Source of the DNA: Moorella glycerini | GTDB lineage: Bacteria > Bacillota > DSM-521 > Neomoorellales > Neomoorellaceae | NCBI RefSeq assembly: GCF_009735625.1 | Contig: NZ_CP046244.1 | Coordinates: forward strand, 2,294,001-2,358,000 | Length of the DNA stretch: 64,000 nucleotides | Direction of reading: 5' to 3' | In this document: positions 1-64,000 of the stretch, piece by piece | How the letters are laid out: every line of letters starts with the position of its first letter | Position numbering within the stretch: position 1 is the stretch's first letter | The notes under the pieces: model-generated | Seen by the model: the letters and a program-made list of their open reading frames with translations, nothing else | What the model was told of the DNA's origin: nothing | The model's database searches: none | Translations under genes and position numbers: made by a program

Positions 1-562
1 ACACCAGGTTAAGCTGATAACTCAAGAGATCCGTAAGCCGGTTGTACAAGTGGCGTTCCAGATAATCCTTCATTTCTTCCAGGACGTCAAGAGTACGGTA
101 AAAATGATGCAACTCAGGCTGTTTCTCTTCCAGTTCCGGCAGGTAAATTTGCCTTAACCATTGGGATACTCCAAGCTTGCTTTTAGGAGCGATGAGGCGG
201 TTTAAAATCATAATCTTGGTGCATAAGGCCACATCCATCTCTACTTGACGATTTTGGAGATAGTTTTTAAAGAAGGCGTCCAGGTCCAGTCGCTCCCAGA
301 AAAAATTCACCACATAGGGGATACCATAATGCTTGGTGCCGAAGGTCTGGAGGTCCTTAACAGTGCCCAGCTCATCTTCCTTAAGGAATTCCCGCAGTTT
401 ATTAATAAGCCGCTGTATCTCTTCCTGGGAATACTGGTCGATGTTGCCTAAATGCCCAACCTGGCGCTGTTTTACCTTGCCTTTTTCCCGGTAGGATTCT
501 ACCAGGACCAGATAATGGTAGGTATGGCCGCCGCGCCTGGTAGTGATAATACGGGGGAACAA
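1..562 (-). CDS. IS1634-type transposase, 5' part (cut by window edge)
   Basis: The reverse strand is open from a TTG at 562 to the window edge (about 187 codons). The TTG is preceded by GAGGTGAT at good spacing. The N-terminus (FPRIITTRRGGHTYHYLVL, then EKGKVKQRQVGHLGNI) and the following helical region resemble the start of IS1634-family (IS4-like) transposases, which nick and join DNA with a DDE active site. The catalytic residues would lie beyond the edge, so completeness is unknown. Forward-strand reading frames over this stretch are shadows. The family call is by motif memory only. Confidence 0.72.
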   Translation of the reverse strand, partial: MFPRIITTRRGGHTYHYLVLVESYREKGKVKQRQVGHLGNIDQYSQEEIQRLINKLREFLKEDELGTVKDLQTFGTKHYGIPYVVNFFWERLDLDAFFKNYLQNRQVEMDVALCTKIMILNRLIAPKSKLGVSQWLRQIYLPELEEKQPELHHFYRTLDVLEEMKDYLERHLYNRLTDLLSYQLNLV

Positions 563-592
563 AGGGGCATCACCTCGGTTATCGTCATTACT

Positions 593-620
593 ATTATACC
601 AAGAGATGCCCGGCGTGAAA
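593..620 (-). promoter_or_regulatory. possible transposase promoter
   Basis: On the reverse strand a perfect TATAAT (593-598) lies about 30 bases before the transposase TTG. A poor -35 candidate (TTTCAC, 615-620) is 16 bases further up. Only the -10 is convincing. Confidence 0.35.
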
Positions 621-771
621 ATACTCTAAGGCAGATTTGTTTTCACTACGTTTTGCCGACTTCGGTAGAGAAAGATCGTTGATATTACTAGTCTTGGTGG
701 TCTTTAAGCCCTTGAAATAGAAGTTTTAGTGTCAAAGTTGGGTTCTAAAAACCTTTTAGATAAAGAAGGAA

Positions 772-800
772 TTCAAATAAAAATGTCGAATAGATATATA
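772..800 (+). promoter_or_regulatory. putative sigma-A promoter of the UroD/ABC operon
   Basis: TTCAAA (772-777), a 17-base spacer and TATATA (795-800) precede the first gene of the operon. The predicted start point near 807 falls inside the palindrome at 805-816, as expected for a repressor-blocked promoter. No other convincing promoter is seen in 683-838, an AT-rich stretch without a gene. Confidence 0.45.
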
Positions 801-804
801 TCAC

Positions 805-816
805 TAAAACGTTTTA
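805..816 (+). promoter_or_regulatory. LacI-family operator palindrome
   Basis: TAAAACGTTTTA is a perfect 12-base palindrome with the central CG typical of LacI/PurR-family operators. It sits over the predicted transcription start and 23 bases before the first start codon. The last gene of the same operon encodes a LacI-family regulator, so local autoregulation is the simplest reading. Confidence 0.6.
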
Positions 817-838
817 AAACTGGAGTTGGAGGGAGACG

Positions 839-1900
839 ATGAATTCCTTAACGCGTGCCTTAAAGACCATCAATTTAGAAATGCCTGACCGGGTGCCGGT
901 AGACCTCCATTCCTTTGCTGTCGCTGCTTATAGTACTGGCAAGCCTTTCGGCGAAGTGTTTAAAAATGGCAAGTTGATGGCTGAAGCCCAGTTAAAGCTA
1001 TGGGAGCGCTTTGGGCATGATGTAATCCTCCTGGAAAACGGGACAACAGCCATGGCCGAAGCCATGGGTTGCATGGTTGCTTACCCTGACGATATACCGC
1101 CCAAGGTAGTGGAACCGGCTTTAAAACGTTTAGAAGATGTGGAAAAATTAACCTTACCTGATCCCGGCAGTACAGCCACCCTGCCGCAGCTTTTAATAGC
1201 TACCCGGCGGGTAGTAGAAGAACTCGGCCAGGAAGTATTTATTATGGGCCGGGCTGACCAGGGACCCTTTTCCCTGGCAGCCCTGGTGCGGGGTATTGAC
1301 AACTTCCTGCTGGATTTAGCCCTGGGTACCCAGAAGGAACTGATTCACCAGTTGTTGGAAGTCTGCACCCAGGCTGTTATCCGTCTGGCCCTGGCTCAGC
1401 TGGAAGCTGGCGCCCATGGCACCTCCATTGGTGACAGCCTGGCCGGACCCAGCTTAATTTCCCCGGCCATGTATATGGAGTATGCTTTCCCCTATGAGAA
1501 AAAGGTGGTGGAGGCTGTAAAGACCGCTGGCGGGATTGTTGCCTTGCATATCTGTGGTGATACCACAGCGATTGTTGACAAAATGGTAGAAACTGGTGCC
1601 CAAATTTTAGAGATTGACGAAAAAACCGATTTACTGAAAGCCAGGAGCGCCAGCCAGGGAAAGTGCTGCCTCCTGGGGCAAGTATCGCCGACGGCCCTGC
1701 GTAATGAACCCCCGGCTGAGATTGAGCGCCTGGCCAGGCGGGCCATTGAAATCGCCGGCCTTAACGGCGGCTTAATCCTTGGTCCCGGCTGCGCCATGGC
1801 TGCCGATACCCCGGCAGCCAACATTGAAGCCCTGGTCAAGACGGCGAGAATTTACGGGCAATATGAGAACACGTTGGGAGGAAGAGCCAATGCTGTCTAA
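839..1900 (+). CDS. UroD/MtaA-fold methyltransferase-like protein
   Basis: 353 residues, cytoplasmic. It belongs to the uroporphyrinogen decarboxylase / MtaA / CmuA fold. The zinc-type pattern His-x-Cys (H237, C239) plus a later Cys (C318, in GPGCAM) is the one used by corrinoid-dependent methyltransferases to bind the thiol that accepts the methyl group, which points away from haem synthesis. It opens an operon with a ribose-type ABC importer; the next start (1890) overlaps its end. GGAGGG lies 5 bases before the ATG. No corrinoid protein or first methyltransferase is nearby, so acceptor and donor are unknown. A role in demethylating an imported compound is inference. Confidence 0.75.
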   Translation: MNSLTRALKTINLEMPDRVPVDLHSFAVAAYSTGKPFGEVFKNGKLMAEAQLKLWERFGHDVILLENGTTAMAEAMGCMVAYPDDIPPKVVEPALKRLEDVEKLTLPDPGSTATLPQLLIATRRVVEELGQEVFIMGRADQGPFSLAALVRGIDNFLLDLALGTQKELIHQLLEVCTQAVIRLALAQLEAGAHGTSIGDSLAGPSLISPAMYMEYAFPYEKKVVEAVKTAGGIVALHICGDTTAIVDKMVETGAQILEIDEKTDLLKARSASQGKCCLLGQVSPTALRNEPPAEIERLARRAIEIAGLNGGLILGPGCAMAADTPAANIEALVKTARIYGQYENTLGGRANAV

Positions 1901-2891
1901 AATTGCGGCCGGAGAAGGCCGGCATGGGGAAACGAATAAAGGGAGAACGGCTTTTAACTGGCTTAAAGCCCAGGAAACAGGGCTTGTAATCCCTCTGGTC
2001 CTCTTAATTTTGCTCATTGGCTTTATTAACCCGGCTTTTTACAGCTACGAAAACATTATCAATATCTTCCGCAACACGGCCTTTACTTTTATTGTTGCCG
2101 TAGCCATGACCTTTGTCCTGATTGCCGCCGGTCTGGACCTGTCAGTAGGTTCGGTGATCGCCCTGGGTGGGGTGGTTACCGGCCTGGCTTTAAAGGCGGA
2201 TATCCCCGTACCTGTAGCCATGTTGCTGGGCATATTACTGGGCATAGGTATAGGTGTAATTAATGGTACGATAATTATCAAATTTGGCATCCCTCCTTTG
2301 ATTGTTACCCTGGGCATGCTATATATGGCCAGGGGGGCGGTGCTGGTATTAACCCAGGGCGCCCCAGTTTATCCCCTCCCTAAAGCCTTCAACGCTATCG
2401 GTCAGGGAGACCTGGCGGGCATCCCCAATGTCATCCTGATTGCAGCCGTCATTGGCATAGTGGCCCACATCATCCTGACACGGACTACTTACGGCCGGGC
2501 TGTCTACGCTGTTGGCGGTAATTCTGAAACAGCCCGCCTGTCGGGTATCAACGTCAACAAGATCAACCTGTCGGTATACGTCCTTACCGGTGCTGCCAGC
2601 GCTCTGACGGGGATGCTGATGGCCGGGCGCCTGGCCTCGGCCCAGGCCAACGCCGGTGCCGGCTGGGAACTGCAGGTCATCGCAGCGGTAATTATCGGCG
2701 GCACCAGTATGTTCGGCGGTTCGGGGTCAATTTTAGGCACCTTACTGGGCGCCTTCTTCATGAATGTGGTAGCCACCGGCATGATTTTAATGCGAATTTC
2801 TGCGTACTGGCAGGACCTGGTTATCGGGGCTATTATCGTCCTGGCTGTTGGTATCGACCAGTACCGGCGGCGGAAAACAGGATTACAATAA
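1890..2891 (+). CDS. ribose-type ABC transporter permease (RbsC-like)
   Basis: 333 residues, polytopic membrane protein of the BPD_transp_2 family. It has many hydrophobic helices and the typical stretch AAGLDLSVGSVIALGG near residue 75. The frame is open further up, but the ATG at 1890 has GGAGGAA in front of it and overlaps the previous stop, so it is the likely start. It forms the channel of a CUT2-type importer with the ATPase and lipoprotein that follow. Family members carry ribose, galactose, xylose, autoinducer-2 or polyols; the substrate here cannot be read from sequence. Confidence 0.88.
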   Translation: MLSKIAAGEGRHGETNKGRTAFNWLKAQETGLVIPLVLLILLIGFINPAFYSYENIINIFRNTAFTFIVAVAMTFVLIAAGLDLSVGSVIALGGVVTGLALKADIPVPVAMLLGILLGIGIGVINGTIIIKFGIPPLIVTLGMLYMARGAVLVLTQGAPVYPLPKAFNAIGQGDLAGIPNVILIAAVIGIVAHIILTRTTYGRAVYAVGGNSETARLSGINVNKINLSVYVLTGAASALTGMLMAGRLASAQANAGAGWELQVIAAVIIGGTSMFGGSGSILGTLLGAFFMNVVATGMILMRISAYWQDLVIGAIIVLAVGIDQYRRRKTGLQ

Positions 2892-2916
2892 TTCCCGGCG
2901 GCAGGAGGAACTGGCT

Positions 2917-4443
2917 ATGGGAGCAGCTGCGCTTCTGGAAATGAAAAATATCAGCAAAAAGTTTTATGGGGTTACGGCCCTGGATAATGTTGACCTGGAC
3001 CTGCGCCAGGGGGAAATCCTGGGCCTGGTAGGCGAAAATGGCGCCGGGAAATCGACTTTGATGAAGATATTAAGTGGCGCCTACCCTGCGGGTACTTACG
3101 AGGGAGAAATCTACCTCGACGGGCAATTGCGGGCCTTTCAAAATAAGCACCAGTCGGAAGCAGCCGGCATCGAAATGATCTACCAGGAAATCAGCCTGCA
3201 CCTGGACCTAACTGTAGCCGAAAATATTTTTTTAGGCCGGTTGCCGGCGAAAAAGAACTTCTGGGTAGATTGGAACCGGGTTTACCAGGAGGCCCGGTTG
3301 GCCCTGGAAATGGTTAATCTAAAAGTTGATGTACGGAAGCCAGTCCGTAGTTTAAGCACCAGCCAGCAGCAACTGGTAGCCATTGCCAAGGCCCTGGTGC
3401 GCCGGCCCAAGATCCTGGTTCTTGATGAGCCCACATCTGCTTTGACCGAAGCTGAGGCTAAAAATCTGCTCGAGCTATTACTGAAGCTGAAAACTGAGGG
3501 TGTATCCTGTATTTATATTTCCCACAAACTGGATGAAGTCTTTGCCATTGCCGACAGGATCACCGTGTTACGCGACGGCCGGACCATTGCCACCTATGAA
3601 CGCCAGGCTGTCGACCCGGAACGGGTAGTGGAAGATATGGTGGGCCGCAAGATTACCAATATGTACCCCAAAGTCGAAGTTACCCCTGGCCCGGAAGCCC
3701 TGCGGGTAGAACATTTAACGGTTCCCCACCCGCTGGCCGCACAGAAAAATATTATTGAGGACGTCAGCTTTGCTGTCCGGAAGGGGGAGATCCTCGGCCT
3801 GGCGGGGCTAGTTGGCTCGGGCCGGAGTGAACTGGTCAATGCTATTTTTGGCGCCCTGCCCACCCGGGGCGAGCCGGCCATTTACCTGGAAGGCCGACCG
3901 GTTAAAATTAAAAATCCCTTCCACGCCATTCAACTGGGCCTGGGGTTAGTTAGTGAAGACCGGCGGCGCTCCGGCTTTGTCGGCACCATGAATATCCGCC
4001 AGAATATCTCCCTGGCTAGTTTAGGGAAAATCTCCCGGCGCGGCTTTATCATCCCTAGCAAGGAAATGAAAGAAGTCGGCCGGCTGGTCCGGCAGCTCCA
4101 AATCAAAGCTCCCAGCGCCGAAAAAAGTATCCTGGCTTTAAGCGGCGGCAACCAGCAAAAAGTAGTGCTGGCCAAGTGGCTCATGCGGGACGTGAAAGTG
4201 CTTTTCCTGGATGAACCCACCCGGGGGATTGACGTCGGGGCCAAGGTCGAGATTTATAACTTGATTACCACCTTGGCCCGTAATGGGGTAGCCATTATTA
4301 TGATTTCTTCAGAACTGCCGGAACTGCTTTCCATGTGCGACCGCTTCCTCGTCCTGGCTAAAGGTAAAATTCAGGATGAATTTTGGCGTCATGAGGCCAG
4401 CCAGGAGCGGGTTATGCGGGCAGCCACCGGGCTGCTGGCCTAA
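2917..4443 (+). CDS. ribose-type ABC transporter ATPase, two fused NBDs (RbsA/MglA-like)
   Basis: 508 residues with two nucleotide-binding domains, the CUT2 signature. Domain 1 has a Walker A (GENGAGKST, about residue 40) and Walker B (ILVLDEPTS). Domain 2 has a degenerate P-loop (GLVGSGRSE) but a good signature (LSGGNQQK) and Walker B (LFLDEPTRG). The degenerate second site is normal for the RbsA family. The ATG at 2917 follows GGAGG (2904-2908). It energises the permease encoded just upstream. Confidence 0.9.
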   Translation: MGAAALLEMKNISKKFYGVTALDNVDLDLRQGEILGLVGENGAGKSTLMKILSGAYPAGTYEGEIYLDGQLRAFQNKHQSEAAGIEMIYQEISLHLDLTVAENIFLGRLPAKKNFWVDWNRVYQEARLALEMVNLKVDVRKPVRSLSTSQQQLVAIAKALVRRPKILVLDEPTSALTEAEAKNLLELLLKLKTEGVSCIYISHKLDEVFAIADRITVLRDGRTIATYERQAVDPERVVEDMVGRKITNMYPKVEVTPGPEALRVEHLTVPHPLAAQKNIIEDVSFAVRKGEILGLAGLVGSGRSELVNAIFGALPTRGEPAIYLEGRPVKIKNPFHAIQLGLGLVSEDRRRSGFVGTMNIRQNISLASLGKISRRGFIIPSKEMKEVGRLVRQLQIKAPSAEKSILALSGGNQQKVVLAKWLMRDVKVLFLDEPTRGIDVGAKVEIYNLITTLARNGVAIIMISSELPELLSMCDRFLVLAKGKIQDEFWRHEASQERVMRAATGLLA

Positions 4444-4543
4444 AGTGAGCTTATAAGAGAGGAGTGATAAGCAGAGGGAGCGGGAATTTAGATTTTCAAA
4501 AAGATGTAGTTGTGAAACAAAACAATTAATGGAGGGATTGGAG

Positions 4544-5536
4544 ATGCTTAGCAAAAAGAGGATTATTGCTTTATTGTTCATGTTGGCCATGATAGCTACT
4601 ATGATAGCAGGTTGTGGTCAAAAAAGTAACCAACAAAGTAATAGCGCTACTGGATCCAAAGACAAGCAATTACGCCTCGTATTTGTTACACCTTTAATTG
4701 GCCATCCTGTATGGCTGGTAGCCAAGGAAGGTTTTGACGATGCTGCGAAAAAGTTTGGCTTCCAGGGTGACTGGGTAGGACCTCAGGGCATTGATGCCAA
4801 TGCCATGATCCAGCAAATTGAAAACGCCATTGCCTCTAAAGCTGATGGCATCATTACCATGGCCCTCAACCCTGAGGCTTTCCAGCCGGTGCTAGAGAAG
4901 GCCCAGAAGGCCGGCATACCGGTGGTGATAGTTAATTCTGATGCCCCTAATGCGCCCAGGCTGGCTTATATTGGTACCGATGAAAAGAATTTAGGAACGA
5001 TCGGCGCTAAAGAAATAATCAAAAAGCTAAATGGGACACCTGCCAAAGTAATTACCATGCAGAGTACTATGGATGCTAAAGTGGCTAATAAAATGAGGGA
5101 AGCCTACGAAGAAGAATTAAAGAAGACGCCGGGAACAGAAATTTTAGCCCGGGAATCTGACAACAGTGATATGATGGTCGCGGTACAGAAGTTCCAGAAC
5201 CTCTTGCGCACTTACCCCCAGGCCAATGTTATTATCGGTGTAGCGGCGGAAGTAGGACCAGCAGCAGCTAAAGTAGTTGAGGAAATGGGCCTGAAAGATA
5301 AAGTAACTATTGTCGCCATTGACGATATGAAGGAAACGGTGGATTACATTAAAAGTGGGGTTATCTATGGTACTTTAACCCAGAACTTTTATCGTATGGG
5401 TTACCAGGCCGCCCAGCTGCTGGTGGAAAACATCAAGGAAGGTAAAAAGCCGGCCCAGCAGGTCATAGACTCCGGGACAATCTTTGTTACTAAGGATAAC
5501 TTAGATACCTATAAAGAGCAAATGAAGAAATGGTAA
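4544..5536 (+). CDS. sugar-type ABC substrate-binding lipoprotein (RbsB-like)
   Basis: 330 residues, periplasmic-binding-protein type I fold. The N-terminus is a lipoprotein signal ending MIAGC, so the mature protein should be anchored to the membrane by a lipidated Cys. The start at 4544 is chosen because GGAGGG lies 7 bases before it; an in-frame ATG at 4529 has no such site. Family features include GIDANAMIQQIENAIASKAD and later DNSDMMVAVQKFQNLL. It delivers ligand to the 1890/2917 transporter. A 100-base gap separates it from the ATPase gene. Confidence 0.88.
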   Translation: MLSKKRIIALLFMLAMIATMIAGCGQKSNQQSNSATGSKDKQLRLVFVTPLIGHPVWLVAKEGFDDAAKKFGFQGDWVGPQGIDANAMIQQIENAIASKADGIITMALNPEAFQPVLEKAQKAGIPVVIVNSDAPNAPRLAYIGTDEKNLGTIGAKEIIKKLNGTPAKVITMQSTMDAKVANKMREAYEEELKKTPGTEILARESDNSDMMVAVQKFQNLLRTYPQANVIIGVAAEVGPAAAKVVEEMGLKDKVTIVAIDDMKETVDYIKSGVIYGTLTQNFYRMGYQAAQLLVENIKEGKKPAQQVIDSGTIFVTKDNLDTYKEQMKKW

Positions 5537-5544
5537 TCTAAGAC

Positions 5545-5569
5545 CGGGGTGGCTTGCAAGGTCACCCCG
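5545..5569 (+). terminator. intra-operon hairpin
   Basis: CGGGGTG (5545-5551) pairs with CACCCCG (5563-5569) right after the binding-protein stop. There is no T-run, so it is more likely an mRNA 3'-end stabiliser or partial attenuator that keeps binding-protein mRNA abundant than a full terminator. Confidence 0.45.
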
Positions 5570-5598
5570 ACTTCATACAATATGGAGAGGGGTTTTAT

Positions 5599-6732
5599 AT
5601 GGCTGAATTAACACCCCGGGAAAGGGTTAGGCTGGCCCTCCAACACCAGGAACCCGACCGTGTACCTATTGATAACGGCGGTTTTGTTTCCGGAATGCAC
5701 GAAGTTGCCTATAAGAAACTGCTGGCCTACCTTGGCCTGGAGAAGGAAATTACAATTACTGATCCGGTGCAGCGGTTAGCCGACGTGGATGAGGAAGTAT
5801 TAAATAGATTACATGTAGATACGCGTTACCTTTTTGCCAGAGCAGGTTCTAACTGGGAATATCGGGAAGAAGAAAATGGTTACTGGTATGATGAATGGGG
5901 GGTATTACACCAGCGTACTGGTTATTATGCCGATTCCGTCGGTCATCCCCTGGCAGGAATGAGCCTGGAAGAAATTAGAAGTTATAAATTTCCTGATCCC
6001 CAGGACCCGGCACGGTTTGCCGGATTAAAAGAAAAGGCAAAGGAACTTTACGAAACGACAGATTATGCTTTAGTGGGTGGAACAATTGGCGCTTTATATT
6101 GCCCGGCCTGGGACCTGCGGGGATACGAACAGTTCATGTATGATACTGCTGCGGACCCCAAACTGGCCAACTATTTGCTTGACAAGCTATTAGACTGGTG
6201 GATGGCATTTTATGAAGGATATTTAGAAGCTATTGGTGAATATATTGAATACCTGTGGACGGGGGATGACTGGGGGCAACAAGCAGGACCACTAATTAGC
6301 CCGGCAAGTTTTCGTGAGACGGTAAAACCCCGTTTTGCCAAGCTCCACGAATTTATCAAATCTAAGACCGGAGCTAAAATTGCTTATCATAGCTGCGGTT
6401 CAGTTTACTGGGCTTTAGGGGATTTTGCCGATATGGGCGTTGATATTGTCCATCCCCTGCAACCTTCGGCAGCCGAGATGGATGATTCGGAACGGATTAA
6501 GAAAAATTTTGGGGATCGTTTAAGCTTTCATGGCGGTACCAATAACCAGGGAGTTTTTCACCTGGATAAAGATTTAGTGATTGCTGATGCCAGGCGGCGT
6601 ATTCAGGCCCTGGCCCCGGGTGGCGGGTATATTTTTTCATCCGGCCATAATATCCAACCTAACTGTCCACCTGAAAATATCCTGGCCCTTTTTGATACTG
6701 GCTATAAATATGGGCGTTATCCTATAAGATAA
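5599..6732 (+). CDS. second UroD-family protein
   Basis: 377 residues. The start ATG at 5599 follows GGAGAGGGG; upstream codons in the same frame contain the hairpin and are not used. It shares the UroD/MtaA fold with the protein at 839 but is longer and diverged. It has LTPRERVRLALQHQEPDRVP at the N-terminus, typical of the family, an HSCGS motif (H264, C266) and a late Cys (C356). Two UroD-fold proteins flanking one importer suggests a pathway acting on the imported compound, for example methyl transfer from an O- or N-methylated molecule. The reaction is not known. Confidence 0.75.
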   Translation: MAELTPRERVRLALQHQEPDRVPIDNGGFVSGMHEVAYKKLLAYLGLEKEITITDPVQRLADVDEEVLNRLHVDTRYLFARAGSNWEYREEENGYWYDEWGVLHQRTGYYADSVGHPLAGMSLEEIRSYKFPDPQDPARFAGLKEKAKELYETTDYALVGGTIGALYCPAWDLRGYEQFMYDTAADPKLANYLLDKLLDWWMAFYEGYLEAIGEYIEYLWTGDDWGQQAGPLISPASFRETVKPRFAKLHEFIKSKTGAKIAYHSCGSVYWALGDFADMGVDIVHPLQPSAAEMDDSERIKKNFGDRLSFHGGTNNQGVFHLDKDLVIADARRRIQALAPGGGYIFSSGHNIQPNCPPENILALFDTGYKYGRYPIR

Positions 6733-6743
6733 AGAGGTATTCC

Positions 6744-7781
6744 ATGAAAACTACCCTTAAGGATGTGGCGGCCCTGGCCGGGGTTTCCCTGGCCACGGCC
6801 AGCCTGGCTTTGAACAACGGTAAAGGTGTAAGCAGCGAAACGCGGGAGAAGGTCCTGGCGGCGGCGCGGAAGCTCAATTATGTCCAGAGTTCCATCGGCC
6901 GCAACCTGATCACCGGCCGCAGTTACACCGTGGGGCTCTATATTTTAAATGCCAGTAATAATCCCGACCTGACGGGGGAGTGCGCCTATTTTTACCCCCT
7001 TTTACGGGGCGTGTGGAGTGAAGCCGAAAAAGAGGGCTATTCCCTGAATTTCGCTGTAAAACTCTGGGAGGAAATCGAGCAAAGCAATTTTATTGTCCAG
7101 AAAGCCCTGGACCAGTCTATCGATGGTATGATTATTATCCCTCAATACACTTATCATTACAGCTTTCTCCAGGAACTGGAGCGGCTCGGTTTTCCTTATG
7201 TAATTATCAACCCCATGATCTGCCTGGACCGGGGCAAAAGTATAGCTCTGGACAACTATCTCGGGGCAGCCCTGGCGACCCAGTATCTTATCGACCAGGG
7301 GTTCACCCGGCTTGGTTTTATTAACGGGCCACCAAACCATCATGACGCCATCATCCGGGAAAGGGGCTTTATAGAAACAGCCGCCAAAGGGGGTATTAAA
7401 GTTGATAGAGATTTAATAGAGTATGGCGATTTTACCACCCGCAGCGGCTACCAGGCCATGAACCGCATCCTGACACGGGGCGTGGTACCTGAGGGTCTTT
7501 TCTGCGCCAATGACTATATGGCCAGCGGGGCCATGCATGCGCTGTATGATCATGGTTACCTGGTACCGCGGGATGTGGCTATTATTGGTTATGATGATAC
7601 AGATGTTGCCAGTAGCGTCTACCCCCAGTTAACAACAGTGCGCAATCCCACTTATGAAATCGGCAAGGCCGCCATGCAGCGTTTGTTATCGTATATAAAG
7701 GGGGAAACCAGCTTACAGGAGATAATCTTCAAACCAGAGCTTATCATCCGGGAATCATGCCGCAAAGAAGAAAACAAATAG
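6744..7781 (+). CDS. LacI-family transcriptional regulator
   Basis: 345 residues. Residues 1-25 are the LacI helix-turn-helix (TTLKDVAALAGVSLATASLA), followed by the hinge helix and a periplasmic-binding-protein-like sensor domain ending with the usual YPQLTTVRNP segment. It starts 11 bases after the preceding gene and closes the operon. The palindrome at 805-816 is the natural target. The ligand is probably the compound carried by the ABC importer, or a product of it. Confidence 0.9.
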   Translation: MKTTLKDVAALAGVSLATASLALNNGKGVSSETREKVLAAARKLNYVQSSIGRNLITGRSYTVGLYILNASNNPDLTGECAYFYPLLRGVWSEAEKEGYSLNFAVKLWEEIEQSNFIVQKALDQSIDGMIIIPQYTYHYSFLQELERLGFPYVIINPMICLDRGKSIALDNYLGAALATQYLIDQGFTRLGFINGPPNHHDAIIRERGFIETAAKGGIKVDRDLIEYGDFTTRSGYQAMNRILTRGVVPEGLFCANDYMASGAMHALYDHGYLVPRDVAIIGYDDTDVASSVYPQLTTVRNPTYEIGKAAMQRLLSYIKGETSLQEIIFKPELIIRESCRKEENK

Positions 7782-7812
7782 GGAGCCAGATAGGGAAACG
7801 GGTAATAAAAAG

Positions 7813-7836
7813 AGCCGGTTTAACAACCGGCTTTTT
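7813..7836. terminator. bidirectional rho-independent terminator
   Basis: AGCCGGTT (7813-7820) and AACCGGCT (7825-7832) form an 8-bp stem with a TAAC loop, with T-rich sequence on the right and A-rich on the left. It lies between two convergent genes and can stop transcription from both sides. Confidence 0.85.
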
Positions 7837-7837
7837 A

Positions 7838-9169
7838 CTACTTTGCCAGGGAAGGCCGCGGCACAGTAAAACTACCGGAGCGGAGTCTTTCCAGAAAATG
7901 GTTAAAGCGCTTGCGGATATTTAAATTCAGGGCCCAGAGGATGGCGGCATGCTTTTTGGCCAGCCCCAGGCGGCGGGAGATGGAACCCAGGGAGTAAAAT
8001 TCCTGCCAGGCCCAGTTAAAGCCTTCCTGCAGGGTTTTAGCGCTCATGTTTTTAGGCTCAAAGACCACCCTGCTGATGGTATACTCGCTCCAGTCGTTGC
8101 TGGTGATCCGGCCTTCGCGCTCCAGGGCCTCCCGCAGGGGCGTTCCGGGGAAGGGGGTCAGGATGCCAAACTGGGCTGCCTCCAGGCGGTTGTCCTGGGC
8201 AAATTTGACGGTCCGTTCAAAGACGCTTTCGTCGTCTTCGTCCAGGCCAAAAACAAAGGCACCCTCAATGGCAATACCGTGGTCGTGGATCTTTTTGATG
8301 GCCTCCCGGTATTCTTCCACCCGGTTGACGGCTTTACCTACGGCCTTGAGGTTACCAGGGTACAGGGATTCAAAGCCGATAAAGAGCCCGATGCAGCCGC
8401 TGGCTGCGGCCAGCTGCAGCAGTTCTTCGTCCCGGGCGATATTCAGCGAACCCTGGCTGAACCATTTTATTTTCTTAGGCAACCGGGCCAGTTCGCTAAA
8501 AAGGCGGCGGGCATAGCCGGGATGGCCGACGATATTATCATCGATAAAGGCGATTACTTCGCCTTCCAGCCCGGCGACTTCGCGGATTACCTCCTCCACC
8601 GGCCGGAAGCGGAAGCTTTTGCCGAAGAACTGGCTGACGGTGCAGAAGGAGCAGGCAAAGGGGCAGCCGCGGGTCGTCTGGACGGTATCAGGTACCAGGT
8701 AGCGGCCGCGAAGTAAAAGGTCCCGTCGCGGATTGACCATCTGTTCCAGGGAAGGGCGTTCATGCTGGCGGTAAAAGGGCTGCAGCTTGCCGTCTTCCAG
8801 GTCGGCGAGGAGCCGTTGCCAGGAGCCTTCGGCTTCGCCGATGACTACCGCGTCGGCATGGCCGCCGGCCTCTTCCGGCAGGGCCGAAGGGTGCATGCCG
8901 CCCAGGACTACCCTGGTACCCTTTTTCCGGAAGGCGTCGGCAATTTCATAGGCCCGGGGAGCCAGAGCCGTCATGGCGGAAATACCGACCAGATCGTACT
9001 TTGCATCGCAGTCAAGATCGGTTAAACTTTCATCCAGGATAGTCACCTCGTGCTGGGGTGGCGTCAGGGCCGCCAGGGTGATTAAATTCAGGGGCGGGAA
9101 AATGGACTTTTCCTTTTCACTCTCCCAGAGGGGGTCATGCCAGGCCGGGGCGATTAAAGCGATTTTCAT
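7838..9169 (-). CDS. B12-binding-fold radical SAM protein
   Basis: 443 residues. The first 140 residues form a cobalamin-binding-type Rossmann domain (GISAMTALAPRAYEIADAFR, VVLGGMHPSALPEE), but I see no DxHxxG motif, so cobalamin binding is uncertain. The radical SAM domain has the CxxxCxxC cluster motif (C169, C173, C176 in GCPFACSFC). The start at 9169 is set by GGAGGT upstream. The C-terminal part resembles DUF4070 proteins such as those of hopanoid and lipid modification, but no partner genes are present. It is divergent from the ROK kinase and convergent with the LacI gene. Substrate unknown. Confidence 0.82.
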   Translation of the reverse strand: MKIALIAPAWHDPLWESEKEKSIFPPLNLITLAALTPPQHEVTILDESLTDLDCDAKYDLVGISAMTALAPRAYEIADAFRKKGTRVVLGGMHPSALPEEAGGHADAVVIGEAEGSWQRLLADLEDGKLQPFYRQHERPSLEQMVNPRRDLLLRGRYLVPDTVQTTRGCPFACSFCTVSQFFGKSFRFRPVEEVIREVAGLEGEVIAFIDDNIVGHPGYARRLFSELARLPKKIKWFSQGSLNIARDEELLQLAAASGCIGLFIGFESLYPGNLKAVGKAVNRVEEYREAIKKIHDHGIAIEGAFVFGLDEDDESVFERTVKFAQDNRLEAAQFGILTPFPGTPLREALEREGRITSNDWSEYTISRVVFEPKNMSAKTLQEGFNWAWQEFYSLGSISRRLGLAKKHAAILWALNLNIRKRFNHFLERLRSGSFTVPRPSLAK

Positions 9170-9285
9170 CTTATTTACCTCCAGCAAAGGTTTTTAGCAA
9201 TAATATGGCCATGACGGGAAAGATTCATGTATATTGTTCTCTTCTTGGTGTCGAATTCCTGCATTAATGGAAGGGATGGGTAAAG

Positions 9286-10230
9286 TTGTGGCTTTTGGGT
9301 ATTGATCTCGGTGGTACAACTATCAAGGCCGGGCTGGTGGATATAAAAGGACAGCTCCAGGTAAAGGGGCAGGTACCAACCGGCGCAACTGAGGGCGCAG
9401 GGGCAGTTCTGGAGCGCATCGCAGCCCTGGCCGGTGACCTTGCCCGCCGGCAGGGGCTAACAAGGCAGGATATAAAGGCGGCAGGTATCGGTATACCCGG
9501 CTCGGTGGAGGTGGAAAAAGGGCTGGTCCGCCTGGCCCCCAACCTGTTCTGGCGCGATTTTTCTCTCCGGGCCGAACTAGCTGCCCGGTTAAATTTACCG
9601 GTAGCCGTTGACAATGATGCCCACGTGGCTGCCCTGGGGGAGATGTGGCAGGGAGCCGGGAAGGGTTTTAATGCCTTGCTCATGGTGACCATCGGTACCG
9701 GCATCGGTTCGGGGTTAATTATTGACGGGCACATCCAGCGCGGCGTCTTTGGGTACGGCGCCGAGATGGGGCACGTTAAAATGGTGCGCGAAGGCCCCCA
9801 ATGTCACTGTGGTGGCCGGGGCTGCCTGGAAACCCTGGCTTCAGCCACGGCCATGGTGCGGCGGTTCCGGGAATACCTGGCTGCCGGCCAGCCGTCCCGG
9901 TTGCAGGACAGCCCCGACCTGGGAGCCAGGGAAATCTTAACGGCTGCCGCCGGCGGAGACGAACTCGCCAGCCGGGTTGTAGACTTTGCTGCCAGTTACC
10001 TGGGGATGGCCCTGGCCAATGCCGTCTTATTAGCGGGGCCGGAAGCCATCATTATCGGCGGCGGTCCGGCCCAGGCGGGGGAGGTAATTTTAGCTCCCAT
10101 TCGTAAATACCTGGCTGAATACCTGGGAGCCTGGCAGATTAAACCCTTACCGGTCCTGGCGGCCAGGCTGGGCAATGAGGCCGGGATTATTGGCGCCGCG
10201 CGCCTGGCCCTGGAGCTACTGGAACATTGA
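9286..10230 (+). CDS. ROK-family sugar kinase (glucokinase-like)
   Basis: 314 residues starting at TTG (MWLLGIDLGGTTIKAG). It has the ATP-binding DLGGT motif, the catalytic region DNDAHVAALGE, the second glycine-rich segment TIGTGIGSG and the ROK zinc motif CHCGGRGCLE preceded by GHVKM. These are the signatures of ROK glucokinases, which phosphorylate glucose or related hexoses with ATP in the cytoplasm. There is no DNA-binding domain, so it is an enzyme and not a ROK repressor. It stands alone; the divergent radical SAM gene is unrelated. Confidence 0.88.
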   Translation: MWLLGIDLGGTTIKAGLVDIKGQLQVKGQVPTGATEGAGAVLERIAALAGDLARRQGLTRQDIKAAGIGIPGSVEVEKGLVRLAPNLFWRDFSLRAELAARLNLPVAVDNDAHVAALGEMWQGAGKGFNALLMVTIGTGIGSGLIIDGHIQRGVFGYGAEMGHVKMVREGPQCHCGGRGCLETLASATAMVRRFREYLAAGQPSRLQDSPDLGAREILTAAAGGDELASRVVDFAASYLGMALANAVLLAGPEAIIIGGGPAQAGEVILAPIRKYLAEYLGAWQIKPLPVLAARLGNEAGIIGAARLALELLEH

Positions 10231-10643
10231 GAACCCTTAAAGCTTGCCCTGGCCAATTTGGGCCGGGGTATTTTGTATACAGCATTCTTATATTGCTGGT
10301 CAAAAATTTAATGTGCCCAGGGAGGATTTTGTTTCTTCGTGTAGAATTAAATAGCAATGGTAAGACCACAGACGTCAGAATAGAGGCGGGAGTATATCAA
10401 TTGAAGGAATACGGTAAGGGTAAAGTACAGGTGGAGATGGGGGCTAAGGCTTATATGTCTTTTTCTGGATTAAAAGGCATACAATTTTTAGTAATTACAG
10501 GCAGGAGGTAATCTAGTATATGCAGGCTAGGGAATTATTTCACATAGTTGCAGCTGATTAAAGTCCATCAGGGGGTGAGAGGAAAGGGGAAGCGGAGTTT
10601 TAGGGTAGGCTAAATTACAAAAAATTTCAGGGGAGGAATGGTT
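10231..10643 (+). other. 413-base intergenic region upstream of the TTT operon
   Basis: No convincing gene. A frame of about 94 codons crosses it but resembles nothing and has poor codon use. A perfect TGTATACA palindrome (10274-10281, in TTGTATACAG) resembles operators of FadR/UxuR-type GntR regulators and may control the transporter genes. The rest is AT-rich leader with no recognised riboswitch. Confidence 0.4.
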
Positions 10644-11627
10644 ATGCGCAGGAAAGTTTGGTACCTGGTAGCCTGGTTAACTTTACTAACCGCCGGCACC
10701 TTTTTACTGGTAACGGGGTGCGGCAAGTCCCAGTCCCAGAAGGCTGAAGACAAGTATCCGGAAAAACAGATTACCTACCTGATTACCTTTGATCCCGGCG
10801 GCCAGTCGGACCGCGAGGCGCGGCGGCAGCAGCCCCTCCTGGAGAAGATCCTGGGCCAGAAGGTTATAATTGATTACAAAGTCGGCGGCGGTGGCGCCGT
10901 GGGCTGGAGCGAGCTGGCGCGCTCCAAACCAGACGGTTATACTATTGCCGGTTTTAACCTGCCCCATATTATCCTCCAGCCCATGCAGCAGGCCACGGGT
11001 TACAAGACCGAGCAGATTGTACCGGTAGCCCTGTTCCAGTCGACCCCCCTGGGCCTGGCTGTTTTAAAGGACAGTCCCTATAAGACCCTGGAGGATTTCC
11101 TCAATGCAGCCAAACAAAAACCCGGGGAGATTTCCATCGGCGGCTCCGGGACCTTCTCCGGCCACCAGATGGGAACCTTGAGGCTGGAAAAACTGACGGG
11201 GACCAAGTTTAAATACGTACCCTTTACCGGTTCCGCTCCCCAGATGACGGCCTTCCTGGGCGGCCATGTCGACGCGGTCTTTGCTAATTCCGATGATCTG
11301 GTAAAACAGAAGGATAAGATCCGCATCCTGGCCTTTGCTGGTAAAGAACGCTTCGAAGCCTTCCCTGATGCCCCGACTTTTAAAGAAAAGGGCATTGACT
11401 TAGTCGAAGCCATTGACCGGGGCGTAGCGGTACCACCGGGGACACCGGACAATATAATCAAAAAACTGGAAGCAGCCTTCCTGGAGATTGCTAAAAACCC
11501 CGATATCCAGGCCCAGATGAAAAAAGAAGGTTTTGTTCCTATTGCCATGGGCCATGACGAATGCAAGGCCTATATCGAAAAGATGACGGGTATCTATAAA
11601 GAAATTGCTGCCGGACTTAAAAATTAG
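10644..11627 (+). CDS. tripartite tricarboxylate transporter substrate-binding lipoprotein (TctC-like)
   Basis: 327 residues of the Bug/TctC family: ITYLITFDPGGQSDREARR near the N-terminus, then a GGAVGWSELARSKPDGYTI segment. The signal peptide ends LLVTGC, a lipobox, so the protein is membrane-anchored. The start at 10644 is 7 bases after GGGGAGG; the ATG six bases earlier is too close. It captures a carboxylate for the TctB/TctA membrane pair that follows. The ligand cannot be told from sequence, but a LarA-like gene downstream suggests a hydroxy acid or related compound. Confidence 0.88.
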   Translation: MRRKVWYLVAWLTLLTAGTFLLVTGCGKSQSQKAEDKYPEKQITYLITFDPGGQSDREARRQQPLLEKILGQKVIIDYKVGGGGAVGWSELARSKPDGYTIAGFNLPHIILQPMQQATGYKTEQIVPVALFQSTPLGLAVLKDSPYKTLEDFLNAAKQKPGEISIGGSGTFSGHQMGTLRLEKLTGTKFKYVPFTGSAPQMTAFLGGHVDAVFANSDDLVKQKDKIRILAFAGKERFEAFPDAPTFKEKGIDLVEAIDRGVAVPPGTPDNIIKKLEAAFLEIAKNPDIQAQMKKEGFVPIAMGHDECKAYIEKMTGIYKEIAAGLKN

Positions 11628-11653
11628 TCTGGCGGGAGACAGGTGAGATGCTT

Positions 11654-12118
11654 ATGCGTACGCAACGGGCGGCCGACATGGTCAGCGGCGCCTTGCTGGC
11701 AGGCCTGGGATTGTTATCCCTGGTTGCTTCGCTGAATATCGCCGGGGTTACGGGGGAGCACCTGCACCCCCGTACCCTGCCTTATCTTTTAAGCCTGGTT
11801 ATATTCGTAACCGGCCTGGCCTTACTTTTAAGCGGCTGGCGTTACCGGGGAGAAGCAAAGATTATTGACTGGCCGGGCCGGGAGGGCTGGAAGCGGATTT
11901 TAATTTCCCTGGCCAGCATAGTGGTCTACCTGCTTTTGCTGGAGCCCCTGGGCTTTACGTTAAGTAGCTTTTTATTGCTGGTTTTTTTGACCTGGTACCT
12001 GGGGCGGTATCATATTATCTTTATTATCCTCCTGGGACTGGCTACAGCTGTAGTTATTTATTTCCTGTTTATACAGTTTTTGGGCTTAACCTTTCCGGTG
12101 GGTCCCCTGGGCTGGTAG
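11654..12118 (+). CDS. TctB-like small membrane subunit of TTT transporter
   Basis: 154 residues with four hydrophobic helices, standard for TctB. The ATG at 11654 is 7 bases after AGGTGA; the one at 11648 is too close. It lies between the binding protein and the large permease, in the usual C-B-A order. The short subunit evolves fast and is recognised mainly by helix pattern and place. Confidence 0.82.
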   Translation: MRTQRAADMVSGALLAGLGLLSLVASLNIAGVTGEHLHPRTLPYLLSLVIFVTGLALLLSGWRYRGEAKIIDWPGREGWKRILISLASIVVYLLLLEPLGFTLSSFLLLVFLTWYLGRYHIIFIILLGLATAVVIYFLFIQFLGLTFPVGPLGW

Positions 12119-12130
12119 GAGGCGAACACA

Positions 12131-13639
12131 ATGTCTTTTTCGTGGAGTTATTTGCTGCACGGGTTTTACCTGGCTTTTACCCCCTTGAACCTTCTTTATG
12201 CGTTGATAGGCAGCGTGGTAGGCACCCTGGTGGGGGTACTGCCGGGTATAGGGCCGACTTCAGCTATAGCTATCCTTTTGCCCTTGACGACGGTCTTACC
12301 GCCCATTCCGGCCATCATTATGATGGCGGCCATTTATTACGGAGCCATGTACGGCGGTTCAACGACGGCTATTGTCGTTAATATTCCCGGAGAAGCCTCT
12401 TCGGTGCCAACGGCCATGGACGGCTACCAGCTGGCCCGGCAGGGCCGGGGCGGGCCGGCCTTAGGTGTTGCGGCTATATCTTCCTTTGTGGCCGGGACCT
12501 TAAGCCTGGTGGGATTGACCTTCTTTGCCCCTCTCCTGGCCAATGTGGCCCTGGCCTTTGGGCCACCGGAGTATTTCGCCCTGATGTTTATGGCCCTGAG
12601 CCTGGTAATCAGCCTTTCGGGGCGGGCTTTGCTAAAGGGGCTCATTGCTACGGCCCTGGGCCTGCTGGTGGCCATGATTGGCCTGGACCCCCTGACGGGG
12701 GAAGCCCGCCTGACCTTTGGCACGGTTTCTCTTATGGCGGGTGTTAACTTCATCAGCGTCATCATCGGCCTCTTTGCCATAGGGGAAGTCCTGGTTAATG
12801 TGGAACGGGCGGTAGCCTCGATTTATGAAAATAAAATTCGTGACTGGCTACCGACAAAGGAAGACTTAAAACAGAGCTGGGGCGCCATGTTGCGCTCTTC
12901 GGTAATCGGCTTTTTCCTGGGGCTCTTGCCGGGATGCAGCCCGGCGGTAACTACCTTTATCGCTTATGATGCCGAAAAGAAGGTTTCCAAACGACCTCAC
13001 CTCTTCGGCCATGGCGCCATAGAGGGGGTGGCGGCGGCGGAAGGGGCCAATAATGCTACCTGCAGCGGCGGTTTTGTACCTTTATTCTCCTTTGGTATCC
13101 CTTCCGGGCCGGCCCTGGCCGTCCTCCTGGGCGGGTTTATGATGTATGGCTTGCAGCCAGGCCCCATGCTCTTTAAGGAAAATCCGGACCTGGTGTGGGC
13201 GGTCATCGCCAGCATGTACCTGGGCAATGTCATCCTGCTGGTTTTAAACCTGCCCCTGGTGGGGTTGTGGGCGCGGATAGCCCTCATTCCCTTTCCCATT
13301 TTAGGACCCATGATTATCCTGTTCTCGGTTATCGGTGCCTACAGCGTCCGTTTCCTGATGTTTGACGTTTGGGTGGCCCTTATATTTGGCGTCCTGGGTT
13401 ATTTAATGCGCAAACTTGGTTTTCCTTTGGCACCCATGGTGCTGGCCACCGTCCTGGCCCAGATGCTGGAGACTTCCTTAAAGCAGTCCCTGGTGCTTTC
13501 CAATGGTTCGCCCCTGATTTTCTTCACCAGGCCCATTGCAGCTGTCTTTATGCTCCTGGCCGTGGTCATGATTGCCTGGGGCCTGTGGCTGCAGTTCAGC
13601 GGCCGTGGTGCTGAACTGGCGGCAGACGATAGCGATTAA
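12131..13639 (+). CDS. TctA-like large permease of TTT transporter
   Basis: 502 residues with about 11-12 membrane helices. It carries the TctA signatures GVLPGIGPTSAIAILLP near residue 37, YGAMYGGSTTAIVVNIPGE near 75 and GLLPGCSPAVTTFIAY in the second half, the two inverted-repeat cores that bind substrate and sodium. The start follows TAGGAGG. It forms a secondary, ion-driven importer with the two genes upstream. Confidence 0.92.
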   Translation: MSFSWSYLLHGFYLAFTPLNLLYALIGSVVGTLVGVLPGIGPTSAIAILLPLTTVLPPIPAIIMMAAIYYGAMYGGSTTAIVVNIPGEASSVPTAMDGYQLARQGRGGPALGVAAISSFVAGTLSLVGLTFFAPLLANVALAFGPPEYFALMFMALSLVISLSGRALLKGLIATALGLLVAMIGLDPLTGEARLTFGTVSLMAGVNFISVIIGLFAIGEVLVNVERAVASIYENKIRDWLPTKEDLKQSWGAMLRSSVIGFFLGLLPGCSPAVTTFIAYDAEKKVSKRPHLFGHGAIEGVAAAEGANNATCSGGFVPLFSFGIPSGPALAVLLGGFMMYGLQPGPMLFKENPDLVWAVIASMYLGNVILLVLNLPLVGLWARIALIPFPILGPMIILFSVIGAYSVRFLMFDVWVALIFGVLGYLMRKLGFPLAPMVLATVLAQMLETSLKQSLVLSNGSPLIFFTRPIAAVFMLLAVVMIAWGLWLQFSGRGAELAADDSD

Positions 13640-13704
13640 AAAGAATGGGAAATAGTCAACACTAACATTAAATCCCTATTATTAGTCTGGTGCCTAATTG
13701 ATCA

Positions 13705-13730
13705 AGGGAAGCCTTACTACGGGCTTCCCT
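13705..13730 (+). terminator. hairpin after TTT operon
   Basis: AGGGAAGCC (13705-13713) pairs with GGCTTCCCT (13722-13730). The stem is strong but is followed by GATTGTTAAC and not a clean T-run, so termination may be partial and the LarA-like gene could be read through. Confidence 0.55.
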
Positions 13731-13791
13731 GATTGTTAACCGGGCTTAAGAAGACTGCACCCGTAATGGCTTCCAAGAAGGGGGTTCTAAA

Positions 13792-15051
13792 TTGGCTAAA
13801 GTGAAAGTCCCTTACGGAGAAGGATACCAGACCGGCGAACTGCCGGCTGGTCTTAGGGTACACGAAGTAGCCCCCCGGGAGGTGGCCGGGGTAACCGGTG
13901 CTGAGGCTGAGGTCCGTCGGGCCCTGGAAAATCCCATTGGCAACCGGGGAGTAGAAGAGTTGCGCGGCGCCCAAAAAGTAGTTATTGTCGTCAGCGACCT
14001 GACCCGACCGGTGCCCAATGCCGTCATTTTAACGGTCCTGCTGGAAAAACTGAACGCCATCGGTATCAGCGATGAGCAGATTACCATCCTGGTAGGCGCC
14101 GGCCTGCACCGGCCGGCGCCGCCGGAAGAATTCCCCCTGATTGTTGGTCCTGAAGTGGCGGCCAGGATCAAGGTGATTAGCCATGACGCCTATGCCCCGG
14201 GGGTCCTGCAGCAGGTAGGTGTTTCCTCCCGGGGGACGCCCATCTGGCTCAACCGCCACTACCTGGAGGCCGACGGCCGCATCCTCACAGGCATGATTGA
14301 TCCCCACCAGATCGTCGGGTACAGCGCCGGCGCCAAGTCCCTGGTCATCGGCTGCGGGGGGGAAGCTACCATCCGCGCCAACCATGCCCACCTGGTGGAA
14401 CCGGAAGCTGTCCTGGGGCGGGTGGAGGGCAACCCGGCCCGCGAAGACATTGATGAAATCGGCGGCCGGGTTGGGATCGACCTGGTCGTTAACGTGGTTT
14501 TGAACAATCATAAAGAAATTGTCCGCGCTGTGGCCGGCCATTACCTGGAGGCCCACCGGGCCGGGGTGGCCGTGGCCCGTGAGGTCAGCGAGGTACCGGT
14601 TCCTGAAGTAGCCGACCTGGCCATTGTTTCTCCCGGCGGCTTTCCCAAGGATATCAACCTCTACCAGGCCCAGAAGGGCCTCTATCACGCCACACCGGTA
14701 GTAAAAGAGGGAGGGATAATCATCCTCTGCGCCGAGTGCCGGGAAGGAGCCGGGGAAGATCGCTTTATTGCCGGCATGCGAGCCGGTAACACGCCGGCAA
14801 CAGTAATGGAATCCTTCCGCAGCCGGGAATTCCAGATGGGGTTCCATAAAGCCTTTCTCTGGTGCCGCTCCCTGGTCCATGCCCGGGTAATTCTGGTCAG
14901 CAGCGGGGTAGACGACGAACTGGCCCGGGTAATGATGGTCCGCAAAGCACCGGACCTCCAGGCGGCCATTGACCTGGCCCTGCAGGAACTGCCAGGAGCC
15001 AGGGTGGCTGCCGTGCTGCCCAAGGCCAATTCGACGATACCGGTGCTTTAA
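13792..15051 (+). CDS. LarA-like nickel-dependent racemase/epimerase family protein
   Basis: 419 residues, about the family length. Motifs of the LarA (DUF2088) family are present: SDLTRPVP near residue 65, GAGLHRPAP near 103 (catalytic His region), DPHQIVGYSAGAKS near 168-181, whose Lys matches the one that holds the nickel pincer cofactor in lactate racemase, and a downstream NHAHL. The TTG start follows AAGGGGG. Family members racemise lactate, malate or other 2-hydroxy acids. larB, larC and larE, which make the cofactor, are not in the window. Placement behind a carboxylate transporter suggests it acts on the imported acid. Confidence 0.8.
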   Translation: MAKVKVPYGEGYQTGELPAGLRVHEVAPREVAGVTGAEAEVRRALENPIGNRGVEELRGAQKVVIVVSDLTRPVPNAVILTVLLEKLNAIGISDEQITILVGAGLHRPAPPEEFPLIVGPEVAARIKVISHDAYAPGVLQQVGVSSRGTPIWLNRHYLEADGRILTGMIDPHQIVGYSAGAKSLVIGCGGEATIRANHAHLVEPEAVLGRVEGNPAREDIDEIGGRVGIDLVVNVVLNNHKEIVRAVAGHYLEAHRAGVAVAREVSEVPVPEVADLAIVSPGGFPKDINLYQAQKGLYHATPVVKEGGIIILCAECREGAGEDRFIAGMRAGNTPATVMESFRSREFQMGFHKAFLWCRSLVHARVILVSSGVDDELARVMMVRKAPDLQAAIDLALQELPGARVAAVLPKANSTIPVL

Positions 15052-15104
15052 TTATAGGTGGGAAGTGAGAATTGAGTAAAACCCGGAGGGTTGGAGATAA
15101 ACTG

Positions 15105-15305
15105 ATGATTGAAGTATGGGTAAACGGTAAACAACTCCAGGTTGATAGAGGTACTACTGTCACCGGCCTGCTGGCCCGGGAAGGCCTGCTGACTCCCATT
15201 GCTACCGTAGCGGTCAACGATAAGCTGTTACCGCGGCAGGATTGGGATTACCGCCTCCGGGAGGGCGACAGGGTGGAGGTTATTAGTTTAATGGAGGGCG
15301 GTTAG
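15105..15305 (+). CDS. ThiS/MoaD-like sulfur-carrier protein
   Basis: 66 residues, beta-grasp type, ending in Gly-Gly, the C-terminus that is adenylated and thiocarboxylated in ThiS and MoaD. The ATG at 15105 gives the normal ThiS length and has GGAG 8 bases before it; a TTG at 15072 would add 11 residues. No ThiF/MoeB-type activating enzyme or ThiG is near. It could serve thiamine, tungsten/molybdenum cofactor or another sulfur pathway. Its place behind the LarA-like gene is unexplained. Confidence 0.72.
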   Translation: MIEVWVNGKQLQVDRGTTVTGLLAREGLLTPIATVAVNDKLLPRQDWDYRLREGDRVEVISLMEGG

Positions 15306-15344
15306 AGAAGCCCCATGGGGGCTAACGCCCCCGCCTAGCGAATG

Positions 15345-15656
15345 ATGAAAATTTGCCCGGTCGTTAGGGCGGGGATATGTCCCGGAGCCTATGAGGCGTG
15401 GAGCGAAGGTCAAAAGGACAAGCGAGGTGAGGCAACCGCTGCCGGCGCCGAGGACGCCTGAGCGTACCTTTGAGAGGGAACGATGTAATCTCATAGAAAG
15501 AGTAAAGTTGGCGGAACCAGGAGCCTGTTCATGGGCAATCCGCAGGCGACGAGCAGCGGTCCGAACCGAGCCGTAGTCCTGTCGGCGCGTAACTCCTGAG
15601 CGGCGAAGGGACATATCCCCGCCAGAAGGTACCATTACTGGCAGAACCCTATTTTC
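15345..15656 (+). repeat. structured insertion-like element, copy E (long form)
   Basis: A 312-base non-coding element starting ATGAAAAT (15345-15352) and ending TATTTTC (15650-15656) followed by GGAGG. GAAAAT and ATTTTC can pair at the ends. Inside is a perfect 16-bp inverted repeat, GGCGGGGATATGTCCC (15368-15383) against its complement at 15608-15623, enclosing about 220 bases with several short hairpins. It shares CCGAGGAC (15448-15455) and GAGCCGTAG (15568-15576) in the same order with the copies at 21396 and 26925. No long frame on either strand looks coding. It fills the gap between the ThiS-like and MetE-like genes. Confidence 0.7.
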
Positions 15657-15727
15657 GGAGGTAGGAGGAAAAGGCCGCCCGGCGGCGAATTAACCCGGGA
15701 GCACCTTTTGCGAAAAGGAGAATCTAC

Positions 15728-16792
15728 ATGCCTTTACCTGGTAACTTCTGGGCGGCCGGCATAGGCAGCCTTCCCCATCAGGAACCCGGGCCGGCCCTGG
15801 ACCTCATCTTTAAGCATATGCCCCTGGTACCCCACTGGCCCCAGTTACCCCGGCGGGGGCACCAGGAGCATTTCGTTTACCAGAGCTTATCCCCCCTGGT
15901 GCGCCTGGGATTGATTAAAGACCAGCCGGGGGAAATGCCGGTATTTACCGATGCCAACCCGGAGTGGGCCGATAACCTGACGGCCTTTTACAGCCTTTAC
16001 CTGGAGGCCGAGGCTGGCAGCGAAGAAGCCCTGGCGGCCTTTGCCATTCCCCGGGAAGCCGGCACCGGTTTTTATGCCCTGGTGGCATACCTGGCAAAAG
16101 ATGGTCCGGGTAGAGCCCGGTTTCTCAAGGGTCAGGTAGCCGGCCCCCTTACCGCCGGCCTTTATTTAAGCAGCAGCTCCGGGCGCAGCGCCTTTTATGA
16201 CCCCCAGCTAAGGGATCTCATCGTTAAGACAACGGCCATGCAGGCCTGCTGGCAGGTGCGGGAGCTGGGACGTTTCGGGCTGCCGGTGCTGTTATTTGTC
16301 GATGACCCGGCCCTGGCCGCGTACGGTACTTCCACCCACGTAGCGCTGCAGCGGGATGACCTGGTGGCTGCCCTGGCCGGTGTGGTGGAGGGGATCAGGG
16401 CCGGGGGTGGCCTGCCCGGGGCCCACTCCTGCAGCGGGGTGGAATGGCCCGTCTTTTTTGAGGCCGGCTACCAGATTTTAAGTTTTGACGCTTACAATTA
16501 CTTTACCTCCCTGCAGGTTTTTGCTCCCGACGTGGCCGCCTTCCTGGACCGGGACGGTGTGCTGGCCTGGGGGATTGTACCTACCTATGAGCAGGCCTGG
16601 CAGGAAACGGCAGCCAGCCTGGCTGCCAGGCTGCAGGGTGAAATTGAGGAGCTGGCCCGGCGGGGTGTGGACCGGGAGCGCCTTTACCGCCAGGCCCTGG
16701 TGACCCCGGCCTGCGGCACCGGCGTCCTGGCCGCAGACCTGGCGGAACACATCTACAAGTTAACATCCGGCGTGGCAGAACTTATGGCCTGA
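15728..16792 (+). CDS. MetE-core-like (UROD/MetE fold) methyltransferase
   Basis: 354 residues matching only the C-terminal catalytic half of cobalamin-independent methionine synthase. It keeps zinc-type ligands: His-Ser-Cys (H233, C235 in AHSCSG) and a late Cys (C329 in TPACGTG). It lacks the N-terminal folate-side half, as do the short MetE-like synthases of anaerobes that are thought to take methyl groups from corrinoid proteins. That makes a Wood-Ljungdahl-linked methionine synthase a reasonable guess, but another thiol methyl transfer is possible. AAGGAG precedes the ATG and a strong terminator follows. Confidence 0.72.
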   Translation: MPLPGNFWAAGIGSLPHQEPGPALDLIFKHMPLVPHWPQLPRRGHQEHFVYQSLSPLVRLGLIKDQPGEMPVFTDANPEWADNLTAFYSLYLEAEAGSEEALAAFAIPREAGTGFYALVAYLAKDGPGRARFLKGQVAGPLTAGLYLSSSSGRSAFYDPQLRDLIVKTTAMQACWQVRELGRFGLPVLLFVDDPALAAYGTSTHVALQRDDLVAALAGVVEGIRAGGGLPGAHSCSGVEWPVFFEAGYQILSFDAYNYFTSLQVFAPDVAAFLDRDGVLAWGIVPTYEQAWQETAASLAARLQGEIEELARRGVDRERLYRQALVTPACGTGVLAADLAEHIYKLTSGVAELMA

Positions 16793-16873
16793 TGGTTCCC
16801 TGAGGGCTATGGAGCCACTAAAAGAAAGCTTTCTCCCGAAAAACAGCGAAAATATGTTCTATAGTAGAAAAAA

Positions 16874-16904
16874 CTCTCCATTTTGGAGGGTTTTTTCTTT
16901 TTTT
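16874..16904 (+). terminator. rho-independent terminator
   Basis: CTCTCC (16874-16879) pairs with GGAGGG (16885-16890) and is followed by a 14-base T-rich run. It separates the MetE-like gene from the division cluster. Confidence 0.85.
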
Positions 16905-16939
16905 GCAGCAGGAATTTTTATCCTGGCGGCGAATATTAT

Positions 16940-16984
16940 GTGGTGTAAAGTGGGGCATAGTGGCATGAAGTGGTAAGAAAGTGG
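16940..16984 (+). promoter_or_regulatory. MraZ operator repeats
   Basis: GTGG occurs at 16940, 16950, 16960, 16970 and 16981, a near-perfect 10-base period directly before mraZ. MraZ of other bacteria binds direct repeats of TGGGN with about 10-base phasing at its own promoter, so this is the expected autoregulatory operator. A TATTAT just before (16934-16939) could be the -10. Confidence 0.75.
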
Positions 16985-16995
16985 GATACAGGCCC

Positions 16996-17427
16996 ATGTT
17001 CATGGGGGAGTACCAGCATACCATTGATGACAAAGGACGGCTGATTATCCCGGCCCGGTTTCGTGAGGAACTGGGAGAAAAGTTTGTTATCACCAAGGGC
17101 CTGGATAACTGTCTTTTTGTCTACCCCATGAGCGGCTGGGCGGAAATGGAACAGAAATTGCGCAGCCTGCCCTTTACGCGGGCCGATGCCCGGGCCTTTG
17201 TCCGTTTTTTCTTTTCCGGGGCCACGGAATGTGAGCTGGACCGCCAGGGGAGAATACTGCTGCCGGGGAATTTACGGGAATACGCCCGCCTGGAAAAAGA
17301 AGTGGTCATTGTGGGCGTTTCCACGCGGGTAGAAATCTGGAGCCGCACCCTTTGGGAGCAGTACTGCCAGGAAACGGCGGCCCAGTACGAGTTCCTGGCG
17401 GAGAAGATCGTCGACTTCGATATTTAG
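16996..17427 (+). CDS. mraZ: MraZ, regulator of the division/cell wall cluster
   Basis: 143 residues with two AbrB-like SpoVT repeats: [20 protein letters not shown] at the N-terminus and a second [15 protein letters not shown] near residue 80. MraZ forms a ring and represses the dcw operon by binding repeats upstream; such repeats lie at 16940-16984. The ATG at 16996 fits the conserved N-terminus although the ribosome site is weak; a GTG at 16981 lies in the operator. First gene of the division cluster. Confidence 0.93.
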
Positions 17428-17485
17428 GAGCCTTTTATGGGGCGCCAACGTCCCACTTCCCATATCTTTTTCAGGGGTGGCAGCC

Positions 17486-18442
17486 TTGCCCTATGCTCAC
17501 CGGCCGGTGTTGCTGGCTGAAGTTTTACACTTCCTTGAGCCGCAGCCCGGGGAGATCTTTGTTGACGCCACCGTTGGCGGCGGTGGTCACAGCGCCGCCA
17601 TTTTACCCCGCCTGCTTCCCGGCGGGCGCTTAATCGGCCTGGACCGCGATGCCGAGGCCATTAACGCTGCCAGGGAGAGCCTGGCGCCCTTTGGGGCAGC
17701 CGTAGAACTGATCCTGGCCAATTTCAAGGACCTGGTCCGAGTTTTACAAAGCAGGGGGTTCAGGGCCGTCGACGGCCTCCTTTTTGACCTGGGGGTATCC
17801 TCCTATCAACTGGACAACCCGGAGCGCGGTTTCAGCTACCAGGCTGAAGCCCCCCTGGATATGCGCATGGGCCGGGAGCAGGAATTAACGGCGGCGACAA
17901 TCGTCAATACCTGGCCTGAAAGTAAGCTGGCCCAAATCATCTGGGAGTACGGTGAAGAGCGCTGGGCCAGGCGTATAGCCGCCTTTATCGCAGCCGCCCG
18001 GCAAAAAGCACCCATTACCACTACCACCCAGCTGGTAGACATTATCAAGGCAGCAATCCCGGCCGGGGCGAGGAGGTCCGGACATCATCCCGCCAAACGG
18101 ACCTTCCAAGCCCTCCGGATTGCCATAAATGGCGAATTAGATGCCCTCCAGGCGGCCATGGAACAGCTGGAGCAGGTTTTAAATCCAGGCGGCCGGGTGG
18201 GAGTTATATCCTTTCATTCCCTGGAAGACAGGATTGTGAAAAGAACCTTCCAGCGTCTAAGCGGCCAGTGCACCTGCCCGCCGGGATTGCCGGTTTGTAT
18301 CTGCGGCAGGAGGCGGGTTTTAGAACCGGTTACGCGCAAACCGGTAACCCCGGCGGCGACAGAAATCGCCGCCAATCCCCGGGCCCGCAGCGCGAAGCTC
18401 CGGGTAGCCCGGAGGGTTCTAAAGGAAAAGGATGGTGAATAA
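17486..18442 (+). CDS. rsmH: 16S rRNA m4C1402 methyltransferase
   Basis: 318 residues. RsmH (MraW) N4-methylates C1402 of 16S rRNA using SAM. Visible motifs are [10 protein letters not shown] at the start, the SAM site [26 protein letters not shown], and the typical [10 protein letters not shown] and SAKLRV near the C-terminus. TTG at 17486 is preferred because AGGGGTGG precedes it; a GTG at 17477 lacks a ribosome site. Second in the dcw cluster as usual. Confidence 0.93.
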
Positions 18443-18445
18443 GCT

Positions 18446-18967
18446 ATGTTAGCAGCACCACCACAGGAACTTGCCTATGAAACAAACCTGGTACATAAGC
18501 AGTTAGCGGGAAGAAAAACGCCCCGGCCGCGTGCGCAAAACAGGGCCAGGCAGAAAGTGGTGTTGCTGGGCCTGGTTTTGCTGGCCATTGGCATCGCCTT
18601 TGGTAAAACTTACCTGGCTGTCCAGCTGGTAATAAAAGGATATGAACTGGATGCCTTAAAACAAGAAATAAATACTATGCAAAGGGAAAATGAAAGGCTA
18701 CAATTAGAGGTGGCCCGCTTAAAGGCGCCGGAGAGGATAGCTGCCGTGGCTACCACCCGCCTGGGGATGGTGGAACCCCGGGCCGGCCAGCTTTATTATG
18801 TGCCGGGGAAGGCCGGGCAGGGTCAGCAGCTGCAGGTGGCAACAGGAGAACCAGCCGGGAAAGGGGTTGAGACAACAGCGCCTGTGCAGCAGTCCTGGCT
18901 GGCAGCCCTTTCCCGGGCCCTGCAAAACTGGTTGGACCCGGTACGTTTAGCCAGGGTCAACAGTTAG
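18446..18967 (+). CDS. ftsL: cell division protein FtsL-like
   Basis: 173 residues: a basic cytoplasmic N-terminus, one membrane helix at about residues 33-55, then a leucine-zipper-like coiled coil (IKGYELDALKQEINTMQREN). This is the FtsL/DivIC architecture. It acts in the divisome with FtsQ/DivIB. The C-terminal tail of about 60 residues, rich in Gly, Ala and Gln, is longer than in most FtsL. Identity rests on shape and on its place between rsmH and the PBP gene. Confidence 0.82.
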   Translation: MLAAPPQELAYETNLVHKQLAGRKTPRPRAQNRARQKVVLLGLVLLAIGIAFGKTYLAVQLVIKGYELDALKQEINTMQRENERLQLEVARLKAPERIAAVATTRLGMVEPRAGQLYYVPGKAGQGQQLQVATGEPAGKGVETTAPVQQSWLAALSRALQNWLDPVRLARVNS

Positions 18968-18976
18968 TTTGCCCGG

Positions 18977-19012
18977 GGCCAGCACTAACCTATGCCGTTG
19001 TTAGTACTGGCC
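18977..19012 (+). repeat. inverted repeat between ftsL and spoVD
   Basis: GGCCAGCACTAAC (18977-18989) pairs, with one mismatch, with GTTAGTACTGGCC (19000-19012). There is no T-run. It is an intra-operon hairpin, possibly an RNA-processing or stability site. Confidence 0.5.
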
Positions 19013-19049
19013 GGGGCTACCGGCGGGCCGCCGGCGAGGGGCGAAGGGC

Positions 19050-21173
19050 ATGCAAACCAGTATCAACGTACGTAAGCGTTTAGCTTTTGTTTTTTTTATT
19101 TTGGCACTGGGCCTGATAACGATTTTATTGCGATTGGCATGGTTGCAGTTTGTCCGGGGTGGGGAACTACAACAAAAAGCCCTGGAAAACCGCCTCAATG
19201 TCATGCCGGTAGCGGCCCAGCGGGGGGTTATTTACGACCGGAACCGGCATGAACTGGCCATTAGTATAGCCACCGACTATATTGGGGCCTTTCCCCCGGA
19301 AATAAAAGATTCGGGTAAGGCTGAAAAAATAGCGGCCCAATTAGGGGCCATCCTGAATATACCTGCGGATAAGATTTTAGAAAAAATAACCCGCAACACT
19401 GGTTTTGAATTTGTTGACCGTCAGGTGGAATTTGATAAAGCCCAAAAAATTAAAGACTTGAAATTACCGGGGATTGAAGTGGTACCTGAAAACCGGCGCT
19501 ATTACCCCAATGGGCTCCTGGCGGCCCATGTGCTGGGGTTTGCCGGCATCGACAACCAGGGCCTGGAAGGCCTCGAGGCCATGTATGATAAGGAACTGGC
19601 CGGGGAGCCGGGCAGAATTGTCCTGGAATTTGATGCCCTGGGCCATGAAATCCCCCGGGCCACCCACCGTTATATACCGCCGCAGAACGGCCACAGCCTT
19701 GTTCTTACTATTGACCAGACCATCCAATATATTGCCGAGCGCGAACTTGACAAAATCATGGCCAGCCCTACCAGCCCCCGCAAGGCCAATATTATTGTCA
19801 TGGACCCTAAAACCGGGGAAATCCTGGCTATGGCCAGCCGGCCGGCCTTTGACCCGAATAATTTTAGTAAATACCCCAATAACCTCTGGGGCAACCCCCT
19901 GGTCCGGGATGCCTATGAGCCGGGGTCGGCCTTTAAAATTATCACCGCCGCGGCAGCCCTGGAGGAAGGGGTCGTCAAGCCGGGTGACCGCTTTTACGAT
20001 CCTGGCTATATCAAAATAGGGCCGGATACCATTAACTGCTGGCTGCCCGGGGGGCACGGCAGCGAGTCCTTTACAGAAGGGGTAAAAAACTCCTGCAACC
20101 CGGTCTTTGTCCAGGTAGCCCTGCGACTGGAAGAGAAGAAAGCCGGTCTTTTTTATGATTACATCAAGGCCTTTGGTTTCGGGGAACCAACAGGTATTGA
20201 CTTAACCGGCGAAGGGACGGGATTATTGATCCCCGAAAATGAACTGAAGCCCATTAACATTGCCACCATTGGTATCGGCCAGGGTATTGCCGTCACTCCC
20301 ATCCAATTAATTACGGCTGTAGCGGCGGTAGCCAACGGCGGCCAGTTGATCCGCCCCCACCTGGTTAAGGAAATCCTGGATAATAAGGGTAAAGTGATCA
20401 AAAAGTTCGAGCCCGAAGTGGTACGCCGGGTCATCTCGCCGGCAACGGCCAGGATGCTTGGCGAAATGTTAGAAGGTGTCGTCAGTGAAGGAACCGGGCG
20501 TAATGCCTATATCCCCGGCTACCGGGTGGGCGGTAAAACGGGGACGGCCCAGAAAGCCGGGCCCGGCGGGTACATGGAAGGAAAATACGTGGCCTCCTTT
20601 ATCGGTATTGCGCCGGTAAATGATCCCCGCCTGGTGGCCCTGGTAACCATTGATGAGCCCAAAGGATATCCTTATTATGGTGGAACGGTGGCCGCCCCCA
20701 TTTTCCAGCGGGTGGTGACCGATGCCCTCCATTACCTCAAAGTACCGCCCCAGTATGATAGCCAGCAGAAGGACCAGGAAAAGCCCCCGGCACCGGTTAC
20801 CGTACCCAATGTCGTCGGCCGTGACCTGGCTGCGGCCCGGGCTGAACTGGAGAAAGCCGGCCTGGCCGTCCGGGTGGAAGGTAGCGGCGGACAAGTGATT
20901 GCCCAGGTGCCCAAAGGAGGAGCTGTCGTCCCGGCGGGCACCCATGTGATCCTGTACCTGCAGGGCGATCCCGGCAAGCCCCGGGTGCCGGATGTTGCCG
21001 GGCTGCGGGTTAGCGAGGCGGCGGAAATCCTCGAGGTCTATGGCCTGGGCCTGGTACCGGAAGGGACCGGCCAGGCGGCCGGGCAGGATCCTGCCCCGGG
21101 AACGGTGGTCTCCCCGGGCACGAAAGTAAAGGTCAAGTTCATTGAACCATCCCTGGAAGTACTGGGGCCGTAG
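19050..21173 (+). CDS. spoVD: class B penicillin-binding protein with PASTA domains (SpoVD/FtsI type)
   Basis: 707 residues: one N-terminal membrane helix, a PBP dimerisation domain, a transpeptidase domain (SxxK with S293 in GSAFKI, SCN at 348, KTGT at 496) and two C-terminal PASTA domains from about residue 580. It cross-links peptidoglycan at the septum. PASTA domains at the end are typical of SpoVD and of PbpB-type PBP2. Only one class B PBP lies in this cluster, so it may serve vegetative division as well as cortex synthesis. Confidence 0.9.
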   Translation: MQTSINVRKRLAFVFFILALGLITILLRLAWLQFVRGGELQQKALENRLNVMPVAAQRGVIYDRNRHELAISIATDYIGAFPPEIKDSGKAEKIAAQLGAILNIPADKILEKITRNTGFEFVDRQVEFDKAQKIKDLKLPGIEVVPENRRYYPNGLLAAHVLGFAGIDNQGLEGLEAMYDKELAGEPGRIVLEFDALGHEIPRATHRYIPPQNGHSLVLTIDQTIQYIAERELDKIMASPTSPRKANIIVMDPKTGEILAMASRPAFDPNNFSKYPNNLWGNPLVRDAYEPGSAFKIITAAAALEEGVVKPGDRFYDPGYIKIGPDTINCWLPGGHGSESFTEGVKNSCNPVFVQVALRLEEKKAGLFYDYIKAFGFGEPTGIDLTGEGTGLLIPENELKPINIATIGIGQGIAVTPIQLITAVAAVANGGQLIRPHLVKEILDNKGKVIKKFEPEVVRRVISPATARMLGEMLEGVVSEGTGRNAYIPGYRVGGKTGTAQKAGPGGYMEGKYVASFIGIAPVNDPRLVALVTIDEPKGYPYYGGTVAAPIFQRVVTDALHYLKVPPQYDSQQKDQEKPPAPVTVPNVVGRDLAAARAELEKAGLAVRVEGSGGQVIAQVPKGGAVVPAGTHVILYLQGDPGKPRVPDVAGLRVSEAAEILEVYGLGLVPEGTGQAAGQDPAPGTVVSPGTKVKVKFIEPSLEVLGP

Positions 21174-21181
21174 CATAATAG

Positions 21182-21202
21182 CCCGGCGCTAGAAGCGCCG
21201 GG
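21182..21202 (+). terminator. GC-rich hairpin after spoVD
   Basis: CCCGGCGC (21182-21189) and GCGCCGGG (21195-21202) with a TAGAA loop, followed by TTCATCATT. Strong stem, weak T-tract; probable partial terminator. Confidence 0.6.
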
Positions 21203-21262
21203 TTCATCATTACAAGGTTAAATTACCAGCAGATGGTAAGAATATAGCTAAACCACTCAGGC

Positions 21263-21352
21263 CAGGTAGCGCCACATCAGGCTAAACTTGTGACCGCTTC
21301 GCGAGGACAAAGGTAGCGAAGCAGACAATGCTACCTGTGACAAAGTTTTTTC
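21263..21352 (+). repeat. structured element, truncated copy A'
   Basis: Arms CAGGTAGC (21263-21270) and GCTACCTG (21330-21337) close a 90-base segment whose right end (GACAATGCTACCTG, then ACAAAGTT, T-run, C, GAGGAGG) matches the right ends of copies A and B. The left boundary ATGAAAAT is missing. It lies just before copy A, giving a tandem pair, and its right end supplies a GGAGGAG that sits 6 bases before an ATG at 21368. Confidence 0.6.
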
Positions 21353-21395
21353 GAGGAGGAGCCTTCCATGGCGGTGAGCCGCCACCAGCGAGGGC

Positions 21396-21634
21396 ATGAA
21401 AATGCCTGGCTGGCATTTGTCGGAAGCGAGCGACTTGGCCCGAGTGGCGAAGCGGCCCAGGCGAAGCTGAGGGATGATAAGCGGGGCCGAGGACAGGATG
21501 TCCGAGGCCGGCCTCTGAGGCAAGGACGCCGAATAGGCCGGGAACCCCGCCCGAGCCCGAAGCTGAGCCGTAGGCCGCTCCACAAGGGCCACGGAGCGAG
21601 CGAGACAATGCCAGCCTGCGATAGAGTTATTTTC
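21396..21634 (+). repeat. structured element, copy A, between spoVD and murE
   Basis: 239 bases. It starts ATGAAAAT (21396-21403). The left arm GGCTGGCATTTGT (21408-21420) pairs with ACAATGCCAGCC (21605-21616), and it ends TTATTTTC (21627-21634) next to GAGGAGGA. Internal motifs GAAGCGAGCGA, CCGAGGAC (21487-21494), GGGAACCCCGCC and GAGCCGTAG (21565-21573) match copy B in order and spacing. The GAGGAGGA after the right end is the ribosome-binding site of murE. The frame opened by the ATG at 21368 runs into the element and is not a plausible gene over its length. Confidence 0.75.
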
Positions 21635-21653
21635 CGAGGAGGAACATTGTGCA

Positions 21654-23153
21654 GTGACCCTGGAAGAATTAGTAGCTGCGATAGATGTTATCGACCGCGG
21701 CGGCGACCGGCAGGTTTCCCTGGCCGGGCTCCATTATGATTCCCGGCAGGTGCAGCCTGGTTTTCTTTTTGTGGCCATCAAAGGTTTTAAGACCGACGGC
21801 CATTTATATATTAACCACGCCCTGGCTAGAGGCGCGGTAGCCGTCGTCCTGGAGGAGGAAGTCCCCCTGCCTCCCGGGGTGGCCTGGGTACGGGTAAGTA
21901 ACAGTCGCCGGGCCTTAGGAATGCTTGCGGCCCGTTTTTACGGATATCCCAGCCACCGGTTGCGCCTCATCGGGGTAACCGGCACCAACGGCAAGACTAC
22001 GACCACCCACCTCATCCAGGCGGTGCTGGAGGGCGCCGGCCGGTCTACCGGTTTGCTGGGCACCATCGCCAACCGCCTGGGCGATAAGGTCTTACCTGCC
22101 GTCCACACCACCCCGGAAGCCCTGGACTTGCAGGCCCTCCTGCACCAGCTGGTTAACCTCGGTGCTCAAGGGGTAGTCATGGAAGTATCCTCCCATGCCC
22201 TGGCCCTGCACCGGGTGGAAGGGGCCGAGTTTGACGTGGCCGTCTTTACCAATTTGACCCAGGATCACCTGGACTTCCACCAGGACATGGAGGACTACTT
22301 TCAAGTTAAAGCCAGGCTCTTCCAGGCCCTGGGCAAGGGCGTTAAAGAACGACCTAAATACGCTGTTATCAACGGCGATGATGCCTATAGCGCCCGCTTA
22401 ATAACCTTGACCCCGGTAGCGGTGGTTACTTATGGCTGCAGTCCTGAATGCCAGGTCCGGGCCCGGGATATAAATTTAACGGCGGGCGGCGCTACCTGCC
22501 GGGTGACCTGGGCGGGAGGAGAAGTGGAACTCAACCTCAAACTCACCGGTCGCTTTAATATTTATAATGCCCTGGCGGCCTTTACCGTAGCCTGGCAGGA
22601 AGGCCTTGACCCCCTGAGAGCCGCGAAAACTTTAGGTGAAGTCAGGGGTGTACCCGGCCGCCTGGAGCAGGTGCGCCAGGGCCAGCCTTTCACTGTGCTC
22701 GTCGATTATGCCCATACCCCCGACGGCCTGGAGAATGTCCTCCAGGCGGCCCGCCAGGTAACACGGGGAAACCTGATTGTAGTTTTCGGTTGCGGCGGCA
22801 ACCGGGACCGGGGCAAGCGTCCCCAGATGGGTAAAGCAGCCGCCCGGTTAAGCGATTACTGCATTATTACTTCTGATAACCCACGCGATGAAGATCCGGA
22901 GGCCATTATAGCTGATATTCTTCCCGGGGTAGAGGAAGTACCGGGCGCCCGCTACCAGGTGGTGGTGGACCGGCGCCGGGCCATTGCCGCGGCCCTGGCC
23001 CGGGCCCGGCCAGGGGATATGGTGGTTATTGCCGGCAAGGGACATGAGACCTACCAGATCGTCAAAGGCCAGGCCCTGCCCTTTGATGACCGCCAGGTGG
23101 CCAGGGAAGAACTGGCAGCCCTGGGTTATAGCGGGGAGGGATCTTCATGTTAG
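21654..23153 (+). CDS. murE: UDP-MurNAc-tripeptide synthetase, meso-DAP type
   Basis: 499 residues, cytoplasmic ATP-dependent ligase that adds meso-diaminopimelate to UDP-MurNAc-Ala-Glu. It has the Mur P-loop [11 protein letters not shown] near residue 110, the carbamylated-Lys region and the DNPR motif (408-411) that selects meso-DAP over lysine. The GTG start is 10 bases after a GGAGGA contributed by repeat copy A. It overlaps murF by 7 bases. Confidence 0.95.
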   Translation: MTLEELVAAIDVIDRGGDRQVSLAGLHYDSRQVQPGFLFVAIKGFKTDGHLYINHALARGAVAVVLEEEVPLPPGVAWVRVSNSRRALGMLAARFYGYPSHRLRLIGVTGTNGKTTTTHLIQAVLEGAGRSTGLLGTIANRLGDKVLPAVHTTPEALDLQALLHQLVNLGAQGVVMEVSSHALALHRVEGAEFDVAVFTNLTQDHLDFHQDMEDYFQVKARLFQALGKGVKERPKYAVINGDDAYSARLITLTPVAVVTYGCSPECQVRARDINLTAGGATCRVTWAGGEVELNLKLTGRFNIYNALAAFTVAWQEGLDPLRAAKTLGEVRGVPGRLEQVRQGQPFTVLVDYAHTPDGLENVLQAARQVTRGNLIVVFGCGGNRDRGKRPQMGKAAARLSDYCIITSDNPRDEDPEAIIADILPGVEEVPGARYQVVVDRRRAIAAALARARPGDMVVIAGKGHETYQIVKGQALPFDDRQVAREELAALGYSGEGSSC

Positions 23154-24544
23154 TGGCCATGGCCGGGGAAATATGTGCCGCCGTTCAAGGCCGGCTGGTT
23201 GGCGGGGAAGGGACAACCCCGGTCATGGGGGTCAGCACCGACAGCCGCTCCATCAAGCCGGGGATGCTTTTTATTGCTCTTAAAGGGGAGCGCTTTGACG
23301 GCCATGACTTTATAGGGGCGGCCCTGGCCGGTGGCGCGGCGGCAGTTATAGGTGAACATTTCCCCACGGAAGTTGTGGCCGGCCGGCAGCCGGTACAGGC
23401 CCTGATCCAGGTGGATGACACCCTCCAGGCCCTGCAACGGCTGGCCGCTTACCACCGGCAGAAAAATTTTACCGGTCCCCTCATCGCCGTAACCGGCTCC
23501 AGCGGCAAGACCACGACCAAAAATCTGGTGGCCGCCGTGTTAAGTACGGGTATGAAGGTTTTAAAGACCCCGGGCAATTTTAACAACGAGATTGGCCTGC
23601 CCCTGACCCTTTTAAGCCTGGCACCGGAACACGAGGCCGCCGTGGTAGAGATGGCCATGCGGGGGCCAGGAGAGATAGCTGCCCTTTGTGCCATCGCCCG
23701 GCCCACCATGGGCATCATAACCAATATCGGTACGGCCCACCTGGAACGCCTGGGTTCAGTGGCCAATATCGCTGCGGCCAAGGGGGAACTCCTGGCCGCC
23801 CTGCCCCCCGGAGGGGTGGCCATTTTAAACGGCGACGACGCATGGTGCCGCAGGCTGGCAGCCACCTGCCCCTGCCGGGTAATCTTTTACGGTATCAGGA
23901 GCCGGGTGGACGTCATGGCCCGGGACATAACCGTCCTGGGAGCGCAGGGCACGGCCTTTACCGCCGTTTTTCCCGGCGCTGAGATGCGGCTGCAAATACC
24001 GGTGCCGGGCCTGCACAATGTCTATGATGCCCTGGCGGCCCTGGCCGCCGGCTACATCTTAAACCTGGATCCGGGCACCATGACCGCCGGGCTGAAAAAC
24101 TGGCCGGCTGAGAACTTACGCCAGGAGTTGCGGCCGGGGCCGGGGGGCTGCCTGGTTTTGAACGATGCCTACAACGCCAACCCCGAGTCCATGCAGGCCG
24201 CCCTCCAGGTCCTGGCCAGTTTGCCGGGCCGCAAGGTGGCCGTCCTGGGGGATATGCGCGAACTGGGACCCGCGGCACCGGCCCTCCACCGGGAGGTGGG
24301 CAGGTTTGCCGCCGCCACAGGTCTTTTCCGCCTGGTTACCGTGGGGGAACTGGCCCGGGAAATAGCGGTCGGGGCAATAGCTGCCGGCATGCCAGCGGGA
24401 CAGGTTTTCAGCTGCGCCAGCCACCGGGAAGCAGCAGGGCACCTGGGCGACCTGGGGGCCGGGGATGTCGTCCTTTTTAAAGGCTCCCGCCTGGCGGGCA
24501 TGGAGCAGGTCCTGGCCGCCTGGGAGGAGGAGGTCAATGGCTGA
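23147..24544 (+). CDS. murF: UDP-MurNAc-tripeptide D-Ala-D-Ala ligase
   Basis: 465 residues; adds D-Ala-D-Ala to complete the UDP-MurNAc-pentapeptide. P-loop AVTGSSGKTTTK near residue 112, Mur-ligase central HLE region (GTAHLERLGS) and the C-terminal NDAYNANPESM motif are clear. GGAGGG lies 6 bases before the ATG, inside the end of murE, so translation is probably coupled. Confidence 0.95.
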   Translation: MLVAMAGEICAAVQGRLVGGEGTTPVMGVSTDSRSIKPGMLFIALKGERFDGHDFIGAALAGGAAAVIGEHFPTEVVAGRQPVQALIQVDDTLQALQRLAAYHRQKNFTGPLIAVTGSSGKTTTKNLVAAVLSTGMKVLKTPGNFNNEIGLPLTLLSLAPEHEAAVVEMAMRGPGEIAALCAIARPTMGIITNIGTAHLERLGSVANIAAAKGELLAALPPGGVAILNGDDAWCRRLAATCPCRVIFYGIRSRVDVMARDITVLGAQGTAFTAVFPGAEMRLQIPVPGLHNVYDALAALAAGYILNLDPGTMTAGLKNWPAENLRQELRPGPGGCLVLNDAYNANPESMQAALQVLASLPGRKVAVLGDMRELGPAAPALHREVGRFAAATGLFRLVTVGELAREIAVGAIAAGMPAGQVFSCASHREAAGHLGDLGAGDVVLFKGSRLAGMEQVLAAWEEEVNG

Positions 24545-25493
24545 GGCTTTAAAAACCCTGGGCCTGGCGGCGGCGATAACCATTATCCTGGGGCCGGCGG
24601 TGATTGCTGTCTTAAGGCGGTTGAAGGCCGGGCAGACAATTCGCAATGACGGCCCCCGCCGCCACTTGGCCAAAACCGGTACCCCGACGATGGGCGGCAT
24701 TTTATTTTTAACCGCCTTGACCATGGCTTCCCTGATAATGGCCCCGCTTTCACCGTTAATGTTATCGGCCCTGATCCTGACCTGGGGTTATGCTTTGATT
24801 GGCCTTGCTGACGATGGTTTGAAGGTAGTTTTTCACCGCCCTCTAGGCCTTTACGCCCGCCAGAAGCTGGGCGGCCAGGTGCTCCTGGGCCTGGTGGCCG
24901 GGGTGGTGGCCATGCTCTGGCTGGGCCGGGGCAGCGCCCTCCAGGTACCCTTAACCGGCTTAACCCTGGACCTGGGCTGGTCTTACCCGCTGCTGGCGGC
25001 CCTGCTCCTGGTGGCTACAACTAACGCCGTTAACCTGACGGATGGGCTGGACGGCCTGGCGGCCGGCATTACCCTCTGGGTGGCCCTGGCCTACGTTCTC
25101 ATAGCCCTGGCCGGCGGGGAGCGGGAGATGGTAATATTTGCTGCCGCCCTGGCGGGAGGATGTCTGGGTTTTTTAGCGTATAATTTTCATCCAGCGAAGG
25201 TTTTTATGGGTGATACGGGTTCCCTGGCCCTGGGGGCGGCCATCGGCTTCCTGGCCATTATGACCCGGACGGAACTGGTATTGCCGGTCCTGGGTGGGGT
25301 TTACGTTATCGAAGCCCTTTCGGTGATCCTGCAGGTAGCGTCCTTTCGCCTTACCGGCCGGCGCCTCTTTCGCATGAGCCCCCTGCACCATCACTTTGAA
25401 CTGGCCGGCTGGCCGGAAACGAGAGTAGTGCTTTTTTTCTGGTTCCTGGCCATAGTTCTGGCTGCAGCCGGGCTTTATGTTTTAACTATTTAA
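24537..25493 (+). CDS. mraY: phospho-MurNAc-pentapeptide transferase (lipid I synthase)
   Basis: 318 residues, ten-helix membrane enzyme that links phospho-MurNAc-pentapeptide to undecaprenyl phosphate. Motifs: KTGTPTMGG near residue 43, LADDGLK near 85, [13 protein letters not shown] near 165, and [10 protein letters not shown] and PLHHHFE toward the C-terminus. The ATG at 24537 follows GGAGGAGG and overlaps the end of murF by 8 bases; the frame is open further up but that part lies inside murF. Confidence 0.95.
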
Positions 25494-25518
25494 AAGTGGA
25501 CAGGAAGAAGGTAGAAAA

Positions 25519-26928
25519 ATGTCCTGGCAGGGGAAAAAAGTACTGGTAGTAGGCCTGGGAAAAAGCGGCCGGGCAGCAGCAGCCGAACTGGCCCGGCTGG
25601 GCGCCAAGGTTACTGCCTGTGATTACAAATTGCTGGAGGGGGAAGAATTAGATGCTTTAAGCCGGGCCGGGGTGGAGCTTATCTTAGGCCGCTACCCGGA
25701 GGTAGCTTTGCTGCGACCCTACCTGGTGGTAACCAGTCCTGGCGTGCCCTCCTGGGAACCGCCCCTGGCCGAGGCGCGGCAACTGGGGATTCCCATCTGG
25801 AGTGAACTGGAGCTGGCCTATCGCCTGCTGCCGCCTGGGGTAAAGATAGCGGCCGTTACCGGGACCAACGGCAAGACAACTACTACGGCCCTGTGCGGCC
25901 AGATCCTCCAGGATGCCGGCCTGCCGGCGGTAGTGGGGGGTAATATCGGCATTCCCCTGGTAAAGGAAATAAGAGAGGTAATCCCGGAGGGCTATGTCGT
26001 CTGCGAGGTTAGCAGTTTCCAGCTGGAGGCCATAGCTGCTTTCCGCCCGCGGGTGGCAGTGATCCTGAATATTACCCCGGACCACCTGGACCGCCATGGA
26101 GATCTGGCCAGCTACATAGCTGTCAAAGCTCGCATCATGGCCTTTCAGGAGCCGGAAGATTTTGCCGTTTTAAATTACGATGACCCCGCGACCCGGGAAC
26201 TGGCTAACAAATCAAAAGCGCAGGTGTTATTTTTCAGCCGCCAGCAGCGGCTGGAGCGGGGAGCCTTTCTCAAAGACGACGTAATTTACGCCAATCTTGG
26301 CGGCGGGGAAGTCAAGCTGTGCCACCGGGAAGAGCTTTCTTTAAAAGGCAGCCATAATCTCGAGAACTGCCTGGCAGCTTCCCTGGTGGCCCTGGCCCTG
26401 GGGGTAAAGCCGGAACAGTTAATGGACACTCTAAAAACCTTCCCCGGCGTTCCCCACCGCCTGGAACGGGTAGCCGGGGTGGGCGGCGTCCTCTATATAA
26501 ACGATTCCAAAGGAACCAACCCCGAGGCTACCATGAAGGCCCTGGAGGCCTATCCCAACCCTCTGGTCCTTATTGCCGGGGGGAGAAACAAGGGTAGTGA
26601 CTTTACCCCGCTGGCCCGGAAAATGGCCGGCCGGGTTAAGTACCTGGTCCTGGTGGGCGAAGCGGCTCCGGACCTGGAGCAGGCAGCCAGGGGGGCAGGG
26701 ATTAAGCATATTTACCGGGCCTCCGACTTTAAAGATGCCGTCCTGGAGGCAGCCCGGCGAGCCTTACCGGGGGACATCGTCATGCTCTCGCCGGCCTGCG
26801 CCAGCTGGGATATGTTTAAAAACTACGAAGAACGGGGCGACCTGTTTAAAAGTATAGTACTTGAACTGGCAGGAAACAGCTACGGAGGAGTCATTCATGG
26901 CGGCGAGCCGCAACCATCGAAAGAATGA
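25519..26928 (+). CDS. murD: UDP-MurNAc-L-Ala D-Glu ligase, C-terminus remodelled by a repeat
   Basis: 469 residues; adds D-glutamate to UDP-MurNAc-Ala. The P-loop [11 protein letters not shown] near residue 117, [10 protein letters not shown] near 182 and the late [17 protein letters not shown] are intact. A normal MurD would end shortly after the FKSIVLEL segment. Here about 19 extra residues ([19 protein letters not shown]) follow, and the last part and the TGA come from the left end of repeat copy B (26925). The extension is probably tolerated, since the conserved C-terminal motif is complete. Confidence 0.94.
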
Positions 26929-26953
26929 AAATTGCGGGCTGGCATTTGTCTGA
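26897..26953 (+). other. possible leader peptide ORF spanning the left end of copy B
   Basis: ATG (26897) with GGAGGAG 6 bases before it encodes [18 protein letters not shown] and stops at 26951. The frame at 21368 (before copy A) begins MAVSRHQRGHENAWLAFVGSE, and the one at 45399 (copy C) reads MPLTRHHQKDENNGLAFVWSE, then stop. The copies before copies A and B also share the ribosome site. Whether the peptide is made, or the match only reflects DNA-level homology, is open. Confidence 0.35.
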
Positions 26954-27166
26954 AGCGAGCGAGCTTCTACCGAGCGGCGAAGCGGCCGCAGGCTGTGCCG
27001 CGGAGCGAGGGCGGGGCCGAGGACAGAGAGGCCTTCGGCCGGATTCTAAAGGCAAGGATGCCGAATAGGCCGGGAACCCCGCCTTAAGCCCTGGCTGAGC
27101 CATAGGCCGCTCCGCGAGGACTTTGGTGCGAGCCAGACAATGCCAGCCTGTAACAAAGTTATTTTC
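26925..27166 (+). repeat. structured element, copy B, between murD and ftsW
   Basis: 242 bases. ATGAAAAT (26925-26932), arm GGCTGGCATTTGT (26937-26949) paired with ACAATGCCAGCC (27137-27148), end TTATTTTC (27159-27166) followed by GGGGGAGGT, the ribosome site of ftsW. CCGAGGAC (27017-27024), GGGAACCCCGCC and GAGCCATAG (27097-27105) are in the same order as in copy A. Its TGA is the stop codon of murD. Confidence 0.75.
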
Positions 27167-27182
27167 GGGGGAGGTAATCATC

Positions 27183-28277
27183 ATGCGCCGTAGGGCAGGG
27201 CCCATTGATTTCTGGATCTTACTGCCGGCTGTGCTCCTGCTCGGGATAGGGATTATCATGGTTTTCAGCGCCAGCGCCCTTACTTCCTCCTACAACTATG
27301 GCGATGCCTTCTACTTTTTAAAACGCCAGCTGGCCTGGTCGGCCATAGGCTTGAGCGGGCTTTTTTTTACCATGCAATGCGACTACACCCATTTACGCCG
27401 CCTGGCAACGCCTTTTCTGGGCCTGGCCATTATCCTCCTGATGCTGGTCTTAATTATCGGCACCGCTTCCCGAGGTTCGGCCCGCTGGCTGGGAGTAGGC
27501 TCCCTGAGTTTCCAGCCTTCGGAAACCATTAAACTAGCCATGGTCATCTTCCTGGCAGCCAGCCTGGCCCAGAACCGCCAGCGCCTCCATTCCCTGGCGC
27601 AGGGGATAGGTCCCTATCTTGCCCTGATGGCCCTGGTTTGTCTCTTAATCCTGGCTCAGCCCGACCTTGGCACGGCTGTGGCCGTGGCCGGGACCACCTA
27701 CCTGATGTTGATGGTAGCCGGGGCCGATAAGGGTCACCTGGCTCTCCTGGCGGCCCTGGGGGTAGCGGCAGTGGCCCTGGCCATTGTCATTGCCCCTTAC
27801 CGCATGGCCCGCTTTACGGCCTTTCTAGACCCCTGGGCTGACCCCCAGGGGAAGGGTTACCAGACCATCCAGTCCCTGCTGGCCATTGGCTCCGGCGGCC
27901 TCTTCGGTACCGGCCTGGGCCAGGGACGCCAGAAGCTCTATTATGTCCCCGAAAACCATACGGACTTTATCTTTGCCATCCTCAGCGAAGAGCTGGGGTT
28001 TATCGGCGCCGCCCTGGTGGTTATCCTGTTTTTAATCCTGGTCTGGCGGGGTTTCCATACGGCCTTTAAAGCTCCCGATGCCTTTGGCAGTTTCCTGGCC
28101 GCCGGCCTGACCATTATGCTGGCCCTCCAGGCCCTGATCAATATGGGGGTGGTCACCGGCCTGCTGCCGGTAACGGGGATTACCCTGCCCCTGCTCAGCT
28201 ACGGCGGTTCTTCCTTGATCTTTTCCTTACTGGGTGTCGGCATCTTACTCAATATATCCCGCTATGCCCAGCACTGA
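27183..28277 (+). CDS. ftsW: SEDS peptidoglycan glycosyltransferase FtsW/SpoVE
   Basis: 364 residues, ten predicted membrane helices, SEDS family. It polymerises lipid II at the septum together with the class B PBP encoded at 19050. Typical segments: MVFSASALTS near the N-terminus, ARGSARWLGVGSLSFQPSE-like loop, the LFGTGLGQGRQKLYYVPENHTDFIFA region and the final LPLLSYGGSS. The ATG at 27183 follows GGGGGAGGT from repeat copy B; an earlier in-frame GTG lies inside the repeat. FtsW and SpoVE cannot be told apart; only one SEDS gene is in the cluster. Confidence 0.92.
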   Translation: MRRRAGPIDFWILLPAVLLLGIGIIMVFSASALTSSYNYGDAFYFLKRQLAWSAIGLSGLFFTMQCDYTHLRRLATPFLGLAIILLMLVLIIGTASRGSARWLGVGSLSFQPSETIKLAMVIFLAASLAQNRQRLHSLAQGIGPYLALMALVCLLILAQPDLGTAVAVAGTTYLMLMVAGADKGHLALLAALGVAAVALAIVIAPYRMARFTAFLDPWADPQGKGYQTIQSLLAIGSGGLFGTGLGQGRQKLYYVPENHTDFIFAILSEELGFIGAALVVILFLILVWRGFHTAFKAPDAFGSFLAAGLTIMLALQALINMGVVTGLLPVTGITLPLLSYGGSSLIFSLLGVGILLNISRYAQH

Positions 28278-28313
28278 CTCGTACGCCAGTGCTGGATTAG
28301 AGGTGACCTGACT

Positions 28314-29435
28314 TTGCGAATTATTATTACCGGCGGGGGCACCGGGGGTCACGTCTACCCGGCCCTGGCCATTGCCCGGGGCCTGCACCAGGCCCGGCCG
28401 GAGGCAGAATTATTGTATATTGGTACAGCCAGGGGGCTGGAAGCAGATGTTGTCCCCAGGGCTGGCCTGCCTTTTGCAACCATTACCGTCCAGGGACTGG
28501 AGCGGCGCCGTATCTGGAAAAACGTTCCTGCCCTGGCGAAAATAATCCGGGGCCTGGGGGAAGCCTGGTTCCAGGTGCGGCGCTTCCGGCCTGAGCTGGT
28601 TGTAGGTACCGGCGGCTACGTCAGTGGCCCGGTGTGCTTGGCCGCGGCCCTGCAGGGCATACCGGTGGTTCTCCATGAACAGAATGCCTTTCCCGGCCTG
28701 ACCAACCGCCTGCTGGCTACCATGGCCCGGGCCGTTTGCCTGACCTTCCCCGAGGCGGCCGGCCGTTTCTCCCGCCGCGCCCGACTGGTAACCACGGGCC
28801 TGCCGGTACGACCGGAAATTCTCCGGGCCGACCGTAGCGTTAGCCGCCAGCAACTGGGGCTCCGGGAAGCCCAGTTATTCATAGTGGTTGTCGGCGGCAG
28901 CCAGGGGGCCAAAAGCATTAATCAAGCCATGTTGCCGGTATTGAAAGAATTGGCCGGGCGGCCTGCCGTGAGTATACTCCAGGTAACAGGGCGCCGTGAC
29001 TACGAAGTTTACCTGCAGCAGGTCCGGGAACGGGGAATAGACCTGGACAAATATGGCAATATTACCATTAAACCCTATATTTATGATCTGGAACATGCCC
29101 TGGCGGCAGCCGACCTGGTAATCGGGCGGGCAGGGGCTTCTTTTTTGGCAGAGATCCTGGCCAGGGGCTTGCCTTCCATCTTGATCCCTTACCCCCACGC
29201 TGCCGCCAACCACCAGGAGTATAACGCCCGCGCTGTGGCCAGGAAGGGGGCGGCCATCCTCATCCTGGACCGGGAACTTAAAGGCGGACGTCTCCACCAG
29301 GCCATCAACCATCTCCTGGCTGATCGCGGGCGCCTGCAGGCCATGGCAGCAGCAGCGGTGAGATTGGGCCGGCCTGATGCCCTGGAGGCCATCTTAGAGG
29401 TAATTTTAGCTGAACTGGACAGATCTAAAGGTTAA
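28314..29435 (+). CDS. murG: lipid II synthase (GlcNAc transferase)
   Basis: 373 residues, peripheral membrane glycosyltransferase (GT28) adding GlcNAc to lipid I. The N-terminal GGGTGGHVYPALAIA loop, HEQNAFPGLTNR near residue 124, GGSQGAKSIN near 195 and GRAGASFLAEI in the C-terminal domain are diagnostic. TTG start, 7 bases after AGGTGA. A hairpin CCAGCACTG / CAGTGCTGG spans the end of ftsW just before it. Confidence 0.95.
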   Translation: MRIIITGGGTGGHVYPALAIARGLHQARPEAELLYIGTARGLEADVVPRAGLPFATITVQGLERRRIWKNVPALAKIIRGLGEAWFQVRRFRPELVVGTGGYVSGPVCLAAALQGIPVVLHEQNAFPGLTNRLLATMARAVCLTFPEAAGRFSRRARLVTTGLPVRPEILRADRSVSRQQLGLREAQLFIVVVGGSQGAKSINQAMLPVLKELAGRPAVSILQVTGRRDYEVYLQQVRERGIDLDKYGNITIKPYIYDLEHALAAADLVIGRAGASFLAEILARGLPSILIPYPHAAANHQEYNARAVARKGAAILILDRELKGGRLHQAINHLLADRGRLQAMAAAAVRLGRPDALEAILEVILAELDRSKG

Positions 29436-29603
29436 ATTCAACACAGGACAAGCTCATGCCCTGCCTTGTTATCCTCCCATGCCAGTAGCCGGCCTCACGG
29501 ATGGCGAGCAAGGGAGGACACCTCTGCCCAGGCACCTGTTATGCAGGCTATGCATATGATGCAAATGTAGCAGCCAGGGCGGGAGGAGCTCCGCAGGAAG
29601 GAG
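29436..29603 (+). other. 168-base spacer between murG and murC
   Basis: No gene is seen, only short frames and small dyads (for example around CCTGTTATGCAGG). It carries GGAAGGAG for murC at its end. Nothing recognisable otherwise. Confidence 0.5.
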
Positions 29604-31022
29604 ATGAAAGATTTGGGAGCAGGGGGTTGGACCCACTTCGTCGGCATTGGCGGGGTGGGTATGAGTGGCCTGGCCCAGCTGTTGCTGGTCCAGGGTTACC
29701 GGGTATCCGGCTCGGACCTCAAGGAAAATCATTTTACCCGGCAACTGGCAGCGCAGGGTGCTGTAATCTACCATCGCCATGAAGCCGGGAATATAGCTCC
29801 CGCGGTACAGGAGGTTGTTATATCCTCGGCAGTGCCGCCTGACAATCCGGAAGTTATTGCCGCCCGCCACCGGGGTTTACCCGTTATCAAGCGCGGGGAA
29901 CTGCTGGCCCGGCTATTTAACGCCCGGCGTGGTATTGCTGTGGCCGGTGCTCACGGTAAAACCACGACTTCGGCCCTGGTAGCTCTGGCCCTGAAGGAAG
30001 CCGGCCTGGACCCGGCAGCCGTTATTGGCGGTTATGTCCGCGAATTTGAGAGCAATACCCTGCCGGGGAGGGGACCTTATTTTGTCGCCGAGGCCGATGA
30101 AAGCGACGGTTCTTTTTTATGGCTAAAGCCGGAAATCGCCCTGGTAACCAATATTGAGAGTGATCACCTGGATCACTACGGTAGCCTGGAAAGGATCGTC
30201 GCCGCCTTTGCCGCATTTTTGGACCAGGTCCGGCCGGGTGGCAAGGCCGTTTTATGTACCGAAGATCCCCGGGTGGCGGAGATTGCTGCCGGGAGCGGGC
30301 GGGTGGTAATTACTTATGGCTTTAGTGGTGAGCCCGATTACCGGGCCGGCGAAGTAACCTTGAGTGGCCTGGGGGGACGCGCTGGCATATATTACCATAA
30401 CCACTACCTGGGAGAACTGGTTTTGAAGGTACCGGGGCGTCATAATATTTTGAATGCCCTGGGGGCTATCGCGGTAGCCCACCAGCTGGAGATACCTTTT
30501 CCGGTCATCGCCCGGGCCCTGGGGGCTTTTCGGGGTGTAGGCCGGCGCTTTGAGGTCCTCTGGGATGATGGTACTACCCGGGTGGTTGATGACTATGCTC
30601 ACCACCCGACGGAAATCGAGGCTACCCTGGCGGCGGCCGGCCAGGTGGGAGCGCAACGGGTAGTGGCCGTCTTCCAGCCCCACCGTTATACCCGGACCTA
30701 TCACCTCTACCGGGAATTCGGTCGTGCCTTTAACCGGGCTGATGTCGTTATTATTAATGATATTTATGCGGCCGGGGAAGAGCCCCTGGACGGAGTAACT
30801 TCCCGGCTCATTCTGGACGAAATCAAAAGAAACGGGCACCCGCAAGTCTATTACCTGCCTACCCTGGAAGAAACAGTGGCCTTTCTAAAAAAATCCTGTA
30901 CTGCCGGGGACCTGATTTTAACCATGGGCGCAGGTGATATCTGGCGGGTAGGGGTTGAGCTGGCCCGCTTCCTGGCGGCGCAACAGGCTTTATCTGAGGT
31001 GGGCGCTGGCAGATGCATTTAG
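29604..31022 (+). CDS. murC: UDP-MurNAc L-alanine ligase
   Basis: 472 residues; first amino-acid ligase of the wall precursor pathway. Residues from about 11 read [14 protein letters not shown] (UDP-binding Rossmann start), then the P-loop [11 protein letters not shown] near 110, [20 protein letters not shown] and [18 protein letters not shown] precedes the ATG. The end overlaps murB by 10 bases. Confidence 0.95.
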
Positions 31023-31921
31023 CGACCCTGGCGCGCGAACTACAGCAGGGTTTACGGGGAGAAGTATTGATCAACGAACCCCTGGCCCGCCACACAACCT
31101 GGCGCATAGGCGGGCCGGCCGATTTGCTCGCCCGGCCCGCAACCAGGGAAGAACTTGATTTTTGCCTGGGTTTCGCGAGGCAAAAGGGTTTACCCCTGCA
31201 TATTATGGGTAACGGCTCCAATCTTTTAGTTCGTGATGGTGGTGTCCGCGGCCTGGTGGTCCAGACCAGAGCCTGGCGCCAGGTTCTGGTCCAGGGCCGG
31301 GTCATAAGGGCTTGCGCCGGCACCCTCATTGCCCGGGTGCTAGATGTAGCCGGCCGGGCCGGCCTGGGGGGCCTGGAGTTTGCTGCCGGCATCCCGGCTA
31401 CCATTGGCGGGGCCGTGGTGATGAATGCCGGTACCCCGGAGGGCTGCCTGGGAGATATTGTCCGGGGGGTGGAGGTAATTGCCCCGGACGGCAGCCGGCA
31501 TTACCTGGAGCGTCGGGAGATAACCTTTAGCTACCGCTCCAGTTCCTTACGCCGGGAGGGGACGGTAGTGGCCGTCGATTTAGCAATGACTGCCGGTGAT
31601 CCCCGGGTAATCCAGGAGAGGGTGCGAAAAAATCTCGAGGGACGGCGGGCCAGGCAGCCCCTGGAATGGCCCAATGCCGGCAGCGTCTTTAAAAACCCGG
31701 CGGGCTATTATGCGGGTCAACTGATTGAAGAGGTGGAGGCCAAGGGGTGGCAGGCCGGCCAGGCGCAGGTGTCGACCAAACACGCTAACTTTATCATTAA
31801 CCTGGGGGGGGCTACGGCTGCCGATGTCCTGGAACTCATAGCCAGGATCCAGGAGGCGGTAGCCAGGGCTTTCGGGATCAACCTGGAACTCGAAGTGGAA
31901 ATTTGGGGTGATAGCCAGTAA
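31013..31921 (+). CDS. murB: UDP-N-acetylenolpyruvoylglucosamine reductase
   Basis: 302 residues, FAD enzyme reducing the enolpyruvyl product of MurA to UDP-MurNAc with NADPH. FAD-binding segments [12 protein letters not shown] and [21 protein letters not shown], the YRSS motif with catalytic Ser, and the C-terminal [11 protein letters not shown] and KHANFIIN are all present. It has the short type II form used by Gram-positives. It starts within the end of murC. Confidence 0.95.
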
Positions 31922-31982
31922 CTGGAGTGGCTACTATCCTGGCGGCTAACCGCCGTAAGCCGTATTTTTGGAGGGATAGGCC

Positions 31983-33239
31983 TTGGAGTGTCTGGTCATC
32001 AATGGGGGGCGACGCCTGGAAGGGGTGGTGGCCGTCAACGGGGCCAAAAATGCGGCTTTACCCATTATGGCGGCCATGCTCCTGGCAACAGGCGAGTGCA
32101 CTTTGAGGCGGGTACCCAGTCTGCAGGATGTTACTGTGATGGCGGCTGTCATCCGCTCCCTGGGACTAAAGATAGAACGGAGTAATACTACCCTGCATGT
32201 GAGCCCGGCAACGGTTACGTTGCCCGAAGTACCGGCGGACTTGATGCGGCAACTCAGGGCTTCCAACCTGGTCATGGGCCCCCTCCTTGGTCGCTATCAC
32301 TACTTCCGGGTTCCCTATCCCGGCGGTTGTGCCATCGGCTCCCGGCCCATGGACCTGCACCTGAAAGGTTTTACGGCCATGGGCGCTGAAGTAACGGAAA
32401 GACAGGGCTACATTGAGGCCAGGACGACCGGCCTCCAGGGAACTACCATCTACCTGGACTTTCCCAGCGTCGGGGCGACAGAAAACCTGATGATGGCCGC
32501 CGTCCTGGCTGAGGGGGTTACCATCCTCCACAATGCCGCCCGGGAACCGGAAATCGTCGACCTGCAGGATTTCCTTAATAGCCTGGGAGCCCGGATTCAA
32601 GGCGCCGGCCAGGATACCATCCGCATTGAAGGGGTTAAAGAGCTTAAACAGGCAGACTACCAGATTATCCCGGACCGCATTGAAGCCGGCACCTTCCTGG
32701 CGGCAGCGGCCGGAACCGGCGGCGATGTATTTGTGCAGGATTGCCAGGCGGAACACCTCCTGGCCGTCCTGGCCAAGCTAACAGAGATGGGGGCGAGGAT
32801 TACGGTTAAAAGGGACGGCATTCGCCTCCAGGGGCCGGCACGTTTAAAGGCCGTCGACTGTAAGACTTTACCCTACCCGGGTTTTCCTACCGATATGCAG
32901 CCCCAGCTCATGGCCCTGATGACGGTAGCCAGCGGGACCAGCGTTCTGGTGGAGAGCATCTTTGAAAATCGTTTCAAACATGCCGCTGAATTACGGCGTC
33001 TGGGAGCCGATATTAAAATTGAAGGGCGGGTAGCAGTAATCAACGGCGTCCCGGGACTAAGCGGCTGCCTGGTGGAAGCTTCCGACCTGCGGGCCGGGGC
33101 GGCCCTGGTAATTGCCGGTCTCATGGCCGAAGGGCAAACCCGGTTGGAAGGCGTTTACCACCTGGACCGGGGCTATGAACAACTGGAAGTCCGCCTCAGG
33201 AGCTTGGGGGCGGATATCCGGCGACAGAATGGAAAGTAA
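31983..33239 (+). CDS. murA: UDP-GlcNAc 1-carboxyvinyltransferase
   Basis: 418 residues; transfers enolpyruvate to UDP-GlcNAc, the first committed step of peptidoglycan synthesis. NGAKNAALPIMAA near the N-terminus and the catalytic Cys (C116, in GGCAIGSRP), the fosfomycin target, are present, so it is of the Cys and not the Asp type. TTG start after GGAGGG. A small GGCGG-CTAA-CCGCC hairpin (31941-31954) lies between murB and murA. Confidence 0.95.
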   Translation: MECLVINGGRRLEGVVAVNGAKNAALPIMAAMLLATGECTLRRVPSLQDVTVMAAVIRSLGLKIERSNTTLHVSPATVTLPEVPADLMRQLRASNLVMGPLLGRYHYFRVPYPGGCAIGSRPMDLHLKGFTAMGAEVTERQGYIEARTTGLQGTTIYLDFPSVGATENLMMAAVLAEGVTILHNAAREPEIVDLQDFLNSLGARIQGAGQDTIRIEGVKELKQADYQIIPDRIEAGTFLAAAAGTGGDVFVQDCQAEHLLAVLAKLTEMGARITVKRDGIRLQGPARLKAVDCKTLPYPGFPTDMQPQLMALMTVASGTSVLVESIFENRFKHAAELRRLGADIKIEGRVAVINGVPGLSGCLVEASDLRAGAALVIAGLMAEGQTRLEGVYHLDRGYEQLEVRLRSLGADIRRQNGK

Positions 33240-33240
33240 G

Positions 33241-33275
33241 GGGTAAGAAGTTAGAAGACGTCTCACTTCTTACCC
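33241..33275 (+). terminator. hairpin after murA
   Basis: GGGTAAGAAGT (33241-33251) pairs perfectly with ACTTCTTACCC (33265-33275). The loop contains a further palindrome, AGACGTCT. There is no T-run after it. With the promoter just downstream it looks like a transcription-unit boundary. Confidence 0.55.
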
Positions 33276-33284
33276 TCCATCTAG

Positions 33285-33312
33285 TGGACAGGCCTTCATT
33301 TTCTGGTATAAT
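33285..33312 (+). promoter_or_regulatory. sigma-A promoter for ftsQ-sbp-ftsA-ftsZ
   Basis: TGGACA (33285-33290), 16-base spacer, perfect TATAAT (33307-33312), 21 bases before the ftsQ ATG. It would let the division genes be transcribed apart from the wall genes upstream. Confidence 0.7.
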
Positions 33313-33333
33313 GGCAGTAAATGAGGTGGGTAG

Positions 33334-34104
33334 ATGGTTGTCCAGGCCCATTCACCCCGGGTTTACCGGCGGCGCCGGCAGCGGGTGCGCCGATTATTGT
33401 TTTTCTTGTTAACGGTAGTGGCCTTATTTTATTTTATCCATTCTGGTTTCTTTAGCCTGGAAAACATAGAGATTACCGGAAACAAGTATATCCCAACGGC
33501 TGAATTGGAAAATTTAATTGGCGTGGCCAGGGGCATTAACCTCTGGCAGGTGGATACTGCCGCGATAGCCAAACGCCTGGCCACCCATCCCCTGGTAGCT
33601 AAGGCCAGGGTAAGTCGTCGCTGGCCCCGCACCCTGGCCGTCCAGATCGAGGAAAGGACACCGGTGGCTATCCTGGTGCAGGATGGTAGCTTTTTACTGG
33701 TCGATGGCAGCGGTGTGGTCATGGAAAGGATACCGCGTATAGGCCACTTACAGTTGCCACTCATTTCCGGGCTGGGCAAGCTGGAGAACACCGGTCCCGG
33801 CAGGGAGATTAACCATGCCGGCCTGCAGGCTGCCCTGGCAGTGATCCGGCAGATGCCACCTGGAGATTTAAACCAGCTGCAGGAAATAATAGCCTCTTCC
33901 CCTGTTAACCTGCAGCTAATCTGGGCGGGCAATATCCTGGTCAAGTTTGGCGACGGGCAACAGGTGGCGGAAAAGTTCAGCAGGTTGCATGAAGCCCTCC
34001 AGGGCCTTGCCGGCAGGGAGGCTGTTGATTATATTGATGTTAGCTTTGCGGGAGCGCCGGTAGTAAAATTTAACCAGCCTGAAAAACAGGGGAAGAAGGG
34101 ATGA
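33334..34104 (+). CDS. ftsQ: cell division protein FtsQ/DivIB
   Basis: 256 residues: short basic cytoplasmic tail, one membrane helix at about 28-45, then a POTRA domain (IEITGNKYIPTAELENLIGV) and a beta domain. It is part of the FtsQLB complex in the divisome. Place between murA and sbp/ftsA supports the call. Confidence 0.9.
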   Translation: MVVQAHSPRVYRRRRQRVRRLLFFLLTVVALFYFIHSGFFSLENIEITGNKYIPTAELENLIGVARGINLWQVDTAAIAKRLATHPLVAKARVSRRWPRTLAVQIEERTPVAILVQDGSFLLVDGSGVVMERIPRIGHLQLPLISGLGKLENTGPGREINHAGLQAALAVIRQMPPGDLNQLQEIIASSPVNLQLIWAGNILVKFGDGQQVAEKFSRLHEALQGLAGREAVDYIDVSFAGAPVVKFNQPEKQGKKG

Positions 34105-34110
34105 AGAAAG

Positions 34111-34440
34111 ATGTGGATACCCTTAATCGGCCTTATCTTAGGAGTATTGATGGGCCTCCTGCTGCCCGTAAAGATACCGGTCGTCTACAGCAAGTATATG
34201 TCGGTGGCCGTCCTGGCGGCCCTGGATTCCGTTTTTGGGGGCTTGAGGGCCAGCATGGAGGAGAACTTTGATAATGCCATTTTCCTGACGGGCTTTTTTT
34301 CCAATACTTTGCTGGCAGCCTTTTTAGCCTATATAGGTGACCAGCTGGGGGTTGAGCTATATCTGGCGGCCGTCCTGGTCTTTGGCGTGCGTTTATTCCA
34401 GAACCTGGCTATCATCCGGCGCCATTTGCTAAAAAGGTAA
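34111..34440 (+). CDS. sbp: small basic protein Sbp (DUF1290)
   Basis: 109 residues with three hydrophobic helices and the family segment YMSVAVLAALDSVFGGLRA. Sbp lies before ftsA or ftsZ in many Gram-positives; its function is not established. Six bases separate it from ftsQ. Confidence 0.85.
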   Translation: MWIPLIGLILGVLMGLLLPVKIPVVYSKYMSVAVLAALDSVFGGLRASMEENFDNAIFLTGFFSNTLLAAFLAYIGDQLGVELYLAAVLVFGVRLFQNLAIIRRHLLKR

Positions 34441-34527
34441 GAAAATCTATTGCAAAAAAAGGGAAAGCGGAAGTTATGTTGAATTCTCCTTCTTAAAGAA
34501 GGCCGGGGAGCCTGGAGGTGCCAGAGT

Positions 34528-35760
34528 TTGCCCAAGGATAACGTGGTGGTCGGTCTCGATATAGGCACCACCAAGGTGGTGGCAGTAGTGGCGGAAGTCA
34601 CGCTACAGGGCCGCCTGAATATCATTGGCCTGGGGGAAACACCGTCCGGGGGCTTGCGCAAAGGTATAATTGTCGATATTGAAAATACAGCCCGGGCCAT
34701 TGAAAAAGCGGTGGAACAGGCCGAGCGCATGAGCGGTTGCCGTATTGCTTCAGCCTTTGTTGGCCTGACAGGTCCCCATATCGGCTCCGTTAACAACCGC
34801 GGGGTAGTAGCCGTTACCGGTGAAGACGGTGAAGTCGGGCCCGAGGATGTGGAGCGGGTCCTCCAGGCAGCCCGGGTAATACCCCTGCCGGCCGACAGGC
34901 GGATCATCCATGTACTACCGCGCCAGTATATTGTCGATGGCTATGACGGCATCATGGACCCGATCGGCATGAGCGGTTCGCGTCTGGAAGTGGAAACCCA
35001 GATTGTCACCGCTGCCGGGGCTGCCGTCCAGAATACCCTGAAAAGCGTGCAACGGGCCGGCCTGGCAATCGCGGAACTGGTATTAAATCCCCTGGCTTCG
35101 GCTGAGGCGGTACTCCAGCAGGCAGAAAAGGAACTGGGTACCGTGGTGGTCGATATCGGTGGCGGCACGACGGAAATTGCCGTGATCTCCCAGGGGTGCC
35201 TGTGGTTTGCCGCCGTCCTGCCTATAGGCAGCGAGCATATAACCAGTGACCTGGCGGTGGGTTTACGTACCCCTCTTACCCAGGCCGAGGCTATAAAAAA
35301 GGAACACGGATGTGTCCTGGCGGAGCTGGCAGCTGAAAATGAATTTATCGAGGTGCCGGCGGTAGGGGGCAAGGAGAAAAAGCGGGTACCCAAAAAGATG
35401 CTGGCGGCTATTATCGAGCCCCGGGTAGAGGAGATTTTTACCCTTGTCCGCCGGGAGATTAACGGCTCCCATTTCCAGGGCCTTTTACCGGGAGGGGTGG
35501 TCTTGACAGGTGGCGGCGCTTTACTCGAGGGGATAACCCAGCTGGCCGGCGAGGCCCTGGCCATGCCGGTCCGCCTTGGCTGGCCGGAGCATAGCGGCGG
35601 GCTGGCCGATATGGTGGCTTCTCCGGCTTATGCCACCGCGGTGGGCCTGGTGAATTATGGCGCCGGTCGCCTGGCCCATACCCAGGCTGCCGCCGGCCGG
35701 GAAGTTATCTGGGAAAACTTCTGGGCGAAGATTAAAAACTGGTGGCGCGAGCTTTTTTAA
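34528..35760 (+). CDS. ftsA: cell division protein FtsA
   Basis: 410 residues, actin-like ATPase that anchors FtsZ to the membrane. VVGLDIGTTKVVAVVAEV at the start (phosphate 1 loop), VVDIGGGTTEIAVI near 205, VVLTGGGALLEG near 325 and a C-terminal amphipathic helix (FWAKIKNWWRELF) as membrane target. TTG start with GGAGGT 8 bases before. Confidence 0.95.
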   Translation: MPKDNVVVGLDIGTTKVVAVVAEVTLQGRLNIIGLGETPSGGLRKGIIVDIENTARAIEKAVEQAERMSGCRIASAFVGLTGPHIGSVNNRGVVAVTGEDGEVGPEDVERVLQAARVIPLPADRRIIHVLPRQYIVDGYDGIMDPIGMSGSRLEVETQIVTAAGAAVQNTLKSVQRAGLAIAELVLNPLASAEAVLQQAEKELGTVVVDIGGGTTEIAVISQGCLWFAAVLPIGSEHITSDLAVGLRTPLTQAEAIKKEHGCVLAELAAENEFIEVPAVGGKEKKRVPKKMLAAIIEPRVEEIFTLVRREINGSHFQGLLPGGVVLTGGGALLEGITQLAGEALAMPVRLGWPEHSGGLADMVASPAYATAVGLVNYGAGRLAHTQAAAGREVIWENFWAKIKNWWRELF

Positions 35761-35781
35761 ATTACAAAGGAGGAGTTCCGG

Positions 35782-36843
35782 GTGCTGGAATTTGAGGATG
35801 GCGATCTCAATCAATTTGCTGCCATTAAGGTGGTGGGAGTAGGTGGAGGCGGCAATAACGCCGTTAACCGGATGATTGCTGCCGGTCTGCGGGGAGTAGA
35901 ATTTATCAGCGTTAATACGGATGCCCAGGCCCTGCGCCTTTGCCAGGCCGAACAAAAGATCCAGATTGGGGCCAAGTTGACCAAAGGCCTGGGGGCGGGG
36001 GCTAATCCGGAAATCGGTAAAAAGGCGGCGGAAGAAAGCCGGGAAGAGCTGGCCCAGCGCCTGCAGGGGGCCGATATGGTTTTTGTCACTGCCGGCATGG
36101 GGGGCGGCACGGGTACCGGTGCGGCGCCGGTGGTGGCCCAGGTCGCCAAGGAGGCCGGAGCCCTGACTGTTGGTGTTGTCACCCGTCCTTTTAGCTTTGA
36201 AGGCCGGAAACGGGCCAGCCAGGCCGAAGCTGGTATAGCCGAGTTAAAGACAAAGGTTGACACCCTGATTATTATCCCCAACGACCGGTTGCTACAGGTA
36301 GCCGACAAGCAGACCTCTATCCTGGAGGCCTTCCGTATTGCGGATGACGTTTTGCGCCAGGGCGTCCAGGGCATTTCCGACCTGATTGCCGTGCCTGGCT
36401 TGATCAACCTGGATTTTGCCGATGTCAAGACCATTATGTCTGATGCCGGTTCGGCCCTGATGGGTATAGGCAGGGCTACCGGCGAAAAAAGGGCCGCGGA
36501 AGCAGCCAGGATGGCCATTTCCAGCCCCCTGCTGGAAACCTCCATCGAAGGGGCCCGCGGTGTGCTGCTAAACATTACCGGGGGCACCAACCTGGGCCTG
36601 CTGGAAGTTAATGAGGCGGCTGAAATCGTGGCCGCGGCGGCCGACCCGGAAGCGAACATAATTTTTGGCGCCGTCATTGATGAAAGCTTGAAGGATGAAA
36701 TCCGCATTACCGTCATTGCTACCGGTTTTGAAGCCGTGCCAGCAGCCCAGAAAGAGGCGGCGGCAACCCGTGATGCGGATCTCAACATTAAGCCCTTTAA
36801 TATTGACGACCTGGACATACCGGCCTTCCTGCGGCGAAGGTAA
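35782..36843 (+). CDS. ftsZ: cell division GTPase FtsZ
   Basis: 353 residues, tubulin-like GTPase that forms the division ring. [13 protein letters not shown] near residue 20, the tubulin signature [10 protein letters not shown] near 106-115, and the C-terminal peptide [11 protein letters not shown] that binds FtsA and SepF. GTG start after AAAGGAGGA. A strong terminator follows about 145 bases later. Confidence 0.97.
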
Positions 36844-36876
36844 TACTTTCGCTAAGGCCGCTTAACCCCCGTTAAA

Positions 36877-36921
36877 GCTCGCTCGCTACATATAAAGCCA
36901 GCCTTTTACCATTTTTCATTC
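36877..36921 (-). repeat. decayed left-end fragment of the structured element, copy D, reversed
   Basis: Read on the reverse strand, 36921 to 36877 gives GAATGAAAAAT, then AGGCTGGC, then GCGAGCGAGC. This is the order and spacing of the left end of copies A and B (GAATGAAAAT, GGCTGGCATTTGT, GAAGCGAGCGAG). No right end is recognisable. It is the only copy in reverse orientation and lies in the 299-base gap between ftsZ and spoIIGA. Confidence 0.5.
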
Positions 36922-36986
36922 TCCAGCAAACTACTCCTTCCGTTAGGACATAATTTTCCCGCCCATGTGGCGTGGTACTGTTGCTT

Positions 36987-37015
36987 AAACCTGTTACCCG
37001 GGTAACAGGTTTTTT
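36987..37015 (+). terminator. rho-independent terminator of the ftsAZ unit
   Basis: AAACCTGTTAC and GTAACAGGTTT form an 11-bp stem around CCGG and run into six Ts. One of the clearest terminators in the window. Confidence 0.92.
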
Positions 37016-37027
37016 CCTGTCCACCAT

Positions 37028-37060
37028 CTGACAAAATATTCCATAACCGGGTTATATAAT
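37028..37060 (+). promoter_or_regulatory. spoIIG-type promoter (long spacer)
   Basis: CTGACA (37028-37033) and perfect TATAAT (37055-37060) are 21 bases apart. A spacer this long is too wide for ordinary sigma-A use but is the hallmark of the Bacillus spoIIG promoter, where Spo0A-P activates. The reverse strand over the -35 reads ATTTTGTCAGA, close to a Spo0A box. Confidence 0.65.
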
Positions 37061-37142
37061 AAATATGGTTATGAAACTGCCATAATGCTCATATCATGGT
37101 AATAATTAGTGTAACCTCCGGGGAAGGGAGGCTGGTCTACCT

Positions 37143-38057
37143 GTGGTTTATTTAGATGTCCTGCTGGCCATTAACCTGGTTATGGATTACCTCATCCTCT
37201 GGACAACGGCCAGGCTGGGACAGCTGGCAACTACCGGCTGGCGGCTGCTGGCCGGGGCAGCGGTAGGAGCAGTTTATTCTCTGGTCATCCTGTTTCCCGG
37301 TGGCGAATGGAAGCAGGTCCTGCTTGTCAAAATTTTATTTTCCGTAATTATGGTCCTGGTAGCCTTCTACCCCTTAAACGGGCGGCGGTTTCTCCAGGCC
37401 CTGGTCTATTTTTACCTGGCGGCCTTTGCCATGGGTGGGGCGATGCTGGGGGCTGTTTACTTGGCCGACGGGGAGGCGGCAACACCCGTCATGGGGGGAA
37501 CGCTGGTCCTGGTCCATAATATCCGTTACACGTGGCTGCTGGTGGCCGTGGCGGCTGCCGGGATGCTGGCCGTTTTCGGGACAGGCTGGCTAAAAAAAAA
37601 CTTCTGGCAGCAGGTACTGCGTTTGCCCGTGATCATAACCTTTGCCGGCCGGCAGCGGGCCTTAAAGGCCCTGGTTGATACCGGCAACAGCCTGCGGGAT
37701 CCATTTACCCAGCGGCCGGTAATCATTGTAGAATACAGCGCCCTGAAGGGCCTCCTCCCGGAAGAGATTATCAAACACTACAGCAGCCAGGAGGAGCCCG
37801 ACCTGGAAAGCCTGATAAAGTCCCTGGCCAGTTCGCCCTGGGCGACAAGGCTACGCCTGTTACCCTACCATTCCCTTGGCCAGAGCCATGGTATGTTGCT
37901 GGGTCTTAGACCCGATGAAGTAATCGTCATCACAAATGAACGCATGATCAGGATAAAAGATGTGATGGTGGGCCTGTACCGGGAGCGGCTGTCGCCGGAA
38001 GGAAATTACCGCGCGTTATTACACCCGGATTTGCTGCAAATCAGTATGGGCCTCTAA
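37143..38057 (+). CDS. spoIIGA: pro-sigma-E processing peptidase
   Basis: 304 residues: five membrane helices in the N-terminal half and an aspartic-protease-like C-terminal half with ALVDTGNSLRDP (catalytic DTG near residue 180). SpoIIGA in the mother-cell septal membrane cleaves pro-sigma-E once SpoIIR signals from the forespore. GTG start, with GGGAGG a little far upstream. sigE follows 15 bases later. Confidence 0.93.
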   Translation: MVYLDVLLAINLVMDYLILWTTARLGQLATTGWRLLAGAAVGAVYSLVILFPGGEWKQVLLVKILFSVIMVLVAFYPLNGRRFLQALVYFYLAAFAMGGAMLGAVYLADGEAATPVMGGTLVLVHNIRYTWLLVAVAAAGMLAVFGTGWLKKNFWQQVLRLPVIITFAGRQRALKALVDTGNSLRDPFTQRPVIIVEYSALKGLLPEEIIKHYSSQEEPDLESLIKSLASSPWATRLRLLPYHSLGQSHGMLLGLRPDEVIVITNERMIRIKDVMVGLYRERLSPEGNYRALLHPDLLQISMGL

Positions 38058-38072
38058 GGGGGGGAAGAGCTC

Positions 38073-38801
38073 ATGCAGCAGCTATTTATAATGGCGAAAT
38101 TAAAAATACAGGAGTTTTATGGCCGCCTGGTAGTAAGGTTGAAATGGCTGGGCGAAGTTTTTTATGTCGGCAGCAGTGAAGCCCTGCCACCCCCCCTTTC
38201 CAGCGATGAAGAGATGAGCCTTCTCCTGCGCCTGGAGGACGGCGACGCCGGTGTAAAAACCGTACTTATCGAGCGCAACCTGCGCCTGGTAGTCTACATT
38301 GCCCGCAAATTTGAAAATACCGGCGTGGGGATTGAAGATCTGGTTTCCATTGGTACCATCGGCCTCATTAAAGCCGTCAATACCTTTGACCCTAAGAAGC
38401 GCATCAAGCTGGCCACCTATGCTTCCCGCTGTATTGAAAATGAAATTTTAATGCACCTGCGGCGCAATAATAAGACGCGGGCCGAGGTTTCCTTTGACGA
38501 GCCGTTAAACATTGACTGGGACGGCAATGAGCTTTTGCTCTCCGATGTCCTGGGTACTGATAATGATATTATTTATAAATCCATTGAAGAAGAGGTCGAC
38601 CGCAAGCTCCTGCAGATGGCCATGCGGAAACTCTCGGCCCGGGAGCGCAAGATCATGGAATTTCGTTTTGGCCTCCTGGACGGCGTGGAAAAAACCCAGA
38701 AGGAGGTAGCCGACATCCTGGGCATCTCCCAGTCCTACATTTCCCGCCTGGAAAAACGGATTATCAAACGCCTGCGTAAAGAAATCGCCCGGATGGAATA
38801 A
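38073..38801 (+). CDS. sigE: RNA polymerase sigma-E, mother-cell, as pro-protein
   Basis: 242 residues. A hydrophobic pro-sequence of about 30 residues precedes [13 protein letters not shown], the region cleaved by SpoIIGA in Bacillus. Regions 2 ([24 protein letters not shown]) and 4 ([21 protein letters not shown]) of sigma-70 are complete. It directs early mother-cell transcription in sporulation. Confidence 0.95.
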
Positions 38802-38830
38802 GGGGAGCTTAAAATAGCTCCCTTTATTTT
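38797..38830 (+). terminator. terminator after sigE
   Basis: GGGAGC (38803-38808) pairs with GCTCCC (38817-38822), extended by AATAA/TTATT, and followed by T-rich sequence. It separates spoIIGA-sigE from sigG-spoIIR. Confidence 0.75.
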
Positions 38831-38847
38831 GCCCTTTTGCCGGGCCG

Positions 38848-38877
38848 GTATAAAAGCAGGGAGGCATGGTAATAATT
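38848..38877 (+). promoter_or_regulatory. sigma-F-type promoter of sigG-spoIIR
   Basis: GTATA (38848-38852), 15 bases, then GGTAATAATT (38868-38877). This fits the sigma-F consensus GYATA / GGnnAnAnT. In Bacillus sigG and spoIIR are both sigma-F targets. Confidence 0.62.
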
Positions 38878-38910
38878 ATCCCAGAGCCACCGTCAGGAGG
38901 TTTCTCGCCA

Positions 38911-39684
38911 GTGATGCTCAATAAAGTAGAAATTTGCGGTGTGAATACCTCCAAGTTACCCTTGCTGACCAGCGAGGAGATGCGGCAGCTTTTTGAGGCC
39001 ATGCAAAAGGGGGAACCGGAGGCCCGGGAAAAGCTCATTAAAGGCAATTTACGCCTGGTCCTGAGCGTCATCCAGCGCTTTACCAACCGGGGCGAGTATG
39101 TCGACGATCTTTTCCAGGTAGGCTGCATCGGCCTGATGAAGGCCATCGATAACTTTGACCTGAGCCAGAATGTCAAGTTTTCCACCTATGCCGTACCCAT
39201 GATCATCGGGGAGATCAGGCGTTACCTGCGGGATAATAATCCCATCCGGGTAAGCCGCTCTTTGCGGGATATTGCCTACAAAGCCCTCCAGGTAAGGGAC
39301 GTGCTGGTAAATAAACTGGCCCGGGAACCTTCGGTAACGGAAATTGCCAGGGAAATCAATATCCCCCAGGAAGAAGTAATTTTTGCCCTGGATGCCATCC
39401 AGGAACCGGTATCCCTCTTTGAGCCCATCTACCATGACGGCGGCGATCCCATCTATGTCATGGACCAGATAGGTGATGAAAAAAACCAGGATGGTAGCTG
39501 GCTGGAAAGCATAGCCATCCGGGAAGCCCTGAATAAATTAAACCCCAGGGAGCGCCTGATTTTATCCCTGCGCTTCTTTGAAGGTAAAACCCAGATGGAA
39601 GTAGCCGATGAAATCGGCATCTCGCAGGCCCAGGTTTCCCGGCTGGAAAAAGCCGCCCTCCAGCATATGCGCAAATATATTTGA
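38911..39684 (+). CDS. sigG: RNA polymerase sigma-G, late forespore
   Basis: 257 residues. The conserved N-terminus NKVEICGVNTSKLPLLTSEE is the sigma-G signature and contains the part recognised by anti-sigma Gin/SpoIIAB. Regions 2, 3 and 4 are complete. GTG at 38911 is chosen: AGGAGG lies 10 bases before it, whereas an upstream ATG at 38866 falls on the promoter -10. Confidence 0.95.
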   Translation: MMLNKVEICGVNTSKLPLLTSEEMRQLFEAMQKGEPEAREKLIKGNLRLVLSVIQRFTNRGEYVDDLFQVGCIGLMKAIDNFDLSQNVKFSTYAVPMIIGEIRRYLRDNNPIRVSRSLRDIAYKALQVRDVLVNKLAREPSVTEIAREINIPQEEVIFALDAIQEPVSLFEPIYHDGGDPIYVMDQIGDEKNQDGSWLESIAIREALNKLNPRERLILSLRFFEGKTQMEVADEIGISQAQVSRLEKAALQHMRKYI

Positions 39685-39710
39685 TTTCCAATTTACGGAG
39701 GTGTCAAGGA

Positions 39711-40337
39711 GTGTCTTTATTGAAGAGGTCGATATTATTCTTTGTCCTGGCCGGCTTATTATTCCTCGGCGGGGAAGCGGCCTGGAGGGGCAGGGAGGTA
39801 GCGGTACCGGCCTATAACTCCCATAACTTAATCCGGCTCCACGTCATTGCCAACAGCGACACTACTGCCGACCAGGAATTGAAACGTCATGTCCGCGACG
39901 CCGTCCTGGCCAGTATCGGCCGGAGCGTGGCCGCAGCCGGGGATATTGGTGCCGCCAGGCAGCTGGTCAGTCATAACCTGGCCGCCATTACAGCTGCGGC
40001 CGAGGCGCAAATCCGGCGGGAAGGGCAAAATTATACCGTCAGGACGGAATTCGGTGACTTTGCTTTCCCCACCAGAGCTTACGGGGATATAACTCTCCCG
40101 GCAGGAAACTACGAAGCCGTCCGCCTGGTGATTGGCGCCGGTAAAGGGGAAAACTGGTGGTGCGTCCTGTTCCCGCCCCTGTGCCTGGTAGATGCCGCCG
40201 GTAAAGTAACTGATGCTGCCCTTACCAGCCGGCCGGTAATGGCCGGGGAGGAAGGGCGGGCAAAAATCCGGGTAGGATGGAAGATTTTAGAGATATTTCA
40301 ATCCTCACGCCACCGCCTGGCGGGATTATGGCCTTAA
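39711..40337 (+). CDS. spoIIR: SpoIIR, forespore signal for sigma-E activation
   Basis: 208 residues with an N-terminal signal or anchor helix and the family signature NLIRLHVIANSDTTADQELK. SpoIIR is secreted from the forespore and triggers SpoIIGA. GTG at 39711 has GGAGGT 8 bases before. It lies 27 bases after sigG without a terminator, so it should share the sigma-F-type promoter. Confidence 0.9.
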   Translation: MSLLKRSILFFVLAGLLFLGGEAAWRGREVAVPAYNSHNLIRLHVIANSDTTADQELKRHVRDAVLASIGRSVAAAGDIGAARQLVSHNLAAITAAAEAQIRREGQNYTVRTEFGDFAFPTRAYGDITLPAGNYEAVRLVIGAGKGENWWCVLFPPLCLVDAAGKVTDAALTSRPVMAGEEGRAKIRVGWKILEIFQSSRHRLAGLWP

Positions 40338-40357
40338 ACCAGCAACGCTGGTTTTTT
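40337..40357 (+). terminator. rho-independent terminator after spoIIR
   Basis: AACCAGC (40337-40343) and GCTGGTT (40347-40353) with an AAC loop, followed by a T-run. It overlaps the spoIIR stop codon. Confidence 0.88.
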
Positions 40358-40440
40358 CTTTTTTGGCCTTCAGGTCCTATCCGGGTCATATAATTTAATA
40401 TAACAGGGAAGACCCCGGGCTACAGCCGGAGGTGGTGAGC

Positions 40441-40707
40441 GTGATCCGGGTGACCGAACTGCGCCAGCGGGAGGTAATCAATGTCATTGATGGGCGGCGG
40501 CTGGGAACAATCAAAGATATTGACCTGGACCTGGAGGCCGGACGGGTAAAGGCTTTAATCGTACCCGGACAGGGAGGCAGGTTTTTTTTCTTTTTTGGCC
40601 GGGACGAAGATTTAATCATCCCCTGGGAAAACGTAGTTAAAGTAGGAATTGACGTTATCCTGGTAGAAAGTTATAGCTGCACGGCTCCTGTGCACCGGGA
40701 AAAATAG
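40441..40707 (+). CDS. ylmC: YlmC/YmxH-family PRC-barrel protein
   Basis: 88 residues, a single PRC-barrel (IRVTELRQREVINVIDGRRLG, then IIPWENVVKVGIDVILV). It is conserved next to sigG or division genes in sporulating Firmicutes; the role is unknown. GTG at 40441 gives the conserved start and has GGAGG 7 bases before; a perfect TATAAT at 40389-40394 may belong to its promoter. Confidence 0.85.
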   Translation: MIRVTELRQREVINVIDGRRLGTIKDIDLDLEAGRVKALIVPGQGGRFFFFFGRDEDLIIPWENVVKVGIDVILVESYSCTAPVHREK

Positions 40708-40718
40708 AGGTGTAATAT

Positions 40719-41603
40719 GTGGCCGGGCTGCGTGCCGAACAGGTGATTTATGATATAATAAAGGCCAGGGGTGGTTTTTCTTTGGCTCCCTTGATCAGGG
40801 AAAATATTAATGGGATTGACTGCTGGCGAGAGGCCTTCCTCGAGGAACAGGCGCCGGTCCGGGCTTATTTCAGCGGCCGGGCCGGAGGCTGCAGCCAGCC
40901 CCCCTATGATACTTTGAACCTGGGTTTGCACGTGGGTGATGCCCCGGCAGCGGTACTGGCCAACCGGCGCCGGCTGGCGGGGGCCCTGGACCTGCCCCTG
41001 GAGGAGTGGGTAATCGGCGAGCAGGTCCATGGTAACAGGGTGGCCCTGGTGGGACGGCAGGATGCCGGCCGGGGTGCCGGGGAATTGGCTACGGCCCTGC
41101 CGGGTGTTGATGCCCTGGTGACCGCTGCACCGGGGGTTACCCTGGTGGCCTTTTTTGCCGACTGCGTACCCCTTTACCTGGTGGACCCGGTAAGGGGTAT
41201 TATAGGCCTGGCCCACGCCGGCTGGAAGGGCACGGTCTTACAGGTGGGAACCCGAGTGGTGGCCAGGATGGTGGCAGCATATAACAGTGACCCCGCCGAA
41301 CTCCTGGCAGCCATCGGACCGGCCATCGGGCCCTGCTGCTACCAGGTAGATCACCGGGTGGCGGGGGCAGTCAAGGAGCATCTCCCCTGGGCCGGCGAAG
41401 TTTTAACGCCCGACGGGCCCGGCCACTACCGCCTGGACCTTCCCCGGGCCAACTACCTGGAACTCCTGGCCGCAGGACTAAAGCCGGAGCATATTACCAG
41501 CGCCGGTCTCTGTACCTGCTGCCGGGCCGGCACCTTTTTCTCTTACCGGGCGGCTGGTGGCCCTACCGGGCGCCAGGCAGCATTATTATCCCTCTTGAGG
41601 TAG
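40719..41603 (+). CDS. pgeF: PgeF/YlmD-type multicopper oxidase-like protein
   Basis: 294 residues. The DUF152 family acts on purine nucleosides and on UDP-MurNAc carrying a wrong L-Ser (peptidoglycan editing factor). Motifs EQVHGN, ADCVPLYLVDP, HAGWKGT, GPAIGPCCYQV and CTCC...FFSYR include the His/Cys ligands of the metal site. The GTG start has AGAGGTG upstream. It fits the wall-gene setting. Confidence 0.88.
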   Translation: MAGLRAEQVIYDIIKARGGFSLAPLIRENINGIDCWREAFLEEQAPVRAYFSGRAGGCSQPPYDTLNLGLHVGDAPAAVLANRRRLAGALDLPLEEWVIGEQVHGNRVALVGRQDAGRGAGELATALPGVDALVTAAPGVTLVAFFADCVPLYLVDPVRGIIGLAHAGWKGTVLQVGTRVVARMVAAYNSDPAELLAAIGPAIGPCCYQVDHRVAGAVKEHLPWAGEVLTPDGPGHYRLDLPRANYLELLAAGLKPEHITSAGLCTCCRAGTFFSYRAAGGPTGRQAALLSLLR

Positions 41604-41608
41604 ATATT

Positions 41609-42580
41609 ATGAGGCCAGCTTATAATCCAGCCCTCCCGGCCCGGCCACGGCAACGCCGGCGGCGGGGGCGTTTTATCTTGCCGGTCCTGGGCTTGATGCT
41701 TTTTGCCCTGGCGGCCTGGCTGGGTTGCCAGCAGGTCGTTAAGGCCATTGCCTGGCACTTTTTAAAGGTCGAACGGGTTGATTACGGCGTCCTGGAGGAC
41801 ACCCTCCCCCTGGAGGTTTTTATTGCCAGGGAAGAGGAGGTCCTGGTAGCCCCGGCCACGGGGGCCTTAGTCCCGGTAGTACCAGAAGGGGAGCGGGTAC
41901 CGGTAGGAGCTACCATTGCCCGGCTTTTACCCGTGGCAGCCGCACCGCCAGGGCAGGGTCCCCTGGAAATCAAAGCCTCCTTTCCCGGCCAGGTTTCCTA
42001 CCACACCGACGGCCTGGAAAAGGCCCTGCAGCCGGCCAGCCTGGGCAATATCAATTACCAGGAACTAAAGCGCCTGGTGGAACTGGCCGGCCCGGTGACG
42101 GCGGAGGGCCAGGTGAAAGCCGGTACGGCCATCGGCCGCCTGGTCAACAACCTGGCTCCCCTGGCCGTGTATGCCCCCCTGGCAGACTTCCCCCCCGGCT
42201 GGCAGGCAGGCAAAAGGGTAAATCTTAAATTGCCGGGGTCCGGGGACGAGGTCCGGGCCAGCATTACCCGGTTGCAGGATGAAGGCCGGCAGAAGGCCGT
42301 CCTCATGACCATTGCCTCCTGGGACGAGCGCTGGCTTAAACCCCGCCGGCTGGAAGTAGCTGCGGTATTGAACCGTTACCGGGGGATAATATTACCGGCT
42401 GCTGCTTTGAGTAGCGGGCCAGGGGGAGCAAAGGGGGTCTACCTCCTGGGGGACCGGGGGATCAAATGGCAGCCGGTTAGCATTGAAGGCCAGGTAGGGG
42501 ACAGGGTGGCCGTCCGGGGCCTGGAAGCCGGGACGGAAGTGGTTGTCACCCCTGGTCTGGTCCGGTGGCTGCGTAATTAG
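41609..42580 (+). CDS. HlyD-like membrane-anchored protein
   Basis: 323 residues: a very basic N-terminus (RPRQRRRRGRF), one membrane helix at about 24-42, then an HlyD/RND-adaptor-like beta-barrel and lipoyl-type region outside the membrane. In Clostridia a protein of this kind often lies between pgeF and yggS in the sepF region, which suggests a link to division or wall assembly. No exporter partner is next to it. Function unknown. Confidence 0.7.
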   Translation: MRPAYNPALPARPRQRRRRGRFILPVLGLMLFALAAWLGCQQVVKAIAWHFLKVERVDYGVLEDTLPLEVFIAREEEVLVAPATGALVPVVPEGERVPVGATIARLLPVAAAPPGQGPLEIKASFPGQVSYHTDGLEKALQPASLGNINYQELKRLVELAGPVTAEGQVKAGTAIGRLVNNLAPLAVYAPLADFPPGWQAGKRVNLKLPGSGDEVRASITRLQDEGRQKAVLMTIASWDERWLKPRRLEVAAVLNRYRGIILPAAALSSGPGGAKGVYLLGDRGIKWQPVSIEGQVGDRVAVRGLEAGTEVVVTPGLVRWLRN

Positions 42581-42648
42581 AAGCGGGGAGTCTAGCAGGA
42601 TTTAATATAAAGATGTAGAAATTATAGAGGATTGGCGGAGGAAAAAAG

Positions 42649-43335
42649 ATGGTTAACCTGGCAGAAAATATCGCCCTGGTACGGGAAAGGATGGCCGCTG
42701 CCGCCCGCCGCAGCGGGCGGCGGCCGGAAGAGATAACCCTGGTGGCGGTGACGAAAACTATTCCCCCGGAGCGCATCCAGGAGGCCGTAAGTTTAGGTCT
42801 CAAAGACCTGGGGGAAAACCGGGTCCAGGAACTCCTGGCCAAGCAGCCCTACATAACCGGTGGCAACTGGCACCTGATCGGTCATCTCCAGCGCAATAAA
42901 GCCCGCCAGGTATGGGATAAGGTGTGCCTGATCCATTCCATTGACAGCCTGGAACTGGCCCGGGAACTGGACAGGCGGGCCATGGCTGCCGGGCGCCGGG
43001 TTAATATCCTCCTGGAGGTTAATGTGGCCGGGGAGGAGAGTAAATTTGGCCTGGCACCTGAAGCGGTAATCCCCTTCGTGCGGGAAATCACGGGGTTTAC
43101 AGGCCTCCGCCTTCTGGGCCTGATGACAGTAGCTCCCCTGGTAAAGGAGGCCGAAGAGGTGCGGCCTGTTTTCCGCCGGCTGGCAGAGTTACGGCGGGAA
43201 GTGGAAGCCCTGCACCTGCCGGGGGTGGACATGCATTACCTTTCCATGGGTATGACCAACGATTTTGAAGTAGCCATTGAAGAAGGAGCCAATCTGGTGA
43301 GAATTGGCACGGCCATCTTTGGTCCCCGGGTATAA
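42649..43335 (+). CDS. PLP homeostasis protein YggS/YlmE
   Basis: 228 residues, alanine-racemase-like TIM barrel that binds pyridoxal phosphate without known catalysis. The PLP Lys is in LVAVTKT near residue 36; GENRVQELLAK and WHLIGHLQRNKA follow, and the C-terminal MGMTNDFEVAIEEGANLVRIGTAIFG binds phosphate. GGAGGAAAA precedes the ATG. Confidence 0.92.
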   Translation: MVNLAENIALVRERMAAAARRSGRRPEEITLVAVTKTIPPERIQEAVSLGLKDLGENRVQELLAKQPYITGGNWHLIGHLQRNKARQVWDKVCLIHSIDSLELARELDRRAMAAGRRVNILLEVNVAGEESKFGLAPEAVIPFVREITGFTGLRLLGLMTVAPLVKEAEEVRPVFRRLAELRREVEALHLPGVDMHYLSMGMTNDFEVAIEEGANLVRIGTAIFGPRV

Positions 43336-43362
43336 TAAAGCTATGGCGGAGGTGCAACAGCA

Positions 43363-43806
43363 ATGGCCTTTTGGGATGGATTACTTAACTGGCTGGGTTA
43401 CGGCCATGAAGAAGATGCCCCGGTCACAGACAACCTGGTCAAGGAACCGGAATTGCGCCCAACCCCTCCTAACACCGGGAAAGCTAAGCTGGTAAGCTTA
43501 CCGACAGCACGCCAGGCCCTGCGCCTGGTTATTGCCCGGCCCCAGTCCTTTGACCAGGCGGCAAACTTAGCGGAGAACCTGAAAAACTACCGGCCGGTAA
43601 TTGTCAACGTGGAAGCCCTGCCCGTCGATGAGGCCAAGCGGATTATCGACTTTTTAAGTGGTGCTACCTATGCCCTGGGCGGGCGGGTGCGCCGGGTAAC
43701 GAGCGGCATCTTTTTATTTACCTCCAGCAATATTGATTTGAGCGGTGACCTGGAAGAGCAGGTGACAGGCGGAAGCAACTGGCTGGAAGCAGCCGGCCGC
43801 AAGTGA
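43363..43806 (+). CDS. sepF: FtsZ-anchoring protein SepF
   Basis: 147 residues: N-terminal amphipathic membrane helix ([12 protein letters not shown]), acidic linker, then the SepF globular domain ([35 protein letters not shown]). It bundles FtsZ filaments and tethers them to the membrane beside FtsA. GGAGGT lies before the ATG. Confidence 0.93.
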
Positions 43807-43823
43807 CCAGGGGGGGCTTATTT

Positions 43824-44624
43824 ATGGAGGGTAATATTGGCTTTTTGGGCGCCGGCGCCATGGGCGAGGCACTGATTCGTGGCCTGGTGCAGGGCCGGGT
43901 GGTACCACCGGAGAGAATCCTGGCTTACGACATCCGCCGGGAAAGGCTACAGGAACTGCAGCAAACTTATGGCTTGCAGGCCGTGACCGGCAGGGAAGAA
44001 CTGGTAAGAAAGGCTGATATCATCATCCTGGCCGTCAAACCCCAGAATGTGAAGGAGGCCCTGGCAGGCCTTGAGGTCGGGAAGGGGAAACTGGTAATCT
44101 CCATTATTGCCGGCATTACCCTGGCCGGGCTGGCAACTTACCTTGGGGAAGTGCCAGTAGTGCGGGTGGTGCCCAATACTCCCGCCCTGGTAGGGGAGGG
44201 TATGACTGCCCTGGCAGCCAACAAATTTGTCCGGCCGGAAGCCCTGGAGGAGGCCATGGCTATTTTCCGCTCCGTCGGCCGGGTCATGGTTTTACCGGAG
44301 GAACAGCTCAATGCCGTCACCGGTTTGAGCGGCAGCGGGCCGGCCTATATTTATATGCTTATTGAAGCCCTGGCCGACGGCGGCGTGCGCCAGGGGCTTA
44401 CCCGGCCGGTGGCTTTAGAACTGGCGGCCCAGACCGTCCTGGGAGCGGCGCGGATGGTGCTGGCTACCGGCGAACACCCGGGGGTCCTGAAGGATAAAGT
44501 AACTTCGCCGGCGGGAACCACCATCGCCGGCCTGGCCGTCCTGGAAGACCGGGGTATGCGGGGAGCCATCATCCGGGCGGTGGAGGCAGCCACCCTCCGG
44601 GCCGAGAGTTTAAGTAAGGAGTAG
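43824..44624 (+). CDS. proC: pyrroline-5-carboxylate reductase
   Basis: 266 residues, last step of proline synthesis (P5C to proline with NAD(P)H). Rossmann start IGFLGAGAMGEALIRG, VVRVVPNTPALVGEGMTAL near 110 and the ProC signature GSGPAYIYMLIEALADGGVRQGL. ATG at 43824 after AGGGGGG; an upstream in-frame GTG lies inside the sepF end. It is often found between sepF and yggT in Clostridia. Confidence 0.94.
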   Translation: MEGNIGFLGAGAMGEALIRGLVQGRVVPPERILAYDIRRERLQELQQTYGLQAVTGREELVRKADIIILAVKPQNVKEALAGLEVGKGKLVISIIAGITLAGLATYLGEVPVVRVVPNTPALVGEGMTALAANKFVRPEALEEAMAIFRSVGRVMVLPEEQLNAVTGLSGSGPAYIYMLIEALADGGVRQGLTRPVALELAAQTVLGAARMVLATGEHPGVLKDKVTSPAGTTIAGLAVLEDRGMRGAIIRAVEAATLRAESLSKE

Positions 44625-44629
44625 AGTTC

Positions 44630-44896
44630 ATGCCAACTTTAGCAATCTTAATTCGAGTCGCCTTTGAGGTGTTAAACTGGCTGATTATTGCCCGCATCCT
44701 CATATCCTGGTTTCCCCATGACCCCTATCACCCCGTTATGCGTTTTATTTACGAAGTTACCGAACCGGTCCTGGCCCCCTTTCGCCGCCTCATGCCGCGG
44801 ACCAGTATCCCCATTGACTTTTCCCCCATTATCGCCGTCCTGGTTTTACAGCTGGTTGAACGCCTGCTCATCAGTTTTATTCTGCGCCTGGGATAG
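44630..44896 (+). CDS. YggT-family membrane protein
   Basis: 88 residues with two hydrophobic helices and the family motifs ARILISWFPHDPYHPVMRF and TEPVLAPFRRLMP. It is linked to osmotic tolerance or division in other bacteria; the mechanism is unknown. Start 5 bases after proC. Confidence 0.88.
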   Translation: MPTLAILIRVAFEVLNWLIIARILISWFPHDPYHPVMRFIYEVTEPVLAPFRRLMPRTSIPIDFSPIIAVLVLQLVERLLISFILRLG

Positions 44897-44908
44897 GAGA
44901 GGGACATC

Positions 44909-45430
44909 ATGCTGACACCCCTGGATATCAACAAAAAAGAATTCCACCGGTCTTTTCGCGGCTACAGCTGCGAAGAGGTTGATGAATTCCTGGAGCAGGT
45001 CTTGCGGGACTATGGCCAGGTCTTCCGGGAAAACCAGGAGTTGCGGGAAAAAAACCTGCGCCTGACAGAGGAACTGGAACGTTATGCCCGCCTGGAACAA
45101 ACCCTCAAGGATGCCCTGGTCATGGCCCAGCAAACAGCCGACGAAATGCGCCAGAACGCCCAGCGGGAAGCGAGCCTGATCTTACAAGAGGCGGAGAATA
45201 AAGCCCGGGAGATTTTAAACCAGGCCCGGCTGCAGGTGGAAAAGGCCGAGCGCTACCAGAGCGACCTGGAAGCCAGGGCCGCCGCCTTTAAAATGCGCCT
45301 GCGTTCCTTCCTCCAGGCCCAGCTGGAACTCCTGGCCACGGAAGAAGTGGCAGCCGCCGCCGTAACCGATGGGCAACCGGCTGGGATACAAGACCCTCAT
45401 GCCGCTAACGCGGCACCATCAGAAGGATGA
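44909..45430 (+). CDS. divIVA: division-site/polarity protein DivIVA
   Basis: 173 residues. The N-terminal lipid-binding domain LTPLDINKKEFHRSFRGYSCEEVDEFLEQV is the DivIVA signature, followed by a long coiled coil. The last residues (about DPHAANAAPSEG) and the TGA come from DNA homologous to the left flank and first bases of repeat copy C, as at the end of murD. Confidence 0.94.
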   Translation: MLTPLDINKKEFHRSFRGYSCEEVDEFLEQVLRDYGQVFRENQELREKNLRLTEELERYARLEQTLKDALVMAQQTADEMRQNAQREASLILQEAENKAREILNQARLQVEKAERYQSDLEARAAAFKMRLRSFLQAQLELLATEEVAAAAVTDGQPAGIQDPHAANAAPSEG

Positions 45431-45496
45431 AAATAACGGGCTGGCATTTGTTTGGAGCGAGTAAAAACAATGCCAGCCTGCTGCGAATTTATTTTC
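45427..45496 (+). repeat. structured element, minimal copy C, between divIVA and ileS
   Basis: 70 bases. ATGAAAAT (45427-45434), GGCTGGCATTTGT (45439-45451) pairing with ACAATGCCAGCC (45467-45478), end TTATTTTC (45489-45496). The arms are nearly identical to copies A and B but enclose only 15 bases. It is either a deletion product or the minimal unit of the family. Its TGA is the divIVA stop. Confidence 0.75.
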
Positions 45497-45529
45497 AGGG
45501 TAGAGAAACAGAAAAGACCGGGCCCGGCC

Positions 45530-45559
45530 TTGATCCGGGGCTCTAAATATGGATATAAT
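45530..45559 (+). promoter_or_regulatory. sigma-A promoter of ileS
   Basis: TTGATC (45530-45535), 18-base spacer, TATAAT (45554-45559). The transcript would have a leader of about 80 bases. I looked for a T-box (AGGGTGGAACCGCG) and did not find one. Confidence 0.7.
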
Positions 45560-45647
45560 TTGAGCAATGATAGGTAAGCCGCAAAAGTACCTTCACATAA
45601 GGCGAAAGCAATGGCATATGCAGGCATTCAAGGAGTGACGACGCTAA

Positions 45648-48428
45648 GTGGATTATAGTAAAACGCTAAATCTTCCCCGGACCGATTTCCCCATGCGGGC
45701 CAACCTGCCCCAGCGGGAGCCGGAGATCCTCAAATTCTGGGAGGAACACGATATTTACCGGCAGGTCCAGGAAGCCAACAAAGGTAAGCCCAAATTTATT
45801 CTCCATGACGGGCCGCCCTATGCCAACGGCCATATCCACCTGGGACATACTTTAAATAAAATCCTGAAAGACATCATCGTTAAATATCACTCCATGAACG
45901 GCTATGATGCCCCTTATGTTCCTGGATGGGATACCCACGGCCTGCCTATTGAGCAGCAGGCCATTAAGGACCTGGGGCTCAACCGCCACGCCATCGATGT
46001 TGTCGAGTTCCGCAACCGCTGTCGCGATTACGCCTTAAAATACGTCAACATCCAGCGGGAGGAATTCAAGCGCCTGGGCGTCCGGGGCGACTGGGAACAC
46101 CCCTATCTCACCCTGGAGCCGGAATACGAGGCCATCCAGATCGGCATCTTTGGCGAGATGGCCAAAAAGGGCTATATCTATAAGGGACTCAAGCCGGTTT
46201 ACTGGTGTACCGATTGCGAAACGGCCCTGGCCGAAGCCGAGGTGGAATACGGCGAAAAACGTTCGCCCTCTATTTATGTTAAGTTCCCGGTGGTCGATCC
46301 CCGCGGCCTTTTTGAGGCCCAGGGAAGCTTTATCGTCATCTGGACGACAACGCCCTGGACCTTACCGGCCAATGTGGCCATTGCCCTGCACCCGGAGTTC
46401 AAGTACGTCCTGGTCCGGGTGGGGGATGAACGCTATCTCATGGCAGCGGAACTTTACCGCCAGGTCTTGGAACTGCTGGCAATTAAAGATTACCAGGTGG
46501 TGGCTGCCTTCACCGGTGCTGAACTGGAAGGGGTTCTCTGTCGCAACCCCCTTATGGAGCGGGATTCTGTCGTTATCCTGGGCGAACATGTTACCCTGGA
46601 ACAGGGTACCGGTTGCGTGCATACGGCCCCCGGCCATGGCCTGGAGGACTACGAAGTAGGTATGCGCTATAACCTGCCGGTACTCTCGCCCCTGGATGAC
46701 CGGGGTTACTTTACCGCCGCAGGCGGTCAGTTTGCCGGCCTTTTCGTGGAAGAGGCCAATAAAGCCGTGGTCAAAGAGCTGGAAGCCAGGGGGGCCCTGC
46801 TGCATTTTAGTTTTATCAAGCACCAGTACCCCCACTGCTGGCGCTGCAAGCATCCTGTTATTTTCCGGGCTACGGAGCAGTGGTTTGCTTCTGTTGACGG
46901 CTTCCGGCAGCAGGCCCTGGCAGCCATTAAAGAAGTAAAATGGATCCCGGCCTGGGGCGAAGACCGCATTTACAACATGGTGGCCGAACGCAGCGACTGG
47001 TGTATCTCCCGCCAGCGGACGTGGGGCGTGCCCATTCCCATCTTTTACTGCGTAGACTGCGGTAAAGAAATTATCAACGATGCCACCATCAGCCATTTGC
47101 AGGAACTTTTCCGGGAATTCGGTTCCAATGTATGGTTTGCCCGGGAGGCGCAGGAACTGGTGCCGGAAGGGTTAAAATGCCCTGCCTGCGGTGGCCGGGA
47201 ATTCCGCAAGGAAACGGATATCATGGACGTGTGGTTTGATTCCGGTTCCAGCCACGCCGCCGTGCTCACCACCAGGCCGGAGCTGGGCTGGCCGGCCGAC
47301 CTGTACCTGGAGGGAAGTGACCAGCACCGGGGCTGGTTTAACTCCTCCCTGTCGACGGCAGTGGCCACCCGTGGGCAGGCCCCTTACCGCCAGGTACTGA
47401 CCCACGGCTTTCTGGTAGATGAGGAAGGACGCAAGATGTCCAAGTCCCTCGGTAACGGCATCGACCCGGCGGACGTCATCCGGGAAAAGGGGGCCGATGT
47501 CCTGCGCCTGTGGGTGGCTTCGGCCGACTACCGGCGGGATGTAGCTGCTTCACCCGGCATCATGCAGCAGCTTACCGAGGCTTACCGCAAAATCCGCAAT
47601 ACCTGCCGGTTCCTGCTGGCCAACCTTTACGACTATGATCCCCAAAAAGATAGAGTAAGCCGGGAGGAAATCCTGGAAATAGACCGCTGGGCCATGGATA
47701 AACTCCAGCGCCTGGTGGCCAGGGTCACCAATGCCTACAACGAATATGAGTTCCATGTGGTTTACCACAGCATCCATAATTTCTGCGCCGTTGATCTGAG
47801 TGCCGTCTACCTGGATATCATCAAGGACCGCCTCTATACCTGGCCGGCCGCTTCCCGGGGGCGGCGTTCGGCCCAGACGGTACTTTATGAAACTATCAAC
47901 GTCCTGGTACGACTGTTAACGCCAATACTCGCCTTTACCACGGAAGAAATCTGGCGTTATCTACCAGCAACTCCCGGAAAACCCTTCAGTGTCCAGCTGG
48001 CCGGCTGGCCACAGGTGCAAGATGAATTTCTGGATGACGAACTGCAAGCCAGGTGGGATAAAATTTTCCAGGTCCGGGAGGTTGTTACCCGCGCCCTGGA
48101 GCGGGCCCGCCAGGAGCAGGGCCTGGGCAATTCCTTAAATGCCGCCGTCCACCTTTACCCTGATAGCGGGCTGTACCGGTTCCTCCAGCCCCTGGAAGGG
48201 GAGCTGGCGACCATCTTTATTGTTTCCCTGGCAGTTTTACATTCCCCGGGGGTAGAGGCTCCGGCCACTGCCTTTGCCGCCGAGGACCTCCCGGGTCTCA
48301 AGGTCCTGGTGGAGATGGCTCCTGGTGAAAAATGTGAACGCTGCTGGATGGTCAGCCCCACCGTAGGCCGGGACAGCGACCATCCCACCCTGTGCGAGCG
48401 CTGTGCTGCTGTTCTGCGCCAGGCTTAA
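45648..48428 (+). CDS. ileS: isoleucyl-tRNA synthetase
   Basis: 926 residues, class I synthetase charging tRNA-Ile with an editing domain. The HIGH-type motif HIHLGHT near residue 65, KMSKS near 598 and C-terminal zinc knuckles (CERCWMVS, later CERC) identify the bacterial type related to mupirocin-sensitive IleS. GTG start after AAGGAG. It closes the division cluster, its usual place in Firmicutes. Confidence 0.96.
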
Positions 48429-48536
48429 AAGAACCAGCCATAAAAACGAAGGAGTTGGCCATACTAAAAAAGCCAGTAATTTGCTACTAGATCATACCAG
48501 GCGGAAGTAATAACCAGGAAAGGATGGGCAGGGACG

Positions 48537-49139
48537 GTGAGGCTATTCCAGGCAGAAGACTTTTTGCCCGTGGAAGTTCCGGTGGGGGTTTCTGGTCGCC
48601 ATATCCATCTCTGCCGGGAGGATCTCGACGCCCTTTTTGGCCCCGGTTATGAACTGGCAGTCTACCGGGAACTCAGCCAGCCGGGGGAATTTGCTGCCAG
48701 GGAGACGGTGACCATCGTCGCTCCCCGCGGCGTCCTGGAGGGGGTCCGGGTCCTGGGGCCGGTACGGCCCTACTCCCAGGTGGAAATAGCCATGACCGAC
48801 GGCTTCCGCCTGGGACTAAAGCCGCCGGTACGGGAATCCGGTGACCTGGCTGATACGCCGGGCGTCGCGGTGGTCGGGCCGGCCGGAGCCATCAACCTGC
48901 GCCGGGGGGTTATTTTAGCGGCCCGCCATATCCACATGGAAGAAGACCGGGCTAAGGCCCTCCACCTCCATGACGACCAGCGGGTCCAGGTTTGGGTGCC
49001 CGGGATAAGAGGTATGATCTTAGATAATGTAATTATCCGGACCAGCCCCCACTACCGCCTGGAGCTGCACCTGGATACCGACGAGGCCAATGCCGCCCTG
49101 CTGGCCGGTGGCGATAAGGTTAGAATCCTGCGACCATAA
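48537..49139 (+). CDS. pduL: PduL-type phosphate acyltransferase (phosphotransacetylase)
   Basis: 200 residues with both PduL halves: VGVSGRHIHLC near residue 20 and ILAARHIHM near 130, whose His residues bind zinc. PduL exchanges CoA for phosphate on acetyl- or propionyl-CoA. Moorella thermoacetica lacks a classical Pta and is reported to use PduL proteins to make acetyl phosphate, the ATP-yielding end of the Wood-Ljungdahl pathway. No microcompartment genes or encapsulation peptide are seen. GTG start. Confidence 0.88.
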   Translation: MRLFQAEDFLPVEVPVGVSGRHIHLCREDLDALFGPGYELAVYRELSQPGEFAARETVTIVAPRGVLEGVRVLGPVRPYSQVEIAMTDGFRLGLKPPVRESGDLADTPGVAVVGPAGAINLRRGVILAARHIHMEEDRAKALHLHDDQRVQVWVPGIRGMILDNVIIRTSPHYRLELHLDTDEANAALLAGGDKVRILRP

Positions 49140-49160
49140 GACGCAGGATTTTATGTTTTA
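49124..49160 (+). terminator. rho-independent terminator overlapping the pduL stop
   Basis: AATCCTGCG (49124-49132) pairs with CGCAGGATT (49142-49150), followed by TTATGTTTTA. Perfect 9-bp stem. Confidence 0.8.
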
Positions 49161-49221
49161 AGGCGCCTGGTGGCAGGGAAAGATATTTATTGCCAACTCT
49201 ATTTGCCGGGGTGTAATATTT

Positions 49222-49512
49222 TTGGCCGAAACAGAGAGCGGGGCTGCTTTCCTGGCGGAAAAAGTGCAGCAGCTCATCACCACCATCGAAAAAGCCAACG
49301 TCGCCGAGTGGATCGAACTCTACCACCGACCCTGGCGGCTCCTGTACTTGAACTTTGCCGCCGGGGTAGCCAGGGGTCTGGGTATAGCCGTGGGTTTTAC
49401 CATCCTGGGCGCCATTGTGATCTACATCATCCGTGAACTGGCCCTGCTCAACCTGCCGGTCATTGGTAAACTCATTGCGGAAATTGTTCGTATGGTCCAG
49501 CAACAAATTTAG
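49222..49512 (+). CDS. DUF5665-type membrane protein
   Basis: 96 residues from a TTG: an amphipathic N-terminal part, IELYHRPWRLLYLNFAAGVARGLG, one membrane helix (about 58-76) and a C-terminal amphipathic helix. The pattern matches DUF5665 proteins of Firmicutes, function unknown. It lies 25 bases before a DksA/YteA-like gene. Confidence 0.72.
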   Translation: MAETESGAAFLAEKVQQLITTIEKANVAEWIELYHRPWRLLYLNFAAGVARGLGIAVGFTILGAIVIYIIRELALLNLPVIGKLIAEIVRMVQQQI

Positions 49513-49537
49513 ATCATTACAAAGGGGAGGTACTACC

Positions 49538-50263
49538 TTGGACCAACAATCCCTGGAGCATTTTCGCCAGAAATTGCTGGAGGAAAAGAAAAGGCTGGAA
49601 GAACAAATAGATACCTTTAACAGCGGGGGATTGCGGGAGTCCCTGCTGGAGTCCACCCAGGAGCTTTCCCGCTATGATAACCACCCGGGAGATCTCGGTA
49701 GTGAAGAATTCGAGCGCAGCAAAGACCTGGCCTTGAGGGATAACGCCCGCATCCAGCTGCAAAAGATAGACGATGCCCTGGAGAGCATCCAGGAAGGGAC
49801 CTACGGCTACTGCCGGGTGTGCGGGCGGGAGATACCCCGGGAACGGCTGGAGGCCATCCCGGAAACTACCCTGTGCCTGCAGTGCCGCCAAAAAATTGAA
49901 GGGACAGGAGACATTAACCGGCGCCCCATTGAAGAACAGGTCATCTTGCCTCCCTTTGGCGGCCAGTTCTCTGACCCGTATCAAAAACACCCGGATGAGG
50001 AAGAAGCCATCATGTATGACGGTGAAGACACCTGGCAGGACCTGGCCCGGACTATTGAACACGCTTCGGAATCCCGCAGCGGGGCCTACTTTGGCCCCCT
50101 GGACCTGGATGAAGACCAGGGTTATGTTGAGCCGGTAGAAGGCATCCCTTATTTTAAAGGTGCCGACGGCATGTTTTATGAAGATACCGGGGCCTACATT
50201 GATGACGAAGGGGCCCCGGAGAAAAAGGTAATTGGCGATGCCGGCTGGGACCTTCAAAAGTAG
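49538..50263 (+). CDS. YteA/DksA-like zinc-finger protein
   Basis: 241 residues: an N-terminal coiled coil, then a four-Cys DksA/TraR zinc finger (C92, C95, C113, C116), then an acidic C-terminal part specific to sporulation-associated YteA proteins of Firmicutes (IPYFKGADGMFYEDTGAYID). DksA proteins enter the RNA polymerase secondary channel; whether this one does is unknown. TTG start after GGGGAGG. Confidence 0.83.
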   Translation: MDQQSLEHFRQKLLEEKKRLEEQIDTFNSGGLRESLLESTQELSRYDNHPGDLGSEEFERSKDLALRDNARIQLQKIDDALESIQEGTYGYCRVCGREIPRERLEAIPETTLCLQCRQKIEGTGDINRRPIEEQVILPPFGGQFSDPYQKHPDEEEAIMYDGEDTWQDLARTIEHASESRSGAYFGPLDLDEDQGYVEPVEGIPYFKGADGMFYEDTGAYIDDEGAPEKKVIGDAGWDLQK

Positions 50264-50292
50264 TTTACCCATACCGGCTGACGTGGTATGAT
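50264..50292 (+). promoter_or_regulatory. promoter of thiD
   Basis: TTTACC (50264-50269), 17 bases, TATGAT (50287-50292), 29 bases before the thiD ATG. The leader is too short for a TPP riboswitch and no THI-box is visible. Confidence 0.55.
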
Positions 50293-50320
50293 AGAGAACT
50301 GGAGAGCGGGGGAGGAGTTT

Positions 50321-51115
50321 ATGCATAAAGCCTTGACCATTGCTGGTTCCGATTCCGGGGGCGGGGCCGGTATTCAGGCCGACTTGAAGACCTTTGCCGC
50401 CCTCAAAGTTTACGGTACCAGCGTGATTACTTCCGTAACGGCCCAGAATACCCTGGGGGTGCAGGGGACCTTCGACCTACCGCCGGAATTCGTCGGCCGG
50501 CAACTGGATGCCGTTTTAAGCGATATCGGTGCCGACGCCGTCAAAACCGGGATGCTGGCCAATGCCGGTATAATCGAAGTCGTAGCCGCCAAGGTGCAGG
50601 AGTACGGGGTAAAGAACCTGGTCATTGACCCGGTCATGGTGGCCAAGAGCGGCCATCACCTGCTGGCCCGGGAAGCCCGCCGGGCTTTGCAGGAAAAGCT
50701 GCTGCCCCTGGCCCTGGTCATTACCCCCAACCTGGATGAGGCCGGCGTGCTGGCGGGGCGCGAGATTACCAGTGAAGATGAGATGGTAGCCGCGGCCCGG
50801 GAGTTGCATGACCTGGGTGTACCCTATGTTTTAGTCAAGGGAGGGCACCTGGCCGGTGCGGCAACTGATATTCTCTTCGATGGCCGTGAAGCCCGGCGTT
50901 TTACCGCTCCCCGCCTGGATAACCGCCACACCCACGGGACGGGCTGTACCCTGTCGGCAGCCATCGCCGCTTTCCTGGCCCGGGGTTTGACGGTACCCGC
51001 AGCGGTAGCGGAAGCCAAGGAGTATATCCAAACGGCCATCAGCCAGGCCCGGGCCGTAGGTCAAGGCTACGGGCCGGTGCACCACCTGGCACCCTATTAT
51101 TCCTGGGGGGATTGA
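50321..51115 (+). CDS. thiD: HMP/HMP-phosphate kinase
   Basis: 264 residues, ribokinase-like. It phosphorylates hydroxymethylpyrimidine twice for thiamine synthesis. ALTIAGSDSGGGAGIQADLK at the start, VKTGMLAN near 80 and the C-terminal catalytic HGTGCTLSAAI are diagnostic. ATG at 50321 follows GGGGGAGGAG. No other thiamine genes are adjacent; the ThiS-like gene at 15105 is far away. Confidence 0.93.
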   Translation: MHKALTIAGSDSGGGAGIQADLKTFAALKVYGTSVITSVTAQNTLGVQGTFDLPPEFVGRQLDAVLSDIGADAVKTGMLANAGIIEVVAAKVQEYGVKNLVIDPVMVAKSGHHLLAREARRALQEKLLPLALVITPNLDEAGVLAGREITSEDEMVAAARELHDLGVPYVLVKGGHLAGAATDILFDGREARRFTAPRLDNRHTHGTGCTLSAAIAAFLARGLTVPAAVAEAKEYIQTAISQARAVGQGYGPVHHLAPYYSWGD

Positions 51116-51117
51116 TC

Positions 51118-51570
51118 TTGCCCTTTTTATTGCTGGTAGCCCTGGTACTGGGAATCGACCAGTTCAGCAAATATATCATCCGGGCCAATTTCCGGCCCAA
51201 TGAGAGCCTGCCGGTAATCAATTCAGTTTTTCATTTAACTTACGTCAATAATCCCGGGGCGGCCTTTGGCCTCCTGGCCTATAAAACTCCGGTTTTTGTA
51301 GGCGTGACCCTGCTGGTGGCGGTTATTATCCTGGTAGCTTACCGCTTCCTGCCGCCAGGCCGGATACTCTTGCGCCTGGCCCTGGCCTTGATGCTGGGCG
51401 GCGCCCTGGGTAACCTCATTGACCGCCTGCGCTTTGGTTATGTAGTTGACTTCCTTGATTTCCGCATCTGGCCGGTTTTTAACCTGGCCGACATAGCTAT
51501 TGTTAGCGGCGTTATTCTCCTCTGCTGGGAACTCCTGGGACCGGCAGGTGAACAGGGGAAGAGCCTGTGA
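51118..51570 (+). CDS. lspA: lipoprotein signal peptidase
   Basis: 150 residues, four membrane helices, aspartyl protease that removes signal peptides of lipoproteins. DQFSKYIIRANF, NNPGAAFGLL, GNLIDRLRFGYVVDFLDF and VFNLADIAIV contain the two catalytic Asp residues. TTG at 51118 is preferred over TTG at 51112 by spacing from GGGGGG. It would process binding proteins such as those at 4544 and 10644. Confidence 0.94.
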   Translation: MPFLLLVALVLGIDQFSKYIIRANFRPNESLPVINSVFHLTYVNNPGAAFGLLAYKTPVFVGVTLLVAVIILVAYRFLPPGRILLRLALALMLGGALGNLIDRLRFGYVVDFLDFRIWPVFNLADIAIVSGVILLCWELLGPAGEQGKSL

Positions 51571-52502
51571 GCCGTCTCATAGAGCTGGAAGTCCCCCCGC
51601 AAGATAGGGGGAAACGCCTGGATGCCTGGCTGGCCGGGGAGCTGGAAGGGATATCCCGTTCCCGCGTCCAGCAACTGCTGGATGCGGGGGAGATTACTTT
51701 CTCCGGAGGGGGACAGCCGAAAGCCAATTACCGCCTGCGGGGCGGAGAAAAAATTCAGGTCAACCTGCCGGAGCCGGCGCGGCTGGAGGTAGGACCTGAA
51801 CCTATCCCCCTGGACATCCTCTACGAAGATAAGGATATTATTGTCGTCAACAAGCCCCAGGGTATGGTTGTCCACCCGGCTCCCGGCAATGAACATGGTA
51901 CCCTGGTCAATGCCCTATTGTACCACTGCGGTGATCTATCGGGTATAAACGGCGTCCTGCGGCCGGGTATAGTGCACCGCCTGGATAAAGATACCTCCGG
52001 CATCCTGGTGGCAGCTAAAAATGATTTGGCCCACCAGGGGCTGGCGGCCCAGGTCAAGGCCCACAGCATGAAAAGGGTTTACCTGGCCCTGGTCCACGGC
52101 GTAGTGACCGGGCCCCGCGGCCGTATTGAGGCGCCCATTGGCCGGCACCCTGTCGACCGGCAGCGCATGGCGGTTACTGAGAAAAATTCCCGGGAGGCCA
52201 TCACCAATTACCGGGTTCTAGAGCAGTTTGACCGGTATACCCTGCTGGAGGCGCGGCTGGAGACGGGGCGCACCCACCAGATCCGGGTGCACATGGCCTT
52301 CCTGGGTCACCCGGTGGTAGGTGACCCCAAATACGGCCCCCGTCACTGCCCCTTTGACCTGACGGGGCAGCTCCTGCATGCCGGTTGCCTGGGTTTTAAC
52401 CACCCACTACGCGGCGATTACCTGGAGTTTACGGCACCGCCGCCACCGGTCTTTTTACAGGTTTTAGAAACTTTAAGGCGGGAGCAAAAGGGAGAGGGGT
52501 AG
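51567..52502 (+). CDS. rluD: 23S rRNA pseudouridine synthase RluD type
   Basis: 311 residues: S4 RNA-binding domain at 1-70 (RLDAWLAGELEGISRSRVQQLL), then the RluA-type catalytic domain with HRLDKDTSG (Asp 140 catalytic) and a late ETGRTHQIRVHMAFLGHP. GTG start overlapping lspA by 4 bases, the common lspA-rluD pair of Firmicutes. Confidence 0.94.
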   Translation: MSRLIELEVPPQDRGKRLDAWLAGELEGISRSRVQQLLDAGEITFSGGGQPKANYRLRGGEKIQVNLPEPARLEVGPEPIPLDILYEDKDIIVVNKPQGMVVHPAPGNEHGTLVNALLYHCGDLSGINGVLRPGIVHRLDKDTSGILVAAKNDLAHQGLAAQVKAHSMKRVYLALVHGVVTGPRGRIEAPIGRHPVDRQRMAVTEKNSREAITNYRVLEQFDRYTLLEARLETGRTHQIRVHMAFLGHPVVGDPKYGPRHCPFDLTGQLLHAGCLGFNHPLRGDYLEFTAPPPPVFLQVLETLRREQKGEG

Positions 52503-52507
52503 AGAAG

Positions 52508-52747
52508 ATGCCTGGCGGATGGGTTACTGTGGCCGTCAGGGAGAGGGTAGAAGCCCTGATGGTCCAGGGTTTACTCGAGGCTGCCGGCCTGCCGGTACGC
52601 CTGCTGGGAGAGGCCCTGGGGAACATTTATGGCTTTAATACCGGCCCCCTGGGGCTGGTCCAGGTCCAGGTACCGGCGGAAGTTGCCGGTCAGGCGCGGG
52701 ACATCCTGGCAGCAGGATGCCAGGGTGAGGTGCCCCATGACCGGTAA
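52508..52747 (+). CDS. DUF2007-like small protein
   Basis: 79 residues, ferredoxin-like pattern: VTVAVRERVEALMVQGLLEAAGLPVRLL and a hydrophobic VQVQVPAEVAGQARDIL. It resembles DUF2007 'putative signal transducing' proteins. It overlaps the methyltransferase gene by 11 bases, so the two may be coupled. Function unknown. Confidence 0.68.
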   Translation: MPGGWVTVAVRERVEALMVQGLLEAAGLPVRLLGEALGNIYGFNTGPLGLVQVQVPAEVAGQARDILAAGCQGEVPHDR

Positions 52748-53582
52748 ACTCCAGAACCGCCTCAACGATCTCAACGGCCGGGAATGGCTGTACTGGACCG
52801 ACACCATCTACATTACCACCTACCCCCCCGATGCTACCCACCCTTTACGCAAACAACACGGGGCGATGAAACCACCGGAGGTTATGGCGGAAATTGTCCG
52901 TTTTTTTACCAAAAAAGGTGAGCTGGTCCTGGACCCCTTTGCTGGGGTAGGGGGAACCCTCCTGGGGGCGGCCCTGGCCGGGCGGCCGAGTCTTGGTTTT
53001 GAACTCGACCCCCGCTGGGTAGCTATCTACCGGGCCATCCAGCGCGATTTTGTCATTGAGAACGGGGTTATCTGTCGCCGGGAAGGGGCGGTTACCGGCG
53101 GGGAACCCCTGACCGGGGAAATGCGCGAGGGCGACTGCCTATGCCTCCTGAAGGAGTTACCCACCAAATCCGTACCGGCGGTAATTACCGATCCTCCTTA
53201 CGGGATAAACCATGGCGCTACAGGCTTCAGCAAGGAAACTAACTTTAATATGCTCTCTCCTTTGCTGGAAAAAGACCTGGGGCAGGCTCCTGACCTGGCC
53301 AGTTTCCTGGGACGCTTGCAGGAGATCGGGCAGGAAATCCTGCGGGTACTCATGCCCGGCCGCTACCTGGTCATGCTGGTGGGGGACCGTTACCAGCAGG
53401 GAGAATATGTTCCCCTGGGCTTTTTAGTGGCCCAGGCCATGCGCGAGATCGGCTTCAAATTTAAAGGGGTGAAGATCTGGTCCAACAAGGCCACCCGCCG
53501 CCACCTGAAGCCCTATGCCGTTAAATCAGTCTTTGTACCCAACATTACCCACCAGAACATCCTTATCCTGCGGAAGGAATGA
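52737..53582 (+). CDS. orphan DNA adenine/cytosine-N4 methyltransferase-like protein
   Basis: 281 residues. SAM motif DPFAGVGGTLLGAAL (from D66) comes before the catalytic DPPYG (D152). In the common beta-class enzymes the order is reversed and the glycine-rich motif is near the C-terminus, so the domain is permuted relative to them. The C-terminus (IWSNKATRRHLKPYAV...THQNILILRK) is typical of DNA methylases. No endonuclease is near, so an epigenetic role or an RNA substrate is possible. ATG overlaps the preceding gene. Confidence 0.78.
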   Translation: MTGKLQNRLNDLNGREWLYWTDTIYITTYPPDATHPLRKQHGAMKPPEVMAEIVRFFTKKGELVLDPFAGVGGTLLGAALAGRPSLGFELDPRWVAIYRAIQRDFVIENGVICRREGAVTGGEPLTGEMREGDCLCLLKELPTKSVPAVITDPPYGINHGATGFSKETNFNMLSPLLEKDLGQAPDLASFLGRLQEIGQEILRVLMPGRYLVMLVGDRYQQGEYVPLGFLVAQAMREIGFKFKGVKIWSNKATRRHLKPYAVKSVFVPNITHQNILILRKE

Positions 53583-53589
53583 AGCCAAG

Positions 53590-54531
53590 TTGACGCAACT
53601 ACTGGCTGTCGGGGCCCAGGTAGGAGCCCTGTTTTTCTATGTCTTCCTGGGTTTCCTGGGGCGCCGGCGTAAGATTTTGACCGCCCAGGGCGACAAAGTT
53701 ATTTCCGACCTCATCTTTTATTTTACTATGCCAGCCCTGACCGTCACCTCCATGAACCTCAAGGTATCCGGCCAGGAATTAACAAACGCCTTCCTGGTCC
53801 TGGCCGCCTCGGTGGTGCTAGTTCTTGGATCCTACGCCCTGTGCCTCCTGGCAGGGGCCTGGTTACGCCTGCCCCTGAAGACGAATTATGCCTTTCGCTT
53901 TACCACCGCCTTCGGTAATGTGGCCTACCTGGGCTTCCCGGTGGCCTATATCCTCTGGGGCCAGCTGGGGGTCTTTTATGCCGCCATGTATGCCCTGGGC
54001 CACAATATCCTCTTCTGGACTTTAGGGGTCTGGTTAATGCAGGACCACCGGGATGCTCGAGGTCCGGACTGGCGCCAGATTTTGAACATCAATGTCCTGG
54101 CCATTATCCTGGGCCTGGTCCTGGCCCTCTACCATTTCCAGCTACCGCCCCTTATTTTCCGTCCCCTGGATGGCCTGGGCCAGGCTACCATACCTCTGGC
54201 CCTCCTCCTGGTGGGTTCCATGCTGGCCGAATCTCCTCTCCGTACCCTGGCCGGCAATAAGATAGTTTACCTTATATTGGCAATCAGGTTGATAATCTTA
54301 CCCCTCCTGGCCCTGGGGGCCATGTTCCTTGTACCAGGTTGGGATAAGAATGTCCGCCTGCTGGTGATTATGGAGATGGCCATGCCGGCAGCGGCCATTG
54401 CCCCGGCCGTGGCGCGGAAGTATGACGGCGATTACCACCTGATCTCCGAAGGGGTGGTGGCTACCACCCTGGTTTCCCTGTTAACCATCCCCCTCTGGGC
54501 CTGGTTGTTAAATTACCATATATTGACATAA
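53590..54531 (+). CDS. AEC-family transporter (auxin efflux carrier type)
   Basis: 313 residues, about ten membrane helices in two inverted halves. FFYVFLGFLGRRRKILTAQGDKVISDLIFYFTMPAL and FGNVAYLGFPVAYILWG are AEC hallmarks; bacterial members export malate or other organic acids. The TTG at 53590 comes after the methylase stop, with AAGGAA about 10 bases before. Substrate unknown. Confidence 0.87.
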   Translation: MTQLLAVGAQVGALFFYVFLGFLGRRRKILTAQGDKVISDLIFYFTMPALTVTSMNLKVSGQELTNAFLVLAASVVLVLGSYALCLLAGAWLRLPLKTNYAFRFTTAFGNVAYLGFPVAYILWGQLGVFYAAMYALGHNILFWTLGVWLMQDHRDARGPDWRQILNINVLAIILGLVLALYHFQLPPLIFRPLDGLGQATIPLALLLVGSMLAESPLRTLAGNKIVYLILAIRLIILPLLALGAMFLVPGWDKNVRLLVIMEMAMPAAAIAPAVARKYDGDYHLISEGVVATTLVSLLTIPLWAWLLNYHILT

Positions 54532-54625
54532 AGTTCTATTTTTCTGGCAGGAAAATCCAGGCCGGGTGTCAAATATTACCAGGTAAATAATGGTTAACCC
54601 TAAAAAACTGGAAGAGGTGACACCC

Positions 54626-56125
54626 ATGGCCAAAAAGCCTAAAAATGCCCCGGCTCCCAAGATAGCTAAAGTTAAAGTAACGGGGAAACTGGATTCCCTC
54701 ACTGACCTGCTCAAATTGCGCTTGTTCGAGTACTCGCCCCAATCGGTGGACGAACTGGTCCAGGAGGCGCAGCAGCACCTGCTGTCCAATCACAACCCGG
54801 CCAAGATCCAGAAAAACGTCAACCGCTGCCTGACCAAAAACCCCTGCTTTCGCAGTGAAGGCAAGGGACTCTGGTGCCTGCGCCTGGACGGCTTGAAGGA
54901 AAACGATGCCGCTCACCGCGTCCTCCAGGCGGAAGGGGATGCCCTGCGCTTAAGTGAAATCAACGAGGAGTTAAAGGAAGCCGGCAAGCCGGAAGTACCG
55001 GGGGAACAAAAGCTGGTGGCCGATGGCCGTTTCTTGAGGCTTAAGGACGGTCGCTGGGGCCTCATCCACTGGGCCTATGTCGAACCGGAGCCGGCCGCCG
55101 AGGTGGCTAAAGGGGTGCAGGAAGTGGCGGCTACGAAGACGGGAACTCCCCCGGCCATGGGAAGCCAGCTAGAGCCCCCTGCCCGGGCAACAGCGGCAAC
55201 TGCTACTGCCTATATAGGGGAAAAGTCCCGGCCCCAGCCGCTAAATCCGGCCGGGACTACCGGTAACGGCCGGGAAACGCAGCCTCCGGGAGCTCCCGCC
55301 AGGACAGCGCCAGGCGGAGGCAGCAACGGTCCCCAGGTAGTGGAACTGCCCCGGGCCGGCGAGCAGATACTTCCCCTGGCCCAACCGGCGCCGGCGGCAA
55401 AAGAAAGCGATTTCTGGGATAAGTTATTCCCCCTGAAGCACACCGGCGAGAAGCCGGCACCGCCGGCGGCGTCGAAGTTTACCCCGGCGGCGACCGCCCC
55501 CAAGGAACCGCCGGCCTGGGAGGAAATAGCCGCCGGGGCCGAAGCCGCCGCCCTCACCCTGGAAACAGAAAAGTTAACCTTAGCCCCCAAGGAATTTAGC
55601 CTGATTAACGGCGGCAGGGCTGCTGCCGGCCGCCAGGTGGAGCAAAAGGATGAAGAAAAAGAAAAGCTGCGCCGGGAAATAGAAGACCTGCGCCAGGAGA
55701 ACAAAAACCTGCTGGGCGACCTGGAAAAACTCCACCGGCGCAAAGAAGAGCTGCGCCAGGAGCTGACCCAGGTAGAAGAGCAGCTGGTAAACTTGCGGGT
55801 TGAGCGGGATACCCTGAAGAAAAGGGTCAGCCACCTGGAGACCCGCCTCATGCAGCTCCAGGGAACCCTCAATAAAACCGTCAGCGATGCCCAGGCCGAA
55901 CAGTCGCGCCTGAAGCAACAGCTGCGGGAGCAGGAATACCGCCTCCAGACGACCCTCATTGCCAATGAAGACCTGGAACGGACGGTGGCCGACCTGCAAA
56001 AGGAACGGCAGGAGTTAAAGCGCCAGCTCTCCTTCTGGCCGGTGCGCCTGGCCTTGCGCCTGGCGGCCCTCTTCGGTTTCAGCCTGCCCCGGGAGAGGAC
56101 CCGGGCCAGGGCCTACAGCCGCTAG
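54626..56125 (+). CDS. unrecognised protein: two winged-helix-like domains, Pro/Ala linker, coiled coil
   Basis: 499 residues, not recognised as a known named protein. About 20-90 and 95-155 look like two winged-helix/HARE-HTH-type modules (VDELVQEAQQHLLSNH; later LRLSEINEELKEAG...FLRLKDGRWGLIHW). Residues 160-330 are rich in Pro, Ala and Gly and probably disordered. About 340-475 is a highly charged coiled coil, and the C-terminus is basic. The pattern suggests a DNA- or polymerase-associated structural protein; this is inference. ATG at 54626 has AGAGGTGA upstream. Confidence 0.65.
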   Translation: MAKKPKNAPAPKIAKVKVTGKLDSLTDLLKLRLFEYSPQSVDELVQEAQQHLLSNHNPAKIQKNVNRCLTKNPCFRSEGKGLWCLRLDGLKENDAAHRVLQAEGDALRLSEINEELKEAGKPEVPGEQKLVADGRFLRLKDGRWGLIHWAYVEPEPAAEVAKGVQEVAATKTGTPPAMGSQLEPPARATAATATAYIGEKSRPQPLNPAGTTGNGRETQPPGAPARTAPGGGSNGPQVVELPRAGEQILPLAQPAPAAKESDFWDKLFPLKHTGEKPAPPAASKFTPAATAPKEPPAWEEIAAGAEAAALTLETEKLTLAPKEFSLINGGRAAAGRQVEQKDEEKEKLRREIEDLRQENKNLLGDLEKLHRRKEELRQELTQVEEQLVNLRVERDTLKKRVSHLETRLMQLQGTLNKTVSDAQAEQSRLKQQLREQEYRLQTTLIANEDLERTVADLQKERQELKRQLSFWPVRLALRLAALFGFSLPRERTRARAYSR

Positions 56126-56129
56126 GCCC

Positions 56130-56159
56130 TTGCTAAAAATGGCAACCATGGCTTATAAT
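56130..56159 (+). promoter_or_regulatory. promoter ahead of the ABC-2 exporter
   Basis: TTGCTA (56130-56135), 18-base spacer, TATAAT (56154-56159). The start point would be near 56166, only a few bases before a terminator hairpin. Confidence 0.6.
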
Positions 56160-56172
56160 ATTATTAAACCTT

Positions 56173-56198
56173 TACCCCGGTCAAAGCGGGGTATTTTT
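56173..56198 (+). terminator. leader terminator/attenuator
   Basis: TACCCCG (56173-56179) pairs with CGGGGTA (56187-56193), followed by TTTTT. It may end the upstream gene or attenuate the transcript started at the promoter just before. The 15-mer GCGGGGTATTTTTAT recurs at 57975-57989, past the end of this operon. Confidence 0.75.
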
Positions 56199-56213
56199 AT
56201 TGAGGCAGGGTGG

Positions 56214-57140
56214 TTGGCTTTGACGGATGTTGTCCGGGCCCGGGGCCTGGTAAAAAAATATGATGGTTTTACGGCTGTGAAAGGGATAGATTTTGCGGTC
56301 CATCCCCGGGAATGTTTCGGCTTTTTGGGACCCAACGGTGCCGGAAAAACTACCACCATCAAGATGATCCACTGTTTTACTCCGGTTACTGCCGGTAGTT
56401 TAGAAGTGCTGGGCTATGACGTGCGCCGCCAGCCGCGGGAAATTAAGGCCCGGCTGGGGGTCGTACCCCAGGAAGATAATCTGGACCCGGAGTTAACAGT
56501 GCAGGAAAACCTGCTTCTCTATGCCGGCTATTTCGATATCCCCCGGGGGGAGGCCAGGCAGCGGGTCCAGGAACTCCTCGCCTTTGCCGGCCTGGAGGAA
56601 AAGGCCGGCGTTGAGGTGGAGCACCTCTCCGGGGGAATGAAGCGGCGCCTGGCCATTGCCCGGGCCCTGGTAAATAAACCGCAGCTTTTAATCTTAGATG
56701 AACCTACCACCGGCCTGGACCCGGAAGCCCGCCACCTGGTCTGGGAGAAATTGCGCCAGCTCAAAGCGGCCGGGGTGACCCTGATTCTCACTACCCACTA
56801 CCTGGAAGAGGCGGCCCAGCTATGTGACCGGCTGGTGATCATGGACCGGGGAATAATCCTGGAAGAAGGGGCACCCCGGGAGCTGGTCCAGCGCCATATT
56901 GGCCGGGAAGTCCTGGAACTGGCGCCGGTAGACGGCGAGGCCGGGGCCATTTTACCCCTGGTGGCCGGCAGCATTCTTGCCCACCAGACCATCGGCCAGA
57001 CCCTGTATTTATATACCAACAACGGCCGCGAGGTCTGGCGGCAGGTCCAGGGCTTAAACAGTCACTTCAGCCACATGATGTTAAGGCCGGCCACCCTGGA
57101 GGACGTTTTTTTAAAGCTAACCGGGAGGGGCCTGGATTAA
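56214..57140 (+). CDS. ABC exporter ATPase (ABC-2 type, NodI/DrrA-like)
   Basis: 308 residues. Walker A GPNGAGKTTT near residue 45, Q-loop VVPQEDNLD, signature LSGGMKRRLAIARAL and Walker B LLILDEPTTGLDPEAR, then a C-terminal domain of DrrA type. Codons above 56214 contain the attenuator, so TTG at 56214 (or 56220) is the start. It pairs with the permease 1 base downstream. Substrate unknown; polysaccharide, lipid or drug export are options. Confidence 0.88.
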   Translation: MALTDVVRARGLVKKYDGFTAVKGIDFAVHPRECFGFLGPNGAGKTTTIKMIHCFTPVTAGSLEVLGYDVRRQPREIKARLGVVPQEDNLDPELTVQENLLLYAGYFDIPRGEARQRVQELLAFAGLEEKAGVEVEHLSGGMKRRLAIARALVNKPQLLILDEPTTGLDPEARHLVWEKLRQLKAAGVTLILTTHYLEEAAQLCDRLVIMDRGIILEEGAPRELVQRHIGREVLELAPVDGEAGAILPLVAGSILAHQTIGQTLYLYTNNGREVWRQVQGLNSHFSHMMLRPATLEDVFLKLTGRGLD

Positions 57141-57141
57141 A

Positions 57142-57903
57142 ATGGATATTTCTTACCGTACCTGGAAGGTTTTCTGGCGTAATTTTGTCGTCTTTCGCAA
57201 GACCTGGCTGACCAACATCATGTTCAATTTCCTGGAACCCCTCCTTTACCTGGCGGCCATGGGTTACGGCATGGGCCACTATATCCCGGCCATCCAGGGT
57301 ATGAGTTACCTCCAGTTCCTGGCTCCGGGGCTGATTGCCTCTTCGGCCATGTGGGCCACGGCCTCCGAGTGTACCTACGACAGCTTTGTCCGCATGAAGT
57401 TTCAAAAGACCTACCATGCCATTGTGGCGACCCCGGTGAGCCTGGATGAGGTAGTGGTGGGGGAGATGCTTTTCGGGACCTTTAAAAGTGTCCTCTATGG
57501 TACGGTGATTTTGCTGGTAATTTTGTTCCTTGGCCTGGTGCGATCGCCGGCAGCCCTGCTGGTACCACTGGTACTGGTGTTATGCGGCTTTGTCTTTGCC
57601 GAATTGGGGATGATCTGGACCGGCCTGGTACCCAAAATTGATACCTTCAGCTACTTTTTTACCCTGATTATTACCCCTATGTTTCTCTTTGCCGGGGTTT
57701 TCTTCCCCCTGGATGCCCTGCCGTTAATCGTCCAGCGCCTGGCCTGGCTGATCCCCCTTTACCATGTGGTGGAGCTAGTCCGGTCCCTGGTCCTGGGGCA
57801 GTTAAGCCCGGGCCTCCTGGTCCATGTAGCCTGGCTGGTAGTTTTTATTGCCATCTTTTTCTACCCGCCCCTTTACCTCCTGCGCCGGCGGCTGAGGGGG
57901 TGA
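57142..57903 (+). CDS. ABC-2 type exporter permease (NodJ-like)
   Basis: 253 residues, six membrane helices, ABC2_membrane family. WRNFVVFRKTWLTNIMFNFLEPLLYLAAMGYGMG and LIITPMFLFAGVFFPLDALP are typical of NodJ/DrrB-like permeases. Start 1 base after the ATPase stop. The pair forms a complete half-transporter set. Confidence 0.88.
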   Translation: MDISYRTWKVFWRNFVVFRKTWLTNIMFNFLEPLLYLAAMGYGMGHYIPAIQGMSYLQFLAPGLIASSAMWATASECTYDSFVRMKFQKTYHAIVATPVSLDEVVVGEMLFGTFKSVLYGTVILLVILFLGLVRSPAALLVPLVLVLCGFVFAELGMIWTGLVPKIDTFSYFFTLIITPMFLFAGVFFPLDALPLIVQRLAWLIPLYHVVELVRSLVLGQLSPGLLVHVAWLVVFIAIFFYPPLYLLRRRLRG

Positions 57904-58170
57904 ACCGGTAGAATTGCCCGACGGCCTTCGCTGGGATACCCTGAGGTTATACCACGAAATCAAACGCCGGTACAGCGGGGTATTTTTATAAGTATGGGGT
58001 ACCATAAGGAAAAAAGCCATACCGGACACAACAAACTATCGCCGGGTGATTGTTGACCAGGAGGCTTCCCCGGCGGTAATAGCGATAGCTTTACAATTTC
58101 CGGGAATTCATGATAAGATTATTTTGCGGTTAAACTTTGTAAAAAGAAGCAGGTTAAAGGGGGGTGCTCA
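57904..58170 (+). other. intergenic region before the DUF3782-like gene
   Basis: 267 bases. A 25-codon frame from TTG 57914 (LPDGLRWDTLRLYHEIKRRY, then SGVFL and stop at 57991) has coding-like wobble and may be a gene remnant, but has no clear ribosome site. Promoter at 58090-58119 is listed apart. Confidence 0.3.
58090..58119 (+). promoter_or_regulatory. sigma-A-like promoter
   Basis: TTTACA (58090-58095), 18 bases, TAAGAT (58114-58119), about 50 bases before the ATG of the repeat protein. Confidence 0.5.
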
Positions 58171-58947
58171 ATGAGTACTGCAGCTCAGAAATTGAGCGAC
58201 CTGGAAAGGGGCCTGATGGAACTCGTTTACCAGTCCCGGCTCAGTGAAATGAAGATCAAAGAGCTAGCCGAGGAAATGATCGATTTCAAGGATGAGATGA
58301 AGGAATTCAAGGATGAGATGAAAGTATTCAAAGACGAGATGAAAGAGTTCAAAGACGAGATGAAAGTATTCGTAGACGAGATGAAGGAATTCAAAGATGA
58401 GATGAAGGAATTCAAAGATGAGATGAAGGAATTCAAGGATGAGATGAAGGAATTCAAGGACGAGATGAAGGAATTTAAAGAGGAGATGCGGCAATCGAAG
58501 CGAGACATGGATAAGAAGTGGGGCGACCTGGCCAGGAAGATGGGAACCCTGATTGAGGATATCTTTATCCCCTCTTTTGACCTGGCCATTGAAAAATATT
58601 TCCACCTTACGCCCCGGGATGTCATGCCGCGGCGGAAAATAAGAAAGAGCGGTGATACCCTGGAAGTGGATATCCTGGCTTACGCCGGTGAAATGGCTTT
58701 TGTCGTGGAGGTCAAGGCTTCCCCCAACAGGTTGGAATATGTCCATGATTTTATCGCCAAGTTAAAAATCCTGCCTGATTTCCTGCCGGAGATACAAAAT
58801 TATAAAATCGTACCCATCTATGCGGCCCTGGATATGGAGGATAAAACCATCGCCCTCCTGACCCGGAATAATATTTATGCCATGGTTGTCCGGGGAGATA
58901 TTTTGGAACTGGTCAATTTCCAGGATCTCGAAAGGAAAAATGACTAA
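58171..58947 (+). CDS. PD-(D/E)XK-type protein with heptad repeats (DUF3782-like)
   Basis: 258 residues. Residues 38-107 are ten tandem heptads near DEMKEFK, predicted to form a continuous coiled coil. The C-terminal domain has a nuclease-like core: D167 in LEVDILA, then E180-x-K182 in VVEVKAS. This is the architecture of DUF3782/PD-(D/E)XK proteins common in thermophiles and cyanobacteria; some spread in large families. Whether it cuts DNA is not known. GGGGGG before the ATG. Confidence 0.78.
   Translation: MSTAAQKLSDLERGLMELVYQSRLSEMKIKELAEEMIDFKDEMKEFKDEMKVFKDEMKEFKDEMKVFVDEMKEFKDEMKEFKDEMKEFKDEMKEFKDEMKEFKEEMRQSKRDMDKKWGDLARKMGTLIEDIFIPSFDLAIEKYFHLTPRDVMPRRKIRKSGDTLEVDILAYAGEMAFVVEVKASPNRLEYVHDFIAKLKILPDFLPEIQNYKIVPIYAALDMEDKTIALLTRNNIYAMVVRGDILELVNFQDLERKND
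58282..58491 (+). repeat. 10-unit tandem 21-bp coding repeat
   Basis: Ten in-frame 21-base units (consensus GAATTCAAGGATGAGATGAAG, given here as codons GAA TTC AAG GAT GAG ATG AAG). Units 6-9 are almost identical, units 2-5 carry GTA, GAC or AAA variants in alternation. It looks like expansion by slippage or unequal crossing over. Confidence 0.9.
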
Positions 58948-58985
58948 CACCAGGGCCATAAAAGCGGAGCAAGGGGGTAAAGGCT

Positions 58986-59156
58986 ATTATCACCGTTGGT
59001 ACTTTATTCAGCCCTTATGCCTGGGTGCTCATTATCCTGGCGGCAGTGGTTATTTTCGGACCGAAGCGGTTACCCGACATCGGCCGCGGCCTGGGCCGGA
59101 CCATCAAAGAGTTTAAAAAAGGCCTGGATGCTGGCGATAAGCCGGAGAAGAAATAG
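58986..59156 (+). CDS. tatA: TatA/TatE-like twin-arginine translocase subunit with non-standard start
   Basis: 56 codons read IITVGTLFSPYAWVLIILAA, then VVIFGPKRLPDIGRGLGR and TIKEFKKG: membrane helix, FGPK hinge and amphipathic helix of TatA. After the upstream in-frame TAA no ATG, GTG or TTG precedes the helix. ATT at 58986 is 8 bases after AAGGGGGT and is the best start; a later GTG would cut the helix. Twin-arginine export of folded proteins also needs TatC, which is not in the window. Either an AUU start or a defective gene. Confidence 0.72.
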   Translation: MITVGTLFSPYAWVLIILAAVVIFGPKRLPDIGRGLGRTIKEFKKGLDAGDKPEKK

Positions 59157-59173
59157 GGTTGGAGGAATGGCAA

Positions 59174-60211
59174 ATGCTCAACCGGCCTTTACTGGCCATG
59201 GACATCGGCGGCGGTACCCAGGATATCCTGCTCTACCGGCCGGACCAGCCGCTGGAAAATTGCGTCCAGCTAATTTTACCCTCGCCAACGGTAATCTGCG
59301 GCCGGCAGGTGGAGGCCGCCACAGCCGCCCGCCGGGACGTCTTTCTTACCGGCTATCTCATGGGCGGCGGTGCCCTGGTAGGAGCCCTGCGCCGCCACCT
59401 GGCTGCCGGTTTAAAAGTCTATGCAACGGCCACCGCAGCGCGGACGGTTTATGACGACCTGGACCGGGTACGGCAACTGGGCATTGAAATAACGGAAGAA
59501 CCGCCCGGGGATGCAGTAACCATTAAAACGGGCGATGTTGATCTTGATACCCTGGCCGGGAGCCTGGCTCTCTATGGCGTCAGTCTTCCGGCGGAAGTGG
59601 CCATAGCCGTCCTGGATCACGGCGAGGCGCCAAAAGGCACAAGCGACCGCCTCTTTCGCTTCCAGCACTGGCAGCGCTTTGTGGCCGGCGGCGGCCGCCT
59701 GGCAGACCTCCTCTACCGGGAGCCGCCGCGTTATCTGACCCGTATGCAGGCCGTGCGGGAGCAGGCGCCGGGGGCCTGGCTCATGGACACCGGCGCGGCC
59801 GCCCTCTGGGGCGCCCTGGATGATGCCAGGGTAGCGGCCCATAGCGAGGAAGGGTTGATCGTTGTCAACTGCGGCAACCAGCACACCATCGGCGTCCTCC
59901 TCCAGGGGCAGCGGGTATGGGGGCTCTTTGAGCATCATACCAGCTGCTTAAGCGGTCACAAGCTGGCCGCTTACGTCGAAAAGCTGCGGGCCGGGGAGCT
60001 TACCAATGAGGAAATCTTTAATGACGGCGGCCACGGCTGTTATATTGACCCCGGCTACCGGCCGGGTGGGGGGTTCCGCTTCGTTGCCGTAACGGGGCCG
60101 CAGCGCCGGCTGACCATTCACCAGGATTACTACTGGGCTGCCCCCTATGGTGACATGATGCTCAGCGGCTGCTTTGGCCTGGTAGCCGCGGTGGCCAGTA
60201 ACACCCGGTAA
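59174..60211 (+). CDS. DUF1786 protein (ASKHA-like)
   Basis: 345 residues. The N-terminus LLAMDIGGGTQDILLY and VYATATAARTVYDDL resemble sugar-kinase/actin-type ATP folds; the family was once labelled 'pyruvate formate-lyase activating enzyme-like' without a radical SAM motif. DUF1786 occurs in anaerobes and archaea; function unknown. A late HHTSCLSGHKL and GHGCYIDPGY could bind metal. ATG at 59174 has GGAGG 8 bases before, 17 bases after the TatA-like stop, so the two are probably co-transcribed. Confidence 0.75.
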   Translation: MLNRPLLAMDIGGGTQDILLYRPDQPLENCVQLILPSPTVICGRQVEAATAARRDVFLTGYLMGGGALVGALRRHLAAGLKVYATATAARTVYDDLDRVRQLGIEITEEPPGDAVTIKTGDVDLDTLAGSLALYGVSLPAEVAIAVLDHGEAPKGTSDRLFRFQHWQRFVAGGGRLADLLYREPPRYLTRMQAVREQAPGAWLMDTGAAALWGALDDARVAAHSEEGLIVVNCGNQHTIGVLLQGQRVWGLFEHHTSCLSGHKLAAYVEKLRAGELTNEEIFNDGGHGCYIDPGYRPGGGFRFVAVTGPQRRLTIHQDYYWAAPYGDMMLSGCFGLVAAVASNTR

Positions 60212-60272
60212 AATTGCCCCTTGACAGGGGACAAACTTTGGGCTAAACTATCATCCTGAAGGTCCTTTTAAG

Positions 60273-60290
60273 TTAGTCCGGTGAGGCTAG
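60273..60290 (+). promoter_or_regulatory. PyrR-binding loop in the pyrR leader
   Basis: TTAGTCCGGTGAGGCTAG matches the conserved PyrR binding loop (AGUCCnGUGAGGCU). With UMP bound, PyrR holds this anti-antiterminator so that the terminator at 60328 forms. Confidence 0.92.
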
Positions 60291-60304
60291 CAAGGGAGTA
60301 GTAA

Positions 60305-60946
<642 letters not shown>

Positions 60947-60948
60947 AA

Positions 60949-60966
60949 TTAGTCCCGTGAGGCTAA
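60949..60966 (+). promoter_or_regulatory. second PyrR-binding loop, pyrR-pyrB
   Basis: TTAGTCCCGTGAGGCTAA right after the pyrR stop. Same consensus as the first site. Confidence 0.93.
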
Positions 60967-60987
60967 TAAGGACGGGCGGCAGCGTTC

Positions 60988-61024
60988 CTCCTTATTAGCC
61001 GGTAAGCTGATAAGGAGTTTTTTT
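60988..61024 (+). terminator. attenuator terminator before pyrB
   Basis: CTCCTTAT (60988-60995) pairs with ATAAGGAG (61010-61017), with inner AGC/GCT, followed by seven Ts. Confidence 0.92.
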
Positions 61025-61050
61025 ATGCCCGGGAAACGGAGGGATTTGCT

Positions 61051-61974
61051 TTGCGCTTACAGCACAAGGACCTGCTGGGGTTAAAAGACCTCACGGCGGA
61101 AGAAATGGAGCTAATCCTGGAGACGGCGGCCCCTATGAAGGAGATTCTCGGCCGCGATATTAAAAAAGTCCCTACCCTGCGGGGCAAGCTGGTAGTCACC
61201 CTTTTCTACGAACCCAGCACCAGGACGCGGACTTCCTTTGAACTGGCCGCCAAGTACATGGGCGCCGATACGGTGAGCATCGCTACCGCCACCAGCAGCA
61301 TCCAGAAGGGCGAGTCCTTAAGGGATACGGCCCGCACCCTGGCGGCCATGGGTACCGACGCCGTCATCATCCGCCACAGCGCTGCCGGCAGCCCGGCGCT
61401 CCTGGCTCGTACCATTGAGGCCTCAGTTCTAAATGGGGGCGACGGTATGCACGAGCATCCTACCCAGGCCTTGCTGGACATGTTTACCATCAAAGAAAAA
61501 CTGGGCGGCTTCAAGGGCTTGAAGGTGGCCATCCTGGGGGACATCCTCCACAGCCGGGTGGCCCGTTCCAACATCTGGGGTCTAACCAAGATGGGGGCGG
61601 AAGTGCGGGTTGTCGGCCCGGCGACCCTGATGCCCCCCGAGGTGGAAAAGCTGGGCGTCAAAGTTTATTACAACGCCGAAGAAGCCCTCAAAGATGTGGA
61701 TGTCATTAACGTCCTGCGTATCCAGAAGGAGCGGCAGAAGAAGGGCCTTTTCCCCTCCCTCCGGGAATACGCCCGCCTGTATGAATTAACTCCCCAGCGC
61801 CTGAAACTGGCCCGGCCAGGCGCCCTGGTGCTGCACCCCGGTCCCATGAACCGCGGCGTGGAGATTGCCCCGGCGGTAGCCGACGGCCTGCAGGCAGCCA
61901 TCAATGAACAGGTTACCAACGGCGTGGCCGTGCGCATGGCCCTGCTGTACCTGCTGATTGGAGGTGCCAACTGA
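61051..61974 (+). CDS. pyrB: aspartate carbamoyltransferase catalytic subunit
   Basis: 307 residues; condenses carbamoyl phosphate and aspartate. [15 protein letters not shown] (carbamoyl-phosphate site) near residue 55, [27 protein letters not shown] near 137 and the late [14 protein letters not shown] start, GGAGGG 7 bases before. No pyrI is seen, so it is the unregulated Bacillus-type trimer, controlled at mRNA level by PyrR. Confidence 0.96.
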
Positions 61975-63269
61975 TGGCCATTTTAATCAAAGGGGGGCGG
62001 GTAATTGACCCGGCCCAAAACCTGGACGCCCGGCGCGACCTGTTACTTGAGGGCGATAAAATCGTTGCCCTGGAAGCCGACATCACAGCCCCGGCGGGAG
62101 CCAGGGTAATTCCTGCCGAGGGCAAGATTGTTACCCCCGGCCTGATTGATATGCATGTTCATTTGCGCGAGCCGGGGTACGAGCAGAAGGAAACTATCGC
62201 CACCGGGACCCGGGCGGCGGCTGCCGGGGGATTTACAGCCGTGGCCTGCATGGCCAATACCAATCCCGTGGCCGACAACGCCAGCGTCATTGCCTTCATC
62301 ATAGAAAAGGCCCGGCAGGAAGGGGTGGTCCGGGTTTATCCTGTGGGTGCCCTGTCCAAAGGGCTGGAGGGTAAGGAAATAGCGGAAATCGGGGAGCTGG
62401 CGGCGGCCGGCGCGGTAGCTATCTCCGACGACGGCCACCCGGTCATGAACGCCCTGGTCATGCGTCATGCCCTGGAGTATGCCAAAATGTTCAACCTGCC
62501 GGTAATCAGCCACTGTGAAGACGCCGATCTAGCTAACGAAGGCCTCATGCATGAAGGCCTCATGTCCACCATCCTGGGCCTGCGGGGGATACCGGCGGCA
62601 GCCGAAGAGGTGATGGTCGCCCGGGATCTTATCCTGGTGGAACTCACCGGCGGGCGGTTGCACCTGGCCCACGTCAGCACGGCCGGTTCCGTCCGGCTGC
62701 TCAAAGAAGCCCGGGCCCGCGGTGTTAAGGTGACGGCCGAAGCTACCCCCCACCACCTCTGCCTGACGGACGGGCTGGTCCAGAGCTACGACACCAGCAC
62801 CAAGGTCAACCCGCCCCTGCGGCCGGCAGATCATGTGGCGGCGGTAGTGGCGGCCCTGGAGGCAGGAGATATTGATGCCATCGCCTCCGACCACGCTCCC
62901 CACGCCGATGAGGATAAAGATGTAGAATACGATTACGCTCCCTTCGGCATGGTGGGCCTGGAGACGGCCGTGCCCCTGGTGGTAACGGAGTTGATTCTAC
63001 CTGGCAAATTAACCTGGCTGCAGGCCATCAGGGCCTGGACGGTAAACCCGGCCCGGATTTTAAATGTACCCGGGGGCAACCTGGCCCCAGGGAGCATTGC
63101 CGACGTGACCATCATTGACCCGGAGTTGGAGAAAGAAGTCAATGTCAATGAATTTTATTCCCTGGGTCATAACTCGCCCTTGCATGGCCGCAGGCTTAAG
63201 GGCTGGCCGGTAGCGACCATCGTCGGCGGCCGCATCGTTATGGAGCAGGGGAAGGTCATAGAGGATTGA
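61974..63269 (+). CDS. pyrC: dihydroorotase, type I
   Basis: 431 residues, amidohydrolase closing carbamoyl-aspartate to dihydroorotate. Metal-binding DMHVHLREPGYEQKE near residue 60, HCEDADLANEG, HLAHVSTAGS and SDHAPHADEDK toward the C-terminus. Its ATG overlaps the pyrB TGA (ATGA), so translation is coupled. Confidence 0.96.
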   Translation: MAILIKGGRVIDPAQNLDARRDLLLEGDKIVALEADITAPAGARVIPAEGKIVTPGLIDMHVHLREPGYEQKETIATGTRAAAAGGFTAVACMANTNPVADNASVIAFIIEKARQEGVVRVYPVGALSKGLEGKEIAEIGELAAAGAVAISDDGHPVMNALVMRHALEYAKMFNLPVISHCEDADLANEGLMHEGLMSTILGLRGIPAAAEEVMVARDLILVELTGGRLHLAHVSTAGSVRLLKEARARGVKVTAEATPHHLCLTDGLVQSYDTSTKVNPPLRPADHVAAVVAALEAGDIDAIASDHAPHADEDKDVEYDYAPFGMVGLETAVPLVVTELILPGKLTWLQAIRAWTVNPARILNVPGGNLAPGSIADVTIIDPELEKEVNVNEFYSLGHNSPLHGRRLKGWPVATIVGGRIVMEQGKVIED

Positions 63270-63306
63270 CTACGGAGCAGCATATTTTCATGAGGAGTGA
63301 ACGCCG

Positions 63307-64000
63307 GTGCAAGGGTTTTTGGTGCTGGCAGACGGTACGGTTTTTACCGGTGAGGCCTTTGGCTATCCCGGTAGCTGCCATGGCGAAGTAGTGTTCAATA
63401 CCAGCATGACCGGTTACCAGGAGATCCTGACCGATCCCTCTTACTGCGGCCAGATTGTCACCCTGACCTATCCCCTGATTGGCAACTACGGCATTAACGC
63501 TGAGGATTGGGAATCCCAACGCCCCCGGGTAGCCGGCTTTATCGTCCATGAGGCCTGTTCCCGCCCCAGCAACTGGCGGGCCAGCGGGGACATTGACCGC
63601 TACTTAAAGGAAAACCGCATCCCGGCCCTCCAGGGGGTAGACACCCGTGCCCTCACGCGGCACCTGCGCCGCCACGGTACCATGCGGGGCATCCTGGCCA
63701 CGGGCGAGGTCGACGTCGAGAAGCTCAAGGACCTGGTTGCCATGGAGCCGCCTTTAAGCGGGCCCAAACTGGTACCGGCCGTGACCAATAAGGAACCTTT
63801 TACGGTTGAGGGCGGCGAGCGCCGCATCGTCCTCTATAATTTCGGTGTCAAGGAGAATATCATCCGCTGGCTCCGCCGTGTGGGCTGTACGGTCATGGTC
63901 ATGCCGGCGCGGAGTACTGCGGCTGACATTTTAGCCGCCCGGCCCCACGGGGTGGCCATTTCCAACGGCCCGGGCGATCCCAAGGATGTCCCCTACGGGG
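63307..64000 (+). CDS. carA: carbamoyl phosphate synthetase small subunit (cut by window edge)
   Basis: At least 231 residues from GTG at 63307 to the edge: VLADGTVFTGEAFGYPG, EVVFNTSMTGYQEILTDPSY, LQGVDTRALTRHLR and the start of the glutaminase half (GVAISNGPGDPKD). The catalytic Cys of the amidotransferase lies beyond the edge. GAGGAGTGA precedes the start. It supplies ammonia from glutamine for carbamoyl phosphate in the same pyr operon. Confidence 0.95.
   Translation, partial: MQGFLVLADGTVFTGEAFGYPGSCHGEVVFNTSMTGYQEILTDPSYCGQIVTLTYPLIGNYGINAEDWESQRPRVAGFIVHEACSRPSNWRASGDIDRYLKENRIPALQGVDTRALTRHLRRHGTMRGILATGEVDVEKLKDLVAMEPPLSGPKLVPAVTNKEPFTVEGGERRIVLYNFGVKENIIRWLRRVGCTVMVMPARSTAADILAARPHGVAISNGPGDPKDVPYG

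Follow-up and report, generated by a model that had tools for sequence, protein, structure and literature searches.

The window analysed here, the whole 64-kb stretch of DNA under study in the 3.56-Mb genome of Moorella glycerini, carries a thiS gene (15105-15305, PF02597) preceded by a gene of the larA type and followed, at 15728, by a gene coding for 354 amino acids. Between thiS and the latter, all being oriented on the + strand, lies an element of about 356 nt (15306-15661). The orthologous loci of the close relatives G002 and G003 lack it: there we find a precise empty site, GGYGGTTRAGGAGGAAAAGGCC, to be compared with the filled site of M. glycerini, ...GGTTAG-[356 nt]-TAGGAGGAAAAGGCC, while the gene downstream is 97% identical in G002 and 96% identical in G003. 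This insertion polymorphism sets the boundaries of the element at 15306 and 15661. The interval proposed beforehand by a sequence-only reading, 15345-15656, falls within it and has to be extended by 39 nt on the left and 5 nt on the right. The same comparison leads to a possible short target duplication, a TAG present at 15303-15305, where it is also the stop codon of thiS, and again at 15662-15664, a proposal that is drawn from one locus and assumes that TAG was present in the site before insertion.

From left to right, the element begins with a hairpin module, AGCCCCATGGGGGCTAACGCCCCC (15309-15332), which alignments relate to CATGCCGC..GCGGCACCA in other genera. It is followed by a conserved left-end box, ATGAAAAT (15345-15352), common to the two types of copies described below and to other families. 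The 5′ arm of a closing stem (15368-15383, GGCGGGGATATGTCCC) is the exact reverse complement of its 3′ arm (15608-15623), and these arms enclose an RNA core of type 1 (15384-15607), made of a rod and an apical domain, in which 93% of the cells of the proposed rod are paired (alignment A4). Within this core, motif comparison identifies a conserved scaffold motif that reads GCGAAGGTCAAAAGGAC on its 5′ side (15403-15419), most relatives having GCGCCGGTAACNGNAC, and GTCCTGTCGGCGC on its 3′ side (15576-15588). The right end consists of the box TATTTTC followed by the Shine-Dalgarno-like GGAGG (15650-15661). Both end boxes are as they had been described. In the Moorella form the inverted repeats at the two ends are limited to GAAAAT/ATTTTC, which is very short.

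The 16-bp inverted repeat, perfect as had been claimed, is the sole one of at least 16 bp within 300 nt in the window, and none of 30 Markov-simulated windows contained one. The RNA 15345-15656 has a folding energy of -130.6 kcal/mol, to be compared with -107.3 ± 5.9 for shuffled sequences (z = -3.9). A search of the window at Rfam gathering scores gave no match, and a search of the element in Rfam 15 at E ≤ 5 gave nothing credible for any family. In particular, GGGCAATCCGCAGG recalls the Q box of group I introns, but no Rfam model of a group I or group II intron matches.

Covariation and strand preference of the RNA

Among 33 Moorella copies, 93.2% of the cells of the proposed rod are standard pairs and the closing stem has changed on both sides in 10 of its 16 pairs, a level of covariation that no shuffle or slid register came near. 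A stricter test on all pairs of positions was weak, with two pairs, one of them inside the structure, and a structure-set test was used instead, in which the null is obtained by dealing substitutions again on a FastTree tree: at E ≤ 0.05 this test detects covariation for 6 of 79 pairs, of which four belong to the closing stem, and for none in the slid controls. Across genera the sequences of the closing arms differ widely, even completely, with complementarity kept. In 28 elements from other genera the pairing of an arm with its own partner amounts to -34.4 kcal/mol, as against -18.8 for swapped arms, a difference reached in 0 of 10,000 permutations. Covariation of the stem and copies in related genomes, the joint absence of which had been named beforehand as a refutation, are thus both found.

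When the two strands are compared, the sense strand gives the better fold for 32 of 33 Moorella cores, for 28 of 30 elements from other genera and for 14 of 16 type-2 copies, counts that are not independent because the copies are related. Taken by itself, the closing stem favours neither strand, and in the helices chosen in Moorella the G-U departures are as frequent as the A-C ones. As most copies fold better in the sense direction, selection probably acts on the RNA of the coding-direction strand.

Copies, empty sites and losses in Moorella

In its own genome the element has 28 blastn matches, full or partial, at about 25 places, 16 of them nearly complete. Matches were found in 10 of the 11 genomes of the genus, and no copies were found in 50 genomes of other genera by the same method. 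The copies carry no open reading frame or conserved protein of their own, and together with the fold they support the initial description of a long, structured, non-coding member of a multi-copy family. When type-1 copies are aligned, some have full ends, with GGAGGAGCCCC.CATGGGGGC..GCCAGCGAACGATGAAAAT on the left and AGAACCCTATTTTCGGAGG on the right, and others consist of core and closing stem alone, the flanking sequence being unrelated. The elements located before murE (21360-21642) and ftsW (26889-27174) had been seen as kin of this one, and this is correct for the ends, which they share (GGAGGAG..CATGG-hairpin..ATGAAAAT and TTATTTTC+GAGG), and not for the core, which belongs to a second type with 33 matches in the genome. 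A covariance model built from Moorella type-1 copies (R1) recovers a single one of 16 type-2 copies, with no more than 11.7 bits (E = 0.012), and the two cores are remotely alike at best. At 26893-26950 and 21368-21739 of the window, the left-end hairpin module of these elements gives rise to short open reading frames preceded by a good Shine-Dalgarno sequence, and annotation may list them as hypothetical proteins. A leader-peptide reading of GGAGG..ATG at the left end, for example before ftsW, was discarded, since other genera have a homologous CATG-hairpin module that accounts for it.

The region upstream of murE illustrates the dynamics of the family. In M. glycerini, the remnant of an older type-2 element with an internal deletion (21268-21359) has received a new type-2 element within its GGAGG. 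The same locus holds a type-1 element in G002, a deleted type-2 element in G003, a fused closing stem without anything else in G001, a decayed copy in G004 and nothing in G008 and G010. Gain, swap, deletion and loss are therefore all displayed at a single site. Elsewhere, several copies lack the core between the two arms of the stem; at four loci (L032, L033, L211 and L200) the whole core was deleted independently, leaving a palindrome. Deletions of this kind are a typical mode of loss at long inverted repeats. The stretches searched yielded no autonomous or gene-bearing element that carries these ends, and a search for right ends that would enclose a gene recovered only cores and deletion forms.

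For 39 copies of types 1 and 2 examined in this genome, the neighbouring genes were located by simple gene calling: 26 lie in sense between two co-directional genes, four have both flanking genes antisense, and for the rest a neighbour was called on one side only. The distance of these 26 to the preceding stop codon and to the next start is usually a few tens of bases.

Relatives in other genera and the TwoAYGGAY RNAs

Searched against 398 genomes of the phylum, model R1 has matches in 23, which represent 11 genera; it was built on an RNAalifold structure that omits the closing stem, so that its hits rest on the core. Scanning GTDB for the exact motif retrieved Desulfoscipio, Desulfotruncus, Desulfallas, Desulfofundulus, Desulfovirgula and Pelotomaculum, with a dozen matches in Desulfoscipio geothermicus, while the few matches in other phyla seem to be fortuitous and to fall within genes. 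Relatives are met in many thermophilic anaerobes. The scaffold common to these RNAs consists of a stem GCGCCG/CGGCGC, an internal loop GUAA/U and a stem CAGGAC/GUCCUG. Compensated variants occur, among them GCACCG/CGGUGC and GCGUCG/CGACGC, and the loop motif is kept across genera. The apical domain, for its part, is exchangeable between relatives, and one of its variants is made of two GGA hairpins. This is the variant recovered by the Rfam model RF01731, TwoAYGGAY, with strand and position in agreement and scores of 59.3 bits at L120, 49.6 at L123 and 46.2 at L153. At L120 and L123 it coincides with R1, the outer scaffold being shared: these TwoAYGGAY RNAs have the same closing rod as the Moorella family and the same module, GCACCG-GUAA-CAGCAC / GUGCUG-U-CGGUGC. 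The thiS-locus copy differs from them by another apical domain, devoid of the two GGA hairpins, and RF01731 matches neither this copy at E ≤ 5 nor the type-2 copies at E ≤ 1. Our element is a relative of TwoAYGGAY by its scaffold and no member of it by the tests of that family. The advice to search Rfam covariance models thus gave a divided answer, negative for RF02033 (the HEARO model, discussed below) and for RF01731 on this copy, and positive for its relatives, a connection with TwoAYGGAY that had not been considered.

TwoAYGGAY was described by its discoverers as probably an RNA, with no assigned function (PMC2864571), and has been proposed to bind CsrA (PMC4333381). The literature that we searched does not describe it as a mobile element, and a search for the Moorella repeat itself found nothing. 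In the Desulfotomaculales the cores are housed in two kinds of ends, one written CATGCCGC..GCGGCACCA..ATGAAAA / TTTTCAGG (also TTTTCAGGATAG), and the other made of true terminal inverted repeats, GGTAAATATTCAGTAAAACCG, 254-375 nt apart. At L137, in the genome of an uncultured member of the Peptococcaceae, a match to the PYLIS_3 / mttB pyrrolysine insertion (2772-2871) adjoins an element.

Nature and possible function of the element

We can understand the thiS-locus element as a non-autonomous mobile element resembling MITEs, the sole cargo of which, some 250 nt long, is a structured RNA. Taken with the mechanism proposed below, this reading has in our opinion a probability of about 0.7. Both mobility and constraint at the RNA level are well supported: the family is present in many copies, is gained and lost as a unit, encodes no conserved protein, and has a core that is maintained as a fold, better on one strand than on the other. 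Many bacteria of Moorella and of the Desulfotomaculum group possess the same scaffold, with differing apical domains and ends, and TwoAYGGAY is one of its forms. As MITEs and other non-autonomous repeats, the element is short, has no gene, exists in many copies with internally deleted derivatives and empty sites, and has some relatives with clear terminal inverted repeats (GGTAAATATTCAGTAAAACCG). It departs from them in that it carries a large RNA structure under selection, and in that the same core is met inside unrelated kinds of ends.

Such an element would be moved in trans by an enzyme supplied by another element. In Moorella, insertion would occur at or beside a Shine-Dalgarno-like GGAGG, and a GGAGG would be left at the right end, so that the next gene would keep its ribosome site and insertion within an operon would be tolerated. 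The RNA would then be made within the operon transcript, its long closing stem allowing it to fold independently. In the intervening sequences of ribosomal RNA and other stems excised by RNase III, a long closing stem likewise surrounds a folded insert in a transcript. The closing stem of our element is similar, but the element lies between protein genes and its interior is far more conserved; in view of the length of the stem, RNase III would probably cut it out. The long stem and the relation to TwoAYGGAY further suggest that the rod may be a docking module for an RNA-binding protein. This would probably be CsrA in the type-2 and TwoAYGGAY variants, and presumably another partner in type 1, to which the thiS-locus copy belongs.

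Other explanations have to be weighed against this one. The sequence-only reading had considered, as a hypothesis, a link to HEARO; the element would then be a standalone guide RNA of an IscB or TnpB nuclease, scattered by IS200/IS605 transposition. HEARO is indeed a large structured RNA, dispersed and mobile, a multi-copy RNA with defined ends would be familiar from HEARO-rich genomes, and one species of the genus does possess IscB: at L061 (G006:C7; 1501-2016 and 2069-2365) an IscB-type gene (a 425-codon open reading frame with RRXRR), the only one found in the genus, has its cognate HEARO upstream. Yet RF02033, which scores 97.1 bits on this HEARO of a sister species, matches neither our element at E ≤ 5 nor anything in its genome. 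IscB (PF14239) is absent from that genome and from 10 of the 11 genomes of the genus, whereas the element is present in 10 of the 11, and the element resembles HEARO neither in sequence nor in structure and is accompanied by no nuclease. We are dealing with a real and unusual RNA-bearing repeat that is not HEARO, and the guide-RNA explanation must be held as highly improbable. IS200/IS605, a link also raised at the outset, had to be abandoned as the mobiliser, the only Y1 transposase of the genome being broken and belonging to an element with different ends (L184, G000:C1, about 1034191-1035700, an IS605-type element with a broken tnpA and a tnpB). A second explanation would see the element as a regulator serving the host, a cis-acting leader or an mRNA stabiliser controlling downstream genes. 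The sense orientation between operon genes of Moorella, near the next start codon, and the strongly conserved structure would agree with this role, which the distribution of the element makes unlikely: orthologous loci do without it, a full copy at the gene downstream of thiS is met among the other genomes only in G008, behind a different upstream gene, murE carries differing types or none, and outside Moorella any orientation is found (11 co-directional and 7 antisense, the others mixed), the bias for sense being weak.

Two explanations remain. One would take the family as a small RNA sequestering CsrA in the manner of CsrB, spread as a repeat, with the thiS-locus copy as a member that lost its GGA loops. 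Relatives with the same scaffold match TwoAYGGAY, proposed as a CsrA binder (PMC4333381); csrA is present in all 11 genomes of the genus, type-2 copies keep one or two NGGA hairpins, and 15 of the 16 type-2 copies in the genome fold a GGCAAGGA(U/C)GCC hairpin. The alignment of type-1 copies, however, has no conserved GGA or AYGGAY-loop hairpin and the core no RF01731 match, and mobility and tens of intercistronic copies would be left unexplained, so that we consider this reading quite doubtful. The other would restrict the matter to DNA, the inverted repeat being a hairpin for single-strand transposition and the RNA fold incidental. A bias for the leading strand is known for single-strand transposons, and with the origin marked by dnaA at 1,282,338, 48 of 54 repeat hits are in the leading-strand orientation and 6 in the opposite one, a bias that gene direction also yields and that is inseparable from it at these numbers. 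The lack of strand asymmetry in the closing stem alone would fit as well. In three sets of copies, on the other hand, one strand of the core has a distinctly better fold than the other, and the GUAA/U internal loop persists across genera, which makes a pure DNA element an unlikely alternative to the mobile RNA-bearing repeat that we favour.

With this repeat, a group of well-studied acetogens and sulfate reducers is seen to harbour a conserved RNA of large size, present in tens of copies per genome, to which no family of Rfam 15 corresponds. The repeat also places the hitherto unexplained TwoAYGGAY within a wider mobile superfamily, the function of which therefore becomes testable through a comparison of apical domains. 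As close species do not possess the same copies, natural pairs with and without the element make its effect on operons readable. It is tempting, if speculative, to go further and to envisage mobile elements of a new class: a modular RNA with a fixed rod and an exchangeable apical domain would itself be mobile and selected, would have given rise to CsrA-binding RNAs of the TwoAYGGAY type and might even assist movement; we advance this as a tentative possibility.

The surroundings of individual copies add further detail. To the right of the elements at L010, L064 and L080 there is a recurrent GGAGGAGCCCCCCATGGGGGCTGGCGCCCCCTCCACGACACATGAAATAGG, in which a left end on its own adjoins another repeat. 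In two species of the genus (L022 and L055), a copy is located just 3′ of the same gene, probably pyrD, the product of which ends with LAQLKQLPNEY, and is in the opposite orientation.
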